From Bacteroidota bacterium (lineage in GTDB: Bacteria; Bacteroidota; Bacteroidia; UBA8524): a DNA stretch of 53,657 nucleotides. The notes beneath the pieces were generated by a model that had not been told where the DNA came from, did no database searches, and worked only from the letters and a program-made list of their open reading frames with translations. The position numbers and the translations under genes are program-made. The DNA is taken from assembly GCA_008933805.1 (NCBI GenBank), contig WBUH01000011.1, positions 117,117 through 170,773 on the forward strand, read 5' to 3'. This document shows positions 1-53,657 of this stretch, one piece after another; position 1 is the stretch's first letter, and the number at the start of each line of letters is the position of its first letter.

Positions 1-922
1 CTATCATAGCTTCAATATGGTAATTGCTCAGGTTTTGTGTCATGCTTGATTCTTTTAGAAAATCAACGCCCTTTTTTATTAGCTCTTCGTCCCATAACTC
101 GCGGTTTTGGTTGGCATATAATACTATCATTCCTTCGCCATCCACCCGTGAGTTAAAACGGGAGGCGTTAAAACACATTAGAGCCAGCAATGCCCACACC
201 TGCGGCATATCTGTTGCGGGGTTTTCGGTTAGTAGTAAGCAAAGTCTCATCGCTTCAAAGCACAAATCGTAGCTCAAAATGCCGTCTTTTCCTGTAGAGC
301 TGTTGTATCCCTCGTTAAAAAGAAGATAAATGCTTTTAAGTACTGTATCCAAGCGTTTTGTCAACGCGGCACCCGTAGGTAAGGCAGGCAATGAGTCCAT
401 TTGCCTCAATTTTTCTTTGGCTCTGTATAGTCTTTTATTAATTACTTCTGTATTGGTTAAAAAAGCTGCTGCAATTTCCTGATTTCCAAAACCGCAAAGG
501 GTTTTTAATATTAGTGCTATTTGCGCTTCTTTACTAAGCACGGGCGTGCACAACGCGAAAATCATCCGCAATTGATTGTCTTTTATCTCCTCGGCTAAAA
601 ACAAATGGCTCATTGTAGCCTCCATTGTGTAGGCAGAGTCTAATAAGTAGCCTAAGTCGCCGGTAATTTTTCGTATATTTTTTTGACGTCGCAGGTAATC
701 GATAGCTTTGTTTTTGGCTACTGTGTATAGCCATGCCACCGGATTGGGGGGTGGGCCGTTATAGCCCCACTGCTTTAAGGCTAGCAGTAAAGTATCTTGA
801 ACAATATCTTCGGCAAGTGCCAATTGACCCATGCCGAAGATACGTGTTAACGAAGCCACCATTTTGCCGTACTCATTACGGAAAAGGTGCTCTGTGAGTT
901 CTTGTGATGATGTATGTTGCAA
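1..922 (-). CDS. ECF42-type RNA polymerase sigma factor (DUF6596 C-terminal region), partial
   Basis: ECF sigma factor whose 3' end runs off the left window edge; the frame is open from 922 to 1. The N-terminal part carries sigma2 (LFRNEYGKMVASLTRIFG, then LAEDIVQDTLL and AWLYTVAKNKAIDYLRR), followed by a sigma4-like helix-turn-helix with KEAQIALILKTLCGFGNQEI. The long C-terminal extension has IYLLFNEGYNSS and LCFEAMRLCLLLTENPA, typical of the DUF6596/ECF42 group, whose members are about 400 residues; about 307 are present here. I chose a TTG start at 922 because the family begins about a dozen residues before the LFR motif and the next in-frame ATG lies inside sigma2. The TTG directly follows the TAA of the upstream DGPF/YCII gene, in the same frame. 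ECF42 factors are known to be encoded beside DGPF proteins and have no classical anti-sigma factor; the extension is thought to control activity. Confidence 0.93.
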   Translation of the reverse strand, partial: MQHTSSQELTEHLFRNEYGKMVASLTRIFGMGQLALAEDIVQDTLLLALKQWGYNGPPPNPVAWLYTVAKNKAIDYLRRQKNIRKITGDLGYLLDSAYTMEATMSHLFLAEEIKDNQLRMIFALCTPVLSKEAQIALILKTLCGFGNQEIAAAFLTNTEVINKRLYRAKEKLRQMDSLPALPTGAALTKRLDTVLKSIYLLFNEGYNSSTGKDGILSYDLCFEAMRLCLLLTENPATDMPQVWALLALMCFNASRFNSRVDGEGMIVLYANQNRELWDEELIKKGVDFLKESSMTQNLSNYHIEAMI

Positions 923-1270
923 TTACATTCCGTTGTTTTGTATCGGACGAATTTCAACGATGCCGTCCTCAAAATCAAGCGTAGGGCAGCCTTTTGAAAG
1001 CTCTGTAGCTTGCTCAAGTGAGTCGGCTTTAATTAACAAATAGCCGCCTACAATTTCTTTTCCTTCTGTAAAAGGCCCGTCACTAACAATGTTTTTTGTG
1101 CCGCTAATGGTTTTTCCGTTATCAAGCAACGGATGACCACCTGCTTGGTGGCCTTTTTCGTTTAGGTCTTTAATCCAAACCATCCATTTTTGCATGTGGG
1201 CTTGTACTTCCTCGGGCGAATCTAATTTACGTCCGTCGCCACCACGGAACAAAAGCATAAAATCTTTCAT
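923..1270 (-). CDS. YCII-related DGPF-motif protein
   Basis: Small (115 aa) cytosolic protein of the YCII-related superfamily, a dimeric ferredoxin-like fold. It begins with MKDFMLLFRGGDG and contains the diagnostic DGPF motif (VSDGPFTEGKEIVGGYLL, about residues 65-82), the hallmark of proteins co-encoded with ECF42 sigma factors. The C-terminal half is acidic and ends in EDGIVEIRPI. It is the first gene of a two-gene unit: its stop is immediately followed by the TTG start of the sigma factor, so the two are probably translationally coupled. In other bacteria DGPF genes are the main targets of their ECF42 sigma factor; an upstream TGTCCA/CGTAA pair (1302-1328) fits such autoregulation. The biochemical function of DGPF proteins is unknown. 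Confidence 0.93.
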   Translation of the reverse strand: MKDFMLLFRGGDGRKLDSPEEVQAHMQKWMVWIKDLNEKGHQAGGHPLLDNGKTISGTKNIVSDGPFTEGKEIVGGYLLIKADSLEQATELSKGCPTLDFEDGIVEIRPIQNNGM

Positions 1271-1301
1271 GTTTTTATTTTTTTAATGTTGATGCTGTTA
1301 T

Positions 1302-1328
1302 TACGAATGGGGGTTAGATTTTTGGACA
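1302..1328 (-). promoter_or_regulatory. Candidate ECF42-type promoter of the YCII-sigma operon
   Basis: On the minus strand TGTCCA (1328-1323) is followed after 16 nt by CGTAA (1306-1302), about 32 nt before the ATG of the DGPF gene. ECF42 promoters are described with a TGTC-type -35 box and a CG-starting -10 box. The fit is good at -35 and partial at -10, so this is an inference. Confidence 0.5.
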
Positions 1329-1390
1329 ATAATTATAAAATTTTTTTTTAATTCTTTTTTCCTGCCATTAAAGCGGCCTACATACAATAT

Positions 1391-1428
1391 AAAACAAAAA
1401 GGGCCGTGTTTACCACACGACCCAAAAA
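1391..1428 (-). terminator. Intrinsic terminator of the padR-pspC operon
   Basis: Read on the minus strand, arms GGGTCGTGT (1423-1415) and ACACGGCCC (1409-1401) pair with one T-G wobble around a 5-nt loop and are followed by TTTTTGTTTT. It lies about 40 nt beyond the stop of the PspC-domain gene. Confidence 0.8.
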
Positions 1429-1461
1429 AACACTGTATAATGAAAAGTTGTCTCGATTTAA

Positions 1462-3729
1462 TTAAGGAGCTGCTTTAAGGTTGGATGCTCCTGATGTTTG
1501 TACTTTAAGAGAGGGAGAACCTTTATACAACACTTCGCTTGCCCCGGATAAGTCGCCTTTTATTTCTTTCTGCGCATTAATTTCAGCATGGCTTGCCCCA
1601 ACAACATCTAGGCTATACGTGTCCGTTATCATATTGTATGCCCTCAGTTTTGATGCACCTGTTATATCCGCATCAACAATTTCTGCCCTGCCCTCTAATT
1701 CTACCGTCGAACTGCCGTTCATCTCCAACTTCACTTCCTTTACCTCAATTTCTCCCTCCAACCGACAGGCACCATTTAGTTCTATCACCAGCTTTTCACC
1801 TTTCACCCCTCTTAGTTCAATTTGGTTAGCTCCGCTGCCTTCAACCTTGGTTAGCTTGGGCATGGTAATCAGTACTTGTATATCACTAATGTTATAGCCG
1901 TCAAAAATATCAAACAAACCTGCGTCGTATCCCACTTTAAGTTTGCCTCCTTCTACCCGTATCTCAACGTTTTCTTTCACCCTTGCAGGTCCGTGTACGG
2001 CCACAGTATATTCATCACCTTGGTTAATTTTTACGGTAGCGGGTATATTAATATCTACCTCGTTAAAATTGTCCAAATAGAACCATTTAGCGTCAGCGGG
2101 TATTGAGCCGTTATCAATTTTGCGGCAGTCTAAACATTTAAGACCGTTGTCGCCCATTTGCCATATCAGCCCGTAATTATTGGGGTCGGTAACCCGGTGT
2201 TTAAGGCCAAACTCCATAATCTCGGTTACACCTTGCTCAAACCACACTACCTTATTTTTTGGTACCCACAAACGGTAAACAATTTCTTGGTCGCGGTAAG
2301 GGATATTTTTGCCCGCATAAAAGTGTGTATTCAGCGTTAGTTTTTGGTCGGTAACCATATAATCCAACGGTATTTTCTCAGCATATAAGCGTGCTGTGTA
2401 ATCATCCTGCCCGTGTGATGAGCGAATGATTTCGAGTTCCCAAACATCTTTTTGACTGCGTTGCACCTCAAAGCGCGCAATGTGCCATAGTGAATCGTTC
2501 AGGATTGAGTTGTTGGCAGAGTGTACAAAGTTGAACTGGGTAGGGAAAAACACTTTTGATTCATAATAGCTGTCCGAATGGCCGTCGTAGTTACCATAAA
2601 CCTTATAATAAACGGGGTTAAATGCTGAAATGACAAGAGTGTCTCCGGCGTCTATTTTTTGGGTAGTTGTAACCGATTGCCTGCTTGAAAACGAACTGCC
2701 ATATTTTACCGCCATTACTATCAATACAACAAAGGCAACTATTGAAAGTGCTGTGGTGGGATAGGTAATGGCTTTGTTACTCCACATTTTAATGCGTGGA
2801 TTAAGCAGTTTTAATGCTGATGAGATAATACCCGTTATCATAAGTAACAGCAACAGCAAACCTGATGATACTACCAGCCAAAAATCATTAGTGTTTTCAA
2901 AGGCCAACGAAAGAACGGGCAGAGTGCCGTTGCTCATTAAATTGCCCAAAAGGGCAACAAAGGTGATAAAAAGTATAACTGCTGTTGCCAACAAACCCAC
3001 ACCAACTATCTTGCTGATGAACTTTAGAAAGCCCATTGCAATATCGCTCATTATACCAACGCCCTTGTTCACAGCCTGACCCACTTTACCTCCTTTACCC
3101 GTGCGGTAATCGTCAAAATTTTTTTTTACGCGTTCATATTCCTCTTTTACGGCCTTCTCAATATTGTCAACGTTCACTTTTTCTCCCTTCATCCGCAAAC
3201 GGTCTGATTGTGTTTTGGCTTCGGGGATAATCACCCAAAGTATTACATAGAATAATAAACCGGTACCCACTACAAAAAACAAGAACAAAAAGCCCAAACG
3301 AACCCAAAGCGGGTCTACACCAAAATAGTGCCCTGCTCCCGAACACACACCGCCTAAAATGCTGTTTTCTGTATCTCTGAAGAAACGCTTGGCGGCAAAA
3401 TCATCAGCAAATGTGTATTCACTGCTTTTGTTTTCCTTTTTTTCATCTTCGCCGGCTTCGGCGGTTTCTTCCGTTTCAAAATCGGCAGGATTGCCCATTA
3501 TGCCTACAATCTCTTCCACATCGGTCATAGTAATTGCCGATTTTGTCTTTAGCCTTTCCTGCATCATTTCGGCCAGCCTGCTTTCAATGTCGTCTATAAT
3601 TTCAAGGCGACTTTCATCCTTGGCAAAATGTCGGTTCAGTTGCTCAAGGTATTGTTTCAGGCGGTCGTAGGCTTCCTCTTCCACCTGAAAAATAAACCCT
3701 TTCAGGTTAATGCTTATTATCTTGTTCAT
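1462..3729 (-). CDS. PspC domain protein with C-terminal head-GIN/DUF2807 adhesin-like domain
   Basis: Large (755 aa) inner-membrane protein. The N-terminal ~90 residues are a charged cytosolic helical segment (IISINLKGFIFQVEEEAY..., similar to the leader of other Bacteroidota PspC proteins). A PspC domain follows at about 115-175 (ENSILGGVCSGAGHYFGV then two hydrophobic stretches ending VIIPEA). Further membrane segments lie at about 235-345. The soluble C-terminal half ends in a beta-rich repeat region (about 560-755, with G-A-S-x-L/H-x turns such as DVVGASHAEI, GDLSGASEVLY, QTSGASNLK) typical of head-GIN/DUF2807 beta-helices. It is co-transcribed behind a PadR regulator (45-nt gap), a common pairing in this phylum. 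PspC domains elsewhere sense envelope stress; the role of this fusion is not established. Confidence 0.9.
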   Translation of the reverse strand: MNKIISINLKGFIFQVEEEAYDRLKQYLEQLNRHFAKDESRLEIIDDIESRLAEMMQERLKTKSAITMTDVEEIVGIMGNPADFETEETAEAGEDEKKENKSSEYTFADDFAAKRFFRDTENSILGGVCSGAGHYFGVDPLWVRLGFLFLFFVVGTGLLFYVILWVIIPEAKTQSDRLRMKGEKVNVDNIEKAVKEEYERVKKNFDDYRTGKGGKVGQAVNKGVGIMSDIAMGFLKFISKIVGVGLLATAVILFITFVALLGNLMSNGTLPVLSLAFENTNDFWLVVSSGLLLLLLMITGIISSALKLLNPRIKMWSNKAITYPTTALSIVAFVVLIVMAVKYGSSFSSRQSVTTTQKIDAGDTLVISAFNPVYYKVYGNYDGHSDSYYESKVFFPTQFNFVHSANNSILNDSLWHIARFEVQRSQKDVWELEIIRSSHGQDDYTARLYAEKIPLDYMVTDQKLTLNTHFYAGKNIPYRDQEIVYRLWVPKNKVVWFEQGVTEIMEFGLKHRVTDPNNYGLIWQMGDNGLKCLDCRKIDNGSIPADAKWFYLDNFNEVDINIPATVKINQGDEYTVAVHGPARVKENVEIRVEGGKLKVGYDAGLFDIFDGYNISDIQVLITMPKLTKVEGSGANQIELRGVKGEKLVIELNGACRLEGEIEVKEVKLEMNGSSTVELEGRAEIVDADITGASKLRAYNMITDTYSLDVVGASHAEINAQKEIKGDLSGASEVLYKGSPSLKVQTSGASNLKAAP

Positions 3730-3774
3730 TGTAGTTGGTAGTGTTTTTTATAAGTGAAATGTTTTCATAGTTTG

Positions 3775-4107
3775 TTACAGCGTTTGTCCTGTAGCTGTGC
3801 CCACGGCATCGTTCAAATCTTTCCAGGTGGTGTTCAACTCTGCCAAAAAAGATTTTCCCGCATCCGTTATTGAGTAATACTTGCGCGGCGGCCCTTGCTG
3901 ACTTTCTACCCAGCGATAGTTTAGCAGTCCTGCATTTTTTAGCCTCGTCAACAGGGGGTATAATGTCCCTTCTACCACCAGCAGACTTGCCTCTTTTAGT
4001 TTGGCCAGTATGTCTGATGCGTATATCTCCTCACGGGCTATAATGGCAAGAATGCAGTATTCAAGCACTCCTTTGCGCATTTGCGATTGTATATTATCTA
4101 AATTCAC
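3775..4107 (-). CDS. PadR family transcriptional regulator
   Basis: A 110-aa winged-helix repressor of the PadR family. It shows the family's N-terminal QMRKGVLEYCILAIIA helix, EGTLYPLLTRLKNAGLL (recognition helix, about residues 46-62) and the wing GPPRKYYSITDAGKSF. I chose the GTG at 4107 because family members start with a short N(L/I)(D/E)N leader before QMRKG; ATG 4080 is the alternative. A longer upstream reading frame exists but would run through the promoter box at 4112-4119 and a dispersed hairpin repeat at 4228-4262, so it is not used. A palindrome overlapping the promoter suggests autorepression. It precedes the PspC/head-GIN gene, its likely regulatory target. Confidence 0.92.
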   Translation of the reverse strand: MNLDNIQSQMRKGVLEYCILAIIAREEIYASDILAKLKEASLLVVEGTLYPLLTRLKNAGLLNYRWVESQQGPPRKYYSITDAGKSFLAELNTTWKDLNDAVGTATGQTL

Positions 4108-4111
4108 AATA

Positions 4112-4152
4112 CAAAGGTAAAGTAAAATTATAATACTATGCAATACATAGTA
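4112..4152 (-). promoter_or_regulatory. padR promoter with overlapping palindromic operator
   Basis: The minus strand carries an exact Bacteroidota -7 box TACCTTTG (4119-4112), with TTGC about 20 nt upstream as a weak -33 box. A perfect inverted repeat TACTATG-N5-CATAGTA (4134-4152) spans the -33 region. The predicted start of transcription falls within a few nt of the GTG at 4107, so the mRNA may be almost leaderless. PadR proteins commonly bind such short palindromes at their own promoters. Confidence 0.65.
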
Positions 4153-4227
4153 CCATTTAAAAGATAGTATTCTATAAAATGTAACTTTTTGAGGATGAAT
4201 GATTTTTTGAATACTTCTTTCGATAGG

Positions 4228-4262
4228 GGCAACAATACTGAGCTTGTCGAAGTATTGTTGCC
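4228..4262. repeat. Hairpin module of a dispersed intergenic repeat
   Basis: Perfect 12-bp arms GGCAACAATACT (4228-4239) and AGTATTGTTGCC (4251-4262) around an 11-nt loop containing GAGCTTGTCGA. The core CAATACTGAGC-TGTCGAAGTAT recurs in the mosaic elements near 24170 and 42230. It is followed by a GGAGGGACAGAGGGG tract that also resembles those elements. Confidence 0.75.
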
Positions 4263-4332
4263 TTGCGAAGGAGGGACAGAGGGGTTGACCTAAGCCGGTT
4301 ATATTATACCTTTGGTGTGAGGAAAACACAAT

Positions 4333-4614
4333 ATGGGTATTAGTGATGCTTTAATACGATACTGGTTCACTTTCGATTTTTCAGACTATGAGATGACCGA
4401 AATACCGGCAGGCACATTATAAGGTTGTGGTATAACAGCTTTTGACAAAGAAGATGCCCTAATACTGCTGAACAGTTTAGTTTTTAACGGGAAAGAAATG
4501 CCTATAAAAACTATTGTGGAAAATGTGGATATCACATCATTAGATCAAGGACACGTTATACCAAACATGAACCCGCCAATTTATAGAGGCGTTTGGTTTC
4601 CTTTAGGATTCTAG
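4333..4614 (+). pseudogene. Small hypothetical gene interrupted by an in-frame TAA
   Basis: Reading from ATG 4333 gives 93 codons that look coding on both sides of a single TAA at 4420-4422 (codon 30). The first part reads RYWFTFDFSDYEMTEIPAGTL; the part after the stop reads GCGITAFDKEDALILLNSL and ends with an RGVWFPLGF-type C-terminus before TAG 4612. The frame stays the same across the stop, so one nucleotide change rather than an indel explains it. The ending resembles small uncharacterised bacterial proteins of about 90-100 residues that I recall but cannot name. No promoter or RBS is obvious. It is either a recent pseudogene or a sequencing error; a restart at the internal ATG (4492) would give only a fragment. 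Confidence 0.7.
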
Positions 4615-4673
4615 CCTCGCCAGACATCCCCCAACCACTTTTCAAGGCTATCCACATCCTGCCTAAAAAAAGA

Positions 4674-4705
4674 TTGGTATTATTTGTTGACACACACAAC
4701 CTTTG
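4674..4705 (+). promoter_or_regulatory. Probable pyrF promoter
   Basis: TTGG (4674-4677), 20 nt, then AACCTTTG (4698-4705), one mismatch from the -7 consensus TAnnTTTG, about 34 nt before the pyrF start. Confidence 0.4.
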
Positions 4706-4738
4706 CACTATAATGCCATCGGGCAGAAATAATCAACC

Positions 4739-5539
4739 GTGAAAAAACAAGAGTTAGTTTCCCAAATAAGAGCCAAAAAAAGCTACCTGTGCGTAGGACT
4801 TGATACGGATTTAAAGAAAATCCCAGCCCACTTGCACAGCCATGCTAACCCCGTGCTTGAGTTCAACCGCCAAATTATTGAAGCTACTGCCCCCTATACC
4901 GTAGCGTATAAAATCAATACCGCTTTTTACGAGTGGATGGGCCCAAAAGGCTGGGAAATAATGGAAGAAACCCTGAAACTGATTCCCCAAGGAATTTTTA
5001 CCATTGCCGATGCTAAACGCGGCGATATTGGCAATACCAGTGCCATGTATGCCCGCACTTTTTTCGACACGATGAATTTCGACTCGGTAACGGTGGCTCC
5101 TTATATGGGGCACGACAGCGTGAAACCGTTTTTAGAGTTTACCGATAAATGGACAATTTTATTAGGGCTAACCTCTAACGAGGGGAGCAATGATTTTCAG
5201 CATTTACAGTCGGCAGAGAAGCCCCTGTACCAACACGTAATGGAAACCGCCCAAACATGGGGCACTCCTGATAACCTGATGTTTGTGGTGGGTGCTACCC
5301 GCACTGCCCAATTACAGCACGTACGCCAAATTGTACCCGACAACTTTTTACTGGTACCCGGTGTAGGCGCACAAGGCGGTAGTTTGGCCGATGTTTCACA
5401 ATACGGCATAAACGGCGATGTTGGGCTATTGGTTAACTCTTCACGGGCAGTGATTTATGCATCAAATGGGGAAGATTTTGCTGAAAAAGCCCGCGAAGAA
5501 GCCCAAAAAGTGCAAAACGAGATGGCTGCTTGGTTATAA
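4739..5539 (+). CDS. pyrF: Orotidine 5'-phosphate decarboxylase
   Basis: Catalyses the last step of de novo UMP synthesis, decarboxylating orotidine 5'-phosphate in the cytosol. The 266-aa protein belongs to the longer PyrF subfamily common in Bacteroidota. Visible are the substrate-binding LCVGLDTDL (residues 17-25), the catalytic Asp-Lys-x-x-Asp signature in TIADAKRGDIGNT (D91, K93, D96), the phosphate loop region VVGAT and the C-terminal LLVPGVGAQGG. The start is GTG at 4739 (GTG AAA AAA CAA); no better in-frame start is near. It is monocistronic: upstream is a broken small gene, downstream a gene on the other strand. A further pyrimidine-salvage gene, upp, lies at 30308. Confidence 0.97.
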   Translation: MKKQELVSQIRAKKSYLCVGLDTDLKKIPAHLHSHANPVLEFNRQIIEATAPYTVAYKINTAFYEWMGPKGWEIMEETLKLIPQGIFTIADAKRGDIGNTSAMYARTFFDTMNFDSVTVAPYMGHDSVKPFLEFTDKWTILLGLTSNEGSNDFQHLQSAEKPLYQHVMETAQTWGTPDNLMFVVGATRTAQLQHVRQIVPDNFLLVPGVGAQGGSLADVSQYGINGDVGLLVNSSRAVIYASNGEDFAEKAREEAQKVQNEMAAWL

Positions 5540-5641
5540 TAGGTTGTTACATATTAAATTAAGCAATATTTAATGTCTCACATCTCTTGGTTTGGGAGTG
5601 TTTGACAATACAGTAGTGTTCTTTTTTTATTAAGAAATTGT

Positions 5642-6478
5642 TTAGCCACAATCCCAATTTGTTTCAATTGATTCATAGCCACACGATTTGCAAACAAAAA
5701 AATATATGTTTCCCAAATCACCTATCATTATTTTGTGAGCAGACCAATTTAAATCGCTTGGAGGGTATTTCACACCGTCCTCTACATCTTCGCTTGAAAG
5801 CTGGAAAAAGAAATCCTTCGTTTTGCCGCAATTACACACAGGGTATTGGGGATATTGCTGCCAACTGGGATATCCGCCTGACTTAGTTCCAATAACGGGA
5901 TGATATTTTTCGGTTGCCTCGTAACCGTATTTTTTTTCGATGTCATTAATTTCCTTAGCCCAGCAATCTGCGTGGTCGGGAACATCGTCTGTTACAAAAA
6001 GTTTAAAATAACATTCCGTAGCTTCTTCTTCGGTATCTGTTGCTTGCAGTGGTTTCTTTGCGAGTATCCTGTTACTCCCTCCTTTATAATTGAAATAATA
6101 AACAATCGTTTTTAAATCACTTTTTTCTGAATAGGCATCCGGACATTTAAAGTTTTGACACCGAAAAACTTGAAATAAGTTCTTATTTTCAGGGAAGTAA
6201 TGCTCAGGTAAATCATCTTTGTATAGCTGCAATACAAAATTTAAGGGGGCACCGCAGGAGGGGCAACAAGGATAGCTATCAAACCCTGTCATATTCGCCT
6301 CTCCGCCAAACTTACTTTCAGTAAATGATAAAGTTGTTTTTGATTTATGAGGACGCAGCAACGTGGTTTTACGCTGATACATTTTTACTAAAGCACTCAT
6401 TTCATCGTCTCTTTCAAAACTTCCCACCACTCCTTTACTATGTTTTCCCCCAAATAATTTTTTAAAAAGATTCATCAT
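5642..6478 (-). CDS. DUF1963/YwqG-like protein with cysteine pairs
   Basis: A 278-aa soluble protein resembling the DUF1963 (YwqG) family, whose function is unknown. Support comes from a GGYPSWQQYPQYPVC segment, the FFFQLSSEDVED strand and a C-terminal IMIGDLGNIYFFVC stretch. Four CxxC or CxC-like pairs are visible: CCPSCGAPL, CQNFKC, CNCGK and CKSCGYES, so zinc binding is likely (inference). The N-terminus (FKKLFGGKHSKG) is basic and has no signal peptide. The reading frame can begin at TTG 6484, ATG 6478 or ATG 6475; I use 6478. It stands alone on the minus strand between pyrF and the NAD-salvage pair. Confidence 0.75.
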   Translation of the reverse strand: MMNLFKKLFGGKHSKGVVGSFERDDEMSALVKMYQRKTTLLRPHKSKTTLSFTESKFGGEANMTGFDSYPCCPSCGAPLNFVLQLYKDDLPEHYFPENKNLFQVFRCQNFKCPDAYSEKSDLKTIVYYFNYKGGSNRILAKKPLQATDTEEEATECYFKLFVTDDVPDHADCWAKEINDIEKKYGYEATEKYHPVIGTKSGGYPSWQQYPQYPVCNCGKTKDFFFQLSSEDVEDGVKYPPSDLNWSAHKIMIGDLGNIYFFVCKSCGYESIETNWDCG

Positions 6479-6645
6479 TGGCAATTTAAGCTTTCTACAA
6501 TATGTAATCTCTCAACTGTTGTTTGCAACAGGCAAGAGGTATGGAAATAACATTTGTTGTTTTTATTCAAGGCTGTTTTTCAGGTAGTTATATTTATTTT
6601 GGTTTATTTATTAACGTCTATAAGTGAGGAATGAACATTGTATTG

Positions 6646-6653
6646 TATATTTG
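6646..6653 (+). promoter_or_regulatory. -7 promoter box of the NAD-salvage genes
   Basis: Exact TAnnTTTG match (TATATTTG) 17 nt before the ATG of the NMN adenylyltransferase gene; no clear -33 TTTG. Confidence 0.55.
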
Positions 6654-6670
6654 CGTATTAATTACACAAA

Positions 6671-7567
6671 ATGAAAACAACAGGAGTAATTGTCGCCCGT
6701 TTTCAAACGCCCTACCTGCACCAAGGGCATCGAACGTTGATTGACGACATCCGTTCGTCGCACAACAAAATAGTATCAGTTGTGGGTATCACCGCTATTA
6801 AAGGCAGCAAACGCAACCCGTTTGACTTTTATACCCGCGAAAAAATGCTTCGTCAGTACTTGCCCGATATGGTAGTGCTTCCCCTATCCGACCACCCCTC
6901 TGACGAGGTGTGGAGCAAAAACCTTGATAATTTATTACTCTCTGCCTTTCCGCACGAGCATTTTGTGCTGTATGGCAGTCGTGATAGTTTTATCCCCTAC
7001 TACACTGGCAAATTAGAAGTAAAAGAGTTGCCACCCGCAGGCCAATACTCTTCAACCACCATCCGCCAGGATGAGGCCGACAAAGTGTTAGGCTCGGTTG
7101 ATTTTAGGCTGGGGGTAAATTATGCCCTGCAAAACACTTTTCCTAAAACGTATACCACGGTAGATATTGCAGTACTTTCAGGCGATAACCGCCAAGTATT
7201 ACTGGGCCGCAAACACGGAACTGCCCAATGGCGCTTCCCGGGCGGGTTTACCGACCCTACCGACGATTCGTACGAGGCTTCTGCCCGTCGCGAGTTAATA
7301 GAGGAATGCGGCAGCATAGAAACCGGAGCAATGACCTACGTAGGCTCTGCAAAAATTGACGATTGGCGCTACCGTAGCGAAGAGGATAAGATTATCACGC
7401 TGTTGTACAAAACCCACCACGTTTACGGCCAGCCCCAAGCAGCGGATGATATTGAAGCCGTGCAGTGGTTTGCCATAGAAGACTTAAAAACAATGATTGA
7501 GCGCAAGGAAATAACTGCTGAACATACGGTTTTGGTAACTATGCTCTTGCAAAATTTGGCGGTTTGA
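6671..7567 (+). CDS. Bifunctional nicotinamide-nucleotide adenylyltransferase / Nudix hydrolase
   Basis: A 298-aa fusion. Residues ~1-130 form a nucleotidyltransferase domain: GVIVARFQTPYLHQGH has the (H/T)xGH motif at H17-H20, and YGSRDSFIPYYTGKL and STTIR follow. This part should adenylate NMN to NAD+, the NadM type of enzyme. Residues ~155-298 form a Nudix domain with FPGGFTDPTDD and RRELIEECG; the glutamate usually found before the RE motif is an Asp here and the loop is one residue longer. Relatives such as the Synechocystis and Francisella NadM-Nudix proteins hydrolyse ADP-ribose. The next gene makes NMN from nicotinamide, so the pair covers nicotinamide to NAD+. Confidence 0.93.
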   Translation: MKTTGVIVARFQTPYLHQGHRTLIDDIRSSHNKIVSVVGITAIKGSKRNPFDFYTREKMLRQYLPDMVVLPLSDHPSDEVWSKNLDNLLLSAFPHEHFVLYGSRDSFIPYYTGKLEVKELPPAGQYSSTTIRQDEADKVLGSVDFRLGVNYALQNTFPKTYTTVDIAVLSGDNRQVLLGRKHGTAQWRFPGGFTDPTDDSYEASARRELIEECGSIETGAMTYVGSAKIDDWRYRSEEDKIITLLYKTHHVYGQPQAADDIEAVQWFAIEDLKTMIERKEITAEHTVLVTMLLQNLAV

Positions 7568-7579
7568 CACCTCCCCCAA

Positions 7580-7616
7580 CCCCTCCTTTTCAACCCACAA
7601 ACCCCACAAGGAGGGG
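7580..7616. repeat. G/C-rich hairpin between the two NAD-salvage genes
   Basis: Arms CCCCTCCTT (7580-7588) and AAGGAGGGG (7608-7616) with a 19-nt loop in the 88-nt gap between the two genes. No T tract follows. The CCCCTCCTT/AAGGAGGGG sequence also appears in the mosaic elements at 24150-24200 and 42250. It could attenuate transcription into the second gene. Confidence 0.5.
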
Positions 7617-7655
7617 AGTTTACCCAACGATTAAAAAGTTAAGAAACCAACCATA

Positions 7656-9074
7656 ATGACAACACAAGAAAATTTGGTGCTGTTGGCCGATGCCTACAAA
7701 TACTCGCACCACAAACTATATTATCCCGGTACAAGCAAAGTATATTCTTATTTTGAAAGCAGGGGCGGATTGTTTCCCCAAACGGTGTTTTTCGGTCTGC
7801 AATATTTCATCAAACAATACCTTGAAGGGGAAGTAATTACTACCGAAAAAATCGACGCTGCCGAAAAGGTGTTACAAGGTGTTTTTGGTCGCGCTGATGT
7901 GTTTGACCGCAGCAAGTTTGATTACATCGTGCAAAAACACAACGGCCACTTGCCCGTGCATATAAAAGCCGTGCCCGAAGGCAGTAACGTGCCTGTAAGC
8001 AATGTGATGATGACAATTGAAAACACCGATCCTGAATGCTTTTGGCTGCCCAACTTTTTAGAAACATTATTGGTGCAGGTATGGTACCCCAGCACGGTAG
8101 CCACGTTATCGCACCAAATACGCAAGGTGGTGGAGCAATACTACACCGAAACGGCAGACGATGCCGCAAAGGCAGGGATTGATTTTGTGTTGAATGATTT
8201 CGGCTTTCGAGGGGTGAGTTCGGTAGAAAGTGCCGGATTGGGCGGAGCAGCCCACCTGCTAAACTTTATGGGCAGTGATACCCTGATGGGTAGTGTGTTT
8301 GCACAGCGGTATTACAACACCCAAAAAGTGTACGGTATGTCCATCCCTGCTACGGAACATTCCATTTGCACGTTGTTGGGTGAAGAAGGTGAATTAGACA
8401 TCTTTAAACACGTTTTAACAACCTTTCCTACAGGGATAGTAGCTTGTGTGTCTGATTCGTTTGATATTTTCAGGGCGTGTGCCGAGTATTGGGGTACGGA
8501 GTTGAAAGAGATGGTACTTGCCCGCGAAGGTACGCTGGTAATCCGTCCCGATAGCGGCGACCCTGTGGCTACCCTTACCCGTGTGTTTGCTATTTTGATG
8601 GATAAATTCGGGTACACCATAAACAGCAAGGGCTACAAAGTATTGCCCCAACAAGTAAGGGTGATACAAGGCGACGGTATTAATTACGACTCGATAAAAG
8701 AAATATATGCCGCCTTGAAACAACACGGCATAGGTGCTGAAAACCTTGTGTTGGGCATGGGCGGTGCGCTGTTGCAAAAACTTGACCGCGATACCCAAAA
8801 GTTTGCCTTTAAATGCTCGTATGCCGAGGTGGGAGACAAGGCGGTGGATGTGCAAAAACGGCCAATGGAGTTGGACGCTAACGGCAACATTACCCTGTCG
8901 TTTAAAAAATCAAAAGCAGGCAGGTTAAAACTGGTGCTTACCGATGACGGCTATAAAACCGTAAGGGAAGAAGAATTACCCCACTTGCAAGACCAATTAC
9001 ATACTGTTTTTGAAGATGGTAAATTGTTGGTGAATGACTCTTTTGAAAATATCCGTGAGCGGGTAAAGGAGTAA
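7656..9074 (+). CDS. nadV: Nicotinamide phosphoribosyltransferase
   Basis: Converts nicotinamide and PRPP to NMN, the first step of the two-step salvage route. The 472-aa length and motifs match the NAMPT/NadV family: YKYSHHKLYYPGTSKVY near the N-terminus, DFGFRGVSSVESAGLGG (residues 181-197), IPATEHS with the catalytic-type histidine H235, SDSFD, RPDSGDP (297-303) and VIQGDGINYDSI. It follows the NMN adenylyltransferase-Nudix gene by 88 nt and they probably form one transcript. Its stop lies 1 nt from the stop of the convergent MtfA-like gene, with no terminator between them. Confidence 0.96.
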   Translation: MTTQENLVLLADAYKYSHHKLYYPGTSKVYSYFESRGGLFPQTVFFGLQYFIKQYLEGEVITTEKIDAAEKVLQGVFGRADVFDRSKFDYIVQKHNGHLPVHIKAVPEGSNVPVSNVMMTIENTDPECFWLPNFLETLLVQVWYPSTVATLSHQIRKVVEQYYTETADDAAKAGIDFVLNDFGFRGVSSVESAGLGGAAHLLNFMGSDTLMGSVFAQRYYNTQKVYGMSIPATEHSICTLLGEEGELDIFKHVLTTFPTGIVACVSDSFDIFRACAEYWGTELKEMVLAREGTLVIRPDSGDPVATLTRVFAILMDKFGYTINSKGYKVLPQQVRVIQGDGINYDSIKEIYAALKQHGIGAENLVLGMGGALLQKLDRDTQKFAFKCSYAEVGDKAVDVQKRPMELDANGNITLSFKKSKAGRLKLVLTDDGYKTVREEELPHLQDQLHTVFEDGKLLVNDSFENIRERVKE

Positions 9075-9075
9075 T

Positions 9076-9939
9076 TTACCTTCTTGCCTTTAAAGGGTTT
9101 TGGTTGAGCATTTCGGCAAGTAAACCATATAAATAGGGTGCATTTTGCTTAAAGGTTTCAGGGGTTTCAAAAAAATACTCAACCGATACGGCAAAAAACT
9201 CAAGGTAATTGGTAAACGCATATTCACGCAGGGCATCGTGGGCTTGGAGTTCCTGCCTGTAATCTTGGTTATTGTAAAGGCTATACCAACGGTTAAGTCG
9301 GCTTACCATACACACCTCACCGTGTACCCCGTCTTGTTGGGCTTGTAAAAAGTATGCGTGTGCAAACTCATGCAGGCCTAAGTTGTAGTTGTCATTTTCG
9401 TCATCAATACCTTCGATAAAGTTATTCCACGACAATACAATAGCCCCGCCCGGGTTTACCTCTCCTTTGTGGTGTTTGCCTGTTATCTTAGAGGTATACT
9501 CCTGCGGATACACAAATATTTTTTCAAAACCTGACAAAAGATAATCGCTCATGCCAAAGCTAAGCGTTACTGCCTGTGAGGCTATTAATAATTCAATGTC
9601 TTCGGTAATGGCAAATCCCCCGCGTCCGATAAAGTGTTTCTTGCTGATAAATTTCCGCACCCTGCACCCGAATTTTCGTTGCTGATAATGGCTTAGATTC
9701 CTATAAAAAGAAGAATGTCGGAATATTATTGATGCCTTTTCTTCGGGGAGCGGAAACAAGTTAAACTCAAAAAAAGCACTTATAGAAACCCCTGTAATAT
9801 CGTATATGTAATAATTCAAATATTTGAAATAGGTATCAAACAAAATACTAATAAATAGCAGCACGATAGCAATACCGGCTGCGCCCAAAAAAAGAACAGC
9901 AATTATGCGTAGGATGTATTCAGTAATTAAATCTGACAT
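9076..9939 (-). CDS. MtfA-like zinc metallopeptidase, membrane-anchored
   Basis: A 287-aa protein of the MtfA (peptidase M90) family. It has one or two N-terminal membrane segments (about 5-35), then a soluble domain. The zinc site is HEFAH at residues 190-194, and the third ligand region is NYLEFFAVSVEYFFETP (E247 in the conserved E-F-F-A motif). E. coli MtfA is a zinc aminopeptidase that controls the Mlc repressor; whether this protein has a comparable partner is unknown. The start is set at ATG 9939 (MSDLITEY); a longer reading frame would place basic residues before the membrane helix and run into the divergent sigma-factor promoter region. It is divergent from the SigZ-type sigma gene. 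Confidence 0.9.
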   Translation of the reverse strand: MSDLITEYILRIIAVLFLGAAGIAIVLLFISILFDTYFKYLNYYIYDITGVSISAFFEFNLFPLPEEKASIIFRHSSFYRNLSHYQQRKFGCRVRKFISKKHFIGRGGFAITEDIELLIASQAVTLSFGMSDYLLSGFEKIFVYPQEYTSKITGKHHKGEVNPGGAIVLSWNNFIEGIDDENDNYNLGLHEFAHAYFLQAQQDGVHGEVCMVSRLNRWYSLYNNQDYRQELQAHDALREYAFTNYLEFFAVSVEYFFETPETFKQNAPYLYGLLAEMLNQNPLKARR

Positions 9940-9998
9940 GATAATAAGTCGTTCTTCTAAACGCTGGCATAAAACTTGAGCCCGAAAGTAAAATTTTT

Positions 9999-10024
9999 TG
10001 CGTCTTTTTCGCACCCCTTTCATC
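9999..10024 (+). promoter_or_regulatory. Candidate autoregulated ECF promoter of the SigZ-type gene
   Basis: TGCGTCTTTTTCG starts at 9999 and an ATC ends at 10024, a 26-nt span. The same TGCGTCTTTT box and the same spacing to (T/C)ATC occur upstream of both cysteine-rich peptide genes (11349-11374 and 11105-11130, minus strand). No TAnnTTTG box is present here. The ATG follows 17 nt after the motif. Confidence 0.6.
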
Positions 10025-10040
10025 AATACCTAACAGAAGT

Positions 10041-10601
10041 ATGGAAACTAAAAACGAATTGATAGCACAATGGCCGTTGCACAAACAACGGATTGAGGGC
10101 TATGTGTTCTCGTTGGTGAAGGATAACGATGAAACCAACGACATTGTGCAGGAGGTGTTTGTGAAGGCGTTTACAAAAATTGAGAGTTTGAAAAACCCCG
10201 ATAAGCTGTTGCAATGGCTTTTTAGCATAGCCCGCAACGAAACCAACCGGTATTTCAATTCAAAAAACAAGTTTCAGCCGGCCACCGAAGAGACGGAAGA
10301 GGCAATCGAACCCGTGCTACCTGCTAACGGACTTGAAGATTGTATAGGGAGGTTTATTAATGCGCTACCTGAAAAGTATAGCGCAGCGATCCGGTTAGCG
10401 GAGCTTGAAGACTTATCTCAGCTTGAACTGGCAAAAAAGCTGAACATCTCATACTCAGGAGCTAAATCTCGAGTGCAGCGCGGCAAAACCAAGCTAAAAG
10501 AATTGCTGACACAATGCTGCCAAATAGACCACGATAAGTACGGAAATATTTTGGAATGCACACCCAAATCGAGCAGGTATCACGCTCAATACTGCGTGTA
10601 A
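10041..10601 (+). CDS. sigZ: SigZ-type ECF RNA polymerase sigma factor with cysteine-containing C-terminus
   Basis: A 186-aa ECF sigma factor. Sigma2 spans about 10-75 (DETNDIVQEVFVKAF, then LLQWLFSIARNETNRYF) and sigma4 about 100-155 (IGRFINALPEKYSAAIRL, then LAKKLNISYSGAKSRVQRGK). The C-terminal tail has CC-QIDHDKYGNILEC (C159, C160, C173), typical of SigZ proteins, plus C185. I see no anti-sigma gene nearby, so activity may be controlled through this tail, by metal or redox state (inference). The gene shares an upstream motif with two cysteine-rich peptide genes downstream on the other strand, suggesting autoregulation and a small regulon. A strong hairpin ends the gene. Confidence 0.92.
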   Translation: METKNELIAQWPLHKQRIEGYVFSLVKDNDETNDIVQEVFVKAFTKIESLKNPDKLLQWLFSIARNETNRYFNSKNKFQPATEETEEAIEPVLPANGLEDCIGRFINALPEKYSAAIRLAELEDLSQLELAKKLNISYSGAKSRVQRGKTKLKELLTQCCQIDHDKYGNILECTPKSSRYHAQYCV

Positions 10602-10611
10602 GCTTCCGTGC

Positions 10612-10633
10612 GTTCCCCCGTAAACGGGGGAAC
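10612..10633. terminator. Hairpin between convergent sigZ and cysteine-rich gene
   Basis: Arms GTTCCCCC (10612-10619) and GGGGGAAC (10626-10633) with loop GTAAAC; pairing can extend by two more pairs. An outer CCGTGC (10606-10611)/GCACGG (10654-10659) pair could extend the structure. No T tract, so it may work bidirectionally or with Rho. Confidence 0.6.
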
Positions 10634-10670
10634 CTGTTACACCAAATAGTGCAGCACGGAGGGGTAAAAC

Positions 10671-11057
10671 TCAATCAATACAACCCGCGGCAATGCATCT
10701 TTCAATACACTCGCCTTCTTCACAACACACATCATCACAGTAAATGTCACAGCAATCCTCGATGCAGCAATTTTCATAACAGCAGGAAATATCACACTCT
10801 TCGCTGTTACTGCAATTTACACTGTATGCTTCAGCTGTTTTGCCACAGGTAATTTTTACGTTACAGTAATCCGTTTGTGCGGGTTCTGGGCAAAATTTTT
10901 GGAGCATTACCGGCGCACTTGCATTGGATGCAAAGACCTGCATTTCCATGTTTTTAGGAGCATTTTCCTTTACCACGTTTTGTGCCTCCGCAATTACAAA
11001 GCCGGTAAACAAAAACAGGGCGGCCATAAGAAGCCTTTTGAATCTGTTGTTTTTCAT
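10671..11057 (-). CDS. Secreted cysteine-rich protein
   Basis: A 128-aa protein of unknown family. It starts MKNNRFKRLL, followed by a hydrophobic signal peptide that probably ends at AEAQ (about residue 26). The C-terminal half is extremely rich in cysteine: 17 Cys between about residues 56 and 126, arranged as CC and CxxxC groups (ISCCYENCCIEDCCDIYC) and interspersed with Asp/Glu. Such an acidic, cysteine-dense exported domain could bind metal or form a disulfide-stabilised fold. Its promoter region carries the motif shared with sigZ and with the 34-aa peptide gene, and its leader is nearly identical to that of the peptide gene. It is convergent with sigZ. I know no named homologue. Confidence 0.82.
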   Translation of the reverse strand: MKNNRFKRLLMAALFLFTGFVIAEAQNVVKENAPKNMEMQVFASNASAPVMLQKFCPEPAQTDYCNVKITCGKTAEAYSVNCSNSEECDISCCYENCCIEDCCDIYCDDVCCEEGECIERCIAAGCID

Positions 11058-11104
11058 ACGTACTAATGATTTTAGTGGTTAATAAATATGTTTAATACCC
11101 AATA

Positions 11105-11130
11105 GATAAACGTAGCAATGAAAAGACGCA
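11105..11130 (-). promoter_or_regulatory. Candidate SigZ promoter of the secreted cysteine-rich gene
   Basis: On the minus strand TGCGTCTTTT begins at 11130 and TTATC ends at 11105, the same 26-nt span as at the sigZ gene. Downstream TATTGGGT and TTAAACA are shared with the promoter at 11349-11374. It directly follows the terminator of the peptide gene. Confidence 0.6.
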
Positions 11131-11136
11131 GGGGGA

Positions 11137-11173
11137 ATAAAAAAGGGTTGCCCTCTTTTGAGGCAACCCTTTT
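11137..11173 (-). terminator. Intrinsic terminator of the 34-aa peptide gene
   Basis: Perfect 12-bp arms AAAAGGGTTGCC (minus strand, 11173-11162) and GGCAACCCTTTT (11152-11141) with a 9-nt loop, followed by a TTTTTTATT tail. It lies 24 nt past the stop of the small peptide and separates it from the next candidate promoter. Confidence 0.88.
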
Positions 11174-11196
11174 GAAAATGTTATTTTAATGGGGCG

Positions 11197-11301
11197 TTAG
11201 CAGCAACCCGAAGTTCCGCAGCCAATTACGGTAATTGTACCGCAACAAGTGTTATCGTCGCAGCAGTCGTCGTTTTTCAAAATCACATCGTTGTTTTTCA
11301 T
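11197..11301 (-). CDS. 34-residue cysteine-rich peptide
   Basis: A complete small gene: ATG 11301, 34 codons, TAA 11197. The peptide starts MKNNDVILKNDD and continues with CCDDNTCC, then GTITVIGCG and ends TSGCC; 7 of 34 residues are cysteine, in pairs CC, CC, C, CC. It has no signal peptide, so it acts in the cytosol unless it is a leader-less precursor of a modified peptide. No modification enzyme is adjacent. It has its own promoter motif (11349-11374) and a strong terminator (11137-11173), which supports it being a real transcript unit. The MKNN start and the upstream region resemble those of the secreted cysteine-rich gene. Metal binding or redox buffering is a guess. Confidence 0.7.
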   Translation of the reverse strand: MKNNDVILKNDDCCDDNTCCGTITVIGCGTSGCC

Positions 11302-11348
11302 ACCTGAAAATTATTTAAGGGGTTATAAAATTTGTTTAACACCCAATA

Positions 11349-11374
11349 GATAACAAGGGCACGAAAAAGACGCA
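11349..11374 (-). promoter_or_regulatory. Candidate SigZ promoter of the 34-aa peptide gene
   Basis: On the minus strand TGCGTCTTTTTCG begins at 11374 (identical over 13 nt to the sigZ upstream region) and TTATC ends at 11349. The next bases TATTGGGTGTTAAACA are nearly the same as at 11105. The ATG is about 48 nt further on. Confidence 0.6.
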
Positions 11375-11385
11375 AAACCGAAAAA

Positions 11386-11685
11386 CTACCCAATATTTAC
11401 CGTAGGGGCACCGCTGTCAATCCAGCCGCCATGGGTTGTAGGGTCGCCGGCGCGCGCAGCGGGACGACCATTAATCATCACCGTTCCTGAGCCGCCTGCA
11501 ATATTGTTTTCATGGCCTCGGCAAAACAACTTATCGCCCGCACGGGCAGCAGGTTTGCCGCTAATAAAAACATTGGGTGAACACGGCGCTAAAATAGTAC
11601 CACCCCTATGCGGATAATCACCTTTTGAGGTTTTCTCAGTCATAGGGCAAACGTGCAAATCTTCTTCTCGTGCAGCAGGACGCAT
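11386..11685 (-). CDS. PAAR-domain spike-tip protein
   Basis: A 99-aa PAAR protein. Such proteins cap the VgrG spike of type VI secretion or related contractile systems and can carry effectors. The sequence has the repeated PAAR signature: MRPAAREEDLHVCP, then ISGKPAARAGDKLFCRG and INGRPAARAGDPTTHGG. Three cysteines/histidines sit where the tip metal is usually held (inference). It has no toxin extension. It lies 7 nt downstream of the VgrG-like gene, so the two are an operon. No sheath, tube or baseplate genes are in the window. Confidence 0.93.
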   Translation of the reverse strand: MRPAAREEDLHVCPMTEKTSKGDYPHRGGTILAPCSPNVFISGKPAARAGDKLFCRGHENNIAGGSGTVMINGRPAARAGDPTTHGGWIDSGAPTVNIG

Positions 11686-11692
11686 ACTGGTT

Positions 11693-12505
11693 TTAATTAA
11701 GATTTATAATATTTCCTTCTAACCTAAGTTCCCCTTCGGCTTTGATGATCTGCTTGCCTTTAGAAACCTGTTTAATATACTCTGCATTGGTGTTTATACC
11801 GTCGCCCGATGTTATTTCAATACCTCCCACTCCCATTTTTATCTTATTTCCTGCTGTATCTTTCAATACAATGCTATTTGTAGTATCATCAAGTATAATA
11901 CTATTGCCCTTGGGGGTTTGTAAAACAACTTTACTAGTGTCGTCGCTAGGTATTTCAGCGTCAATAAATACTTCAGTGGTCCAAATTGCATCCGCCACAA
12001 TATGGCGTACACGGCTCACTTTACTTTTTTCAAACACTTCCCCAACCCCGCTAAAATCAATCTCATAATCGCACCAAACGTCAGTATTGCCCTGTAGTTT
12101 TATGCTTCCGGTAGTTTTTGTGCCGTTATAGCTTAAGTTAATACCCAACACATTCACCCCTAATTCTGGCTTAAACTCCATACTTGTAGCTTTCATTAGC
12201 TCTTTGTTCCTATCCGTCACACATTTATAAGTGTAATAAAAGCCAAGCGATTCGCTGCTATTTAATTCCACTTCAGTTACCCTGCCCGAAAACAATCCGT
12301 TCAGGTTGCCGTCATACCCAACTTCAATATATACAAGGCTACCTAAACCACACTGTGCGGGTGGCATAAAGCTTGTTTCGCCACTAACGGCAACTGAAAA
12401 TTGAGCGACAAAGTTCTCTCTGTCTAATTGTACAATACCGATAGATATTACTTGGTCAGCAGGGTCGAGCGGGAAAACTCTAAAAGAGACAATTTCGTTT
12501 TGCAT
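11693..12505 (-). CDS. VgrG-like spike protein, short
   Basis: A 270-aa protein that I read as a reduced VgrG/contractile-system spike. The first ~110 residues are beta-rich (GLGSLVYIEVGYDG, LFSGRVTEVELNS), like the gp27-type head of VgrG. The C-terminal ~80 residues show the repetitive beta-prism of spikes: KVVLQTPKGNSIILDD, then TTNSIVLKDTAGNKIKMG and GGIEITSGDGI. Typical VgrG proteins are about 600 aa, so a large middle part is absent. The immediately following PAAR gene supports a spike role. Whether it belongs to a T6SS (subtype iii of Bacteroidota) or an extracellular contractile injection system cannot be decided here. Confidence 0.75.
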   Translation of the reverse strand: MQNEIVSFRVFPLDPADQVISIGIVQLDRENFVAQFSVAVSGETSFMPPAQCGLGSLVYIEVGYDGNLNGLFSGRVTEVELNSSESLGFYYTYKCVTDRNKELMKATSMEFKPELGVNVLGINLSYNGTKTTGSIKLQGNTDVWCDYEIDFSGVGEVFEKSKVSRVRHIVADAIWTTEVFIDAEIPSDDTSKVVLQTPKGNSIILDDTTNSIVLKDTAGNKIKMGVGGIEITSGDGINTNAEYIKQVSKGKQIIKAEGELRLEGNIINLN

Positions 12506-12578
12506 TCGTTAGGATTTAGTCAATGCAAGGTATAAAATATGCGTGCATCGTCAAGCGGTTTGAAGTACATTTACATTA

Positions 12579-13217
12579 ATGTCAGAAAGATATACTACTA
12601 CGCTTGAAAGCTGGGACAAGTTAGCCGACGCTTACCAAGAAAAGTTTATGTACTTGGATTTGTATAACGGCACGTACGACAGGTTTTGTAACTTGGTAGA
12701 ACTGCCTGCCGCCCGGATTTTTGAAATAGGTTGCGGCCCGGGAAATATTACAAAATACTTACTTGAAAAAAGACCCGAGTACACCATTGATGCTATTGAC
12801 GCTTCGCCGGCTATGGCAGCATTGGCCAAGCAAAACAATCCGCCGGCAAATGTGAGTGTGATGGATTGCAGGGATATTGGCAGCATTAGCCAAAAGTACC
12901 AAGGTGTTGTGTGCGGTTTTTGCCTGCCGTATTTGGAGAAAACCGATTGCGAACGCTTGTTTAAAAACTGTGTAAGTTTGTTACTGCCCGATGGGGTTTT
13001 GTATGTGAGTGCTATTGAAGGGGATTATGCTGCTTCGGGGTGGGGGACAGATAGCAAAGGAGAGCATAAAATGTATGTTTACTATTATGACGAAACCTAT
13101 TTGACTGGTTTGTTGAAACAAAACGGTTTTGCAATAACAGCCGTTGAGCGGATACCTTACACAATGGCAAACGGAAACAGCTCCGTGCATTTGGTAATTA
13201 TGGGTAGACGAAAATAA
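12579..13217 (+). CDS. Class I SAM-dependent methyltransferase
   Basis: A 212-aa cytosolic methyltransferase with the Rossmann-fold SAM motif I FEIGCGPGNITKYLLEK (about residues 48-64), the acidic motif II IDAIDAS (about 72-78), MDCRDIG, and the post-motif region LLPDGVLYVSAIEGD. The substrate cannot be told. It is divergent from the VgrG-like gene and convergent with the polysaccharide deacetylase (12 nt between stops), so it is probably transcribed alone. Confidence 0.9.
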   Translation: MSERYTTTLESWDKLADAYQEKFMYLDLYNGTYDRFCNLVELPAARIFEIGCGPGNITKYLLEKRPEYTIDAIDASPAMAALAKQNNPPANVSVMDCRDIGSISQKYQGVVCGFCLPYLEKTDCERLFKNCVSLLLPDGVLYVSAIEGDYAASGWGTDSKGEHKMYVYYYDETYLTGLLKQNGFAITAVERIPYTMANGNSSVHLVIMGRRK

Positions 13218-13228
13218 GCTACGAGTGA

Positions 13229-13837
13229 TTACAGAGTAACGAAACTATACCCTTGTTGTGAGAAGTGCTGTAAAAAGCGGGGCAGCAATTCTTTCATGTT
13301 TTTTTCCGCCTTCACACTATCGTGAAAAAGCACGATGGAACCGTCAGTAGTATGTTCAAGCATATAAGCCAAGCTTTCTTCAACATTCAAAGTGGCCTCA
13401 AAATCACGCGAAAGTATCGACCAATATATAATCCGGTACTTTTTGCGTACCGCCCTAAACTGGCGCAACCCTATTTTTCCGTAAGGCGGTCTGAAAAGAT
13501 TGCTGTTTGTGTACTCATCACACTGTTCAATATTGCTTAAGTAGGTAGAGTTATCGGTAGCCCAGCCGTTCAAGTGGTTGTGGGTATGGTTACCTATGCG
13601 GTGGCCGCGCTGCAACAAGTTATCAAACGTTTCAGGAAATTTGCGCACGTTATCGCCCACACAGAAAAAAGTGGCCTTGGCATTGTGTTTTTCAAGTTCA
13701 TCCATCACCCATTCAGTAATCTCGGGATGAGGGCCGTCATCAAACGTAAGGTAAATACTTTTACCCTCCTGCGGCATCCTCCAGGTAATAGCAGGCATAA
13801 GCCATGGCATCAGTTGTGGGGTATTATACCGAAACAT
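13229..13837 (-). CDS. Polysaccharide deacetylase (NodB homology domain)
   Basis: A 202-aa carbohydrate esterase family 4 protein that removes N-acetyl groups from a glycan such as peptidoglycan or chitin-like polymer. Motif 1 is TFDDGPHP (D33, D34), motif 2 the metal-binding H84-x3-H88 in GNHTHNH, motif 3 RPPYG (116-120), and a C-terminal VLFHDS supplies the last motif. No signal peptide is clear, though the N-terminus (MPWLMPAITWRMP) is mildly hydrophobic. It is convergent with the methyltransferase and divergent from the TolC gene. Confidence 0.93.
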   Translation of the reverse strand: MFRYNTPQLMPWLMPAITWRMPQEGKSIYLTFDDGPHPEITEWVMDELEKHNAKATFFCVGDNVRKFPETFDNLLQRGHRIGNHTHNHLNGWATDNSTYLSNIEQCDEYTNSNLFRPPYGKIGLRQFRAVRKKYRIIYWSILSRDFEATLNVEESLAYMLEHTTDGSIVLFHDSVKAEKNMKELLPRFLQHFSQQGYSFVTL

Positions 13838-13912
13838 TTGTCTTATTTATCGAGAAAAACCTGTCGGCCTTAACTTTACACAATAATATTGTTTTGTTTT
13901 TTAATCAGTACC

Positions 13913-15337
13913 ATGAAAAACAAACTGTATTTAATAGTTGCGCTGCTATTATGCGCATCATTGCAAGCCGGAGCCCAAACCAACTGGACACTGGAAGATT
14001 GCATAAACCACGCGCTTAAAAACAACATAAGCGTACAGCAAAGCCAAGCTCAACTGAGTACGGCTACCAATAACTTGTTGCAAAGTAAATTATCGTTGTT
14101 GCCAAGCATTAATGCCAACGCATCAAACAACTATAACTTCGGTCGTTCTATCGACCCTTTTACAAACACATTTGCCGTGCAACAAATACGCAGTAACAAC
14201 TTTAGCATTAGCGGTAATGTTACTTTGTTTAGCGGGTTGCAAAACCAAAATACCATTAAGCAAAGCGATGCAACACTAAAGGCTGCCAAGCAGGATTTAG
14301 AAGCTACCCGAAACACTGTAGCCCTGAATATTGCCGCTGCTTTTTTGCAAGTGGTGCTGAACGAAGAAATTGTGGAGGTGAGCCGCGTGCAAATGCAAAC
14401 TACCCAACAGCAATTAGATAGAGCACAGAAATTAGTGGATGCCGGAAGACAGCCGATAAATACTGTACTTGACATAAAAGCCCAATTAAGCAGCGAGAAT
14501 CTTACACTGGTAAATGCACAAAACCAGTTGGAGCTATCGTACCTTAATTTGTGGCAGTTGATGATGTACCAACCTGCACCCGGCGATAAAGTTGTGAAGC
14601 CTACCATTACCCAAGATTTTGAAAATCTGCCTGTATTCAGCCCGCAAACCATTTATGAAAATTTTTCGCAAACGGCGCCTGAAATAAGAGCGGCACAATA
14701 CCGTGTAAATAGCTCTTTGTATGCACACAAAGTGGCACTGGGTGGTCGCAGCCCCCGTATTTCGCTTAGCGGCTCTATCAGCTCGGTATATTCAGAATCG
14801 TTTAAAAGCTACGGCGGTTATACCACCATTGGTACCCGCGAGCTGTACACCGACCTTAACGGTACTCCGGTTATTGCCCCTTATGCAATTCCTACCACTG
14901 CTTCGGTAACGCCTTTTGGCCAGCAGTTAAGTGATAACTTAGGTAAGTTTGTTGGGATAAGTATGAGCATCCCGATATTTAGCGGATGGCAAGTGAACAA
15001 CGCTATCGACAATGCAAAAAACAGCATACAGATTGCCGATCTGAATAAAAAGCAGGCCGAAAATACGGTGTACAGGGATGTAACTACTGCCGTTACGCAA
15101 TACGAGGCTGCAAAGGCTAAATATACCTCATCAAAAGAAAACATTGAAGCACAGCAAAAGAGCTTTGAGTTTGCCAATGCACGCAACGAAGCAGGTTTGA
15201 TGAACTTTGCCGAGTTTGCATTGATAAAAAATAACCTTGCTCGTGCTGAAACCAACATGGTACAGGCAAAATACGAATTGTTATTCCGCATGAAAACCAT
15301 TGAGTTTTATAACACCGGAAAAATCACCAACCAATAA
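13913..15337 (+). CDS. TolC-family outer-membrane efflux protein
   Basis: A 474-aa outer-membrane channel of the TolC family. A signal peptide (MKNKLYLIVALLLCASLQAGAQ) precedes two outer-membrane-efflux repeats with the usual start WTLEDCINHALKNN and long coiled-coil helices rich in Ala, Gln and Asn. I chose ATG 13913 because it gives a clean signal peptide; an upstream ATG at 13889 adds eight residues that spoil it. It is followed 19 nt later by a membrane-fusion protein, so they form a tripartite efflux or secretion unit. The third component (RND pump or MacB-type ABC transporter) is not next to them. Confidence 0.95.
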   Translation: MKNKLYLIVALLLCASLQAGAQTNWTLEDCINHALKNNISVQQSQAQLSTATNNLLQSKLSLLPSINANASNNYNFGRSIDPFTNTFAVQQIRSNNFSISGNVTLFSGLQNQNTIKQSDATLKAAKQDLEATRNTVALNIAAAFLQVVLNEEIVEVSRVQMQTTQQQLDRAQKLVDAGRQPINTVLDIKAQLSSENLTLVNAQNQLELSYLNLWQLMMYQPAPGDKVVKPTITQDFENLPVFSPQTIYENFSQTAPEIRAAQYRVNSSLYAHKVALGGRSPRISLSGSISSVYSESFKSYGGYTTIGTRELYTDLNGTPVIAPYAIPTTASVTPFGQQLSDNLGKFVGISMSIPIFSGWQVNNAIDNAKNSIQIADLNKKQAENTVYRDVTTAVTQYEAAKAKYTSSKENIEAQQKSFEFANARNEAGLMNFAEFALIKNNLARAETNMVQAKYELLFRMKTIEFYNTGKITNQ

Positions 15338-15356
15338 CCTACACACTTAGCAATAC

Positions 15357-16775
15357 ATGAAAAAGAAATTTAAAATGGCATGGTACTACTGGGTACTGAT
15401 TTTTGTAGTAGCCATAGGTATTATGATGGTTGTATTCGGCAATAAAGAAAGCCACCAAAAGGTTTCTGCTGAAGCAGCCGAAAAGAGGGACATTACTGAA
15501 ATTGTAAGCTCTAACGGTAAAATACAGCCTGAAGTTGAGGTTAAAATTGCCCCCGAGGTATCGGGTGAAATTGTTGACTTGTTTGTGAACGAAGGGGATA
15601 GTGTTAAGAAAGGTCAATTGTTGGTTCGTATTAACCCCGACCTTTTGCAAAGCGATGAATCGCGTAGCCGTGCAAACCTAAACAATGCCCGCGCAAACTA
15701 CGAAAACGCGAAGGCCCGTTTGGCACAGCAAGAGGCAAGGCTGAAATCGGAAATTGAACCTTCTTATAAGCGTAACAAAAAACTGCACGATGATAAGGTG
15801 ATTTCTGACGCTGAGTTTGAAATAAGCCAAAGCACCTACCAAGCTGCCGTGCGCGAAATTGAAGCTGCAAAAGCAAGTGTAGAGGCGGCTAAGTACAATA
15901 TTGATGCTTCGGAAGCATTGTTGAGCCAAAGCAGCAAGAACCTGTTACGTACTGAGATTTTTGCTACTATGGACGGTGTTATTTCTAAGCTGAATGTGAA
16001 AAAAGGTGAACGCGTGGTTGGAACGGCAACAATGGCAGGAACAGAGTTGTTGCGTATTGCTGATTTGACACAAATGGAGATGAAAGTAGATGTGAGTGAG
16101 AACGACATTATCCGCGTATCATTGGGAGACACGGCTATTGTGGAGGTGGATGCTTACCCCGGCAAGAAGTTTAAAGGCATTGTAAAAGAAGTGGCTAACT
16201 CGGCTACTTCATCTACCAGTGTTACCAGCACCGACCAAGTAACCAACTTTGAGGTGAAGGTTCGCATTTTGCGTGAATCGTATGCCGACCTTATGAAAGG
16301 ATTGAGCAATAAACTATCGCCATTCCGCCCCGGTATGTCAGGCACAGCAGATATTCAAACCGATATTCAACATAAAGTATTGAGCATTCCTATTGAGTCA
16401 GTTACTACCCGTTCTAAAGACAAAAAGAACAACGGTGATAAAGATAAAGCTGACGATGAAAATAAGGGCGAAGAACCACCACCGGGTGAAGAAGACAACG
16501 CCGAAAGCAATTCTGACGCGAAAGCTAAAAAAGACGAAGATGCTAAGGACGACAAAAAAGAAGTAGTATTTAAAATTGAGAACGGTAAAGTGGTAATGGT
16601 AGAGGTGAAAACCGGTATACAAGACAGTAAATACATACAAATTTTAGAAGGCGTGAAACCCGGTGATAAGATTATTACCGGCCCTTACAGCGCTGTATCT
16701 AAAACGTTGAAAGACGGTGATATTGTAGAAGTGGTGGACAAAAACCAATTGTTTAACCGCAAAAAAGCTGACTAA
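15357..16775 (+). CDS. Membrane-fusion (HlyD/MacA-like) periplasmic adaptor
   Basis: A 472-aa efflux adaptor. One N-terminal membrane helix (about 10-27) is followed by a split biotinyl-lipoyl domain (IAPEVSGEIVDLFVNEGD), a long alpha-hairpin of about 90 residues and the second lipoyl half (ATMDGVISKLNVKKGERV). Next come a beta-barrel and the membrane-proximal domain. Within the last region (about residues 350-400) there is an insert of alternating Lys and Asp/Glu with PPP, unusual for the family and probably a flexible linker. The C-terminal IQILEGVKPGDKIITGP is typical for MacA-like adaptors. It is co-transcribed with the TolC gene; the expected permease does not follow, since the next gene is on the other strand. 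Confidence 0.94.
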   Translation: MKKKFKMAWYYWVLIFVVAIGIMMVVFGNKESHQKVSAEAAEKRDITEIVSSNGKIQPEVEVKIAPEVSGEIVDLFVNEGDSVKKGQLLVRINPDLLQSDESRSRANLNNARANYENAKARLAQQEARLKSEIEPSYKRNKKLHDDKVISDAEFEISQSTYQAAVREIEAAKASVEAAKYNIDASEALLSQSSKNLLRTEIFATMDGVISKLNVKKGERVVGTATMAGTELLRIADLTQMEMKVDVSENDIIRVSLGDTAIVEVDAYPGKKFKGIVKEVANSATSSTSVTSTDQVTNFEVKVRILRESYADLMKGLSNKLSPFRPGMSGTADIQTDIQHKVLSIPIESVTTRSKDKKNNGDKDKADDENKGEEPPPGEEDNAESNSDAKAKKDEDAKDDKKEVVFKIENGKVVMVEVKTGIQDSKYIQILEGVKPGDKIITGPYSAVSKTLKDGDIVEVVDKNQLFNRKKAD

Positions 16776-16801
16776 TTCTAGTCAATACTGCGGACTAACT
16801 C

Positions 16802-16835
16802 AAAGGCATCAAGACATCTTCGTCTTGGTGCCTTT
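16802..16835. terminator. Hairpin between convergent efflux adaptor and sensor genes
   Basis: Arms AAAGGCATCAAGAC (16802-16815) and GTCTTGGTGCCTTT (16822-16835) pair over 14 bp with one wobble; loop ATCTTC. It sits between the stops of two convergent genes; only a weak T tract follows, so it may serve both strands. Confidence 0.65.
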
Positions 16836-16851
16836 GTAGCTTAAAACGGGC

Positions 16852-18270
16852 TTAGAAGGCAAAGTACTTGGTGAGCACGCTTTTGGTAAGGGGTTTTGTA
16901 AAATAACCCTTTACGTGCCCGTAGGCTTTTGCCTTTTGTATGTCTTCAGGGTCAATAGATGAGGTAAGCATATACACCGGCACATTAATTCCCAATTCTT
17001 CCAAGCGGTTTAAAAATTCCCAACCGTTCATATCGGGCATATTAATATCCAAAAAAACCGCATCGGGGGTTTTGGCAGCTTTTAGTGTTTCAAGAGCATT
17101 TGCCGCGTGTGTATAGCTTAAAATGGTAAGCTGTGGGTTCAGTTTCCGCAAAATCATGGTGGTAATGTTATTAAACACCCGGTCGTCATCCACCAGCATT
17201 ATACTCTCCAACGGATGGTTTTTGCGGTTTTCATCAGCATACCTTACCCTATCCGCAGCTACAATCTTGTTTAAGTCGTGTATTACCCCGTCTAACTTTA
17301 CCGAAACCGTTTTTAAATCGTTCAGCAAACGTCTGTTATCAGGGTTTTCAGGATGTTCGTAATCAACCACATCTAATATCGAAAGGATATCGGCAACCGG
17401 CGACCGTAGTTGATGCGAAGTAAAAAACGCGTAATGTTTAAGCCGATTGTTCGATTTTATTAATTCCTCGCTATTCTTTTTCAGCTCAGTAATGTTTTGG
17501 CCAATAGCAATAAAACTGTCCACCTTGCCATCAGGACTCGGTATTGGGTCGGCATTAATACGCATCCAATACTCCTCACCTGTTTTTGTATATCCGCCCA
17601 ACTCTTCAACAAAACTAGTCCCTGTTGCTACACACTCATTAATGCGTTTCACAGCCTCGGTATTGCTTTCATGTTCAGCCAATAAATCGCTGGCCCGTTT
17701 TCCCTTTACCTCAGCCAATGTATAACCGGTAAGGTGCGTATAGCCGTCGTTAATCCAAGTAATCTTAAGGTTGCTGTTGGTAATAATTATCGCGTTGGTT
17801 GTTTTTTGAGCTATCAGCGCCAGTTTCTCCATTTCCCTGCGCTGGTATTCCCGCTCACTAATATCATACGATAGGCGCATAAGTGTTTTAGGGCTTCCAT
17901 CGGCATTGGTCTCATACACTATATATGCAGTAGAAAACCATCGGTAACCGCCGGCTGCGTGTTTATACCGCTCGTTTACTTCATATCTCTGGCCGGCCGG
18001 CAAATTCCTGATTATCTCGGCCCGTGCCCTGTATTCCTCCAAATCATCGGGATGTAAAAAATCAGCCTCTACAAACGATTGCTTATCAATATTTTTCTTT
18101 TGTGCATACCCCAGCCATTCCGCAGGGTGCATGCTGCTATATATTGTTTCCCCTGTTTTGGCATCAATCAAAAAAACTATTCCCAAGAAAGAATCTAAAA
18201 GTGTAACAAGCAGACTATTGGCAGGAGTTTCTCCCAAGCCTTCGGCCTTGATAGGTTCAGTATTCTTCAT
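16852..18270 (-). CDS. PAS-PAS-DHp-REC hybrid signalling protein without an ATPase domain
   Basis: A 472-aa cytosolic signalling protein. Two PAS domains are seen at about 20-140 (HPDDLEEYRARAE, RWFSTAYIVYE, ending YDISERE) and 145-265 (NAIIITNSNLKITWINDGY to AIGQNITELK). A dimerisation/histidine helix follows with FTSHQLRSPVADIL (H286). The N, G1 and G2 boxes of a histidine-kinase ATPase domain are absent: the chain goes straight into a receiver domain (LVDDDR at 359-364, phospho-acceptor D408 in FLDINMPDMNG, K459 in TKPL). It therefore cannot phosphorylate itself by the usual route. ATG 18270 is preferred because a promoter box (18312-18319) lies downstream of the next upstream ATG at 18345, which would add a hydrophobic leader. 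Confidence 0.88.
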   Translation of the reverse strand: MKNTEPIKAEGLGETPANSLLVTLLDSFLGIVFLIDAKTGETIYSSMHPAEWLGYAQKKNIDKQSFVEADFLHPDDLEEYRARAEIIRNLPAGQRYEVNERYKHAAGGYRWFSTAYIVYETNADGSPKTLMRLSYDISEREYQRREMEKLALIAQKTTNAIIITNSNLKITWINDGYTHLTGYTLAEVKGKRASDLLAEHESNTEAVKRINECVATGTSFVEELGGYTKTGEEYWMRINADPIPSPDGKVDSFIAIGQNITELKKNSEELIKSNNRLKHYAFFTSHQLRSPVADILSILDVVDYEHPENPDNRRLLNDLKTVSVKLDGVIHDLNKIVAADRVRYADENRKNHPLESIMLVDDDRVFNNITTMILRKLNPQLTILSYTHAANALETLKAAKTPDAVFLDINMPDMNGWEFLNRLEELGINVPVYMLTSSIDPEDIQKAKAYGHVKGYFTKPLTKSVLTKYFAF

Positions 18271-18311
18271 AATAGCAACTGTGATTGGGGAAGGCGTAAA
18301 ACTCTCTATTA

Positions 18312-18319
18312 CGAATATA
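18312..18319 (-). promoter_or_regulatory. -7 promoter box of the PAS-REC gene
   Basis: TATATTCG on the minus strand, one mismatch from TAnnTTTG, 42 nt before ATG 18270. It supports the shorter start. Confidence 0.4.
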
Positions 18320-18360
18320 ATAAAATAAAATGTTAAAATAAACAACCAAAAAGTTAAAAC

Positions 18361-18894
18361 TCAGCTCATTCGGTCGTTCAATACATTCAGATATTCTATC
18401 CAAGGGCCTGTAGCAGTACGGTATTGCTTAGCCATCACCCTTGTAATTTGATTTATATGAGATAAATCGTGCACTGTCCAAGTACTAAGCAATTGCTCAA
18501 GCGTAACGTTACCAAATACAGGGTGTACACCCATTTTCTGATAATCTGCAACTGTTATATTTTTACTTTTTAGAATAGCAAGGTTATGTGCTCGTGCTGC
18601 AACAAATTCATCCAGTACTTGTGTAAGGGTTTTGCCCTCGCTCTCTTTAAACTGGGCAAAACGGTCAAACGGAACAAAGTTTTTATCGCCGTTTTCGTTC
18701 AATATTTTTTCCAAACGCGGTATCCAATCGGTAATCTCACCGTGCAGCAAATGTCCCACCACATCAAACGGGCTCCATGTATCTCCGCCCTCATTATTTT
18801 TTGTCCAATCATCGTCTAATCCGTTTAACAGTAACTTTAGCACAGCGGGAGTGCGCTCTAATAATTGCAGCGATTTTTCAAGGTTAAAGTCCAT
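18361..18894 (-). CDS. DinB superfamily protein
   Basis: A 177-aa four-helix-bundle protein of the DinB/DUF664 type. The metal-site histidines of the family are visible in VVGHLLHGEITDW (about residue 46-50) and TVHDLSHINQITRV (about 140-146). These proteins include thiol- (for example bacillithiol- or mycothiol-) dependent transferases, but the substrate cannot be named. It is a single gene with an exact TATCTTTG promoter box 18 nt before its ATG, divergent from the regulated membrane-protein cluster. Confidence 0.9.
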   Translation of the reverse strand: MDFNLEKSLQLLERTPAVLKLLLNGLDDDWTKNNEGGDTWSPFDVVGHLLHGEITDWIPRLEKILNENGDKNFVPFDRFAQFKESEGKTLTQVLDEFVAARAHNLAILKSKNITVADYQKMGVHPVFGNVTLEQLLSTWTVHDLSHINQITRVMAKQYRTATGPWIEYLNVLNDRMS

Positions 18895-18911
18895 ACAAAC
18901 AAAGCGTTTAT

Positions 18912-18919
18912 CAAAGATA
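18912..18919 (-). promoter_or_regulatory. -7 promoter box of the DinB gene
   Basis: Minus-strand TATCTTTG, an exact TAnnTTTG match, ending 18 nt upstream of the ATG at 18894. Confidence 0.55.
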
Positions 18920-18992
18920 ATCCTCTACCATCATAATCGGTTTTGTCATCCAAATCAAAAAAATAGCTTGTTTATTTAATCCTTCATCATTT

Positions 18993-19009
18993 ACTTTGCA
19001 TTACAAAGT
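18993..19009. promoter_or_regulatory. Palindromic operator, copy 1 (ACTTTG-N5-CAAAGT)
   Basis: Perfect inverted repeat ACTTTG (18993-18998), spacer CATTA, CAAAGT (19004-19009), 11 nt before the ATG at 19019. It overlaps a TTACTTTG sequence resembling the -7 box. The downstream GTGCTTTTTAAA is also shared with copy 2 at 19973. Probable binding site of the winged-helix protein encoded at 19657. Confidence 0.65.
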
Positions 19010-19018
19010 GCTTTTTAA

Positions 19019-19660
19019 ATGAGCAATAAAGAAAATCAATTAAACGACCTGAAAGAGATACGCCAGTTGATGGATCGCTCTTCGCGATTCTTATCACTCA
19101 GCGGAATGTCAGGGGTTGCTGCGGGGGTATGCGGAATTGGCTCTGCCATTTTCACACACTTCTACCTTAGCAAGGAAGGGCTTCGTTCTACATTTGAATC
19201 GTATGCTTTTATTGAGGTTGAGCTTGAAAAGCGGGTAATTACCAACCTGTTGCTGATTGGTGCAATAACATTGGCACTTGCCATAGCATCAGCCACATTT
19301 TTTACCCTAAGAAAAGCAACAAAGAGCAAGCAAAAGATTTGGGATGCCACCACAAAACGGCTGTTTATAAATATGTTGTTGCCGTTGGGTGCGGGGGGCA
19401 TTTTTTGCCTGGCACTTTTGTACCATAACGAATATGGATTGGTTGCCCCTGCTACATTAGTATTTTACGGATTGGCGCTGCTAAATGCAAGCAAATACAC
19501 GCTTGACGAAATGCGCTATTTGGGCATCACCGAAATTGTGTTGGGTTTGGTAGCTATGTTTAATGTAGGCTACGGACTTGAGTTTTGGGCGGTAGGTTTT
19601 GGCCTGATGCACATTGTATATGGTTTGGTGATGTGGTATAAGTATGACCGTAAAGGATGA
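19019..19660 (+). CDS. Membrane protein of unknown function, first gene of a wHTH-regulated operon
   Basis: A 213-aa protein with a cytosolic N-terminus (NQLNDLKEIRQLMDRSSRF) and four or five hydrophobic segments (about 28-48, 75-95, 115-135, 140-158, 170-205). I do not recognise a named family, though similar proteins occur beside small winged-helix regulators in Bacteroidota. The stop codon overlaps the start of the regulator gene by 4 nt (ATGA), so the two are translationally coupled. That coupling and the operator directly in front suggest that the membrane protein and the regulator act together. Confidence 0.85.
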   Translation: MSNKENQLNDLKEIRQLMDRSSRFLSLSGMSGVAAGVCGIGSAIFTHFYLSKEGLRSTFESYAFIEVELEKRVITNLLLIGAITLALAIASATFFTLRKATKSKQKIWDATTKRLFINMLLPLGAGGIFCLALLYHNEYGLVAPATLVFYGLALLNASKYTLDEMRYLGITEIVLGLVAMFNVGYGLEFWAVGFGLMHIVYGLVMWYKYDRKG

Positions 19661-19956
19661 AACCACTACTTAACGGATTTGATAAGGCGTTTGAGAACCG
19701 CACACGGCTGGCAATAATGAGCGTGCTGATGGTGAACAGCAGCGTTGACTTTAACACGTTGAAGGAAATGCTGGATGTTACCGACGGCAATCTTGCCAGC
19801 CACATTACTGCGCTTGAAAAAGCCGGCTACGTAAGCGTGCAAAAGGGTTTTATAGGTAAAAAAACTAATACCACTTATGCCGCCACCCAAGACGGCCAAA
19901 AGGCGTTTAGAAACCACCTTGACAGTCTTGAAAATTTTATAAAAAATATAGACTAA
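19657..19956 (+). CDS. Small winged-helix transcriptional regulator
   Basis: A 99-aa winged-helix DNA-binding protein (HTH_27/ArsR-like shape). The N-terminal NRTRLAIMSVLMVNSSVDF helix, the LKEMLDVTDGNLASHITALEKAGYV helix-turn-helix (about residues 35-59) and a wing with FIGKKTNTTYAATQDG are visible. No metal- or ligand-binding domain is present. It overlaps the preceding membrane-protein gene by 4 nt. Two identical-arm palindromes, one before that gene (18993) and one just downstream before the next gene (19973), are its likely binding sites, so it probably represses both its own operon and the membrane-protein series that follows. Confidence 0.93.
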   Translation: MKPLLNGFDKAFENRTRLAIMSVLMVNSSVDFNTLKEMLDVTDGNLASHITALEKAGYVSVQKGFIGKKTNTTYAATQDGQKAFRNHLDSLENFIKNID

Positions 19957-19972
19957 TTTTTTTTGCATCTAC

Positions 19973-19989
19973 ACTTTGTATTTCAAAGT
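19973..19989. promoter_or_regulatory. Palindromic operator, copy 2 (ACTTTG-N5-CAAAGT)
   Basis: Inverted repeat ACTTTG (19973-19978), spacer TATTT, CAAAGT (19984-19989), with arms identical to copy 1 at 18993 and the same following (A/G)CTTTTTAAA. It starts 16 nt after the regulator's stop codon and 20 nt before the next gene. Confidence 0.65.
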
Positions 19990-20008
19990 ACTTTTTAAAA
20001 ATAAAAAA

Positions 20009-20740
20009 ATGATAATGAGTATCTCATCCACATTGCAACAACTGCTTCGGAACAAAGACGAAGTAGTAGGCCGTACACTTGGCGAAGGCTTGACCACCAA
20101 GGAGTTTACAGCCCTGTTCACCCTATGCCTCGGCCTGATGGTGGGCTACGGTCTTTTAATTGGTGCCCGCTACGATGCCTTGCAGGCGGCGGTATCGGCC
20201 ATCAAATTACCCCTCCTGTTTTTACTCACGGCGGCTATCTGTTTCCCTACCCTGTATATGTTCTTATCCTACTTGGGCATTCGACAGGGTTTAAAACAAC
20301 TGATGGGGCTACTACTGTTAAGCCTTACCTACATTAGTTTAGTATTGGCGGCCTTTGCACCGGTTACCTTCTTTTTCTTAATTACAACCAACGGGTATGA
20401 GTTTTATAAATTCATAAACATTGTGGTGTTTGGCATTGCAGGATTTATAGGCATCAGGCTTTTCTACGCGCAAATGGGTGAAATAATAAGTACCGCATGG
20501 CCTAAGCTGCAAGTAACCACTGACGAAGGCGGGCACTTGATTATGCCTGCAACTAACAATAAGCAAAAAGCGCAGTGGTTTCTGATGGCTTGGGCTGTAA
20601 TGTTTGCGTTGATTGGAGCACAACTATCCTATACACTTAGCCCATTCTTTGGCGACCCCACAAAAACGTTCATCCTGATAAATGAAGGCGGAAGCAATTT
20701 CTTTTTGGATGTAAGAGAAACGATAAGAAACATAAAATAA
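20009..20740 (+). CDS. Multi-pass membrane protein
   Basis: A 243-aa protein with about six membrane segments (from about residue 40 to 220). The N-terminus has LLRNKDEVVGRTLGEGLTTKEF. I place the start at ATG 20009 (MIMSISSTLQ; ATG 20015 is equally possible), because an upstream ATG at 19976 lies inside the operator. No named family is recognised. It heads the second part of the cluster and is followed after 18 nt by a DUF4173 protein, so it is part of the same transcript. Confidence 0.85.
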   Translation: MIMSISSTLQQLLRNKDEVVGRTLGEGLTTKEFTALFTLCLGLMVGYGLLIGARYDALQAAVSAIKLPLLFLLTAAICFPTLYMFLSYLGIRQGLKQLMGLLLLSLTYISLVLAAFAPVTFFFLITTNGYEFYKFINIVVFGIAGFIGIRLFYAQMGEIISTAWPKLQVTTDEGGHLIMPATNNKQKAQWFLMAWAVMFALIGAQLSYTLSPFFGDPTKTFILINEGGSNFFLDVRETIRNIK

Positions 20741-20758
20741 CAGTTATTTATAAGTAAC

Positions 20759-22312
20759 ATGAAAACAAAAGATTGGTTTATAATAGTTGGCGGAGTGTTG
20801 TTTGCATACCTGTTCTATAAACAGGCGGCAGGACTTAATTATTTAGTATATACCCTTTTTGTAGTGGCAGGCTTGCTACTGAGCAACCCTAAGAATATAA
20901 CTAACAAACGCTGGTGGTTAAGCATCGCTGCCCTAGCAGTATCGCTTTGCAGCATAGTGTTGTATGGCAGTGTGGTGGCATGGGTAGCAGTTTTATTTTC
21001 GCTGTTATTAATAGCGGGCTACAGTAGCAATGCAAGAGCATCAGCAGTGCTTAACTTTATACAAAGCAGTCTAGCAGTCCCATTATCAGTACCCAATTTC
21101 TTCAGGCAAAATCACATAGCTGCTGAAAACAAACGACGAGCAACGGGCAAAAAAACAAGTTCGTACGGGTTTGTGTACATTATTATTATTTGCATATTTA
21201 TATTGTTTGTGCTTCTATACAGTGCATCAAGTACTGCGTTTAGCGAATTATTAAAGCAGATTAATTTCAGCTTTATTTCATTTGGTTGGGTAATGTGCGC
21301 CTTGCTGGGCATCTTTGTTTCGTTTGCGCTACTAAAAGGCCGTCGTTTTAAATTCCTTGACCGTGAGGAAACCAAATGGGGGTTACCGCTACTTGCCCCA
21401 CTTCATCCATTAGAGGGAGAGCATGCCGAAAAAAACACTGTTGAAAACAAAGCCGGCACACTTTTACTTGTCTTGCTAAACATACTATTACTGGTGGTAA
21501 ACTCCTCGGATATTGCATTTTTGGCTGGCGGAGTCAGTGCCAATCAAAACCTTAATTATTCGGAAATGGTGCATCAGGGTATTGGAGCGTTAATATTCTC
21601 TATACTAATTGCAGTAGGTATTATTCTGTATTTCTTCAGGGGAAAATTAAATTTTGATGAAAAAGCAAAAACCTTGCAAGTACTTGCCCTCGTTTGGATG
21701 CTGCAAAACCTCTTACTAACAGCTACAGGAGCTTACAAAAACCTTTTATACATTGATATTGAAGACGGCCTGACTTACAAACGGGTGGGGGTTTTCTTTT
21801 ATTTATTACTTGCTTCAATTGGGTTATTATTTACAGCCGTTAAAGTTTATACCAAAAAACCTAACTGGTATTTAGTACGGGTTAATTTTACCGCCTTTTT
21901 TATTGTGCTGATTGCCAGCAGTCCTGTTGATTGGGACGTTGTAATTACCAGCTATAATATTAAACAAGCGGCACAAAAAAATGAAGACCCCGACATAGAG
22001 TATTTGCTACGCCTATCTAACCGCAACCTGCCATTGATTGAAGAATGGATGAACAAGGCTGCCGCCGACCCAAAGACGTTGCGCCAATACAAAGCGTGGG
22101 AGTATAATAGCTTGGCCGAGAAATTCACTAATAAATCGGTTTTGTTTAATGAACAATACGCTCAAAAAGGCTGGCAATCGTGGAATTTGACCGACCACAA
22201 TAACTATGAATATTTAAAGGGGCTGAATTACAACAAGTACTTTATTTCTTTAGCCGGAACCGAAACTATTGACACCCTAACAACCCCGATTAATAATGGA
22301 TACGGCAATTAA
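20759..22312 (+). CDS. DUF4153/DUF4173 membrane protein
   Basis: A 517-aa polytopic membrane protein. The pattern of about eleven hydrophobic segments, the central NSSDIAFLAGG...NYSEMVHQGIGALI region (the most conserved part of DUF4173) and the later TGAYKNLLYIDIEDGLTYKRVGVF stretch match this family of unknown function. A soluble tail of about 110 residues ends the protein. It overlaps the next gene by 17 nt. Its place in a regulator-controlled run of membrane proteins suggests an envelope role. Confidence 0.88.
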   Translation: MKTKDWFIIVGGVLFAYLFYKQAAGLNYLVYTLFVVAGLLLSNPKNITNKRWWLSIAALAVSLCSIVLYGSVVAWVAVLFSLLLIAGYSSNARASAVLNFIQSSLAVPLSVPNFFRQNHIAAENKRRATGKKTSSYGFVYIIIICIFILFVLLYSASSTAFSELLKQINFSFISFGWVMCALLGIFVSFALLKGRRFKFLDREETKWGLPLLAPLHPLEGEHAEKNTVENKAGTLLLVLLNILLLVVNSSDIAFLAGGVSANQNLNYSEMVHQGIGALIFSILIAVGIILYFFRGKLNFDEKAKTLQVLALVWMLQNLLLTATGAYKNLLYIDIEDGLTYKRVGVFFYLLLASIGLLFTAVKVYTKKPNWYLVRVNFTAFFIVLIASSPVDWDVVITSYNIKQAAQKNEDPDIEYLLRLSNRNLPLIEEWMNKAAADPKTLRQYKAWEYNSLAEKFTNKSVLFNEQYAQKGWQSWNLTDHNNYEYLKGLNYNKYFISLAGTETIDTLTTPINNGYGN

Positions 22313-23015
22313 AAATAAATACGTTATTGCATTTGTTTTTGCAGTGGCGATGGCCTTTCTAGAGAGTGCGGTGGTGGTGTACCTGCGATATTTGCTTTAC
22401 CCTGATGGCTTTGTATTTCCACTGCGTGAAATGGCAAACATAATTATCATCACAGAGTTAGGTCGTGAGGCTGCCACCGTGGTGATGCTGATTGCTGTGG
22501 GCATGATGCTGGCAAAAACAAAGCTGTCTCGGTTTGCTTGGTTTATGTTCTGCTTTGCCGTGTGGGATATATTTTATTACGTTTTCTTATACGTACTATT
22601 AGGTTGGCCGCAGAACATTTTTGAATGGGATATACTATTCTTAATCCCTGTGGCATGGTACGGTCCGGTTATTACCCCGTGTTTGGTTTCATTGAGCATG
22701 ATAGGACTGGCGGCAATTATTATTGGGTATGAACACAAGGGTGCAGTACGCCGCTTACGCAAGCGAGAATGGGGAACTATGCTAATAGGATGCGGTATTA
22801 TATTAATCACTTTTATGGGGCCTTTTGTTGAGTATGCAGGCACTAAATACGGCGGCTGGAAATGGCCCGGCACCGAAGAATTGATGAAAGCAGGCTTAAC
22901 ATTTGTACCCTCGCAATATAACTGGCTGCTGTTTATTCTCGGGTTTTGTTTAATTTTAGCAGCAATAGCCGCATACTGGCAAAGGGTGCGCAAAGCAAGT
23001 ATGGTATTACATTAA
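22296..23015 (+). CDS. Multi-pass membrane protein
   Basis: A 239-aa membrane protein with six or seven predicted helices (about 10-30, 45-70, 78-100, 110-145, 160-178, 210-228) and a Lys/Arg-rich cytosolic loop (YEHKGAVRRLRKREWG). The start overlaps the upstream DUF4173 gene by 17 nt, indicating translational coupling. I do not recognise the family. It is followed 12 nt later by the first of three small related membrane proteins. Confidence 0.83.
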   Translation: MDTAIKNKYVIAFVFAVAMAFLESAVVVYLRYLLYPDGFVFPLREMANIIIITELGREAATVVMLIAVGMMLAKTKLSRFAWFMFCFAVWDIFYYVFLYVLLGWPQNIFEWDILFLIPVAWYGPVITPCLVSLSMIGLAAIIIGYEHKGAVRRLRKREWGTMLIGCGIILITFMGPFVEYAGTKYGGWKWPGTEELMKAGLTFVPSQYNWLLFILGFCLILAAIAAYWQRVRKASMVLH

Positions 23016-23027
23016 TTATAAAAAATT

Positions 23028-23312
23028 ATGTGGAAACTACAACTGGCAAGGTATTATGTGCCTGCAATTATAATCGGGGGCATTGTCATTCCGCTTATTG
23101 GCGGCTCTCTAAGTAATGATATTTCAGTAATGGTAGCATTAATGATACTAATGCTACTGGTATTTTTAGCTACATTCCCTATTGTTGGGATTATATATGT
23201 CACCACAAGCAGAAAGCAGCAATCGCTAAGTCTTGTTTATTTTGGGATGTCATTGGCGTGGGTGTTCCTAACGTTTGTGGCTTATAAACTTTACAATACC
23301 CCAATTATTTAG
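23028..23312 (+). CDS. Small three-helix membrane protein, tandem paralogue 1
   Basis: A 94-aa protein with three hydrophobic segments. It begins MWKLQLARYYVPAI and resembles the next gene along its length: the MWK-x-x-L-x-x-YY start, a charged spacer, a FPIVGIIY helix and a final W-V-hydrophobic helix. Function is unknown. It is the first of three adjacent copies at the end of the membrane-protein series. Confidence 0.78.
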   Translation: MWKLQLARYYVPAIIIGGIVIPLIGGSLSNDISVMVALMILMLLVFLATFPIVGIIYVTTSRKQQSLSLVYFGMSLAWVFLTFVAYKLYNTPII

Positions 23313-23359
23313 TTGGAGTAGTTTCAATTAATTTTTTTTCTAAAAATTAAACACAAGTT

Positions 23360-23656
23360 ATGTGGAAGGTAACGCTTACCAAATATTACCAAGTAATATT
23401 TGCTGCCTGTGCGCTGATAAGCCAACTTGCGGGGCGCATTTGGCTGGACGAGTGGCGATGGTTGCAAATAACACTACTGTTAATCGCTGCATTTGTTGGA
23501 ACGTACCCCGTTATTGTTTTGATTTACTTTTCATCGAAATCTAAGGATGAAATAGTGAATGCTATTCTAATCCTTTTGGGGCTTATTTGGGTGGTATTGG
23601 TGCTTTTTCTTTTCTTATTATACATGGAACCCTTTTTTGGAGGAAGTTGGGGGTAA
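23360..23656 (+). CDS. Small three-helix membrane protein, tandem paralogue 2
   Basis: A 98-aa protein starting MWKVTLTKYYQVIF. It shares the start motif, the YPVIVLIYFSSKS segment (compare FPIVGIIYVTTSR in paralogue 1) and the final LGLIWVVLV helix. The pair therefore derives from a tandem duplication. Unknown function; 47 nt separate it from paralogue 1. Confidence 0.78.
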   Translation: MWKVTLTKYYQVIFAACALISQLAGRIWLDEWRWLQITLLLIAAFVGTYPVIVLIYFSSKSKDEIVNAILILLGLIWVVLVLFLFLLYMEPFFGGSWG

Positions 23657-23849
23657 TACTATTGACGGTATGATAGCTGCAATAGTCTTTGTTTTTCTAT
23701 GCTTTATGATTTTTTATCCCGTTGGGCTACTGGTTTATCTTATTGGTAACAGTAGAAAATATAATAGCATATTTACCATTTTAGGTATTGCTTTTTATAC
23801 TATTGTTATTCGTGAATTTTCTAAATACGTCATTTGGTATGTAGTTTAA
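23637..23849 (+). CDS. Small membrane protein, shortened paralogue 3
   Basis: Up to 70 aa; its FLCFMIFYPVGLLVYLIGNSRK stretch matches the middle helix of the two preceding paralogues, but the first helix and the MWK start are missing. The frame begins with TTG 23637, overlapping the end of paralogue 2 by 20 nt, or with ATG 23670, which gives 59 residues. It could be a decaying copy or a shortened functional one. AT-rich like the surrounding DNA. Confidence 0.55.
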   Translation: MEEVGGNTIDGMIAAIVFVFLCFMIFYPVGLLVYLIGNSRKYNSIFTILGIAFYTIVIREFSKYVIWYVV

Positions 23850-23888
23850 AAACTATTATAACGGGTTCACGTTTTTACTCAAACTTTC

Positions 23889-23988
23889 CGGCGGATTAAA
23901 ATCCACCGTTTCCAAGATTACCATATTGGTGAGGGCTTAAGTCCTCACCAATATAGTAATCGTAACAGAACAGGATTTCAATCCTGTT
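23889..23988. repeat. Three consecutive REP-like hairpins
   Basis: Hairpin 1 at 23889-23908 (CGGCGGATT / AATCCACCG, one mismatch). Hairpin 2 at 23916-23961: 19-bp arms with one mismatch, starting GATTACCATATTGG and ending in a GTAATC, with centre CTTAAG. Hairpin 3 at 23969-23988 (AACAGGATT / AATCCTGTT). All share a GG(A/C)TT-type core facing an AA(T/G)TCC core, as in Bacteroidota repetitive extragenic palindromes. No transposase of the REP-associated type is in the window. Confidence 0.7.
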
Positions 23989-24029
23989 AAAACGCCTGGC
24001 AAAGGATTTATCGGGATGGGGCAAATCAC

Positions 24030-24304
24030 ACCTCCCTCTGTCCCTCCTTAGCTAGGAGGGATACCACGCGCTGCCCATTGAACACCGAATCAGTTTTAGT
24101 AACTGCTACTGCTATTGGGCAGGTGAGCTTGTGCGGTTGTTCCCCTCCTTTGCAAGGCATCAATACTGAGCCTGTCGAAGTATGCGCATAGGGCAAGGAG
24201 GGGTTAGGGGTGGTCGAAACAAGAGATTCCCAATCAAGTTGGGAATGACGGGATGCGGTCAGACCCTAAGTTGCTATCAATAGCATCGGGATTTATTCCC
24301 GATG
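24030..24304 (-). repeat. Mosaic intergenic element, copy A
   Basis: This gene-free stretch is colinear, on the minus strand, with the plus strand at 42105-42380. Shared blocks: the 21-nt palindrome 24284-24304 (arms CATCGGGA/TCCCGATG) with adjoining GCTATTGATAG; TTCGACCACCCCT; CGCATACTTCGACA followed by GGCTCAGTATTGATGCC; TTGCAAAGGAGGGGAACA; CCGCACAAGCTCACC; and the palindrome 24041-24061 (arms TCCCTCCT/AGGAGGGA). A further 21-nt palindrome sits at 24226-24246 (arms ATTCCCAA/TTGGGAAT). No reading frame of interest. It fills the gap between the membrane cluster and the ferredoxin gene. Confidence 0.8.
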
Positions 24305-24331
24305 TAAATGAGTTATGTAGTCGCGAAAGAA

Positions 24332-24655
24332 TTACTGGTCACCTAAAATACGGACTTCCAAACCGTCCATTTCCTCAGTGATTTTTATTTGACAGCCCAA
24401 ACGACTGGTAGGCGTAATATTCGGCACTGTATCAAGCATGGCCATTTCATCGTCGTTTTCTGGAGTAAGGGGCACATCGTTCAGCACCTCAACGTGGCAG
24501 GTAGCACAAAGAGCCATGCCTCCACACCGAGCCTCAATGGGGTAACCGCTGCCTTTTAAAACCTCCATCAAGCTAAGAGCCATATCCGTGGGAGCAACAA
24601 CGGGTTCTTTTTCCCCATTATCGTTCAGCACGTAAACTGTTATTTCGCTATTCAT
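24332..24655 (-). CDS. 2Fe-2S ferredoxin (adrenodoxin type)
   Basis: A 107-aa cytosolic electron carrier. The cluster ligands C44, C50 and C53 lie in ARCGGMALCATCHV and C88 in LGCQI, giving the C-x5-C-x2-C-x34-C spacing of vertebrate/bacterial adrenodoxin-type ferredoxins. The N-terminus ITVYVLNDNGEKEPV is the first beta hairpin. It lies 98 nt downstream of an FNR-like NAD(P)H reductase on the same strand; the reductase is a plausible electron donor. The gap holds an inverted repeat (24685-24740), so transcription may be partly separated. Confidence 0.95.
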   Translation of the reverse strand: MNSEITVYVLNDNGEKEPVVAPTDMALSLMEVLKGSGYPIEARCGGMALCATCHVEVLNDVPLTPENDDEMAMLDTVPNITPTSRLGCQIKITEEMDGLEVRILGDQ

Positions 24656-24684
24656 TTATTGAATTACAGATTTTTCGACTTGTT

Positions 24685-24740
24685 GATTTATAGATTAATG
24701 TCCACAAAACTACTTTGTTCAATCAACTAATCTATAAATC
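24685..24740. repeat. Inverted repeat between reductase and ferredoxin genes
   Basis: Perfect 13-bp arms GATTTATAGATTA (24685-24697) and TAATCTATAAATC (24728-24740), flanked by TTGTT and ATCAAATC, with a 30-nt loop. AT-rich, no T tract of terminator type directly after. Possibly a dispersed repeat or a weak terminator/processing signal. Confidence 0.55.
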
Positions 24741-24753
24741 ATCAAATCAAAAT

Positions 24754-25758
24754 TTAAAAAGATTGAATACCGTTTACGGTAGTATATTTAAGGTTTAACA
24801 CCTTACCGGGATTCATGTAACGGAAGGCACCGTGCGACATTAAGGCCGCCTCGTGGAAACCGCTTAGTATCAGCTTTAATTTGCCGGGGTAGGTATTGAT
24901 ATCACCAATGGCAAACACACCGGGCACATTAGTTTCAAACTTTTCAGTGTCCACCTCAATGGCCTGTTTATCAATATTTAGTCCCCAAGCCTCAATAGGC
25001 CCCAATTTAGGGCTAAGGCCAAACAATGGGATAAAATAATCAATATCAACAGGGTAGCTGGTTTTATCTTTATCTTGTATCGTGAGGCTTTTTAATACGC
25101 CGTTACCGTTCAACTCTGTGATGTTACTGCTTAGATACAAGTTAATTTTACCAGCCTGAGCCAATTGAGCCACTTTTTGAGCACTATCAGGTGCACCCCT
25201 AAAGCTTTCGTTACGGTGTACCAACGATAGTTCAGAAGCTACATCGGCAAGGTAAATGGCCCAATCCAAGGCACTGTCTCCGCCACCTGCCAAAACTACC
25301 TTTTTGCCCCTGTACGTTTCGGGGTCTTTTATCATGTAAGTAATGCCCTTGCCTTCAAATTGTTCAATGTTAGCAAGTGCGGGTTTACGGGGTTCAAAAC
25401 AACCCAATCCACCGGCAATACAAACTGCTTTGGCGTGTACTTTTGTTCCCTCGTTGGTGGTTACTATAAAAGTGCCGTCTTCTTGTTTGTCAAGTCCTTC
25501 AACCCTTTCTCCCAATGTAAAAGTGGGATGAAAAGGCGCAATTTGCTCCATCAGGTTATCAATCAGCTCTTGTGCTAAGATACTGGGGTAGCCGGGAATA
25601 TCGTAAATGGGTTTTTTGGGGTAAATCTCACTCAACTGACCGCCTACTTGTGGCAACACATCCATCACATGGCAACGAAGCTTCAGCAAGCCGGCCTCAA
25701 AAACAGCGAACAAGCCTACAGGGCCCGCGCCTATTATACATATATCGGTCGTTATCAT
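24754..25758 (-). CDS. Ferredoxin-NAD(P)+ reductase, thioredoxin-reductase-like
   Basis: A 334-aa flavoprotein of the YumC/thioredoxin-reductase-like FNR group. The FAD-binding CIIGAGPVGLF is at the N-terminus; NAD(P)H binding uses VVLAGGGDSALDWAIYL, followed by VHRNESFRG; the C-terminal GVFAIGDINTYPGK is the second FAD motif. The redox-active CxxC of thioredoxin reductase is absent, as expected for FNR. The start ATG 25758 (MITTDICIIGAG) is preferred: the alternative at 25785 overlaps the promoter box. It is upstream of a 2Fe-2S ferredoxin, its probable partner. Confidence 0.94.
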   Translation of the reverse strand: MITTDICIIGAGPVGLFAVFEAGLLKLRCHVMDVLPQVGGQLSEIYPKKPIYDIPGYPSILAQELIDNLMEQIAPFHPTFTLGERVEGLDKQEDGTFIVTTNEGTKVHAKAVCIAGGLGCFEPRKPALANIEQFEGKGITYMIKDPETYRGKKVVLAGGGDSALDWAIYLADVASELSLVHRNESFRGAPDSAQKVAQLAQAGKINLYLSSNITELNGNGVLKSLTIQDKDKTSYPVDIDYFIPLFGLSPKLGPIEAWGLNIDKQAIEVDTEKFETNVPGVFAIGDINTYPGKLKLILSGFHEAALMSHGAFRYMNPGKVLNLKYTTVNGIQSF

Positions 25759-25782
25759 TTGTAATCGTTCTAAATAACGCCG

Positions 25783-25814
25783 CAAAGGTACAACAAGCGT
25801 TAGTTTATTTGAAA
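25783..25814 (-). promoter_or_regulatory. Promoter of the FNR-like reductase
   Basis: Exact -7 box TACCTTTG on the minus strand (25790-25783) with TTTC about 20 nt upstream (near 25814) as a one-mismatch -33 box. The start of transcription would be near 25775, which supports ATG 25758. Confidence 0.6.
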
Positions 25815-26013
25815 TGATATGAGTCAGGTATATTGCATAATGTCCTTATGCTTGTTACAAAAGCCGCTAACGCTTGCCACACTTCGGTTACAGGAAGGGC
25901 GAAAAACAATATGCCCCTCGTTTCACAAGGGCATTTGTATTACCTCAACATCAAATTTAACCCCCGCATAATCACAAAGAATGTAAAAGGTAGTAATTTG
26001 CAACACTTTTTAT

Positions 26014-27012
26014 ATGAGGTTTTCATTACTCATACTCGCAACATTAGCAGCCAGTTCGTTAAAAGCTCAGGTGCTGCCCTCGTTCGGTAATTCGCGCACC
26101 GGCACCACCGGTATGCAATTTTTAAAAATTGCCCCCGATGCCCGCAGCACAGGCATGGCCGGAAGCTTTGTTTCTGTATCTGATGACTTAAGCGCCTTGT
26201 ATTGGAACCCTGCTGCTCTATCTCGCATTGATACTGCAAAGTATCACGTGCAAGCAGGCAATACATTGTACTATGCAGGTATAAATATGGCTTGGGGTGC
26301 ATTTGCCATGCGCAGCGGCCAGCAAGCCTTTTGGGGTGTCAATGTAATGTCGCTGAATACGGGCGAGATGGATGAAACTACCGAATACCAACCGCTTGGA
26401 ACGGGACGAAAGTTTTCACCATCAAGTTTTGTAATTAGTGCTTCGTATGCCCGTATCCTTACCAGCAACTTTACGTTTGGTATGACGGGTAAATACGCCC
26501 GCGAAGGAATGGCAGGTGTGGCGGTAAATAACGTAATGTTTGACTTAGGGCTTGATTATCTGATACGCGAAGTACGCAACCTGCGTTTTGCGGTTACCCT
26601 TACCAACTTTGGTATTAACGTACAACCCAGCGGAAAGGTGAGCGTATTGAAAAATACAGGTGAGCAGGAAATCACCAATTTTGAGACTCTTTCTGTACCC
26701 ACTACGTTTCGATTAGGTGCTTCGATAGATGCTGTTAAAGCAAAAAACCAAGTATTGCGCACCTCGTTGCAGCTAAACCACCCTGCCGATAATAATGAAA
26801 CCCTTGCGTTGGGACTTGAATATGGCATTAAAAATATGCTGTTTATCCGCACAGGATATGAAATAGGGCAGGACGAAGACGGTTTCCCCCCGATTGGTGT
26901 GGGCTATATGCTGCCCCGTCGTTTTGGTAAATTCAGCATTGATTACAGCTTAAACAATAAAACCCGCTTGGGCAATGTACACCGCCTGACGCTGGGAATA
27001 CGATTGAAATAA
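26014..27012 (+). CDS. PorV/PorQ-family outer-membrane barrel
   Basis: A 332-aa FadL-like outer-membrane beta barrel of the PorV/PorQ family, whose members serve in type IX secretion. A signal peptide ends near LKAQ (residue 19). The mature start has TGMQFLKIAPDARSTGMAGSF and SVSDDLSALYWNPAAL, the characteristic N-terminal motifs, and the end has alternating strands finishing in LTLGIRLK. It abuts the next gene: TAA is directly followed by ATG. PorV shuttles cargo to the attachment complex; whether this is PorV, PorQ or a further paralogue is not decidable here. Confidence 0.9.
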   Translation: MRFSLLILATLAASSLKAQVLPSFGNSRTGTTGMQFLKIAPDARSTGMAGSFVSVSDDLSALYWNPAALSRIDTAKYHVQAGNTLYYAGINMAWGAFAMRSGQQAFWGVNVMSLNTGEMDETTEYQPLGTGRKFSPSSFVISASYARILTSNFTFGMTGKYAREGMAGVAVNNVMFDLGLDYLIREVRNLRFAVTLTNFGINVQPSGKVSVLKNTGEQEITNFETLSVPTTFRLGASIDAVKAKNQVLRTSLQLNHPADNNETLALGLEYGIKNMLFIRTGYEIGQDEDGFPPIGVGYMLPRRFGKFSIDYSLNNKTRLGNVHRLTLGIRLK

Positions 27013-28242
27013 ATGGTGAAAAAGCCTTTATATATTGCCCTTTTGTGCGGCGTGGTAATAAGCTCGTCGTGTAATTTCTTTTTCGGTAAGAAAGAGAACG
27101 ATACCACCAACGAGATTTTTGAGCAAGGTAAGATTGACCCCGAATTAGTACCCCAAAACGTAGGGTATGTACCCGTGCTGCCATTCTTTTCAGGGTTTGT
27201 AAACCCTGTGGATGTGTATGTGGGCTATGATGAAATGGTGTATGTGGTGGATGATATGGGCGTGCACGTTCTCGACCAAAAAGGTACCCGCTACCGTACA
27301 ATTGCTATACCCGGCGCAACGGATGTGGTAATGGATCGCCGCTTGCATTTGTACGTGGCCGGCAGAATTACCCAAAACATTGGCGGACAAGACTATGATT
27401 TGGCTGCGGTGTACCATATTATTAACCCTTCAGGGGCAGGCAGTCCTGTTTTTACCGACACTTTGATACATCCCGCTGCTGATTTATCGCGCCAGCAGGT
27501 TGCATTTCGTGGGGCAGATGATGTGGCCGTGAAGTTTTCCGGATTAACGGTGTTGGAAGATAATACCTTGTATGTTTCTCGCACAGGGCCTAAAAACGAT
27601 TTTAATACTGCCGCAAGGCCGGATAATACCATCCTGATTTTTAACGCCAACGGTGCAAACATTGGTTACACTAACGGACTTAATCCCCAAACATCCAGCT
27701 TGCGCTCTTGCTTGGGTGTATCGGCCATTGCAGGGTTTGCAGCTCCGCCGCAACGCTTGTTCGGCATGGATAAAAGCCGTGATTTTATACTTTGCCAAGC
27801 CGATACCAATCCTTCGGTAGAGTTTAGGGTGCTATGGATTAAAGAAACTTTCGACCCTGATTTGGGTTCGCGCAGTTACGGAGAAAATACGGCGTTGCTA
27901 AACTTTGACACCTCTAAAAGCAACCGTTTCTTATACCAATCTTTCCGTTTTGGCAATCCTGCCGACGTTTACATTGCTACGGATGCTACGGGCTATATTT
28001 TTGTAGCCGATAGCAAAAAAGACTCGATATACCAATTTACCCGCGCAGGGATTGAAGGTGTAAACCCACCTGCCAACTTCCCTACCCGCAAGCAAATTAT
28101 TGCCTCGTTTGGCGGTAAGGGTGCAGGTCCGTTCCAGTTTAACCAGCCCAGCGGCATCAGTTATTTTAAAGAAATTGTGTACGTGGCCGATAAAGGCAAC
28201 GGCCGCATTTGCCGCTACAAGCTGAGTACGGATATTGAGTAA
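27013..28242 (+). CDS. NHL-repeat lipoprotein
   Basis: A 409-aa lipoprotein: signal peptide with the lipobox VISSSC (C20). The mature part shows beta-propeller blades of NHL type (VNPVDVYVGYDEMVYVVDD; IATDATGYIFVADSKKD; NQPSGISYFKEIVYVADKG; GNGRICRYK). It starts immediately after the PorV/PorQ-like gene stop and is co-expressed with it. A surface or periplasmic scaffold role next to the secretion barrel is likely but unproven. Confidence 0.88.
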   Translation: MVKKPLYIALLCGVVISSSCNFFFGKKENDTTNEIFEQGKIDPELVPQNVGYVPVLPFFSGFVNPVDVYVGYDEMVYVVDDMGVHVLDQKGTRYRTIAIPGATDVVMDRRLHLYVAGRITQNIGGQDYDLAAVYHIINPSGAGSPVFTDTLIHPAADLSRQQVAFRGADDVAVKFSGLTVLEDNTLYVSRTGPKNDFNTAARPDNTILIFNANGANIGYTNGLNPQTSSLRSCLGVSAIAGFAAPPQRLFGMDKSRDFILCQADTNPSVEFRVLWIKETFDPDLGSRSYGENTALLNFDTSKSNRFLYQSFRFGNPADVYIATDATGYIFVADSKKDSIYQFTRAGIEGVNPPANFPTRKQIIASFGGKGAGPFQFNQPSGISYFKEIVYVADKGNGRICRYKLSTDIE

Positions 28243-28292
28243 TTCTCTACTATTAAAATCGGTTTATCTTGCTCATTTTATCAAAATCATCC

Positions 28293-28323
28293 TTTCGGGT
28301 GATGCGCCGTCCGGCTATCTTTG
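28293..28323 (+). promoter_or_regulatory. Promoter of the VOC protein gene
   Basis: TTTC (28293-28296), 19 nt, TATCTTTG (28316-28323), an exact TAnnTTTG box at canonical spacing, 31 nt before the ATG. Confidence 0.6.
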
Positions 28324-28353
28324 GCTTTTATTGCCCCATAATTTTAATTTACT

Positions 28354-28740
28354 ATGAAACGAGTAACCGGCATTGGTGGCGCCTTTTTCAAGGCCCGCGA
28401 CACAAAAGCATTAGCGGCTTGGTATGATAAGCATCTTGGCTTATCGTTTGGCGAAAATGGGTACCATGTGTTTTTTTGGGACGAAGACCCCAAGCCTGAC
28501 ACAAGGGGTACAACGGTTTTTTCGATGTTTAAGCAGGAAACCAAGTACTTTGAACCCTCTACCAACGCATTTATGTTTAACCTGCGGGTTGAAAACCTTG
28601 ATTGGTTGCTGCAAACTTTACGCGACGAGGGCGTACAGGTAATGGAGCAAACCGAGAATATGGAGGGCGTGGGCAAGTTTGGCTGGATTATGGACCCCGA
28701 AGGCAATAAAATTGAACTTTGGGAACCCGCTAAAGCGTAA
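28354..28740 (+). CDS. VOC (glyoxalase/bleomycin-resistance fold) protein
   Basis: A 128-aa single-domain VOC protein. It has paired beta-alpha-beta-beta-beta modules: GGAFFKARDTKALAAWYDKHLGL in the first half and FNLRVENLDWLLQTLRDEGV, then WIMDPEGNKIELWEP in the second. The C-terminal E-L-W-E supplies a metal ligand in this superfamily. Function could be lyase, dioxygenase or binding. Its stop directly abuts the stop of the convergent alpha/beta hydrolase. Confidence 0.92.
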   Translation: MKRVTGIGGAFFKARDTKALAAWYDKHLGLSFGENGYHVFFWDEDPKPDTRGTTVFSMFKQETKYFEPSTNAFMFNLRVENLDWLLQTLRDEGVQVMEQTENMEGVGKFGWIMDPEGNKIELWEPAKA

Positions 28741-29607
28741 TTACCTCACATACTCCAATAGTTTCTTTTTAACAGAATCATATTGTGTCCAAGGGATAAA
28801 GTGGTTTTCGTTTTCAAACGTAACCACTTCCTTTTTAGGAACGTTGGTAAGCATTTTCTCATAAAAGGGCACATTGCCATAGGGCACCAGCATATCTTTT
28901 TTGCCGTGCATAATGGTGCATGGCACACGGATATTCTGCCACAAAGGCATCATTTTATCCAACTCACCTTTTAAAGGCATTAACTCAAGATTACTAGCTA
29001 CCATTTCGGGGGGCAGAATGGCTTGCACCGCACCCAGTTTTAAAAAATGGCGGTAATACTCTTTCTTTTCCATTGCCGGGTCGATAGAGGGAGCCAAAAA
29101 CACCAACGCACTCATGGCTGTAGGAAAATCCATTGCCATGCGCGCGATAATTGGCCCGCCCAAAGAGTGACCCACCAAAACCGGCTTTTGGCTTGACTTG
29201 CTGGTAGCCAGTATGGGGGCAATCATGGCCGCTTGCGCCTGCATTGAGGGCTCTGCCTCACCCGCTCCGCTGCTACCATAGCCCGGTCTGTCTACCGAAA
29301 CTAAACAAGCGTGGTTAGTAAGTGACGTATCTTTAAAATAATCGATGTAGGCATTCCAGCTGCCCGGCGAACCGTGCACAAACACAATCATTGGTTTGTT
29401 TATATCCCCAATCTGAGCATAGCCCATAGTGCGACCATCCACTTCATAGGTAAGCAATTGAGGTTGAAGCGGGGCATCCTTAAACTCTTTCTTCAACTTC
29501 TTTTCTGTCATGCTAAAGCTGGCGCACTGCGTTAGTGCACCAAACACAACATACAGCCCAAACAGCACTAAAATAGTTTTGTACGTTACAGGGCCTATCA
29601 GTTTCAT
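28741..29607 (-). CDS. Alpha/beta hydrolase, membrane-anchored
   Basis: A 288-aa alpha/beta-hydrolase-fold protein. A hydrophobic N-terminal segment (about 8-27) ends in a cysteine (LTQC) that is a poor lipobox, so it is more likely a membrane anchor. The oxyanion-hole FVHGSPGSWNAY (about 76-87) precedes the nucleophile elbow GHSLGG (S148). HGKKDMLVPYG carries the acid, and the final NENHFIPW the histidine. Substrate unknown. It is third in the upp-yjjG-hydrolase operon, only 2 nt behind yjjG. Confidence 0.92.
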   Translation of the reverse strand: MKLIGPVTYKTILVLFGLYVVFGALTQCASFSMTEKKLKKEFKDAPLQPQLLTYEVDGRTMGYAQIGDINKPMIVFVHGSPGSWNAYIDYFKDTSLTNHACLVSVDRPGYGSSGAGEAEPSMQAQAAMIAPILATSKSSQKPVLVGHSLGGPIIARMAMDFPTAMSALVFLAPSIDPAMEKKEYYRHFLKLGAVQAILPPEMVASNLELMPLKGELDKMMPLWQNIRVPCTIMHGKKDMLVPYGNVPFYEKMLTNVPKKEVVTFENENHFIPWTQYDSVKKKLLEYVR

Positions 29608-29609
29608 AA

Positions 29610-30311
29610 TTATAAGAGATCTTTTAATTGAAGCAGGCTGTGAATTTCGGCTTGCACCAAATGGCTGTGAGGTATTTTTTCAGGATTAAAGAAAATATGA
29701 TCGATACCTGCGGCTTTTGCCCCGCCAATATCGGTTTCAATATTGTCGCCAATCATTATTGCCTCATGGTTGCCTGCCCCGTGTGTGCTGAGCAAGTGCT
29801 CAAAAATACGGGGGTCGGGTTTTGCAAAACCTATCGATTCTGATGTGAGCACATGGTTAATGAACGGGGCAATCCCGCTGTGGCTTAGTTTACGGTGCTG
29901 TGTTTCCTCAAACCCGTTGGTAATAATTGAAAGCGTATAACGGTCGTGCAAATACTCTAACACCTCTAATGCATGCGGAAATACATTTGTTTTGGTAGGA
30001 CAAATATCAAGGTATAACTGCCAAATGCCTTGGGGTATGTGTTCTTTGTTAACACCAAGAGCAGCAAAACTATCGGTAAACCGCTTTTCACGCAGTGTCG
30101 CTTTGTCAATCTCACCACGGTTGTACTGTGCCCACATGGCGTGGTTTATTTTTTCGTACACAACAATAAAATCATCAGGGTGTTGTACTCCAAAATTCTT
30201 TAAACCATAGTGATGGTATAAATGCTCCAGTGTTTCCTGTGAGTTCTTCTCAAAATCCCACAAGGTGTGGTCAAGGTCAAAAAAAATGTGTTTGTATTTC
30301 AGTTCCATCAC
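29610..30311 (-). CDS. yjjG: YjjG-family noncanonical pyrimidine nucleotidase (HAD)
   Basis: A 233-aa HAD-superfamily phosphatase with motif I FFDLDHTLWDF (nucleophile about D12, acid about D14), motif II SIITNGFE, and motif IV IGDNIETDIGGAKAAGI. Its helical cap resembles YjjG, which dephosphorylates noncanonical pyrimidine 5'-nucleotides. Its start overlaps the stop of upp by 4 nt, so pyrimidine salvage and nucleotide clean-up are coupled. Two consecutive ATG codons (30311 and 30308) can serve as start. Confidence 0.93.
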   Translation of the reverse strand: MMELKYKHIFFDLDHTLWDFEKNSQETLEHLYHHYGLKNFGVQHPDDFIVVYEKINHAMWAQYNRGEIDKATLREKRFTDSFAALGVNKEHIPQGIWQLYLDICPTKTNVFPHALEVLEYLHDRYTLSIITNGFEETQHRKLSHSGIAPFINHVLTSESIGFAKPDPRIFEHLLSTHGAGNHEAIMIGDNIETDIGGAKAAGIDHIFFNPEKIPHSHLVQAEIHSLLQLKDLL

Positions 30312-30958
30312 AATTTCGGGCCAAAGGCAAGGTCGCCGGCATCGCCAAGCCCCGGTACAATATAACCGTGCGAATTTAACTCATCGTCCACTGCTCCCAC
30401 CCAAAAAATTGCATCGGGAAATTGTTCGCTCAAAAAAGCAAGCCCTTGCCTGCTGGCAACAACAACCACAATGTGTATTTGTTTGGGTTTACCGCGGCTC
30501 ATCAGCGCATTTAAGGTAAACGCTATCGATTTTCCCGTGGCCAGCATAGGGTCGGCAAAAATCAGCACCCGCTCATCAAGCGGCGGAGTAGCCACGTATT
30601 CAACCACTACTTCAAATGAGTTTTCATCAATGTATTTACGGTACGCCGATATATAAGCCCTGTCGGCCTCATCAAAAAAGTTTGCTAAGCCTTGTTGCAC
30701 AGGCAATGCAGCCCTTAACACACTGGCAATTACCGGTGGATTTGTCAATACTTTGGTATGCGTTACAGCAAGCGGGGTAACGGTTTCAACGTCTTTATAC
30801 TCCAGCCATTTGCTTACTTCGTAGGCCATAATCTCGCCTACCCTTTCCATATTGCGGTTAAACCGCAAGCGGTCTTGTTGTACATTTTTGTCTCTTATCT
30901 GCGTAAGAAACTGGTGTATTATGGAGTTTTTCTCGCTTAAAACTGTAATTTTGTTCAT
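30308..30958 (-). CDS. upp: Uracil phosphoribosyltransferase
   Basis: Converts uracil and PRPP to UMP. The 216-aa protein has the PRPP-binding loop LIFADPMLATGKSIAF, the preceding DRAYISAYRK region with its conserved basic residues and the C-terminal uracil-binding GYIVPGLGDAGDLAFG. It starts at ATG 30958 (MNKITVLSEKNS); GTG 30964 lies two codons upstream. It heads a three-gene operon with yjjG and an alpha/beta hydrolase. Confidence 0.96.
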   Translation of the reverse strand: MNKITVLSEKNSIIHQFLTQIRDKNVQQDRLRFNRNMERVGEIMAYEVSKWLEYKDVETVTPLAVTHTKVLTNPPVIASVLRAALPVQQGLANFFDEADRAYISAYRKYIDENSFEVVVEYVATPPLDERVLIFADPMLATGKSIAFTLNALMSRGKPKQIHIVVVVASRQGLAFLSEQFPDAIFWVGAVDDELNSHGYIVPGLGDAGDLAFGPKL

Positions 30959-31044
30959 AGGCACTGGGTAGTTATTTGGTTAACTTGTTGTAAATCAATA
31001 ATTTTTAATAGTTGGCACACTTTTGGTTTTATAACAATAAAGTT

Positions 31045-31464
31045 ATGAATAGGATACAACAAAACATAGCAAAGATTTCAGTAGTGGTTTTGGTAACCGT
31101 TTTATCGGCGTTTACCTACCAAACTGACATTTTTGATAGTGTTGCAACAGCAATACGCGCGAACAATGCAAAGGATGTAGCGAGTTACTTTAACTCTAGC
31201 ATTGACTTTAGCGTAGAAGGCAGAGAGGGTGTGTATAGCAAAACCCAAGCTGAAATGATACTGAAAAACTTTTTTACACAGCACCCCTGCACCAAATTTG
31301 ATATTACCCACCGCGCCAAATCTTATGGCGGCAGCAGCTTTGCCATTGGCAGCTACACGTCAGCCTCGGGCACCTATCGTATTACCGTTTATGTGAAAGA
31401 AATAAGCGGCAAGAGTTTGATACACGAAATGAAGATTGAGGGGAAGATTGAGAGCGGGGAATAA
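31045..31464 (+). CDS. DUF4783 secreted protein
   Basis: A 139-aa exported protein. After MNRIQQNIAKISVVVLVTVLSAFTY (signal-like helix) the mature part has DIFDSVATAIRANNAKDVASYF, SVEGREGVYSKTQAEMIL and HPCTKFDITHRAKS, matching DUF4783, an NTF2-like family found almost only in Bacteroidota. Function unknown. I use ATG 31045 instead of 31012 because it leaves a clean signal peptide. It is divergent from upp. Confidence 0.88.
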   Translation: MNRIQQNIAKISVVVLVTVLSAFTYQTDIFDSVATAIRANNAKDVASYFNSSIDFSVEGREGVYSKTQAEMILKNFFTQHPCTKFDITHRAKSYGGSSFAIGSYTSASGTYRITVYVKEISGKSLIHEMKIEGKIESGE

Positions 31465-31594
31465 TCCTTTTCATTCCTTTTTTAAAATCACATTACTTCT
31501 TTAACCCTCAATTGCTTTATAAGAAAAGGTTACCGTTTATGCTGTTTAGGCATAATAGTTGTAACTTGCGGTATTCACGTTTTTTATAAAGCTG

Positions 31595-33259
31595 ATGGAT
31601 ACGATTAATGATTGGAAAAAAAACCTGCGGTATGATATACCTGCCGGTTTGGTTGTGTTTTTAGTCGCACTCCCTTTGTGTTTGGGTATCGCCCTTGCAT
31701 CAGGTGCCCCGCTTATGTCGGGCATTATTTCGGGCGTTGTGGGAGGTATTGTAGTAGGCTTGCTCAGCCACTCAAACCTAAGTGTAAGTGGCCCTGCTGC
31801 GGGGCTCACATCAATAGTGCTTGCCTCATTAACCGAGCTTAAAACCTACGAAGTCTTCTTGGTGGCAGTTGCCATTGCCGGGGTTTTGCAAATACTCTTC
31901 GGGCTGTTAAAAACAGGAGCCATTGGTGATTATGTGCCATCGCCTGTAATTAAGGGCATGTTGGCAGCTATTGGTATCATCCTGATACTAAAACAAATTC
32001 CGCACGCATTGGGTTATGATGCTGATTACGAGGGTGATGAAAGTTTTGAGCAACCCGATGGCAGCAACACCTTTAGCACCATTTGGTTTGCCATACGCAC
32101 CTACCGTCCTGCCGCCATTATTGTTACTGTAGTAACAGTAGCAATACTGATGATTTGGGAATTGAAGCCTCTAAAAAAGCGGTTATTCTTTCAATTAGTA
32201 CCCGGGGCTTTGGTGGCTGTTTTAACAGGTGTGATGATTAACCACTTTGTGTTTTCGGGCATGGCTGAAGGTTTTGTGCTTGATGGTAACCATTTGGCCA
32301 ATATTCCTGTAAGTGCCGGTGTAGGCGATTTTTTCAGCAGCCTTAGCTTTCCCGATTTCTCGAGTTTGGGAAATTTTGCCGTATGGAAAATTGCGCTGAC
32401 AATTGCCTTAGTGGCCAGTTTAGAATCGCTGTTGAGTGTTGAGGCCGTTGACAAAATTGACCCTGATAAAAAAATAACCTCTAAAGACCGTGAGTTGGTA
32501 GCACAAGGTGTGGGTAATACCATATCAGCATTGTTGGGCGGTTTACCCATTACTGCAGTTATTGTGCGCAGTTCTGCCAACGTAAATGCCGGAGGGAAAA
32601 CCCGTTTTTCAGCAGTTTTTCATGGCGCATTATTATTTATAAGCGTTTTGTTTGCTGCCCCTTGGCTAAACATGATTCCGCTTTCAGCATTGGCAGGCGT
32701 ACTGTTTTTTGTGGGATATAAGCTCACATCGCCAAAGGTTATAAAAAGCGTTACCCAAAAAGGCTATATGCAATACGTGCCGTTTTTTGTTACCATAGTT
32801 GCCATACTTTTTACCGATTTGCTTATAGGTATTATGATTGGTATTGGCGTAGGTATGTTATTTACCATACGTACCAATATGCAAAAGGCAGTAGTATTTA
32901 CCCGTCATAACAACAACTACCTGCTACGCTTTAGAAAAGATGTGTACTTTTTGAACATCAAGAGTGTGAAAGACATTTTGGCAAAAGTACCCAACAACAG
33001 CAGCCTGTTGATTGATACTTCGCGCGCTAATTTTATTGACCCTGATATTATTGAATTGGTGGAGGATTTTAGCTGCACAGCGGTTGCCAAAGGGATTGAC
33101 CTTGAAGTGATAGGCAGTTTGAACTATGTGGAGGAGAAGGTATCGTACCTGAAAATGTGCCGCGAGGAGGAAAAAAAAGGGAACAAAAACAATAAAAGCA
33201 ATATTGCCGGGCAGGGGGCACACGTGCAAGGCGAACAACATATTGCACAAGAAGTTTAA
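31595..33259 (+). CDS. SulP-family inorganic anion transporter
   Basis: A 554-aa SulP/SLC26-type membrane transporter with about twelve helices. The first has DIPAGLVVFLVALPLCLGIALASGAP, followed by the GLLSHSNLSVSGPAAGLT motif. A C-terminal STAS-like domain (about 435-525) has NNSSLLIDTSRANFIDPD. The last ~25 residues are basic and glutamine-rich (KKGNKNNKSN...). The next gene, 21 nt downstream, encodes a beta-carbonic anhydrase. This pairing, like BicA-type and other SulP-anhydrase pairs, points to bicarbonate as the substrate, although sulfate cannot be excluded from sequence alone. Confidence 0.94.
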   Translation: MDTINDWKKNLRYDIPAGLVVFLVALPLCLGIALASGAPLMSGIISGVVGGIVVGLLSHSNLSVSGPAAGLTSIVLASLTELKTYEVFLVAVAIAGVLQILFGLLKTGAIGDYVPSPVIKGMLAAIGIILILKQIPHALGYDADYEGDESFEQPDGSNTFSTIWFAIRTYRPAAIIVTVVTVAILMIWELKPLKKRLFFQLVPGALVAVLTGVMINHFVFSGMAEGFVLDGNHLANIPVSAGVGDFFSSLSFPDFSSLGNFAVWKIALTIALVASLESLLSVEAVDKIDPDKKITSKDRELVAQGVGNTISALLGGLPITAVIVRSSANVNAGGKTRFSAVFHGALLFISVLFAAPWLNMIPLSALAGVLFFVGYKLTSPKVIKSVTQKGYMQYVPFFVTIVAILFTDLLIGIMIGIGVGMLFTIRTNMQKAVVFTRHNNNYLLRFRKDVYFLNIKSVKDILAKVPNNSSLLIDTSRANFIDPDIIELVEDFSCTAVAKGIDLEVIGSLNYVEEKVSYLKMCREEEKKGNKNNKSNIAGQGAHVQGEQHIAQEV

Positions 33260-33280
33260 GGAACAAGCACAGAAAACTAT

Positions 33281-33925
33281 ATGGATATAATTGATAAGAT
33301 ATTTTTACAAAACAAGGCTTGGGCGGAAGATAAACTACACGACGACCCTGACTTTTTTAAGACCCTGAAAACAGGCCAAAAACCTGATTTTTTCTGGATT
33401 GGATGCTCAGACAGCAGGGTACCTGCCAATGAGATTACCAATACCGCATCGGGACAAATATTTGTGCACCGCAACATTGCCAATATGGTAGTGAATACGG
33501 ACATGAATTTAATGAGCGGGCTTCAGTTTGCCATTGAAGAACTAAAGGTGAAACACGTAATTGTGTGCGGCCATTATGGCTGCGGCGGGGTTAAGGCTGC
33601 GCTTTCTAACAAGCACCACGGCCTTATAAACAAATGGATTAGAAACATTAAAGATGTGTACCGCCTGCACCGCGACGAAATTGACAGTGTGCCCAACGAT
33701 GACAGACGGGTGAATAAACTGGTGGAGCTAAATGTGATTGAACAAACACAAAACGTTGCAAAAACTTCTATTGTGCAGCAAGCATGGCATACCGGCGATG
33801 GCCCCCACTTGCACGGCTGGGTGTATGACCTTGGCGATGGTTTGCTGAAGAGTTTAATCCACATTAAACCGGGCGACCCCATTGACCCTATATACAAATT
33901 CTCTGACTTAGAGGTTGACGATTAA
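33281..33925 (+). CDS. can: Beta-class carbonic anhydrase
   Basis: Interconverts CO2 and bicarbonate. The 214-aa protein has zinc ligands C42, H98 and C101 (WIGCSDSRVPANE and CGHYGCGGV) and the catalytic pair D44-R46, at the same positions as E. coli Can. It continues with NKWIRNIKDVYRLH and ends in the usual LHGWVYDLGDGLL strand. It follows the SulP transporter and is almost certainly co-transcribed with it, so imported bicarbonate can be converted or supplied to carboxylases. Two hairpins follow the stop. Confidence 0.97.
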   Translation: MDIIDKIFLQNKAWAEDKLHDDPDFFKTLKTGQKPDFFWIGCSDSRVPANEITNTASGQIFVHRNIANMVVNTDMNLMSGLQFAIEELKVKHVIVCGHYGCGGVKAALSNKHHGLINKWIRNIKDVYRLHRDEIDSVPNDDRRVNKLVELNVIEQTQNVAKTSIVQQAWHTGDGPHLHGWVYDLGDGLLKSLIHIKPGDPIDPIYKFSDLEVDD

Positions 33926-33973
33926 TACGTTTTAGAACAGATTCACAAAAAATATAGGTTCTTCTTATAATTC

Positions 33974-34039
33974 CGACGGGCGTAAAGCCCGCCGTTATTG
34001 CAAAAATTCGTTCCGAATGGTGTAAAACCATTCGGAACG
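33974..34039. repeat. Two REP-like hairpins with GTAAA loops
   Basis: Hairpin 1 at 33974-33994: arms CGACGGGC / GCCCGCCG around GTAAA with one mismatch. Hairpin 2 at 34009-34039: perfect 12-bp arms CGTTCCGAATGG / CCATTCGGAACG around TGTAAAA. Both have the same loop core GTAAA and no T tract, so they look like repetitive extragenic palindromes downstream of the carbonic anhydrase gene, though they could also end its transcript. Confidence 0.65.
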
Positions 34040-34093
34040 TTACCCACAAAATGACTGAGTTTAATATTCAGTCTATTTTTATATCAACTAAAA

Positions 34094-34825
34094 TTACACC
34101 TCTTTTGGAGCGTCCAGCCTTTCAATAATTGCATTTAACTGAGCAGCCGTGGCCTCATTGTTAGAGCGTATTTCAGTGCGTACACGGTTTATGTCATCTT
34201 GTATACGCATTTTAAATTGCACCAGCTCCTCACCCGCAGCTTTGCTTTGTTTATCCAGTTCAGCTGCTAAACGTGTGCTAAAATCTTCTGATTGGCGATG
34301 AATAGTATTACGCAGTTTACGCAACTTATTATTCATCAGTAACACCAAGCCAAAGCTTAGTAAAAAAGCCAACGCCATTGCGGCCCAAATTAAATTTTGC
34401 TGCTTTCCGGTAGTAACATTCAACTCTCCAATTTTTTTATCCGTTTCGGCTTTAATCTCATCTACAGAAAAACGTGTTTTCTTAAGTGAATCTGAGGTAA
34501 GGCTGATTTTAAAATTAGCCGAGTTAAGTATTTCCTCTACCTGTTGCATTTTAACATCCAGCTCATCCACTTTATCCAGCTTTCCGCCAAGTTCTTTTTT
34601 CAATGTTAGTGCAGTGCCCACGGCATTGTTCACCTTTGTGTCAACCTCTTTCATCTTCACATCATAATCTGTTTTAAAAACGTATGGAGGTGGTTTTTTC
34701 TGCTGTTGCTGTTGTACTTGCTGTTGTTGCTGTTGCGTAGTAGGGGGTGTATTGGTTTTTTGGCCATACACTGTTTGGACGACGGAAAAAGCAGCCCAAA
34801 GCAATAAGAGTAAACGATTTTTCAT
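34094..34825 (-). CDS. Coiled-coil membrane protein with polyglutamine linker
   Basis: A 243-aa protein: signal peptide ending near TVYG, then a linker with QQQQQQVQQQQQ (residues about 30-43) followed by KKPPP. A long charged coiled coil follows, with alternating VDTKVNNAVG and KLDKVDELDVKM repeats. One membrane helix lies at about 148-168 (LIWAAMALAFLLSFGLVLL), and a second charged coiled coil ends the protein. The coding DNA of the linker is a CAG/CAA-rich low-complexity tract that could vary in length. No family is recognised; the topology suggests a periplasmic coiled coil tethered to a cytosolic one. It is monocistronic. Confidence 0.8.
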   Translation of the reverse strand: MKNRLLLLLWAAFSVVQTVYGQKTNTPPTTQQQQQQVQQQQQKKPPPYVFKTDYDVKMKEVDTKVNNAVGTALTLKKELGGKLDKVDELDVKMQQVEEILNSANFKISLTSDSLKKTRFSVDEIKAETDKKIGELNVTTGKQQNLIWAAMALAFLLSFGLVLLMNNKLRKLRNTIHRQSEDFSTRLAAELDKQSKAAGEELVQFKMRIQDDINRVRTEIRSNNEATAAQLNAIIERLDAPKEV

Positions 34826-34999
34826 AACGGTAGTTCGGTTTAGTGGTTAGTTAAATAGTAGTAGTAAAGTTACGGAATATTAGCCGTAGCAGCACCATTA
34901 TTATTTTATAATCAATAAGTTATAACTGAGAACTGTACCAATAGAGGCAAAACGGGGGAGGTATAAAGTATAATATAGCAGCCGAGCCTAATATGAGTT

Positions 35000-35028
35000 T
35001 TTGAAATGTGTAAAAAAGTCTATTTTTG
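35000..35028 (+). promoter_or_regulatory. Promoter of the pdhA operon
   Basis: TTTG (35000-35003), 17 nt, TATTTTTG (35021-35028): both boxes match the Bacteroidota consensus exactly. It supports ATG 35048 as the pdhA start; an ATG at 35006 lies inside the promoter. Confidence 0.75.
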
Positions 35029-35047
35029 CAATTCTTTAAAAAATAAC

Positions 35048-36052
35048 ATGGCTAAGAAAGCGCAAGCAAAGTTTGGTAAAGAAACCTACGTGAGGTGGTA
35101 TGACGAGATGCTGTTGATGCGCCGTTTTGAAGAGAAATCGGCACAGTTGTACGGACAGCAAAAGATTAAAGGTTTTTGCCACTTGTACATAGGGCAGGAA
35201 GCTGTGGTAGCAGGTACTATGAGTGCAGTTACCAAAGACGATAAAATTATTACTGCTTACCGCGACCACGCTCATGCGTTGGGCTGCGGTATAAGCGCTA
35301 ATGCTGTAATGGCCGAGCTTTATGGAAAAGCCGACGGTTGTAGCAAAGGCAAAGGCGGTAGTATGCACATGTTTAGCAAAGAACACAACTTTTTTGGCGG
35401 ACACGGTATAGTGGGCGGTCAAATTCCGTTGGGTGCAGGTATTGCTTTTGCTGAGCAATACAACGGCACTAAAAACGTTTGTGTGTGCTTTATGGGCGAC
35501 GGTGCTGTGCGCCAAGGTTCGCTTAACGAAGCCTTTAACATGGCTATGTTGTGGAAACTACCTGTGATATTTGTATGTGAAAACAACGGATATGCAATGG
35601 GTACTTCAGTACAACGTACTACCAATATGTTAGACATTCACAAAATAGGTGATGCGTTTGATATGCCGAATGCTGCTGTTGACGGCATGACCGTTGAAGC
35701 GGTACACGAAGCAATGGACGAAGCGGTGAAACGTGCCCGCAAAGGAGACGGCCCTACATTTTTAGAAATACGTACCTACCGCTACCGCGGACACAGTATG
35801 AGCGACCCTGCTAAATACCGTACCAAAGAAGAGGTAGAAGACTATAAAAACCAAGACCCGATTGAAAAAGTAAAAGCCACAATTCTGTCAAATAAATGGC
35901 TTAGCGAAAAACAATTGGAAGAACTTGAAGAAAAAATTGAGAAAATTGTGAACGATAGCGTAGATTTTGCAGAAAATTCGCCCTATCCTGATGCATCTGA
36001 AATATACAGCGATGTGTATCAAGAGGCGAACTATCCTTTTATAATGGACTAA
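35048..36052 (+). CDS. pdhA: Pyruvate dehydrogenase E1 component, alpha subunit
   Basis: Thiamine-diphosphate subunit of the E1 component that decarboxylates pyruvate. The 334-aa protein has YDEMLLMRRFEEKSAQLYG, IGQEAVVAG, the DHAHALGCG motif, and the TPP motif GDGAVRQGSLNEAF ending in ENNGYAMGT. The phosphorylation-loop-type RYRGHSMSDPAKYR follows. The start is set by the promoter (35000-35028). The beta subunit, E2 and E3 are not adjacent; instead a TPR protein, ribH and dgkA follow closely. Confidence 0.96.
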   Translation: MAKKAQAKFGKETYVRWYDEMLLMRRFEEKSAQLYGQQKIKGFCHLYIGQEAVVAGTMSAVTKDDKIITAYRDHAHALGCGISANAVMAELYGKADGCSKGKGGSMHMFSKEHNFFGGHGIVGGQIPLGAGIAFAEQYNGTKNVCVCFMGDGAVRQGSLNEAFNMAMLWKLPVIFVCENNGYAMGTSVQRTTNMLDIHKIGDAFDMPNAAVDGMTVEAVHEAMDEAVKRARKGDGPTFLEIRTYRYRGHSMSDPAKYRTKEEVEDYKNQDPIEKVKATILSNKWLSEKQLEELEEKIEKIVNDSVDFAENSPYPDASEIYSDVYQEANYPFIMD

Positions 36053-36077
36053 CCCCAAACTGTAGAGAAACAACACA

Positions 36078-36779
36078 ATGAGCGAAATAAAAGAAACTAT
36101 TGATGAACAACTGGGCGGCGGCGTAAGCAAGGTTGAACAGTTTTACCAAAAAAACAAACGTGCCGTGCAAATTGGAGCCGGTGTGTTAGTACTAGCTATT
36201 GCAGGTTTTTTTGGCCTTACTTATATGAATGATACTAAAGAAGCTGAAGCCAACTCAAGGCTTTGGATGATGGAGTATTATTTCTCAAAAGACTCTTTTG
36301 ATTTGGTATTGAACGGTAACCCAAAAGCCGAAGAACCAATCGGAGCTATTGAATTTGTTGAAGAATACAGCGGAACCAAAGCTGCACAAAAAGCTGCTTT
36401 GATGGCAGGTAAAGCATATATAGTAAAAGGTGATTATACTACTGCCCTTACCTACCTTGAAAAATTTAAGTTGGATGATGAGCTAATCCGCCCGATGGCT
36501 ATCGGTCTTATCGGCGATTGCCAAAGCGAATTGGGAAACATGGAAGAAGCTGAAAGCAGCTACCAAAAAGCAGCTAATTTTTCAGCAAATCCATACTCTA
36601 CCCCTGTAATGCTTAAAAAACTGGGATTGGTGCAAGAAAGCCTTGGTAAACACAAAGAAGCTGCTGCAACTTTTACCCGCATTAAGAAAGAGTTTAACGA
36701 AAGCGAAACTGCCCGCGATATTGAAAAATACATTGCACGTGCCAGTGCAAAAGCAGGCATTAACAGCTTTGATTTTTAA
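36078..36779 (+). CDS. TPR-repeat inner-membrane protein (YfgM-like)
   Basis: A 233-aa protein. An N-terminal segment (about 1-30) is cytosolic, followed by one membrane helix (about 31-50) and a tail of tetratricopeptide repeats: AAQKAALMAGKAYIVKGDY, LIGDCQSELGNMEEAESSYQKA and LGLVQESLGKHKEAAATFTRI. The shape matches YfgM-type ancillary proteins linked to membrane protein biogenesis. It follows pdhA by 25 nt and precedes ribH by 8 nt. Confidence 0.9.
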   Translation: MSEIKETIDEQLGGGVSKVEQFYQKNKRAVQIGAGVLVLAIAGFFGLTYMNDTKEAEANSRLWMMEYYFSKDSFDLVLNGNPKAEEPIGAIEFVEEYSGTKAAQKAALMAGKAYIVKGDYTTALTYLEKFKLDDELIRPMAIGLIGDCQSELGNMEEAESSYQKAANFSANPYSTPVMLKKLGLVQESLGKHKEAAATFTRIKKEFNESETARDIEKYIARASAKAGINSFDF

Positions 36780-36787
36780 GACATACG

Positions 36788-37276
36788 ATGGCTACCAGCC
36801 TCAAAAATTTATCGGCTATTGATGCCGCACAACTGCCCAACGGAACCAAATACCGTGTGGGCATTGTTGTTTCTAGATGGAACGAAGAAGTTACGGGTGC
36901 TTTGCTGAAAGGTGCTGTTGAATGCCTTACCGAAAACGGTGTAAAGGCCAAAAACATTACTACAGTGTATGTGCCCGGTACTTTTGAGTTGGCCTTGGGC
37001 GCACAGCTATTGGCAAAAAAAGAAAGCATTGATGCTGTTATTACCATTGGTTGTGTGATACAGGGCGAAACCCGCCACTTTGACTTTATTTGCGATGCAG
37101 CTGCCAACGGTATTATGAACGTGGGCTTGAACCACAATAAGCCTGTAATTTTCGGGGTATTAACCACCGATAACCAACAACAGGCTTTAGACCGTTCAGG
37201 CGGCAAGCACGGTAACAAAGGTGTTGAAGCTGCCGCCACCGCCTTGCAAATGATTGCTTTGCAAAAAAATGCGTAA
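36788..37276 (+). CDS. ribH: 6,7-dimethyl-8-ribityllumazine synthase
   Basis: Condenses 5-amino-6-ribitylaminouracil with 3,4-dihydroxy-2-butanone 4-phosphate in riboflavin synthesis. The 162-aa protein has the first binding loop SRWNEEVT (29-36), VPGTFELALGAQLL (62-75), the catalytic-type histidine in GETRHFDF (H97) and the PVIFGVLTTDNQQQALDR strand. These match the family closely. It lies in the pdhA-TPR-ribH-dgkA operon and its end overlaps dgkA by 8 nt. The other riboflavin genes are not in this window. Confidence 0.97.
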   Translation: MATSLKNLSAIDAAQLPNGTKYRVGIVVSRWNEEVTGALLKGAVECLTENGVKAKNITTVYVPGTFELALGAQLLAKKESIDAVITIGCVIQGETRHFDFICDAAANGIMNVGLNHNKPVIFGVLTTDNQQQALDRSGGKHGNKGVEAAATALQMIALQKNA

Positions 37277-37643
37277 GCAAGGCAACCATACTACCCCCAC
37301 TAAGTTTATTACCTCTTTTAAGTATGCCTTTTCAGGCATTGCCAAGGTTTTTACCTCAGAATTTAATTTCCGTTTTCATTCGGTTGCTGCAATAGCAGTA
37401 ATCATAGCGGGTTTTGTATTGGATATTACCCGCACCGAGTGGTTGTTTATTGTTCTTGCCATCGGCATTGTATTGGTAACCGAGGCAGTGAACAGCGCTA
37501 TTGAAAAATTAGTCGATTTAGTTTCACCCCAACAGCAACTGCTGGCAGGCTGGATAAAAGACGTGGCTGCTGGAGCTGTTTTAATAGCAGCCATTACTGC
37601 TGCCGTAATAGGCTTATTGGTGTTTGTACCTTATTTGGTTTGA
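37269..37643 (+). CDS. dgkA: Diacylglycerol kinase / undecaprenol kinase (DgkA)
   Basis: A 124-aa integral membrane lipid kinase. It has three membrane helices, the amphipathic start SFKYAFSGIAKVFTSEFNFRFH with the conserved E-x-N-x-R-x-H motif and the helix VLVTEAVNSAIEKLVDLV with the E-x-x-N-(T/S)-A-I-E signature. Enzymes of this family phosphorylate diacylglycerol or undecaprenol. The start is ATG 37269, overlapping the ribH stop. Confidence 0.95.
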   Translation: MRKQGNHTTPTKFITSFKYAFSGIAKVFTSEFNFRFHSVAAIAVIIAGFVLDITRTEWLFIVLAIGIVLVTEAVNSAIEKLVDLVSPQQQLLAGWIKDVAAGAVLIAAITAAVIGLLVFVPYLV

Positions 37644-37730
37644 AGATAATACGGGTAAAACCCATAAACTCTGTGCTATTAAGCCGTTAACGATTGGCTC
37701 AAAAGTCAAAACTATATTTCCTCTTTATGT

Positions 37731-37790
37731 AGCCACAAAGGCACAAAGTCGCTAATAACAAATGCTTTGCGACTTAGCGTCTTTGTGGCT
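37731..37790. repeat. Long stem-loop, dispersed-repeat type
   Basis: Arms 37731-37752 (AGCCACAAAG GCACAAAG... ) and 37769-37790 (...CTTAGCGTCTTTGTGGCT) match at 19 of 22 positions around a 16-nt loop. The AGCCACAAAG / CTTTGTGGCT ends and the central GTCGC/GCGAC pair perfectly. No T tract. It lies in a gene-free 390-nt gap (37644-38032) where I see nothing else. Confidence 0.65.
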
Positions 37791-38032
37791 TTATATTCAA
37801 CCCCATACAGTGTAACAACGGAAGGCTTCATGCCCGTCGCAAGCATCCCTAAAATAAGGTTATCCGCCAAAATCAAATCAGCCGTAACAGGTATTTGCAT
37901 TTTTTGCAACTGAACGCGATGTCTTTATTCCAATCAAGCAAAAAACACTAAAACAAAAAGGCGGGCTTGCAATATGCCTTTTAAATACGGGCTTGCGAAG
38001 GTTCAACTTTGCTTCATCAAAAAACAAATACC

Positions 38033-39163
38033 ATGAAAGCAAAAAACCTTTTTACCCTGATAGCATTTGCTGTAGTCATTTTTACAGCGCAGTTTGCCAT
38101 TGCACAAAAACCCGTAATAGCGGTGCTGAATTTTGAAGCCATCAACGTAACATATAGCTCTGAAGATTGCGGAAACCTGTTTAGGCTTGAAGTTGAAAAA
38201 ACCGACCAATTTGAGGTAATAAACCGTCAGGATTTGAAGGGAACACTCTCTGCCCAACGCTTAAAACTTGACACCTGTTTTGGCAAAAGCTGCATTATGC
38301 AAGCCGCCCATTATTTAAACGCTTCTAAAGCCCTTAGCGGCAGTATTGAGAATTACGGCAAACATATATTAGTAATTATGCGATTGTTTAACGTAAAGGA
38401 AAATACACTCGAAAAATCGCAGGTGTTAGAGTTTCAGAACATTCCCGAAGAATTGCCCAATATGATACACATGAGTGTACGCAAGTTTTGGGGCTTACCC
38501 TACAACGAGCTTACCTACCGAACCCTATCGAAAGAGGAGGCCTATGAAAGCGAGGTAAACAATCCGGGCGTAACTAAGTTGGTGTTAAGTGGCCCTCGTA
38601 CAGGTATCACTTATTTGGGCGGCCCTACTGCAAGGCGCTTGAGCGCACCAACCAACCAAGGGGGTTTTAATGCCAATCCTTTTATGACCATGTTTGGTTA
38701 CCAAAAAGAGTTTCAATACCTAAACTCGGGCAACTTTCAGGCATTGTTTGAATTAATCCCCGCCATTAACGGACTTGACCAAGGAATGTTCAGCCCTTCA
38801 ATGACTTTCTTACACGGTTTCCGTAGTAATAAAAGCGGTTGGGAGTTTGCTTTTGGCCCTACCGTTAGCCTTATACCTAAGTCCGAGGGTTTTTATTATG
38901 AAAACAAATGGATGCGCGTACAAGATTGGGACAAAAAAGACAGCACCGGTAAACTGCTGCCCATCCCCGTTGAAACTGAAAAACAGTTAGACGCTCGCGG
39001 TCAACTTGAATTTAGCTCAGGCTTTGTGTTTGCCATAGGTAAATCGTTTAAATCAGGCAGGGTAAATATTCCTGTAAACATCTATGTAGTTCCCGCCCGC
39101 GATAATTGGCGCGCAGGTATTACCTTCGGTTTTAATGCAAAGAAAACAGATTATACAAGATAA
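38033..39163 (+). CDS. Secreted CsgG/TolB-like protein
   Basis: A 376-aa exported protein. A signal peptide ends at FAIAQ (about residue 24). The N-terminal ~140 residues have the CsgG/TolB-N-like fold signature: PVIAVLNFEAINVTYSSEDC, VEKTDQFEVINRQDLKGTL, then AAHYLNASKALSGSIENYG. The C-terminal half is beta-rich with a barrel-like end (NWRAGITFGFNAKK). A cysteine pair (TCFGKSC) is present. Such proteins often assemble accessory outer-membrane complexes. The start is ATG 38033; 38009 would disrupt the signal. It is followed after 19 nt by a second envelope protein. Confidence 0.82.
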   Translation: MKAKNLFTLIAFAVVIFTAQFAIAQKPVIAVLNFEAINVTYSSEDCGNLFRLEVEKTDQFEVINRQDLKGTLSAQRLKLDTCFGKSCIMQAAHYLNASKALSGSIENYGKHILVIMRLFNVKENTLEKSQVLEFQNIPEELPNMIHMSVRKFWGLPYNELTYRTLSKEEAYESEVNNPGVTKLVLSGPRTGITYLGGPTARRLSAPTNQGGFNANPFMTMFGYQKEFQYLNSGNFQALFELIPAINGLDQGMFSPSMTFLHGFRSNKSGWEFAFGPTVSLIPKSEGFYYENKWMRVQDWDKKDSTGKLLPIPVETEKQLDARGQLEFSSGFVFAIGKSFKSGRVNIPVNIYVVPARDNWRAGITFGFNAKKTDYTR

Positions 39164-39182
39164 GTAAACTAATCAACGCATT

Positions 39183-39851
39183 ATGAAACGGCTAATTAAA
39201 GTTATATCATACATTTTTGTTTTAATTTTTATTACGGGTAACTATTTATATGCACAAGACTCTTGCTGGAATGTTGCTATTGTAAAAAAGGGAATTGTCA
39301 AAGACACTGTTTGGAGGAAAAGAAATATCATTTGGCTTACTCCGGTTGGTTATAATACTGAGATTAATGGTTTAGCACTTGGGGGAATAGCATCAGGCGT
39401 GCACTCTGATTCATTAATAGTAAACGGCTTAAATATAGAAATAGGGATAGGTTTATTCTTTTTCCCATATTTATTCCTTAATCCCAACGTAGAGACATTT
39501 GAATCAGATAGTATTGATCATAGTTTTGATGAACATCTTATTAAGCTAAATGGTGTTAGTATTAGTCTTATGGGGCATTGTGCAAATAGCAAAATAAATG
39601 GTATTTCATTGAATAGTATTGCTGCAATGCACTCACAGTGTGATGGTGTGCTGGCAACAATTGGTGGTTCACTCGTTGGTAATTTTAACGGACTAATGAT
39701 CGCTGGTATCAGAAATTATGCAGACGCAGGAAAAGGATTGCAAATAAGCTTATTTAACTCTTGTAGCAAACTAAAAGGGTTTCAAATAGGATTAATTAAT
39801 AAAAACCAAAAGCGTACACTGCCATTTATTAACTGGTGCTTTACTGATTAA
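39183..39851 (+). CDS. LA_2272-like surface-repeat protein
   Basis: A 222-aa exported protein with signal peptide (MKRLIKVISYIFVLIFITGNYLYAQ split by hydrophobic core). The mature chain contains a repeated NG-hydrophobic-x-hydrophobic-G pattern: EINGLALGGIASG, VNGLNIEIGIG, LNGVSISLMG, INGISLNSIA, FNGLMIAGI and KGFQIGLINK. This is the pattern of the LA_2272 surface-exposed repeats. Its codons are more AT-rich than those of its neighbours. Function unknown. Confidence 0.7.
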   Translation: MKRLIKVISYIFVLIFITGNYLYAQDSCWNVAIVKKGIVKDTVWRKRNIIWLTPVGYNTEINGLALGGIASGVHSDSLIVNGLNIEIGIGLFFFPYLFLNPNVETFESDSIDHSFDEHLIKLNGVSISLMGHCANSKINGISLNSIAAMHSQCDGVLATIGGSLVGNFNGLMIAGIRNYADAGKGLQISLFNSCSKLKGFQIGLINKNQKRTLPFINWCFTD

Positions 39852-39853
39852 TT

Positions 39854-40420
39854 ATGAAAACTAATTTAATATTTGCGCTCATATTATTTTTGCTTGCAAC
39901 AAGCAGTTGTAGCAGTAGGCGTTTTGGTAATATTCCTAAAGTAAAGGCGCAGCCCAAAAAAGAGCAGACGGCTAAACGTAAACCCTCAAAAAAACAGACT
40001 GTATTAATTGTAAAACCTACCATTCTTCTAGTTGCGACCGATTCAGGCATAAGTAAACCCAACATTGCAAAACCCCAACAACAGGTTATTAAAAAACAGA
40101 AAAAACTACTTTATACCACCACAAAAGCAGTTTCAGCCATCTCAAAAAACAAGGTAAAAGTATTTAATACAGCTAAAGAAAACCGCATTAAAAAAAGCAG
40201 TAATAATTTTGATGATTTTTGGGATACTTGGCTGGGAGAACTGGTATTATACATCGCAGCCTTCATCATAATAGGGGCTATATATATATTTATTGAATGG
40301 CTGATTTCAATCGGACTGGCTTGGGTAGTGGCCATTCTGGCCTTGGCTTTAATAATTTACCTGCTATACCTTATTGGTGAGTTTATAGATGGTGTGTTAG
40401 ATTTTCTTTTCAGGCGATAA
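39854..40420 (+). CDS. Lipoprotein with C-terminal membrane helices
   Basis: A 188-aa protein starting 2 nt after the previous stop. The N-terminus has a lipoprotein signal with lipobox LATSSC (C19), followed by a very basic, Gln/Lys-rich stretch (about 20-110, with PKKEQTAKRKPSKKQ). Two membrane helices (about 128-150 and 153-175) end the protein. A lipidated basic linker plus C-terminal helices is unusual; the two halves would need opposite membrane contacts. I know no family. Confidence 0.72.
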   Translation: MKTNLIFALILFLLATSSCSSRRFGNIPKVKAQPKKEQTAKRKPSKKQTVLIVKPTILLVATDSGISKPNIAKPQQQVIKKQKKLLYTTTKAVSAISKNKVKVFNTAKENRIKKSSNNFDDFWDTWLGELVLYIAAFIIIGAIYIFIEWLISIGLAWVVAILALALIIYLLYLIGEFIDGVLDFLFRR

Positions 40421-40477
40421 CAAAATCAGTAATCACATTATCCGCTTCTCTTTCAAATAAAACGCCTCTTTCTTCGT

Positions 40478-40485
40478 TACCTTTG
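40478..40485 (+). promoter_or_regulatory. -7 promoter box of porX
   Basis: Exact TACCTTTG box 17 nt upstream of the porX ATG; the -33 element is not clear. Confidence 0.55.
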
Positions 40486-40501
40486 CACAAACAAGTAAAC
40501 T

Positions 40502-42055
40502 ATGAGTAACGCAAAAATACTTTGGGCCGATGATGAAATTGATGTGCTAAAGCCCCACATATTATTTTTAAAAAGCAAAGGCTACGACGTAGTTACCGTT
40601 ACAAATGGTATTGATGCCATTGACGAGACCCAGAAACAACATTTTGATGTAATTTTTTTGGATGAAAATATGCCCGGCATCAGCGGCCTTGAAGCCCTTA
40701 GCCGCATAAAAGCCGATTTTCCTCTTATTCCCGTGGTAATGATTACTAAAAGTGAAGAGGAACACATTATGGAGGATGCCATCGGCAGTAAAATTGCCGA
40801 TTACCTTATAAAACCCGTTAATCCCAACCAAATACTGCTTTCGCTTAAAAAGTTGATTGATAACAAGCGTTTGGTGAGCGAAAAAACAGCAATGGGCTAC
40901 CAACAAGAGTTTAGGGCTATCAGCATGGCGTTTATGGATCGCATGGATTTTGAGGAGTGGAAGAACATATACCGCAAACTGGTGTACTGGGAACTGGAGC
41001 TAAGCCAAACAGAGGGCGGTATGCGCGAGGTATTGGATACCCAGCGCACGGATGCTAACCACAATTTTTCTCGCTACATTAAAGATAATTATCTTAAACT
41101 GCTGAAAGCCGACGACGACAGCAAGCCGGTAATGAGTAATACCTTGCTTCGTAAAAAGGTATTGCCTTTCCTTGACGGCAGCGAAGAGCCTGTTTTCTTT
41201 TTGCTGATTGATAACCTGCGCTACGACCAATGGAAGGTAATACAACCCGTTATAGCCGAAGCTTTCAGGGTGGAAGAGGAAGACTTGTACCTGGCTATTT
41301 TGCCTACTACTACCCAATATGCCCGTAACTCTATCTTCTCAGGCTTATTGCCCAGTGATATGGAAAAACGCTTTCCTAAACTTTGGAGTAATGATGAGGA
41401 CGAAGGCGGCAAAAACCTGCACGAGCTTGAGTTTTTGAACGATTATTTGCAACGCTTGCGCCGTAACACAAAAACAAGCTATACCAAAGTTACCACACTT
41501 GAAGGTGGTAAAGACTTGGCAGAAAACATCATGAACATGATGAGCAACCAACTGAACGTAATCGTTTACAACTTTGTGGATGCGCTGAGCCATGCCCGTA
41601 CGGACGTGAGCCTGATGCGCGAACTTAGCGAGGACGAAGCGGCCTACCGTTCGGTTACGAAATCGTGGTTTGAGCATTCGCCGCTTTGGGAGGCATTGAA
41701 AAAAATTGCTGAGAAGAAAGTGAAGTTGGTAATTACTACCGACCACGGTAGTGTGCGTGTAAAAGACCCCGTTAAAATTATCGGCGACCGTAACACAAAC
41801 ACCAACCTGCGCTACAAACAAGGCAAAAACCTTAATTATGATAAAGGCGATGTGTTTGAGGTGCGTAACCCCGCCGATGCATTTTTGCCCAAACTACACG
41901 TAAGCTCAACGTATGCATTTGCTGATAATTACAGCTTTTTTGCCTACCCCAATAACTACAATTACTACGTAAATTATTACAAAGGCACTTTTCAGCACGG
42001 CGGTATTAGCCTTGAAGAAATGATGTGCCCTGTTATTACCCTTACTCCGAAGTAG
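40502..42055 (+). CDS. porX: PorX-like response regulator with PglZ domain
   Basis: A 517-aa regulator of the PorX type, the response regulator of type IX secretion. The receiver domain (1-120) has the acidic start WADDE, phospho-acceptor D54 in IFLDENMPGISG, T82 and K104 in LIKPVNP. A helical linker follows, then a PglZ (alkaline-phosphatase-like) domain from about 220 with FFLLIDNLRYDQW, TTTQYARNSIFSG and ITTDHGSVRVKDP, and metal-ligand residues of that fold. In Porphyromonas and relatives PorX works with PorY and SigP and its PglZ part is an oligonucleotide phosphodiesterase. The genes for those partners are not beside it. Confidence 0.95.
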   Translation: MSNAKILWADDEIDVLKPHILFLKSKGYDVVTVTNGIDAIDETQKQHFDVIFLDENMPGISGLEALSRIKADFPLIPVVMITKSEEEHIMEDAIGSKIADYLIKPVNPNQILLSLKKLIDNKRLVSEKTAMGYQQEFRAISMAFMDRMDFEEWKNIYRKLVYWELELSQTEGGMREVLDTQRTDANHNFSRYIKDNYLKLLKADDDSKPVMSNTLLRKKVLPFLDGSEEPVFFLLIDNLRYDQWKVIQPVIAEAFRVEEEDLYLAILPTTTQYARNSIFSGLLPSDMEKRFPKLWSNDEDEGGKNLHELEFLNDYLQRLRRNTKTSYTKVTTLEGGKDLAENIMNMMSNQLNVIVYNFVDALSHARTDVSLMRELSEDEAAYRSVTKSWFEHSPLWEALKKIAEKKVKLVITTDHGSVRVKDPVKIIGDRNTNTNLRYKQGKNLNYDKGDVFEVRNPADAFLPKLHVSSTYAFADNYSFFAYPNNYNYYVNYYKGTFQHGGISLEEMMCPVITLTPK

Positions 42056-42104
42056 TAGTTCATAACTTCATCGTAATTGCGAACAGGGTGTGCTTACCGC
42101 AAAC

Positions 42105-42583
42105 CATCAGGAATAAATCCCGATGCTATTGATAGCAGGTTGGGAACTTTATCCATAGCGGCAGGTCTTTGTACCTGCCGCAAACCATTTCGACCACCCC
42201 TGACCCCCCCTTGACCTACCCGCATACTTCGGCAAGCTCAGTATTGATGCCTTGCAAAGGAGGGGAACAGCCGCACAAGCTCACCAACCCAACAATGGCC
42301 GCAATTTAAAAACTCGTTCGGCTTTCAAGGGGTCGTGCGTGGCTTCCCTCCTAGCTAAGGAGGGATTGAGGGAGGTGTGCTTACCCTAACCATCGGGAAT
42401 AAATCCCGATGCTATTGATAGAAGTTGGGTATTCTATGATAGTGGAAGGTCTGTGTACCTGTCGAGACAAAACCCCTACCCGAAATATCCTTAGCTCGAC
42501 TTTTCCAAAGTCGCCTTCCCCTGTAAGGGAAGGAAAGGTTGATGCCCTGCCAGCACCTCGTTATTCCCAACTTGATTGGGAAT
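42105..42583 (+). repeat. Mosaic intergenic element, copy B (composite)
   Basis: A gene-free 620-nt gap is filled by this element. Its first part (42105-42380) is colinear with copy A (24030-24304, opposite strand). It is followed by a second partial unit (42391-42583) resembling copy C at 47657. Modules: palindromes of arms 8 / loop 5 at 42105-42125 (one mismatch) and 42391-42411 (CATCGGGA/TCCCGATG), 42345-42365 (TCCCTCCT/AGGAGGGA) and 42563-42583 (ATTCCCAA/TTGGGAAT). An 8-bp hairpin CGGCAGGT/ACCTGCCG is at 42159-42180, and CGACTTT/AAAGTCG lies near 42500. No coding potential seen. Confidence 0.8.
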
Positions 42584-42610
42584 GACGGGATGGAATCTGT
42601 GGAAAACAGA

Positions 42611-42645
42611 AAATAAAAATGGCTCGACGTGAAACGTTGAGCCAT
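42611..42645 (-). terminator. Intrinsic terminator of the L-threonine dehydrogenase gene
   Basis: On the minus strand arms ATGGCTCAACGT and ACGTCGAGCCAT (42645-42634 and 42630-42619) pair with one mismatch around a 3-nt loop, followed by TTTTTATTTT. It lies 31 nt past the stop codon. Confidence 0.85.
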
Positions 42646-42675
42646 TGTGTAAGTTCATTGTATCGAATGTATAGA

Positions 42676-43644
42676 TTAGCCGTTGGCCATCATACGTTTC
42701 AGGTTTTCAAGCATATCCTTGGTCATAGCGTCAAGGTCATACTTAGGTTGCCAGCCCCAATCAGCGCGGGCAACGCTGTCATCAATACTATCGGGCCAGC
42801 TGGCGGCAATAGCTTTACGCACGGGGTCAATATCATAACTCATGGTAAAACCGGGCATTACCTTCGCAATGCTGGCGGCAATTTCCTCAGGGTTAAAACT
42901 CATACCGGCCACGTTGTAGCTGCTACGTATGGTAAGTTTATCCGCAGGAGCTTCCATCAAGCTGATAGTTGCATTTAGCGCATCGGGCATATACAACATC
43001 GGCAAGGTAGAATCTTGCGGTAAGAAGCACGAGAATTTGTTGTGTTTCAATGCCTCGTGGTAAATATCAACGGCATAATCCGTAGTACCGCCGCCCGGAG
43101 CTGACTTGTAGCCTATCAAACCGGGATAGCGTATGCTACGCACATCTACACCGTACTTTTTAAAATAGTATTCGCAATAACGCTCGCCTGCCTGCTTGCT
43201 GATACCGTAAATGGTATTAGGGTCCATTACGCAGTGTTGAGGGGTATTTACAGCGGGAGTATTTGGGCCGAAAACAGCAATACTGCTGGGCCAGTATATT
43301 TTGCCTGTTTTGTATTCAATAGCGGCATCCAATACATTAAACAAACCGTCCATGTTAAGTTCCCATGCAAACTTGGGGTGCTTTTCTGCTGTTGCAGAAA
43401 GTAGTGCTACCAAATGGTACACCTGTTTGGGCTTGTATTTGGTAAACAATTCGGCAAGGCGGGGCTTATCCAGCACATCCAGCACCTCGTAGGGGCCTGT
43501 TTGGGTAAGTACTGCATTCACATCAGCAGCGGGTTTCACATCACTGGCTACTACATTACTGCCGCCGTGCAAAGCACGCAGGGCTTCTACCAGTTCGGTT
43601 CCCAATTGGCCTGCTGAGCCTATTACCAAAATTGTGTCGTTCAT
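42676..43644 (-). CDS. L-threonine 3-dehydrogenase, SDR type
   Basis: A 322-aa extended short-chain dehydrogenase that should oxidise L-threonine to 2-amino-3-oxobutyrate using NAD+. The GxxGxxG motif is at G9/G12/G15 (VIGSAGQLGTE). The catalytic Ser lies in WPSSIAVFG, and YGISK gives Y146 and K150. The strings DVRSIRYPGLIGYK and PGGGTTDYAVDIYHEAL are typical of the bacterial SDR threonine dehydrogenase group (as in Flavobacterium), distinct from the zinc-dependent enzyme. A minority alternative is another UDP-sugar epimerase. A TAAATTCG box (43674-43667) precedes it as a possible -7 element. Confidence 0.92.
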   Translation of the reverse strand: MNDTILVIGSAGQLGTELVEALRALHGGSNVVASDVKPAADVNAVLTQTGPYEVLDVLDKPRLAELFTKYKPKQVYHLVALLSATAEKHPKFAWELNMDGLFNVLDAAIEYKTGKIYWPSSIAVFGPNTPAVNTPQHCVMDPNTIYGISKQAGERYCEYYFKKYGVDVRSIRYPGLIGYKSAPGGGTTDYAVDIYHEALKHNKFSCFLPQDSTLPMLYMPDALNATISLMEAPADKLTIRSSYNVAGMSFNPEEIAASIAKVMPGFTMSYDIDPVRKAIAASWPDSIDDSVARADWGWQPKYDLDAMTKDMLENLKRMMANG

Positions 43645-43686
43645 TGTTGTATTGATTTTGAGGATGCGAATTTAAACGGTAGCAGC

Positions 43687-44460
43687 TTACTTCAAATAAT
43701 AAAAATGCACATACTTTATAAACTTGCTGTAGGCATTGCCACAACTGATGATAAAGCCTGTTTTACCCTGAAGTATACCCAGACGTATAAAAAATGATTG
43801 AAAAAAAGACCATAACGGATTGAATACCAATTTTATAAACGCGACTTTTTTACCTTTACGTTTAAGCTCATCGGCACCCAACTTTCCGTAGGTGTTCATT
43901 TTTAAAAAGTATTTATCGATGCTTTGAAACGAATAATGGAGTATGTCGCACTTCAATGCAGCAACAACGCCGCCTGCCGTTAGCTCCACATCTTCATGTA
44001 CGGCTGAAGTATTAAAGCGTGCATACTTGCGGTTAAACAACCGTTTCTGTCTGTCGGGGTACCAGCCGCAATAGCGTATCCACTCACCCATAAAAAAGGT
44101 TTTACGGGGCATGGTATATACTGGTTTTGCAGCCCAGCTATTGTTTAGCTGCTCCCATTTGGTTTCAACCTCTTTGCGCAGCTCAGCACTAATCTCTTCG
44201 TCAGCATCTACCCAAAAAATCACATCGTTTTTGGCTTTCCCCACGCCCAATTGCTTGGTAGCGGCATAGCCCTGCCAATCAACTTTAATAAATTTTGTGT
44301 TGTGATAGCTTTGTGCTACCTGCGGGGTGCGGTCGGTACTGCCTGAATCTAACACCAATACTTCATCAATCCATTGCAGTGATTCAAGGCAACGGGCAAT
44401 GTTGGTTTCTTCATTATTGGCCAGTACAACGGCGCTTATCGGCAAAAGGTTTTGTGCCAC
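43687..44460 (-). CDS. Family 2 glycosyltransferase (WaaE/KdtX-like)
   Basis: A 257-aa GT-A fold glycosyltransferase acting on the cytosolic side of the membrane, probably in lipopolysaccharide or capsule synthesis. The N-terminus PISAVVLANNEETNIARCLESL, LVLDSGSTDRT and the DxD-like VDADEEI are the GT2 signatures. The middle has PRKTFFMGEWIRYCGWYPD, typical for the KdtX/WaaE group. The C-terminus contains an amphipathic segment (LVFNPLWSFFQSFFIRLGI). Translation starts with GTG at 44460. It stands 42 nt upstream of the threonine dehydrogenase on the same strand, so they may be co-transcribed. Confidence 0.93.
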   Translation of the reverse strand: MAQNLLPISAVVLANNEETNIARCLESLQWIDEVLVLDSGSTDRTPQVAQSYHNTKFIKVDWQGYAATKQLGVGKAKNDVIFWVDADEEISAELRKEVETKWEQLNNSWAAKPVYTMPRKTFFMGEWIRYCGWYPDRQKRLFNRKYARFNTSAVHEDVELTAGGVVAALKCDILHYSFQSIDKYFLKMNTYGKLGADELKRKGKKVAFIKLVFNPLWSFFQSFFIRLGILQGKTGFIISCGNAYSKFIKYVHFYYLK

Positions 44461-44591
44461 AGTGCGGCAAAACTACATATTTTGACGGGCATTGGCACAT
44501 CTCCTTAATTTTTACCTTAAACGTATTTTTTAAACTACACCCAAACGTTATTTCTTTGTAAAGTGTCTATACACAAAACACCATACAGCCA

Positions 44592-45998
44592 ATGAATAAG
44601 ATTTTTACATACTTTTTTTGCTTGCTGTTGCTGGCAACTAACCAACTTGCCGCCCAAACCGACAGCCATTGCGGTACTTTACTAACTGACGAGCAAAAAG
44701 TATTATTGCTTGATTATGCCCAAAACGGACGTGGTTTTGCCACCAAAAGTGCCGCTCAATATTATGTGCCTATTTATTTTCATTTTGTGGGCGATGATGC
44801 AGGCAAAGGCTTTTATAACAGCCACCAATTGATGCTTGATTTGTGTGAACTGAACCGCCAATATGCTGCCGTGGGCTTTTATTACTACCTGGCAGGTATT
44901 GAATACATTAGCAACTCTACTTATTTCGACCATGATTATAACGGCGGTTATGACATGATGCGCCAAAAGAATAAACCCAACGTAGCCAACGTATACATTG
45001 TATTAAACCCTGCGGGCAACTGCGGTTATTTTTCACCCGGACGTAATGGGGTAGCCGTGGGTAAAAACTGTATGGGCACAGGCGCTACTACTCTTGCGCA
45101 TGAAATGGGTCACTTTTTCTCACTTCCCCATCCTTTTGATAATGTTACCGGTGTGCAAGAGTATGTAAACGGAACTAACTGCGCCGTTGCTGGTGATTTG
45201 TTTTGTGATACCCGTGCTGATTTTTTAAATACCCGTTGGAATTGCCCTTATACCGGCAACCAGCTTGACCCCTTGGGCGATAAATACGATCCTGACGAAA
45301 CCTTGTTTATGAGTTATGCTTCTGACCACTGTGCTCACCGATTTTCGGACGAGCAGATTGATGCGATGAAATACAATATAAACACCAGTCGTATTAATCT
45401 TAAAGGTCCTTTGCAGGATACCATGCCTGTGCAGCAGACTGCTAAACGTATTTGGCCTCCGGATAATGCTGCACAAAAACCCACTGAATCAAAATTTATG
45501 TGGAGCAGTGTACCCGGTGCTGATTATTATATTTTGCAGGTATCTCAAATCTCAGTGTTCCCAAGCAACTTACCGGTTGATATTATGACAAAAGACACCA
45601 GCTATATTGCTACGGGACTTACTAACGGCCGCACTTATCGCTGGAGGGTTCGCCCTGTATATGCTGCCCGCACTTGTACTGATTTCACTACCGATTTGGG
45701 TGTATTTGTTACCTCACTAACCACGGGCATTGATGCTGCCGAAAGCACTGAAATGCTGGTATATCCAAATCCTGCGGCTAAAAACTCTTTGGTTACTGTA
45801 GCATTCCAAACTGAGCAAACAGGAGAAATTAAGGCTTCTATCAGCACTGTGGAAGGTAAAACGATAAGTTCTTCGTTATTGCAAAAACAAAGTGATTTGC
45901 AATACAGCCTTTCGATTGACGGTCTGCCCGCAGGAATTTATTTTGTTGAGCTTTCTAATGGCAGTAACACTACCCGCCATAAATTGATGGTTGAGTAA
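44592..45998 (+). CDS. M43-like zinc metalloprotease with T9SS type A sorting domain
   Basis: A 468-aa exported protease. The signal peptide ends at LAAQ (about residue 22). The zinc site is HEMGHFFSLPH (H170, E171, H174, H180), a metzincin-type motif in which Ser replaces the common Gly; FMSYASDHCAHRF supplies the Met-turn. Many cysteines flank it, as in pappalysin-like M43 proteases. An Fn3-like domain (about 290-375) is followed by a T9SS type A sorting domain of about 80 residues (LVYPNPAAKNSL to GIYFVELSNG) for secretion through the type IX system. Confidence 0.92.
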   Translation: MNKIFTYFFCLLLLATNQLAAQTDSHCGTLLTDEQKVLLLDYAQNGRGFATKSAAQYYVPIYFHFVGDDAGKGFYNSHQLMLDLCELNRQYAAVGFYYYLAGIEYISNSTYFDHDYNGGYDMMRQKNKPNVANVYIVLNPAGNCGYFSPGRNGVAVGKNCMGTGATTLAHEMGHFFSLPHPFDNVTGVQEYVNGTNCAVAGDLFCDTRADFLNTRWNCPYTGNQLDPLGDKYDPDETLFMSYASDHCAHRFSDEQIDAMKYNINTSRINLKGPLQDTMPVQQTAKRIWPPDNAAQKPTESKFMWSSVPGADYYILQVSQISVFPSNLPVDIMTKDTSYIATGLTNGRTYRWRVRPVYAARTCTDFTTDLGVFVTSLTTGIDAAESTEMLVYPNPAAKNSLVTVAFQTEQTGEIKASISTVEGKTISSSLLQKQSDLQYSLSIDGLPAGIYFVELSNGSNTTRHKLMVE

Positions 45999-46127
45999 GA
46001 CAGTACTCTTTAGACGATAAATACACAGAAAAACGCATTTTTATCGTTTACCTTTTGTTGATGACTTCGTATTAATACCAAAATTGGAACAGATATTGGA
46101 TTAATAGAAAAACAAACTGACACGACT

Positions 46128-46940
46128 ATGAAAAAGGTAATTGTATTAATGAGTGTTTTTGGGGCTTTGGCTACTTTGCCGGCCTTTATCAATAAAGATA
46201 AAGTGGAACCGGAATACCGCACCTTTGAGATGCGGAAAATAACCAACAAAGCCTTTACTTATGGTGAGAAATTAAACTACCGCGTACACTACGGATTTGT
46301 GAACGCAGGAGATATTGAATTGCAGGTGAAACCCACTCCTGTAAATATAAATGGCAGGTACGCATACCACATCGACGGTTTCGGTAAGTCTCGTTCAGGT
46401 TTTGACTGGATGTTTAAAGTACGCGACCGTTTTGAAACTTATATTGATACTCAAGCCATACTTCCCCTTCAATTTGTAAAAAGCCAAAAAGAAGGCGGCT
46501 ATGAGGATACCGACTTTGTAATTTTTGACCATAAACTCAAAAAATACTTTAGCAAAAAAGGAAGCAAAACCACCCCTATTGATATTCAAGACGTATTATC
46601 AGTAGCCTATTATGCCCGTACACTGGATGTAAGAAACTCACCCGTAGGCACTGAGTTTATCTTAAACGTGTATTTGGATAATGAAATTTACCCCTTAAAA
46701 TTCAGGATTGACGGCCGCGAGGTATTAAGTACTGATGTAGGAAAAATAAACTCCATCCGTATTATCCCCGAGGTAATTAATGGTCGTGTGTTTAAAGATA
46801 AAAACGCAATGAAAGTTTGGGTAAGTGATGATGAGAACAAATTGCCTTTGCGCATACAGGCCGATATTTTGGTAGGCTCAATAAAAGCTGATATTACCGG
46901 CCACTCAGGATTGAGAAATGAATTGAACATTAAGAAATAA
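46128..46940 (+). CDS. DUF3108 exported protein
   Basis: A 270-aa protein with a signal peptide (MKKVIVLMSVFGALATLPAF). It shows DUF3108 features: FTYGEKLNYRVHYGFVNAG, YHIDGFGKSRSGFDWMFKVRD and a C-terminal RIQADILVGSIKADI strand. The fold is a large beta sheet; proteins of this family occur in the envelope, with unknown function. A terminator (46959-46999) follows directly. Confidence 0.9.
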   Translation: MKKVIVLMSVFGALATLPAFINKDKVEPEYRTFEMRKITNKAFTYGEKLNYRVHYGFVNAGDIELQVKPTPVNINGRYAYHIDGFGKSRSGFDWMFKVRDRFETYIDTQAILPLQFVKSQKEGGYEDTDFVIFDHKLKKYFSKKGSKTTPIDIQDVLSVAYYARTLDVRNSPVGTEFILNVYLDNEIYPLKFRIDGREVLSTDVGKINSIRIIPEVINGRVFKDKNAMKVWVSDDENKLPLRIQADILVGSIKADITGHSGLRNELNIKK

Positions 46941-46958
46941 CAATTACAATTACCTTTG

Positions 46959-46999
46959 ACCCCGCTTGCCCCTTTTTTGGCGCAGCGGGGTTTTTTATT
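46959..46999 (+). terminator. Intrinsic terminator of the DUF3108 gene
   Basis: Arms ACCCCGCT (46959-46966) and AGCGGGGT (46984-46991), then TTTTTTATTTT. It follows the stop by 19 nt. A TACCTTTG box at 46951-46958 directly abuts it, but as a promoter it would put the terminator into the leader of pnuC. Confidence 0.85.
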
Positions 47000-47009
47000 T
47001 TAGTTTGTT

Positions 47010-47684
47010 TTGGATTTTTTTAGCACTCAAAATATCGCATTTACTTGGCTGGGATATCACATGAGTTATACCGAGCTAATTGCAACCGTATTTGGTATTA
47101 CAGCTACCATACTTTCAGCCATGCGGATTACTTATACATGGTTGGTAAATATGGTAGCAGTGGTAATGTTTGCTTTTATATCCTACCAGCTAAAAATATA
47201 CAGCGATTTAATTTTGCAGGCCTACTATTTCAGCATGGGGGTATTGGGTTGGCTGTGGTGGAATAAAAAGGCCAGCAACCACTTTGTACACGTAGCGTAT
47301 TGGTCGCCGGGTTTAAATGTTTATTTGCTAACCGTTGCGGGGATATTAGTAGCCGCTGCTATAGTGGGCTATTGCACCTCTAACTTCCATATCTGGATGC
47401 CGCAATGGTTTCCGCAACAGGCATCATTACCCTATTTAAGCTCGTTAGTGCTAATAATGAGCTTGGTGGGCACCTATTTAATGGGCCGTCGGTATATCGA
47501 AAATTGGTGGCTGTGGGCAGTTAGCAATCTTATTTCAGCCGGGATTTATCTTTCGTTGGGTAGCCTGTTTATTTTTATTTCATACCTTATTTTTTGGGTC
47601 ATCGGTATTAGCGGTTGGTACAACTGGCAAAAAGAATACAATGCAGCAAAAAATCCCATCGGGAATAAATCCCGATGCTATTGA
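47010..47684 (+). CDS. pnuC: PnuC-type nicotinamide riboside transporter
   Basis: A 224-aa membrane protein with seven helices. The family traits LQAYYFSMGVLGWLWWNKK and NWWLWAVSNLISAGIYLS are visible. PnuC imports nicotinamide riboside, so it complements the NMN-centred enzymes encoded at 6671-9074; some paralogues carry thiamine instead. I keep a TTG start at 47010 because DFFSTQNIAFTWLGYHMSYTEL matches the leader of other Bacteroidota PnuC proteins; ATG 47061 would begin at MSYTEL. The last nine residues (PIGNKSRCY) and the TGA are encoded by the dispersed hairpin element at 47657-47684. Confidence 0.9.
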   Translation: MDFFSTQNIAFTWLGYHMSYTELIATVFGITATILSAMRITYTWLVNMVAVVMFAFISYQLKIYSDLILQAYYFSMGVLGWLWWNKKASNHFVHVAYWSPGLNVYLLTVAGILVAAAIVGYCTSNFHIWMPQWFPQQASLPYLSSLVLIMSLVGTYLMGRRYIENWWLWAVSNLISAGIYLSLGSLFIFISYLIFWVIGISGWYNWQKEYNAAKNPIGNKSRCY

Positions 47685-47840
47685 TAGAGTGCTGGCACTT
47701 TATCAATAGCGGCAGGTCTGCGTACCTGTCGCCTGCCCGTCATTCCCAACTTGATTGGGAATCTCACTTTTCGACCCCTACCCGATTAATCCTTCGCCCG
47801 ACATTCCCATAGTCGACTTCCCCTGTAGGAGAAGGAAAAG
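47657..47840 (+). repeat. Mosaic intergenic element, copy C, overlapping the pnuC 3' end
   Basis: Starts with the palindrome CATCGGGA/TCCCGATG (47657-47677) and GCTATTGATAG, in which the pnuC stop lies. GCGGCAGGTCTGCGTACCTGTCG follows at about 47709-47731. Next come the palindrome ATTCCCAA/TTGGGAAT (47742-47762), TTCGACCCCTACCCG and the CGAC...GTCGACTTCCCCTGTAGG block. The order matches the end of copy B (42391-42583) only in part, so modules are shuffled. Rest of the gap to 47931 shows nothing else. Confidence 0.78.
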
Positions 47841-47931
47841 TTAAAGGCTGCATGCAAAACAGACAGTCAGGAAGGGGTAAGCAAACAACACTTACCCGCT
47901 TACCTTTCCCCTTCTTTCTGTATAAAGCAGT

Positions 47932-49188
47932 ATGACTGAGCAACTGCTGCAATATTTGTGGAAATACCGCTTGCTGGATGCGCAAGCGCTTTGCACCCTT
48001 GAAGGCGAGCCCGTGCAAGTAATAAAACCCGGTGAGCAAAACCGCGACAGCGGAGCTGATTTTAGTAATGCCCGACTGAAAATAGGTGAGACGGTTTGGG
48101 CAGGAAACGTTGAAATTGAGCTTGAATCAGCCAATTGGGAAAAACACGGCCACCATGCAGATGCTTCGCACAACAACACCTTGCTGCTGGTATGCCTTCG
48201 GCATACTGCCAAAACCCCTGTTTCTGTTCCTGTGATTGAGTTGGGTAATCGGGTAAACGAAAAGTATAGCAGCACCTACCGTTTGTTAATGGAATCGCAA
48301 GCATTTATCCCTTGTCATAACTTTTTTGCCCGTGCAGATAATTTTATTGTGCAAAGCTGGTTGCAACGGCTGCTGATAGAGCGGATGGAGGAGAAAGTAT
48401 TGCCAATCCTCACATCGTTACAACAAAACAAAAACAATTGGGAAGAAACCTTTTACCACGCGCTTGCCAAAAACTTCGGTTTTAATACCAACAGTGTCCC
48501 GTTTGAGCTACTGGCCAAACACAAAACCAGCTTATTACAGTTAGAAGCCCTGTTATTAGGCCAATCGGGATTATTACAAACAACAACCGAAACGGATAAT
48601 TACGCGGAACAATTAATGGCTGAATATGCCTTTTTGGCCAACAAATACAAGCTATCGCCCATACACCACTCCCTATGGAAGTTTAGCAAAACACGTCCTG
48701 CCAACTTCCCTACCATGCGGATAGCTCAGTTTGCTGCGCTTATCCATACTTCTTCGCATTTATTCTCCAAAATCCTCGAAGAGGGCGCTGTACAAAACCT
48801 TCAATCCCTGTTTGAGATTAAAGCTTCAGCCTATTGGGATACCCACTACCGATTCGGCCATCAAACAACCTCTACAAAAAACATATTGGGTGCTGATGCT
48901 ATTAATAATATCCTTATCAATACGGTTGCCCCTTTTTTATTTGCCTACGGCCATTATCATTCTAACGAAGAATACAAACAAAAAGCCCTTACGCTATTAG
49001 AACAACTGCCCAAAGAAAACAACCACATTATACGCGGATATCAGAACCTTAACTTACAAATAAACAATGCTGCTGAAAGCCAAGCCTTGCTTCAACTATA
49101 TAAACATTGGTGTACTCCCAAAAAATGCCTGCAATGCCGTGTTGGATATAGCATATTAAAGGGCTATGAAGCTGAAACTACATCTTAA
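47932..49188 (+). CDS. DUF2851 family protein
   Basis: A 418-aa cytosolic protein of DUF2851, a family nearly confined to Bacteroidota and of unknown function. Characteristic are LQYLWKYRLLD near the N-terminus, PGEQNRDSGADFSNARLKIG and WAGNVEIELESANWEKHGHHAD. The N-terminal part resembles a nuclease-like core with an acidic D-G-D-F/N-V-E-I-E motif (inference). The C-terminus CTPKKCLQCRVG may bind a metal. It overlaps the convergent T9SS gene by 11 nt. Confidence 0.9.
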   Translation: MTEQLLQYLWKYRLLDAQALCTLEGEPVQVIKPGEQNRDSGADFSNARLKIGETVWAGNVEIELESANWEKHGHHADASHNNTLLLVCLRHTAKTPVSVPVIELGNRVNEKYSSTYRLLMESQAFIPCHNFFARADNFIVQSWLQRLLIERMEEKVLPILTSLQQNKNNWEETFYHALAKNFGFNTNSVPFELLAKHKTSLLQLEALLLGQSGLLQTTTETDNYAEQLMAEYAFLANKYKLSPIHHSLWKFSKTRPANFPTMRIAQFAALIHTSSHLFSKILEEGAVQNLQSLFEIKASAYWDTHYRFGHQTTSTKNILGADAINNILINTVAPFLFAYGHYHSNEEYKQKALTLLEQLPKENNHIIRGYQNLNLQINNAAESQALLQLYKHWCTPKKCLQCRVGYSILKGYEAETTS

Positions 49189-51328
49189 GCACTTTTGTTA
49201 TTGTGGTTTGCTCGGCGGTTTTAATTTCTACATAATACACCCCGTTTTCAAACTCAAAATCAATAACCACTTGCGATGCTTCATTATAATTACCCGCCAT
49301 TATCTTTTTGCCTTGCAAATTATAAACAGCTATTTCTACTTTGGGTTGAGAGGCTCCCAAGTGAACCGCTAATTGACTTTTAACCGGATTAGGAAATAGT
49401 TGTATTGATGGCAAAGTCGGGTTTGAAACTATCCCCACCCCGTTTATGGTATAACAGGTTGAGGTATCTACACACGTTCCCTTTTTAACTATCACGGCGT
49501 AGCTGCCATTTTTAACTGCGGTATAAAGGCGGTTTTGACCGTTATTAACAACACTGTAATTATTATTACAATCTACCCATTGATACGAATCTAATGATGG
49601 AGGTGCATGCAAGGTTAGCCCGTTAACAATTACGGTGCTGCTAATAGTATCAATCGTTAACTGTATGGTAAGCAGGCTATCACACCCTTGTTTATTGATA
49701 AGCGTATCCCTATATACCCCGGTATTAGTATAAACATATTTGCCGCTGGGAGAGGTGTAGCTTTTACAAGCCGCGGTCTGTATTGTAGCCGTTGTTGAGG
49801 AAGCCCTTGTAAACTGTATGGTGATAATACTATCGCACCCGTTGCTGCCCGCTACAATATCCGTATAAGTGCCGCTTACAGTGTATATCTTTCCTGTGGC
49901 TGATGTATAATCCGTGCACGAGGTAATACTGGTTGTTACTTCATTTACTTTTTCGCACGCTGCCAACTTCATTACCATATAATCAGCAATACCCGATGCC
50001 GTAATATCCTTAGAGTTTGCCGTAGGGTCAAAATCAACCGTTCTTCTAAAAGAACCCCCAAGGTAAACATTGCCGCGCAAGTCGGTTTCAACAGCCGTCG
50101 CCAAATCATCCTGAGCCCCCCCCAGTGTTAAAGCATCCACAAATTGTCCCGCACTATCTAAAGTAAGAAGGAACATATCTTCCCCACCCAGCGATTGTCG
50201 GTTTTCAACTCCTGAGTTGGGGTCAAAATCAACCGTAAGCGCAAAATATCCGCAAACAAAAATATTCTTGTTATTACTGCTTGTAATTTTCCTCGCCCAC
50301 ACTCTGTCGCCGATAGATTTCACCCAAATCAACTTCCCGGTGGTATCCAGTTTTTGTATAAATGAGCCAACAATAGGGCTGTAAAGTTTCAACTCCGCTC
50401 CGCTCGGGTCAAAATCAACACTATCCGTAAAATATCCTGTAATTACCAATTCCCCATCGTTGGTCAAATGTACGCTTTGCGCGCGGTCGTCGTTGGCTGC
50501 TCCGTGACGGTTTGCCCATAAAAAATTGCCCGCACTGTCTAATTTCACTAATAAAATATCTCTGTTTCCTGCCGAAGTAAGAGAATATACCCCTGAACCC
50601 GGATCGCAGTCAATCGTTGAGAAAAAGTAACCTGCTAAATAAACACTCCCTGTTTTATCAGTTACGATGGAATGCCCGTAATCATAGGAGCTCCCACCGA
50701 TTGATTTTGCCCAAATAAAATTACCTGAGGTATCAATTTTATGAACAAAGGCATCAATAAAACCAACACTCATAAGGTTATGGGATGAAGAAGAAGGGTC
50801 AAAATCAACCGTGCCCTCATAATATCCTGTTACATAAACACTTCCATCATTACTAAAAGCAACTGAGTTTCCGAAATCATCGCCTGTAGCACCAAATGAA
50901 TACGCCCATCTATACTGCCCATTCTTGTTTAATGAAAGGATGAAATAATCAGAATTACCTGCGCCGGTGCGAGAAGCTGTGTTTGGACCCGGATCAAAAT
51001 CAATAGTGTTTTGAAAGTACCCTGTAATGTATATGTTTTCATTATCGTCTATTGCCAATGATGTTGCATAATCAATCCCTGAGCCCGGAAAGGTGTTATC
51101 CCAGATTAAAGCGCCCTTTGCGTCGTATTTTTTTACGAAGAAATCGTTATCTACCGACCCGCAAACATACATTTGGCCGTTAGACGCGTGTTGAACTGCC
51201 GACACACTGCTGAACTTACTTGCTTTTCCCTCGGTTTTAACCCAATGGGTATAAAACGGCTGTGCTGATGTTGAATAGTGAATAAGGAGGTAAAAAAACA
51301 ATACAATCCATTTGTAGTAATTCTTCAT
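49178..51328 (-). CDS. Secreted beta-propeller protein with T9SS type A sorting domain
   Basis: A 716-aa exported protein. The signal peptide ends near TSAQ (about residue 22). Residues ~40-460 hold about eight SBBP-like propeller repeats of roughly 50 aa, each with a N-x-Y-(I/V)-(T/A)-GYF strand followed by (T/S)(V/I)DFDP, for example ENIYITGYFQNTIDFDPG and GSVYVTGYYEGTVDFDPS. Two Cys-bearing repeats follow (SCTDYTSATGKIYTVSG and ACKSYTSPSGKYVYTNTG). The end is a T9SS type A sorting domain (LFPNPVKSQLAV to GVYYVEIKTAEQTT). Probably a surface protein; ligand unknown. Monocistronic. Confidence 0.9.
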   Translation of the reverse strand: MKNYYKWIVLFFYLLIHYSTSAQPFYTHWVKTEGKASKFSSVSAVQHASNGQMYVCGSVDNDFFVKKYDAKGALIWDNTFPGSGIDYATSLAIDDNENIYITGYFQNTIDFDPGPNTASRTGAGNSDYFILSLNKNGQYRWAYSFGATGDDFGNSVAFSNDGSVYVTGYYEGTVDFDPSSSSHNLMSVGFIDAFVHKIDTSGNFIWAKSIGGSSYDYGHSIVTDKTGSVYLAGYFFSTIDCDPGSGVYSLTSAGNRDILLVKLDSAGNFLWANRHGAANDDRAQSVHLTNDGELVITGYFTDSVDFDPSGAELKLYSPIVGSFIQKLDTTGKLIWVKSIGDRVWARKITSSNNKNIFVCGYFALTVDFDPNSGVENRQSLGGEDMFLLTLDSAGQFVDALTLGGAQDDLATAVETDLRGNVYLGGSFRRTVDFDPTANSKDITASGIADYMVMKLAACEKVNEVTTSITSCTDYTSATGKIYTVSGTYTDIVAGSNGCDSIITIQFTRASSTTATIQTAACKSYTSPSGKYVYTNTGVYRDTLINKQGCDSLLTIQLTIDTISSTVIVNGLTLHAPPSLDSYQWVDCNNNYSVVNNGQNRLYTAVKNGSYAVIVKKGTCVDTSTCYTINGVGIVSNPTLPSIQLFPNPVKSQLAVHLGASQPKVEIAVYNLQGKKIMAGNYNEASQVVIDFEFENGVYYVEIKTAEQTTITKVLKM

Positions 51329-51413
51329 AGTTATGATTTGGTTATTTGCCGATAAAACTGTGCCATAATTGCATGTTTATAAACATTATAGCTTTTGAAT
51401 ACCTACTTAATAT

Positions 51414-51441
51414 TTTGAAAACAATAATATCCTTATCTTCG
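51414..51441 (+). promoter_or_regulatory. Promoter of the small PspC gene
   Basis: TTTG (51414-51417), 16 nt, TATCTTCG (51434-51441), one mismatch from TAnnTTTG, 17 nt before the ATG. Confidence 0.5.
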
Positions 51442-51458
51442 CAGTTACATAAGGCATT

Positions 51459-51680
51459 ATGATAGAGGCCATCAAATATTTTTTTGAGAAAAAAGCGTTT
51501 GGGGTTTGCACCTACTTAGGCGAAAAAATCGGCATTAGTTCCGGTCGTATTCGCTTGTATTTTATTTACACCTCGTTTATCACTATGGGGTCGCCTGTTA
51601 TAATTTATCTTATTCTGGCTTTTTGGGTAAACCTGCGCAACTACATCTACAAACGCCGCACATCGGTGTGGGATTTATAA
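51459..51680 (+). CDS. Short PspC-domain membrane protein
   Basis: A 73-aa stand-alone PspC-like protein. The F-G-V-C-T-Y-L-G-E-K-I-G-I segment and the R-I-R-L-Y-F-I-Y-T-S-F-I helix correspond to the PspC core; one membrane helix (about 40-58) and a basic tail follow. The same domain occurs in the long protein at 1462-3729. Without partner domains its role in envelope stress is an inference. It precedes an MFS transporter by 72 nt; that gene has its own -7 box (TATATTTG, 51711-51718). Confidence 0.83.
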   Translation: MIEAIKYFFEKKAFGVCTYLGEKIGISSGRIRLYFIYTSFITMGSPVIIYLILAFWVNLRNYIYKRRTSVWDL

Positions 51681-51710
51681 TCCGTTTATCCTAATCCACC
51701 CCTCACCACC

Positions 51711-51718
51711 TATATTTG
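51711..51718 (+). promoter_or_regulatory. -7 promoter box of the MFS transporter
   Basis: Exact TATATTTG (TAnnTTTG), 34 nt before the ATG at 51753. Confidence 0.5.
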
Positions 51719-51752
51719 CCCCAAGTTTATTTCCTATTACATAATCCGCTCT

Positions 51753-52928
51753 ATGCGCAATAGCCGCTCTCCGCTTGCCATTATGTTCCTCACCATTTTT
51801 ATTGATTTGATGGGGTTTGGCATTATAATACCTATTCTACCCAACCTTTCGGTAGAGCTTACAGGGTCAAAATCATCGTTGGCTGTTGCCGGAGTGTACG
51901 CGCTGATGAACTTTATTTTTGCTCCGTTTTGGGGCACTCTTAGCGACCGTTATGGTCGTCGCCCAATTATTTTAGTCAGCATTTTATTAACTGCCGGAGC
52001 AAACTTCTTATTCGGGTTTGTAACAGCATTTTGGATATTGATTTTACAACGGGCTTTGGCCGGCATAGGCTCAGCCAACATATCTGCAGCAAATGCCTAT
52101 GTGGCCGATATTTCAACCCCTGAAAACCGCACCAAAAACATGGCACTTGTGGGTGCTGCCTTCGGATTAGGCTTCATTTTCGGGCCTGCCATCGGCGGTT
52201 ATTTGGGCAAGCATTACGGCATTTTCGGTATCGGGGCATTTTCAGCCGCCCTTTCGGTGGTAAATTTTGTAATGGCCTATTTCTTATTGCCTGAATCGTT
52301 GGCCGAGAAAAACCATGCTGCCCGTTTCGAGCTAAAACCCGTTACCCAATTAATAAGTGCACTTAAAGTGCCTGTAGTACGCGAACTGTTATCTTTAAAC
52401 TTTGTGTTTACCCTTGCCTTTAGCATGATGCAAATAACCGCGGCGGTGCTTTGGAAAGGAATGTACGGTTTGGATGAATCACAAATAGGTTATGTGTTCT
52501 CGTTTATCGGGCTTTCATCAGCACTGGTTCAAGGAGTTTTGGTGGGGAGAATGAATAAACGCTTCGGCGAAAAGAAACTTTTGTATGCAGGATTGATTTT
52601 TATGGCTGTGGGCTTAATTGCTATGCCTATTGTACCTGCTGAACACTTTTATTTAGAATTAGCTGCCCTTGCGTTAATAGCCTTGGCAAACGGGTGCATC
52701 ACCCCCAGTGTATTAGGATTGCTATCAAAAACTGCCTCAAAAGCCGAGCAAGGAAAAATGCTTGGGCTTAACCAATCGGCGGGCTCTTTGGCAAGGGTAT
52801 TCGGTCCTGCTGTAGGTGGTATTGCTTACGATTTAAACTTTCACGCCCCCTATTTTGCAGGAGCATTAATCTGTTTAGCTACGTTATATCTTGTGTATGA
52901 TTTAATGCGAAACAAAGCCCTTAAATAA
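51753..52928 (+). CDS. MFS transporter, TetA-like drug efflux type
   Basis: A 391-aa twelve-helix major facilitator. Motif A is GTLSDRYGRRP (residues 61-71); the N-terminus MGFGIIIPILPNL and the helix-4/5 region QRALAGIGSANISAANAYVAD with FGLGFIFGPAIGGYLG (motif C type) put it in the TetA/DHA1-like proton antiporters. Drug or metabolite specificity cannot be read from sequence; it is not identical to a known resistance determinant. It follows the small PspC gene. Confidence 0.93.
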   Translation: MRNSRSPLAIMFLTIFIDLMGFGIIIPILPNLSVELTGSKSSLAVAGVYALMNFIFAPFWGTLSDRYGRRPIILVSILLTAGANFLFGFVTAFWILILQRALAGIGSANISAANAYVADISTPENRTKNMALVGAAFGLGFIFGPAIGGYLGKHYGIFGIGAFSAALSVVNFVMAYFLLPESLAEKNHAARFELKPVTQLISALKVPVVRELLSLNFVFTLAFSMMQITAAVLWKGMYGLDESQIGYVFSFIGLSSALVQGVLVGRMNKRFGEKKLLYAGLIFMAVGLIAMPIVPAEHFYLELAALALIALANGCITPSVLGLLSKTASKAEQGKMLGLNQSAGSLARVFGPAVGGIAYDLNFHAPYFAGALICLATLYLVYDLMRNKALK

Positions 52929-53085
52929 GCTTTAAGCGACTACTAATTATCTTCTCTGGATTGTTGCGTCTTTCACTCAATGGAATGCAATCATGCGTTT
53001 CATAGTACTATAATTAAGCTTTATTAATTTCCCTCCCAATAAACAGGTTGCTTTAACACATTTATAAATAGTACCGTGTATAAAC

Positions 53086-53120
53086 AAAAACGCCCGTTGC
53101 AAATGCAACGGGCGTTTTTT
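53086..53120. terminator. Bidirectional terminator
   Basis: 16-bp arms starting AAAAACGCCCGTTGCA (53086-53101) and ending with TGCAACGGGCGTTTTT (53104-53119), with T tract on the plus strand and its complement on the other strand. It lies between the MFS gene and the convergent T9SS gene and can end both. Confidence 0.88.
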
Positions 53121-53139
53121 ATAGTGTTGTTTGATACTA

Positions 53140-53657
53140 TTACCTTAGCAAGGTAACAGTTCCGTAGAAGCTGTATTGTTTGCCTGAGAAGCTGGTAACA
53201 TTCACCACATAGGTGTAAACATCCTGTTGTGCAAAGTCTCCTTTGAACTGACCGTCCCATCCTTCGTTGATGTCGGTTGAGTAGTACACTTTCTCGCCCC
53301 AACGGTTGAAGATATAAATCTCAAACCCTAAGAACCCTTCTGCAGTCACATAGAAACGGTTGTTACGTTCAGGTCCGTATTTGTTAGGAGTAAACGCGTT
53401 AGGTACGAACACGGTGATATCAGGGTTGATAGTCAAGGTGTCGATGTGTACCGATTCACAACCCATGTCACTGGTAATGGTTTGGGTGATGATGTATTTA
53501 CCGGTATCGGTAGGGTATTCAAAGAATGGATTCTTAGCACTGCTCTTACTGTTAAGAGGGTCACCCAATTCCCATTCGTATTTGCTGATAGCTCCCTGTC
53601 CGATTGTACTCATGTCTGTAAAGGTGATATCGGTAGCTGCCACTGTAGTTACTTTCC
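53140..53657 (-). CDS. T9SS type B (CHU_C) C-terminal part of a secreted protein, partial
   Basis: C-terminal 172 codons of a gene whose 5' part lies beyond the right window edge; the frame is open to base 53657. The first visible part is a PKD-like domain (TDITFTDMSTIGQGAISKYEWELGDP, split here as KYEWELGDP and FEYPTDTGKY). The end is the CHU_C gliding-motility-type C-terminal domain, T9SS type B: VFVPNAFTPNKYGPERNNRF, IYIFNRWGEKVYYS and GWDGQFKG. Such domains direct secretion and surface attachment through the type IX system. The MFS gene is convergent with it and a hairpin separates them. Confidence 0.93.
   Translation of the reverse strand, partial: KVTTVAATDITFTDMSTIGQGAISKYEWELGDPLNSKSSAKNPFFEYPTDTGKYIITQTITSDMGCESVHIDTLTINPDITVFVPNAFTPNKYGPERNNRFYVTAEGFLGFEIYIFNRWGEKVYYSTDINEGWDGQFKGDFAQQDVYTYVVNVTSFSGKQYSFYGTVTLLR

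Follow-up and report, generated by a model that had tools for sequence, protein, structure and literature searches.

Direct sensing of metals by the cysteine tail of a sigma factor has been demonstrated for three ECF sigma factors, CorE, CorE2 and OrbS (PMC8999054, PMC9023288). CorE and CorE2 of Myxococcus xanthus are activated by Cu, or by Cd and Zn, while OrbS responds in the opposite sense (PMC8999054, PMC9023288). In OrbS of Burkholderia cenocepacia a C-terminal cysteine cluster also serves as an on-board metal sensor (PMC9023288), but this is an iron-starvation sigma factor that Fe(II) switches off, and its tail and regulon are different from those described here. CorE and CorE2 were assigned to ECF44 and are now placed with ECF238, of which they are described as the only members studied by experiment (PMC8103513). 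SigZ has been equated with the same ECF238 (PMC9239204). Among the named ECF sigma factors of B. subtilis, SigZ is one to which no function has been assigned: a 2023 table of the sigma factors of this species leaves it blank beyond 'ECF' (PMC10141391), so that we had no characterised SigZ regulon to compare with. SigZ-like genes themselves are widespread. Our literature search found no link of SigZ to arsenic or to peptides, nor any control of arsenic genes by SigZ instead of an ArsR-type repressor; the 2021 ECF classification, which lay outside that search, may list a predicted promoter.

The DNA analysed here is a stretch of 53,657 nucleotides (the window) from the 4.29-Mb genome of a Bacteroidota bacterium. 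In our opinion, the locus described below is probably a compact regulon whose SigZ-like ECF sigma factor controls its own gene, has no anti-sigma factor and senses a thiophilic metal, most likely As(III). An initial sequence-only reading knew of no description of such a system. This is true of the regulon, which we did not find described, but not of the kind of mechanism, which is already known since ECF238 takes in the metal-sensing CorE and CorE2. The features of the locus are as follows.

9999-10024, forward strand: predicted SigZ-type promoter of sigZ, -35 TGCGTCTTTT at 9999-10008 and -10 CATC at 10021-10024, position-weight-matrix score 24.9
10041-10601, forward strand: sigZ-like gene for an ECF sigma factor of 186 aa, regions 2 and 4 by Pfam Sigma70_r2 and r4_2, NCBIfam SigZ as best match
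10671-11057, reverse strand: gene for a 128-aa protein with 17 cysteines and a signal-peptide-like N-terminus
11105-11130, reverse strand: predicted SigZ-type promoter of the 128-aa gene, TGCGTCTTTT-N12-TATC, score 14.4, the lowest of the three
11141-11173, reverse strand: terminator-like hairpin followed by a T run, 3' of the 34-aa gene, -20 kcal/mol, z -4.6
11197-11301, reverse strand: gene for a 34-aa peptide with 7 cysteines, MKNNDVILKNDDCCDDNTCCGTITVIGCGTSGCC
11349-11374, reverse strand: predicted SigZ-type promoter of the 34-aa gene, TGCGTCTTTT-N12-TATC, score 21.5

We call the sigma factor SigZ-like because it scores below the curated cut-offs of the SigZ models (151.9 bits against 168.65 for TIGR02959, 160.4 against 212 for NF007215), although these models (TIGR02959 / PRK09637) are its best and full-length NCBIfam matches. 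Its features are those of the SigZ-like group: ECF regions 2 and 4 only, a Cys-Cys pair after region 4 (Cys159-Cys160) and further cysteines in the tail (Cys173 and Cys185), in addition to Cys101 in the linker. The Cys-Cys pair and tail cysteines recur in its homologues; of 60 aligned SigZ proteins, 48 have the linker cysteine before region 4, 53 the Cys-Cys pair following that region and 56 one or more further cysteines in the tail. The cysteine-bearing tail noticed at the outset is a conserved character. In the AlphaFold model (mean pLDDT 89) two domains are predicted with confidence and the tail folds into a C-terminal beta-hairpin; Foldseek identifies an ordinary ECF fold. About two dozen other ECF-like matches occur in the genome, all of them much weaker against the SigZ model.

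SigZ resembles CorE and CorE2 in several respects. These too are ECF factors without an anti-sigma factor, with a linker cysteine, a cysteine-rich C-terminus and targets in metal homeostasis (PMC8999054, PMC3107203). As the sequence-only reading had also noted, no anti-sigma factor was found by Pfam or NCBIfam among the flanking proteins tested. However, the linker of CorE carries a CXC motif (PMC8999054), whereas the window protein has a single linker cysteine (EDC101IGRF). The tails of CorE and CorE2 follow C-x4-C-x2-C-x-C or CC-x3-C-x2-C-x-C (PMC9023288), as against CC-x12-C-x11-C in the window; SigZ relatives mostly have CC...CxC or CxxC in place of the compact C-terminal cluster of CorE. 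Further, the -35 element of CorE contains AAC (PMC3107203) while SigZ sites have GCGTC, and the targets of CorE are copper genes, while SigZ sites precede arsenic genes and genes of cysteine-rich peptides. Because its linker, tail spacing and -35 element all differ in this way, we suggest that the window SigZ works like CorE, yet is no CorE.

The three upstream regions share TGCGTCTTTT-N12-YATC, which measures exactly 26 nt from the start of the box to the end of YATC, in just the places that the sequence-only reading had reported (9999-10024 on the forward strand, 11105-11130 and 11349-11374 on the reverse strand). No matches are expected by chance in a window of this composition (100 dinucleotide shuffles). 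The whole genome contains the pattern four times, and only the three sites of the window lie outside coding sequence; the fourth, at C1:132045, spans 27 nt and is within a coding sequence. A looser pattern ending in YRTCTA found only the two peptide sites in this genome. The run shared by the upstream regions of sigZ and of the 34-aa gene, initially given as 13 identical nucleotides, is in fact 16 nt long (TTTTGCGTCTTTTTCG). The housekeeping box TAnnTTTG is absent from all three upstream regions, as originally stated, and scanning the region for sigma-70 promoters returned matches at background level only. In both peptide genes the start codon lies 73 nt from the start of the promoter box. The strong hairpin and T run that end the 34-aa gene make the two genes look like separate units with a promoter each, although a consensus terminator scan did not list this hairpin among its matches. 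A further similarity between the two promoters, also seen in the sequence-only reading, takes the form TTATCTATTGGGT-N-TTAAACA; the leaders concerned lie at 11060-11350 on the reverse strand, and both proteins begin with MKNN, which suggests that a promoter-leader cassette was duplicated. Another match to the weight matrix described below (score 20.2, AAAATGCGTTTTTCTGTGTATTTATCGTCTAAAG) is located at 46037 on the reverse strand, between two genes of the forward strand; no gene is evident downstream of it on its own strand.

A search of related genomes, proposed together with the original claim, found both the motif before SigZ homologues and small cysteine-rich ORFs next to them across phyla, in fixed spacing and orientation. 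The first set consisted of 23 SigZ-positive genomes of the same class, including that of the window. There the box often precedes sigZ, with CGTC replacing CATC, and often occurs again beside sigZ. A profile from a 5-member SigZ alignment was used for a contig scan, and eighty named loci widened the range of phyla. In the relatives the motif reads TTTTGCGTCYTTTTT-N-CGTCTA, with 25-26 nt from the start of the box to the end of CGTC, and is present at 81 of 101 loci of sigZ homologues (a site scoring above 14 with a weight matrix trained on 49 exact sites), a clear site being absent at the other 20. These loci span Bacteroidota, Bacillota, Chloroflexota, Ignavibacteriota, Pseudomonadota and others, and before sigZ the relatives keep the position and spacing of the window promoter. 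All but one of the 49 training sites have a span of 25 or 26 nt. The matrix gives 125 matches at sigZ loci versus 1 in shuffled sequence, and no site above 13 at 16 loci of non-SigZ ECF factors. The window shares the GCGTC -35 element, at sigZ and at its neighbours, while its -10 elements are CATC or TATC and not the CGTC of most relatives; we read YATC as a degenerate form of CGTC at the same position.

The motif also follows SigZ from genome to genome. The strict pattern occurs in 8 of the 23 SigZ-positive genomes, whereas the 372 genomes lacking a strong SigZ match do not contain it at all (Fisher 4e-11). This comparison is circular in part, since it was SigZ loci that had supplied the CGTC form. 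Bacilli are a class outside the definition of the motif core. Here the pattern, which was loosened after the Bacilli sites had been seen, is found near sigZ in 7/7 genomes with a strong match to a cysteine-tailed SigZ and in 0/7 genomes with weaker lookalike ECF matches; it also occurs in 45 of 385 others, a background due to the deliberate looseness of the pattern. The YATC pattern alone had to be rejected as a marker. It is present in about one third of 149 relatives' genomes with variable spacing and is mostly background, and the informative form is CGTC at 25-26 nt. In six loci of Vibrio and Pseudoalteromonas type (L177, L182, L194, L199, L200 and L280) the -35 box TTCGTC[CT]TTTT is a regular lineage variant of TGCGTC.

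What stands behind these sites? At 26 of them it is sigZ itself, and at 20 (including the two of the window) it is a cysteine-rich gene, mostly of 25-70 aa, for instance MKSNDPCCGNDSGCCTCCCCQCSPNQQGGNCQC. These genes usually begin 44-73 nt from the start of the box, those of the window likewise, and the peptides diverge freely in sequence while their cysteine content is kept. Tiny ORFs analogous to the 34-aa gene are thus placed in many relatives. A count made independently of the motif agrees with this: within 1.5 kb of sigZ the density of small cysteine-rich ORFs is 8.5 per 100 kb, about eight times the 1.0 per 100 kb further out, and control loci have 1.7 per 100 kb (binomial 6e-8). Neither the 34-aa peptide nor the 128-aa protein matches any family in Pfam or NCBIfam, those of known metallothioneins included, but these family models serve short cysteine-rich proteins poorly. 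As cysteine-rich putative metal sinks both resemble bacterial metallothioneins. The original idea of an autoregulated sigma factor in control of cysteine-rich products is supported by this comparison, the motif being present both at sigZ and at cysteine-rich genes.

The most frequent named partners of the motif are arsenic genes. Among 58 longer motif-linked proteins 19 match arsenite methyltransferase (ArsM), the largest single enzyme class, and ArsI/CadI and ArsH are represented above curated cut-offs. Other families are an ArsP_1 permease, DUF2703, GST, FAD oxidoreductase, PhzF, PAP2 and aminotransferase, as well as a MATE-like transporter recognised by inspection; the GST, aldo-keto reductase, PhzF, PAP2 and aminotransferase targets are not arsenic-specific. 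The genes known from arsenic metabolism (ArsM, ArsI, ArsH, ArsP) are, in relatives, themselves targets linked to the motif. In Ktedonospora, motif sites far from sigZ precede a cysteine-rich paralogue and a further gene for the same type of methyltransferase. The contexts in plasmid records are supporting but mixed; on a Hymenobacter plasmid sigZ is found near arsC and the ACR3 arsenite pump. In the window no arsenic gene lies beside sigZ, and its genome has no second motif site marking one. The commonest named partners narrow the initial suggestion of a metal or redox response towards arsenic, and they suggest as the signal either trivalent arsenic or methylarsenite, or a mixture of As, Sb and thiophilic metals.

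On a Rhodococcus opacus plasmid (L281) a SigZ-like gene and a 58-aa cysteine-rich ORF, annotated as hypothetical (4679-4855, reverse strand), face each other in convergent orientation, although the locus yielded no motif site.

Taken together, SigZ is probably a self-sensing alarm for arsenic or heavy metals, given its putative cysteine sensor and one conserved promoter before sigZ, cysteine-rich peptides and arsenic genes. The proposed course of events is the following. SigZ holoenzyme would recognise TTTTGCGTCTTTTT as -35 together with a CGTC-like -10 element (CATC/TATC in the window), before sigZ and before the two cysteine-rich genes, one for a cytosolic 34-aa peptide and one for a 128-aa protein that is probably exported. 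SigZ would carry its own sensor, in which the cysteines of linker and tail, together with the Cys-Cys pair that closes region 4, bind a thiophilic metal or metalloid; direct sensing is the simplest model given the lack of an anti-sigma factor and the conserved hinge and tail cysteines. The ligand would most likely be trivalent arsenic, and its binding would switch SigZ on. More SigZ and more thiol-rich products would then be made and the toxicant would be buffered, the output in the window being two putative thiol-rich sinks, one cytosolic and one exported.

The regulon could be just as described and its signal still be another one. If SigZ reported thiol or electrophile (redox) stress, its cysteines would form disulfides or adducts and the peptides would be thiol buffers, and indeed genes of the GST, aldo-keto reductase, FAD oxidoreductase and PhzF types also stand behind the motif. 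We nevertheless regard this as rather unlikely, since ArsM, ArsI/CadI, ArsH and ArsP have arsenic or metal functions, with ArsM as the biggest enzyme class, and since the characterised cysteine-tailed sigma factors (CorE, CorE2 and OrbS) respond to metals. The peptides, too, may be seen differently, namely as precursors of modified peptides (RiPPs or bacteriocins) instead of metal buffers, being short and diverse, with a signal-peptide-like N-terminus in the 128-aa product. Such precursors seem improbable to us: Pfam and NCBIfam reveal no maturase among the flanking genes tested, the cysteine content is kept while the sequences diverge freely, and what accompanies the motif in relatives are genes for arsenic and metals.

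As for the motif itself, ArsR-type repressors commonly control arsenic genes (see also PMC9213503), so it might be no sigma-factor promoter at all but an operator, bound by a co-inherited regulator like ArsR or MerR that represses or activates. Against that, the motif has two parts, is not palindromic and keeps to a fixed span of 25-26 nt; it is oriented towards the gene, its last element is the CGTC usual in ECF -10 elements, and its occurrence follows that of SigZ. We consider an operator very improbable, and the same properties lead us to take the motif for the SigZ promoter and sigZ for autoregulated. That the three sites are a chance occurrence, or a recently duplicated repeat without regulatory meaning, might be argued from the partial duplication of the peptide promoters, but the same motif with the same spacing at sigZ loci in several phyla makes it hardly credible; the shuffles, the unrelated ECF loci and the second class all contradict it.

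Returning to SigZ as an arsenic or heavy-metal alarm, one conserved promoter and a coherent set of targets give this sigma factor a testable role, and suggest a route of arsenic control besides ArsR-type repressors. The motif is also a signpost in DNA to tiny cysteine-rich peptides that are invisible to sequence similarity alone. It is tempting to extend this to SigZ-like factors in many phyla, and we give about even chances to such an extension: they would be one-component arsenic sensors, in which As(III) or methylarsenite bridging the linker cysteine and a C-terminal cysteine switches on one conserved promoter, driving genes of arsenic methylation and detoxification as well as fast-evolving, tiny cysteine-rich arsenic-binding peptides that similarity searches miss.

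Several smaller observations deserve mention. DUF2703, an uncharacterised family, recurs directly behind SigZ-type promoters (L168, L173 and L179 by Pfam, L235 and L236 by sequence resemblance), which suggests an arsenic or thiol-metal role for it. In Ignavibacteriales the motif-linked methyltransferases of L157 (5628-7040) and L160 (3227-4642) are about 471 aa long with an N-terminus like that of arsenite methyltransferases, and that of L157 has a second methyltransferase domain. In the window, the divergent neighbour of sigZ encodes an M90 peptidase-like protein; its ORF (9076-10026, reverse strand) has its listed start at a TTG inside the sigZ promoter, and an ATG at 9939 is a likelier start. 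On the other side, at 11386-12505 (reverse strand), a PAAR-motif protein and an unclassified protein of 270 aa adjoin the peptide genes and resemble the tip module of a contractile injection system.

Follow-up and report, generated by a model that had tools for sequence, protein, structure and literature searches.

Within the window, the 53,657-nucleotide stretch of Bacteroidota DNA analysed here, two neighbouring genes encoding a membrane protein (hereafter g1) and a small winged-helix regulator are framed by two copies of the palindrome ACTTTG-N5-CAAAGT (hereafter U and D), and further membrane-protein genes follow D in the same direction (Table 1). An earlier note on this DNA had placed two identical palindromes exactly where U and D are listed and had described a 4-nt overlap between the regulator ORF and that of its upstream partner; both descriptions were correct. 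The common sequence that it saw on the 3′ side of the palindromes is also there, in that CTTTTTAAA is present at both sites, in the contexts gCTTTTTAAA and aCTTTTTAAA. Its assignment of the 517-aa product to DUF4173 was replaced, because the Pfam match of this protein is DUF4153 (PF13687, cut-off 27). The 213-, 243- and 239-aa membrane proteins had no Pfam match above the cut-off.

Table 1. Genes and sequence elements of the locus, numbered from the first letter of the window
Feature	Position	Strand	Remarks
TTG, predicted -33 element of the U promoter	18968..18970	+	TTG at -24 to -26 from the palindrome in 69/99 U sites
TTACTTTG, predicted -7 box, contains the left half-site of U	18991..18998	+	T at -2 in 93% of 99 U sites
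U, predicted operator, ACTTTGCATTACAAAGT	18993..19009	+	ACTTTG-N5-CAAAGT; retained in 99/100 ortholog loci
GCTTTTTAA, conserved arm after U	19010..19018	+	CTTT here in 83/99 U sites
g1, 213-aa membrane protein, proposed partner/sensor	19019..19660	+	One N-terminal and six long helices
HTH_34 winged-helix regulator, 99 aa	19657..19956	+	PF13601, 99.9 bits; 1UB9, Z 16.2
T-tract before D	19957..19965	+	T in 80-97% at -15 to -9 of 79 D sites
D, predicted operator, ACTTTGTATTTCAAAGT	19973..19989	+	ACTTTG-N5-CAAAGT; retained in 79/100 ortholog loci
ACTTTTTAAA, conserved arm after D	19990..19999	+	CTTT here in 78/79 D sites
243-aa membrane protein, first gene after D	20009..20740	+	One relative behind D in 100 loci (cluster C23)
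DUF4153 membrane protein, 517 aa	20759..22312	+	PF13687, 148.5 bits; found in 32 runs behind the regulator
239-aa membrane protein, cluster C3	22296..23015	+	20 relatives in runs behind the regulator
94-aa membrane protein, same run	23028..23312	+	
98-aa membrane protein, same run	23360..23656	+	

The regulator belongs to the HTH_34 family by both its Pfam score (cut-off 27; residues 17-95 of 99) and its PH1061-like winged-helix fold, while no confident NCBIfam name was obtained for it. Its closest solved structure by sequence is 1UB9 (PH1061; E 3.4e-8, and 8.9e-13 in a profile search), which was also the top match in the structural comparison, with 97 residues aligned at an rmsd of 1.3 and 31% identity. 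AlphaFold2 modelled the regulator with a pLDDT of 92.9. Scores for the other winged-helix families considered lay below their cut-offs: 16.2 bits against 27 for PadR and 20.3 bits against 24.6 for MarR, a family of similar fold, in Pfam, and 28.7 bits against 55 for the ArsR/SmtB model HTH_metalloreg in NCBIfam. The score for Pfam HTH_5 was exactly at the cut-off of 22, and the protein contains no cysteine that could act as an ArsR/SmtB metal ligand.

The model of g1 (pLDDT 89.8) was used for a fold search, in which the best match had an E-value of 0.47 and no fold relative appeared in the PDB, so that no function can be assigned to g1 from its fold. The order of g1 followed by the regulator, tightly coupled, was found in 94 of 100 ortholog loci, the 4-nt overlap being the commonest arrangement. 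One locus (L139) has a regulator ortholog and both palindromes without g1, and two others (L107 and L133) carry an additional ORF of 205-207 aa between g1 and the regulator, with both palindromes retained. Long open frames had hinted at fusions of g1 with the regulator; these turned out to be out-of-frame readings and no fusions.

The exact palindrome occurs twice in the genome of the window (4,293,661 bases in 40 contigs), at U and D only, and its reversed control pattern occurs three times, so that the count by itself is at the level of chance. When up to two mismatches were allowed, 315 copies of the palindrome and 335 of the control were counted per strand in the whole genome; there is thus no genome-wide surplus of weak copies. 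A one-mismatch site (G000:C1:386681) was dropped from consideration because it falls within a 306-aa ORF. The significance of the palindromes rests on their position and conservation and not on their rarity.

To define orthologs of the regulator, we used a threshold of E <= 1e-18, at which 128 of the 395 sampled genomes of the class contain one. Loci from 100 of these 128 genomes formed a first footprint set, in which a site was accepted when at least 11 of the 12 half-site bases matched, the upstream search covering 2 kb before the regulator and the downstream search extending from 20 nt before to 300 nt after its stop codon. The earlier note had held that its proposal would fall if the palindrome were missing upstream of orthologous clusters. 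We found it upstream in 99 of the 100 loci, L151 being the sole exception, and downstream in 79. For a second set we took 80 named loci from genome_contigs, five of which are also in the first; among them are Flavobacterium, Pedobacter, Mucilaginibacter, Chitinophaga, Hymenobacter, Spirosoma and two MAGs labelled Ignavibacteria; here U was present in 75 of the 77 loci with enough upstream sequence and D in 65 of 80, against 0.8 of 77 and 0.15 of 80 expected from shuffled sequences. In both sets, the palindrome is thus conserved at the promoter of the regulator's own operon. Four loci (L066, L072, L093 and L094) have extra genes between the site and g1, and there the site stands at the front of the longer operon. 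Among loci without D, the next gene was oppositely oriented in 6 of 21, as compared with 2 of 79 with D (p 0.0009). In five loci of family f5 (L067, L082, L083, L091 and L100), a helix-turn-helix/S24 LexA-like gene lies behind the regulator in place of D and the genes that would follow it.

The presence of the site also tracks that of the regulator across genomes. The exact palindrome was found in 115 of the 128 ortholog genomes (256 sites, against 84 for the reversed control), whereas in the 267 genomes without an ortholog it was found in 64 and the control was the commoner pattern (86 sites against 128). The separation was sharper for the extended site, CTTTG-N5-CAAAGT-N-CTTT, which occurs in 117 of the 128 ortholog genomes as compared with 5 of the 267 others (p 5e-80), its reversed control occurring, by our count, 7 times in all 395 genomes. 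Several of the 11 ortholog genomes without an exact extended site retain variants matching at 11 of 12 bases. Extended sites in two ortholog-less genomes (G010 and G198) look like chance matches, since no A precedes CTTTG; in the other three (G354, G365 and G372), no close ortholog was found even at a lenient threshold.

The context of the palindromes was compared with what is described of Bacteroidota promoters, for which the mapped Flavobacterium transcriptome gives a -7 consensus of TAnnTTTG at -12 to -5 (available part of PMC9723704). At U of the window the layout is TTG-N20-TTACTTTG, with the ATG at 19019, 9 nt past the palindrome. The 99 orthologous U sites share the consensus TTG-N20-TWACTTTG, and the ATG follows 6-10 nt past the palindrome in most loci. 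U thus has the arrangement of a primary-sigma Bacteroidota promoter, TTG about 20 nt before TAnnTTTG, with the reservation that A at -1 of the palindrome, the second place of the -7 consensus, is present in only 43% of the sites. The left half-site of U is predicted to be the -7 box itself, and transcription is predicted to start at about 19003, inside the palindrome. The earlier note had seen both palindromes as lying at likely promoters. At U, this agrees with the TTG and the T at -2 (Table 1). D sites have no clear -33/-7 pair: no TTG peak was seen, T occupied -2 in only 51% of the 79 sites, and a conserved T-tract 9-15 nt before the palindrome stands in place of these elements. A third arm, ACTTT after the palindrome, is conserved as well, and it fits a simple operator of two half-sites poorly.

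These features have to be weighed against two readings in which the regulator does not bind the palindromes at all. Together with the adjoining T-rich sequence, they might act as RNA hairpins, either intrinsic terminators or leader structures. The 17-mer does fold into a 6-bp stem, with -3.8 and -4.3 kcal/mol at the two window sites, which is more stable than shuffled sequences (-3.8 against -1.2 on average) and is then followed by CTTTTTAAA. The stem is weak, however, and its evolution does not look like that of paired RNA: across 178 sites the half-site core is near-invariant, not one compensatory pair change was observed, changes at the outer pair were one-sided, and 22 sites have an A-C mismatch there. 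Moreover, copies precede genes, unlinked ones included, and their presence follows the regulator. We therefore rejected the hairpin or terminator, which we regard as very improbable. It is just as hard to credit that an alternative sigma factor uses the motif as its promoter while the regulator is a mere passenger of the operon, although a sigma factor that co-occurs with the site may exist. Such a view would account for the match of the left half to the -7 box TAnnTTTG (PMC9723704, in its available part) and for the fact that the motif precedes genes in a single orientation and has a conserved arm on its downstream side. It does not sit well with the perfect dyad symmetry and the 11-bp spacing of the half-sites, with the difference in promoter context between U and D, or with the tie of the extended site to the regulator ortholog. 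The two palindromes are almost certainly the predicted binding sites of the regulator, and their identity as operators is strongly supported by these comparisons of sequence. The earlier note's proposal that one regulator controls both halves of the cluster is likewise strongly supported, because the site recurs in the orthologous loci at U and D, tracks the regulator among genomes and coincides with a promoter at the first gene.

The genes in the runs behind the regulator, hereafter the cargo, were named from a single representative of each family. They include DUF4153 (32 genes), CreD (30), DUF1361 (22) and the diacylglycerol kinase family (17), and further, in different genomes, Coq4-like, DUF6688 and VIT-domain proteins and nameless families. 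We also examined 55 distinct, hand-picked remote sites, unlinked to the regulator. Where an ORF of 100 aa or more followed, the first such ORF came from a cargo family in 25 out of 42 instances. The remaining ORFs in these stretches gave 7 of 93, and some of these are second genes of the run in question. CreD stands behind such a site in L182 and DUF4153 in L167, L200, L209 and L214, and members of the small family C11 do so in many genomes; the targets of remote sites further included polysaccharide export, a C92 amidase and a protein with a weak DoxX-like match. Two of these loci (L167 and L209) have two tandem sites about 90-100 nt apart ahead of their DUF4153 genes. Remote sites from five genomes of genus g52 (family f5) precede a polysaccharide-export gene family. 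Of the 42 ortholog genomes that possess CreD, 35 have it within the regulator's cluster; CreD is also present in 61 genomes without a regulator ortholog and so does not depend on the regulator. Loss of CreD impairs envelope integrity in Stenotrophomonas, according to the available part of PMC4689548. The best explanation of these distributions is a regulon made of a g1-regulator core and an exchangeable envelope cargo, part of which is unlinked and yet bears the same site.

In the model of the regulator, the recognition helix comprises residues 43-55. Alignment of 61 orthologs showed D43, G44, N45 and H49 to be invariant and L46, A47 and S48 to be near-invariant. Distant paralogs were read at seven loci (30-39% identity), including one in the genome of the window. 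All seven have GNLSxQ at the position of the recognition helix, and no CTTTG-N5-CAAAG was found near them. At six of these loci, the regulator is preceded by a multi-helix membrane protein, about 195 aa long, whose layout is comparable to that of g1. The profile of this membrane protein aligns lengthwise with that of g1 at a probability of 78%, a kind of comparison that can be inflated for membrane proteins. The partner ends in IPG(Y/H/L) at six of the seven loci (L305-L310 and the own-genome copy, G000:C2:56335-56610). Since a membrane protein and an HTH_34 regulator recur together among the paralogs, the pair seems to be a recurrent two-gene module.

Taken together, these results lead us to consider it highly probable that the palindromes are operators of the HTH_34 regulator, through which it would repress its own operon and control the cargo at D, with g1 as the proposed sensor. 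Very likely the regulator would bind the palindrome as a homodimer, placing one recognition helix on each ACTTTG half; the halves lie 11 bp, or one helical turn, apart. A dimer at U would cover the -7 box and the start point. As the left half coincides with the predicted -7 box and the predicted start lies within the palindrome, binding should block initiation, and the regulator would thereby repress the g1-regulator operon. This overlap gives good reason to infer that the regulator is a repressor. At D, it would control the membrane-protein genes behind the palindrome, and at the remote sites the unlinked envelope cargo. We consider it unlikely that the bound regulator instead activates, or switches between activation and repression. 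If it did so, D would be the place to expect it, because the palindrome there is not over a recognisable -7 box and has a T-tract upstream; the position of U over the predicted -7 box and start point fits occlusion.

As for the signal, our hypothesis is that g1 tells the regulator when to release the DNA. It is the best candidate for a sensor because of its translational coupling to the regulator and because a comparable pair recurs among the paralogs. The alternative in which g1 is one more target and the regulator itself senses a soluble ligand is a serious one, to which we give only slightly less than an even chance. Related winged-helix regulators of the MarR type bind small ligands, and the locus with the regulator and both sites but without g1 (L139) speaks in its favour. 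The tight coupling of g1 ahead of the regulator in most ortholog loci, and the multi-helix membrane proteins that likewise precede six of the seven distant paralogs, speak for g1 as the sensor.

Several known systems resemble parts of this circuit. PH1061-like HTH_34 proteins (PF13601; 1UB9) have the same domain across the whole regulator. In the papers searched, we came across neither an operator nor a regulon assigned to PF13601, HTH_34 or PH1061; relative to these proteins, what is added here is a computationally defined operator, promoter overlap and regulon. In MarR-type systems, a palindromic operator lies on the promoter of the regulator's own operon. The autorepressors MexR, MarR and OhrR are similar to the present regulator in fold (Z about 12-13), whereas the regulator is shorter (99 aa), scores under the MarR cut-off and is coupled to a six-helix membrane protein. 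PadR operons combine a small winged-helix regulator with an adjoining membrane protein. Their layout is like that of the g1-regulator pair and occurs elsewhere in the window too, but the regulator scores below the PadR cut-off and its operator differs. In Gammaproteobacteria, the inner-membrane envelope-integrity protein CreD is a regulated target, as it would be here, of CreBC (PMC4689548, in the part available). CreBC, however, is a two-component system, whereas CreD here follows the predicted operator of a winged-helix protein of the one-component type in most of the ortholog genomes that have it. No paper on the regulator, its regulon, the palindrome or a DUF4153 function tied to the regulator was found in the literature searched. 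The general kind of the system is that of an autoregulated winged-helix repressor; its distinguishing features are the pairing with a membrane protein, the predicted reuse of the -7 box and a cargo of exchangeable envelope genes.

Elsewhere in the window, at 4135-4151, ACTATG-N5-CATAGT forms a palindrome of the same layout that is unique in the genome and lies immediately upstream of where a minus-strand regulator gene (ORF 3775-4329) probably starts. We take the product of this ORF to be PadR-like and the 755-aa protein that follows it to be PspC/DUF2807-like, and the region is possibly another autoregulated, membrane-linked circuit. An interspersed repeat, ACTGAGCYTGTCGAAGT, is located at 4237-4253 and 24165-24181; it has 10 copies in the genome, against none of the reversed control.

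In the widest form of our interpretation, which is plausible although on balance somewhat doubtful, the locus would represent an envelope response found throughout the Bacteroidota and distinct from two-component systems. In it, a membrane protein of six helices and a conserved N-terminal one would hold or release a 99-aa repressor that uses the -7 box as a half-site, and the cargo would comprise CreD, DUF4153, DUF1361, diacylglycerol kinase, the C92 amidase and polysaccharide export; duplicates of the two-gene module with another recognition helix would run further circuits. The analysis supplies an exact predicted operator, a regulator and a list of targets for a circuit present in 128 of the 395 sampled genomes of the class. 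The overlap of a half-site with the predicted -7 box offers a testable mechanism of repression in a phylum whose promoters do not follow the textbook. DUF4153, CreD and several nameless Bacteroidota membrane families would be joined in one regulon, and because they are tied together in this way, their function may be approached through what induces the circuit.
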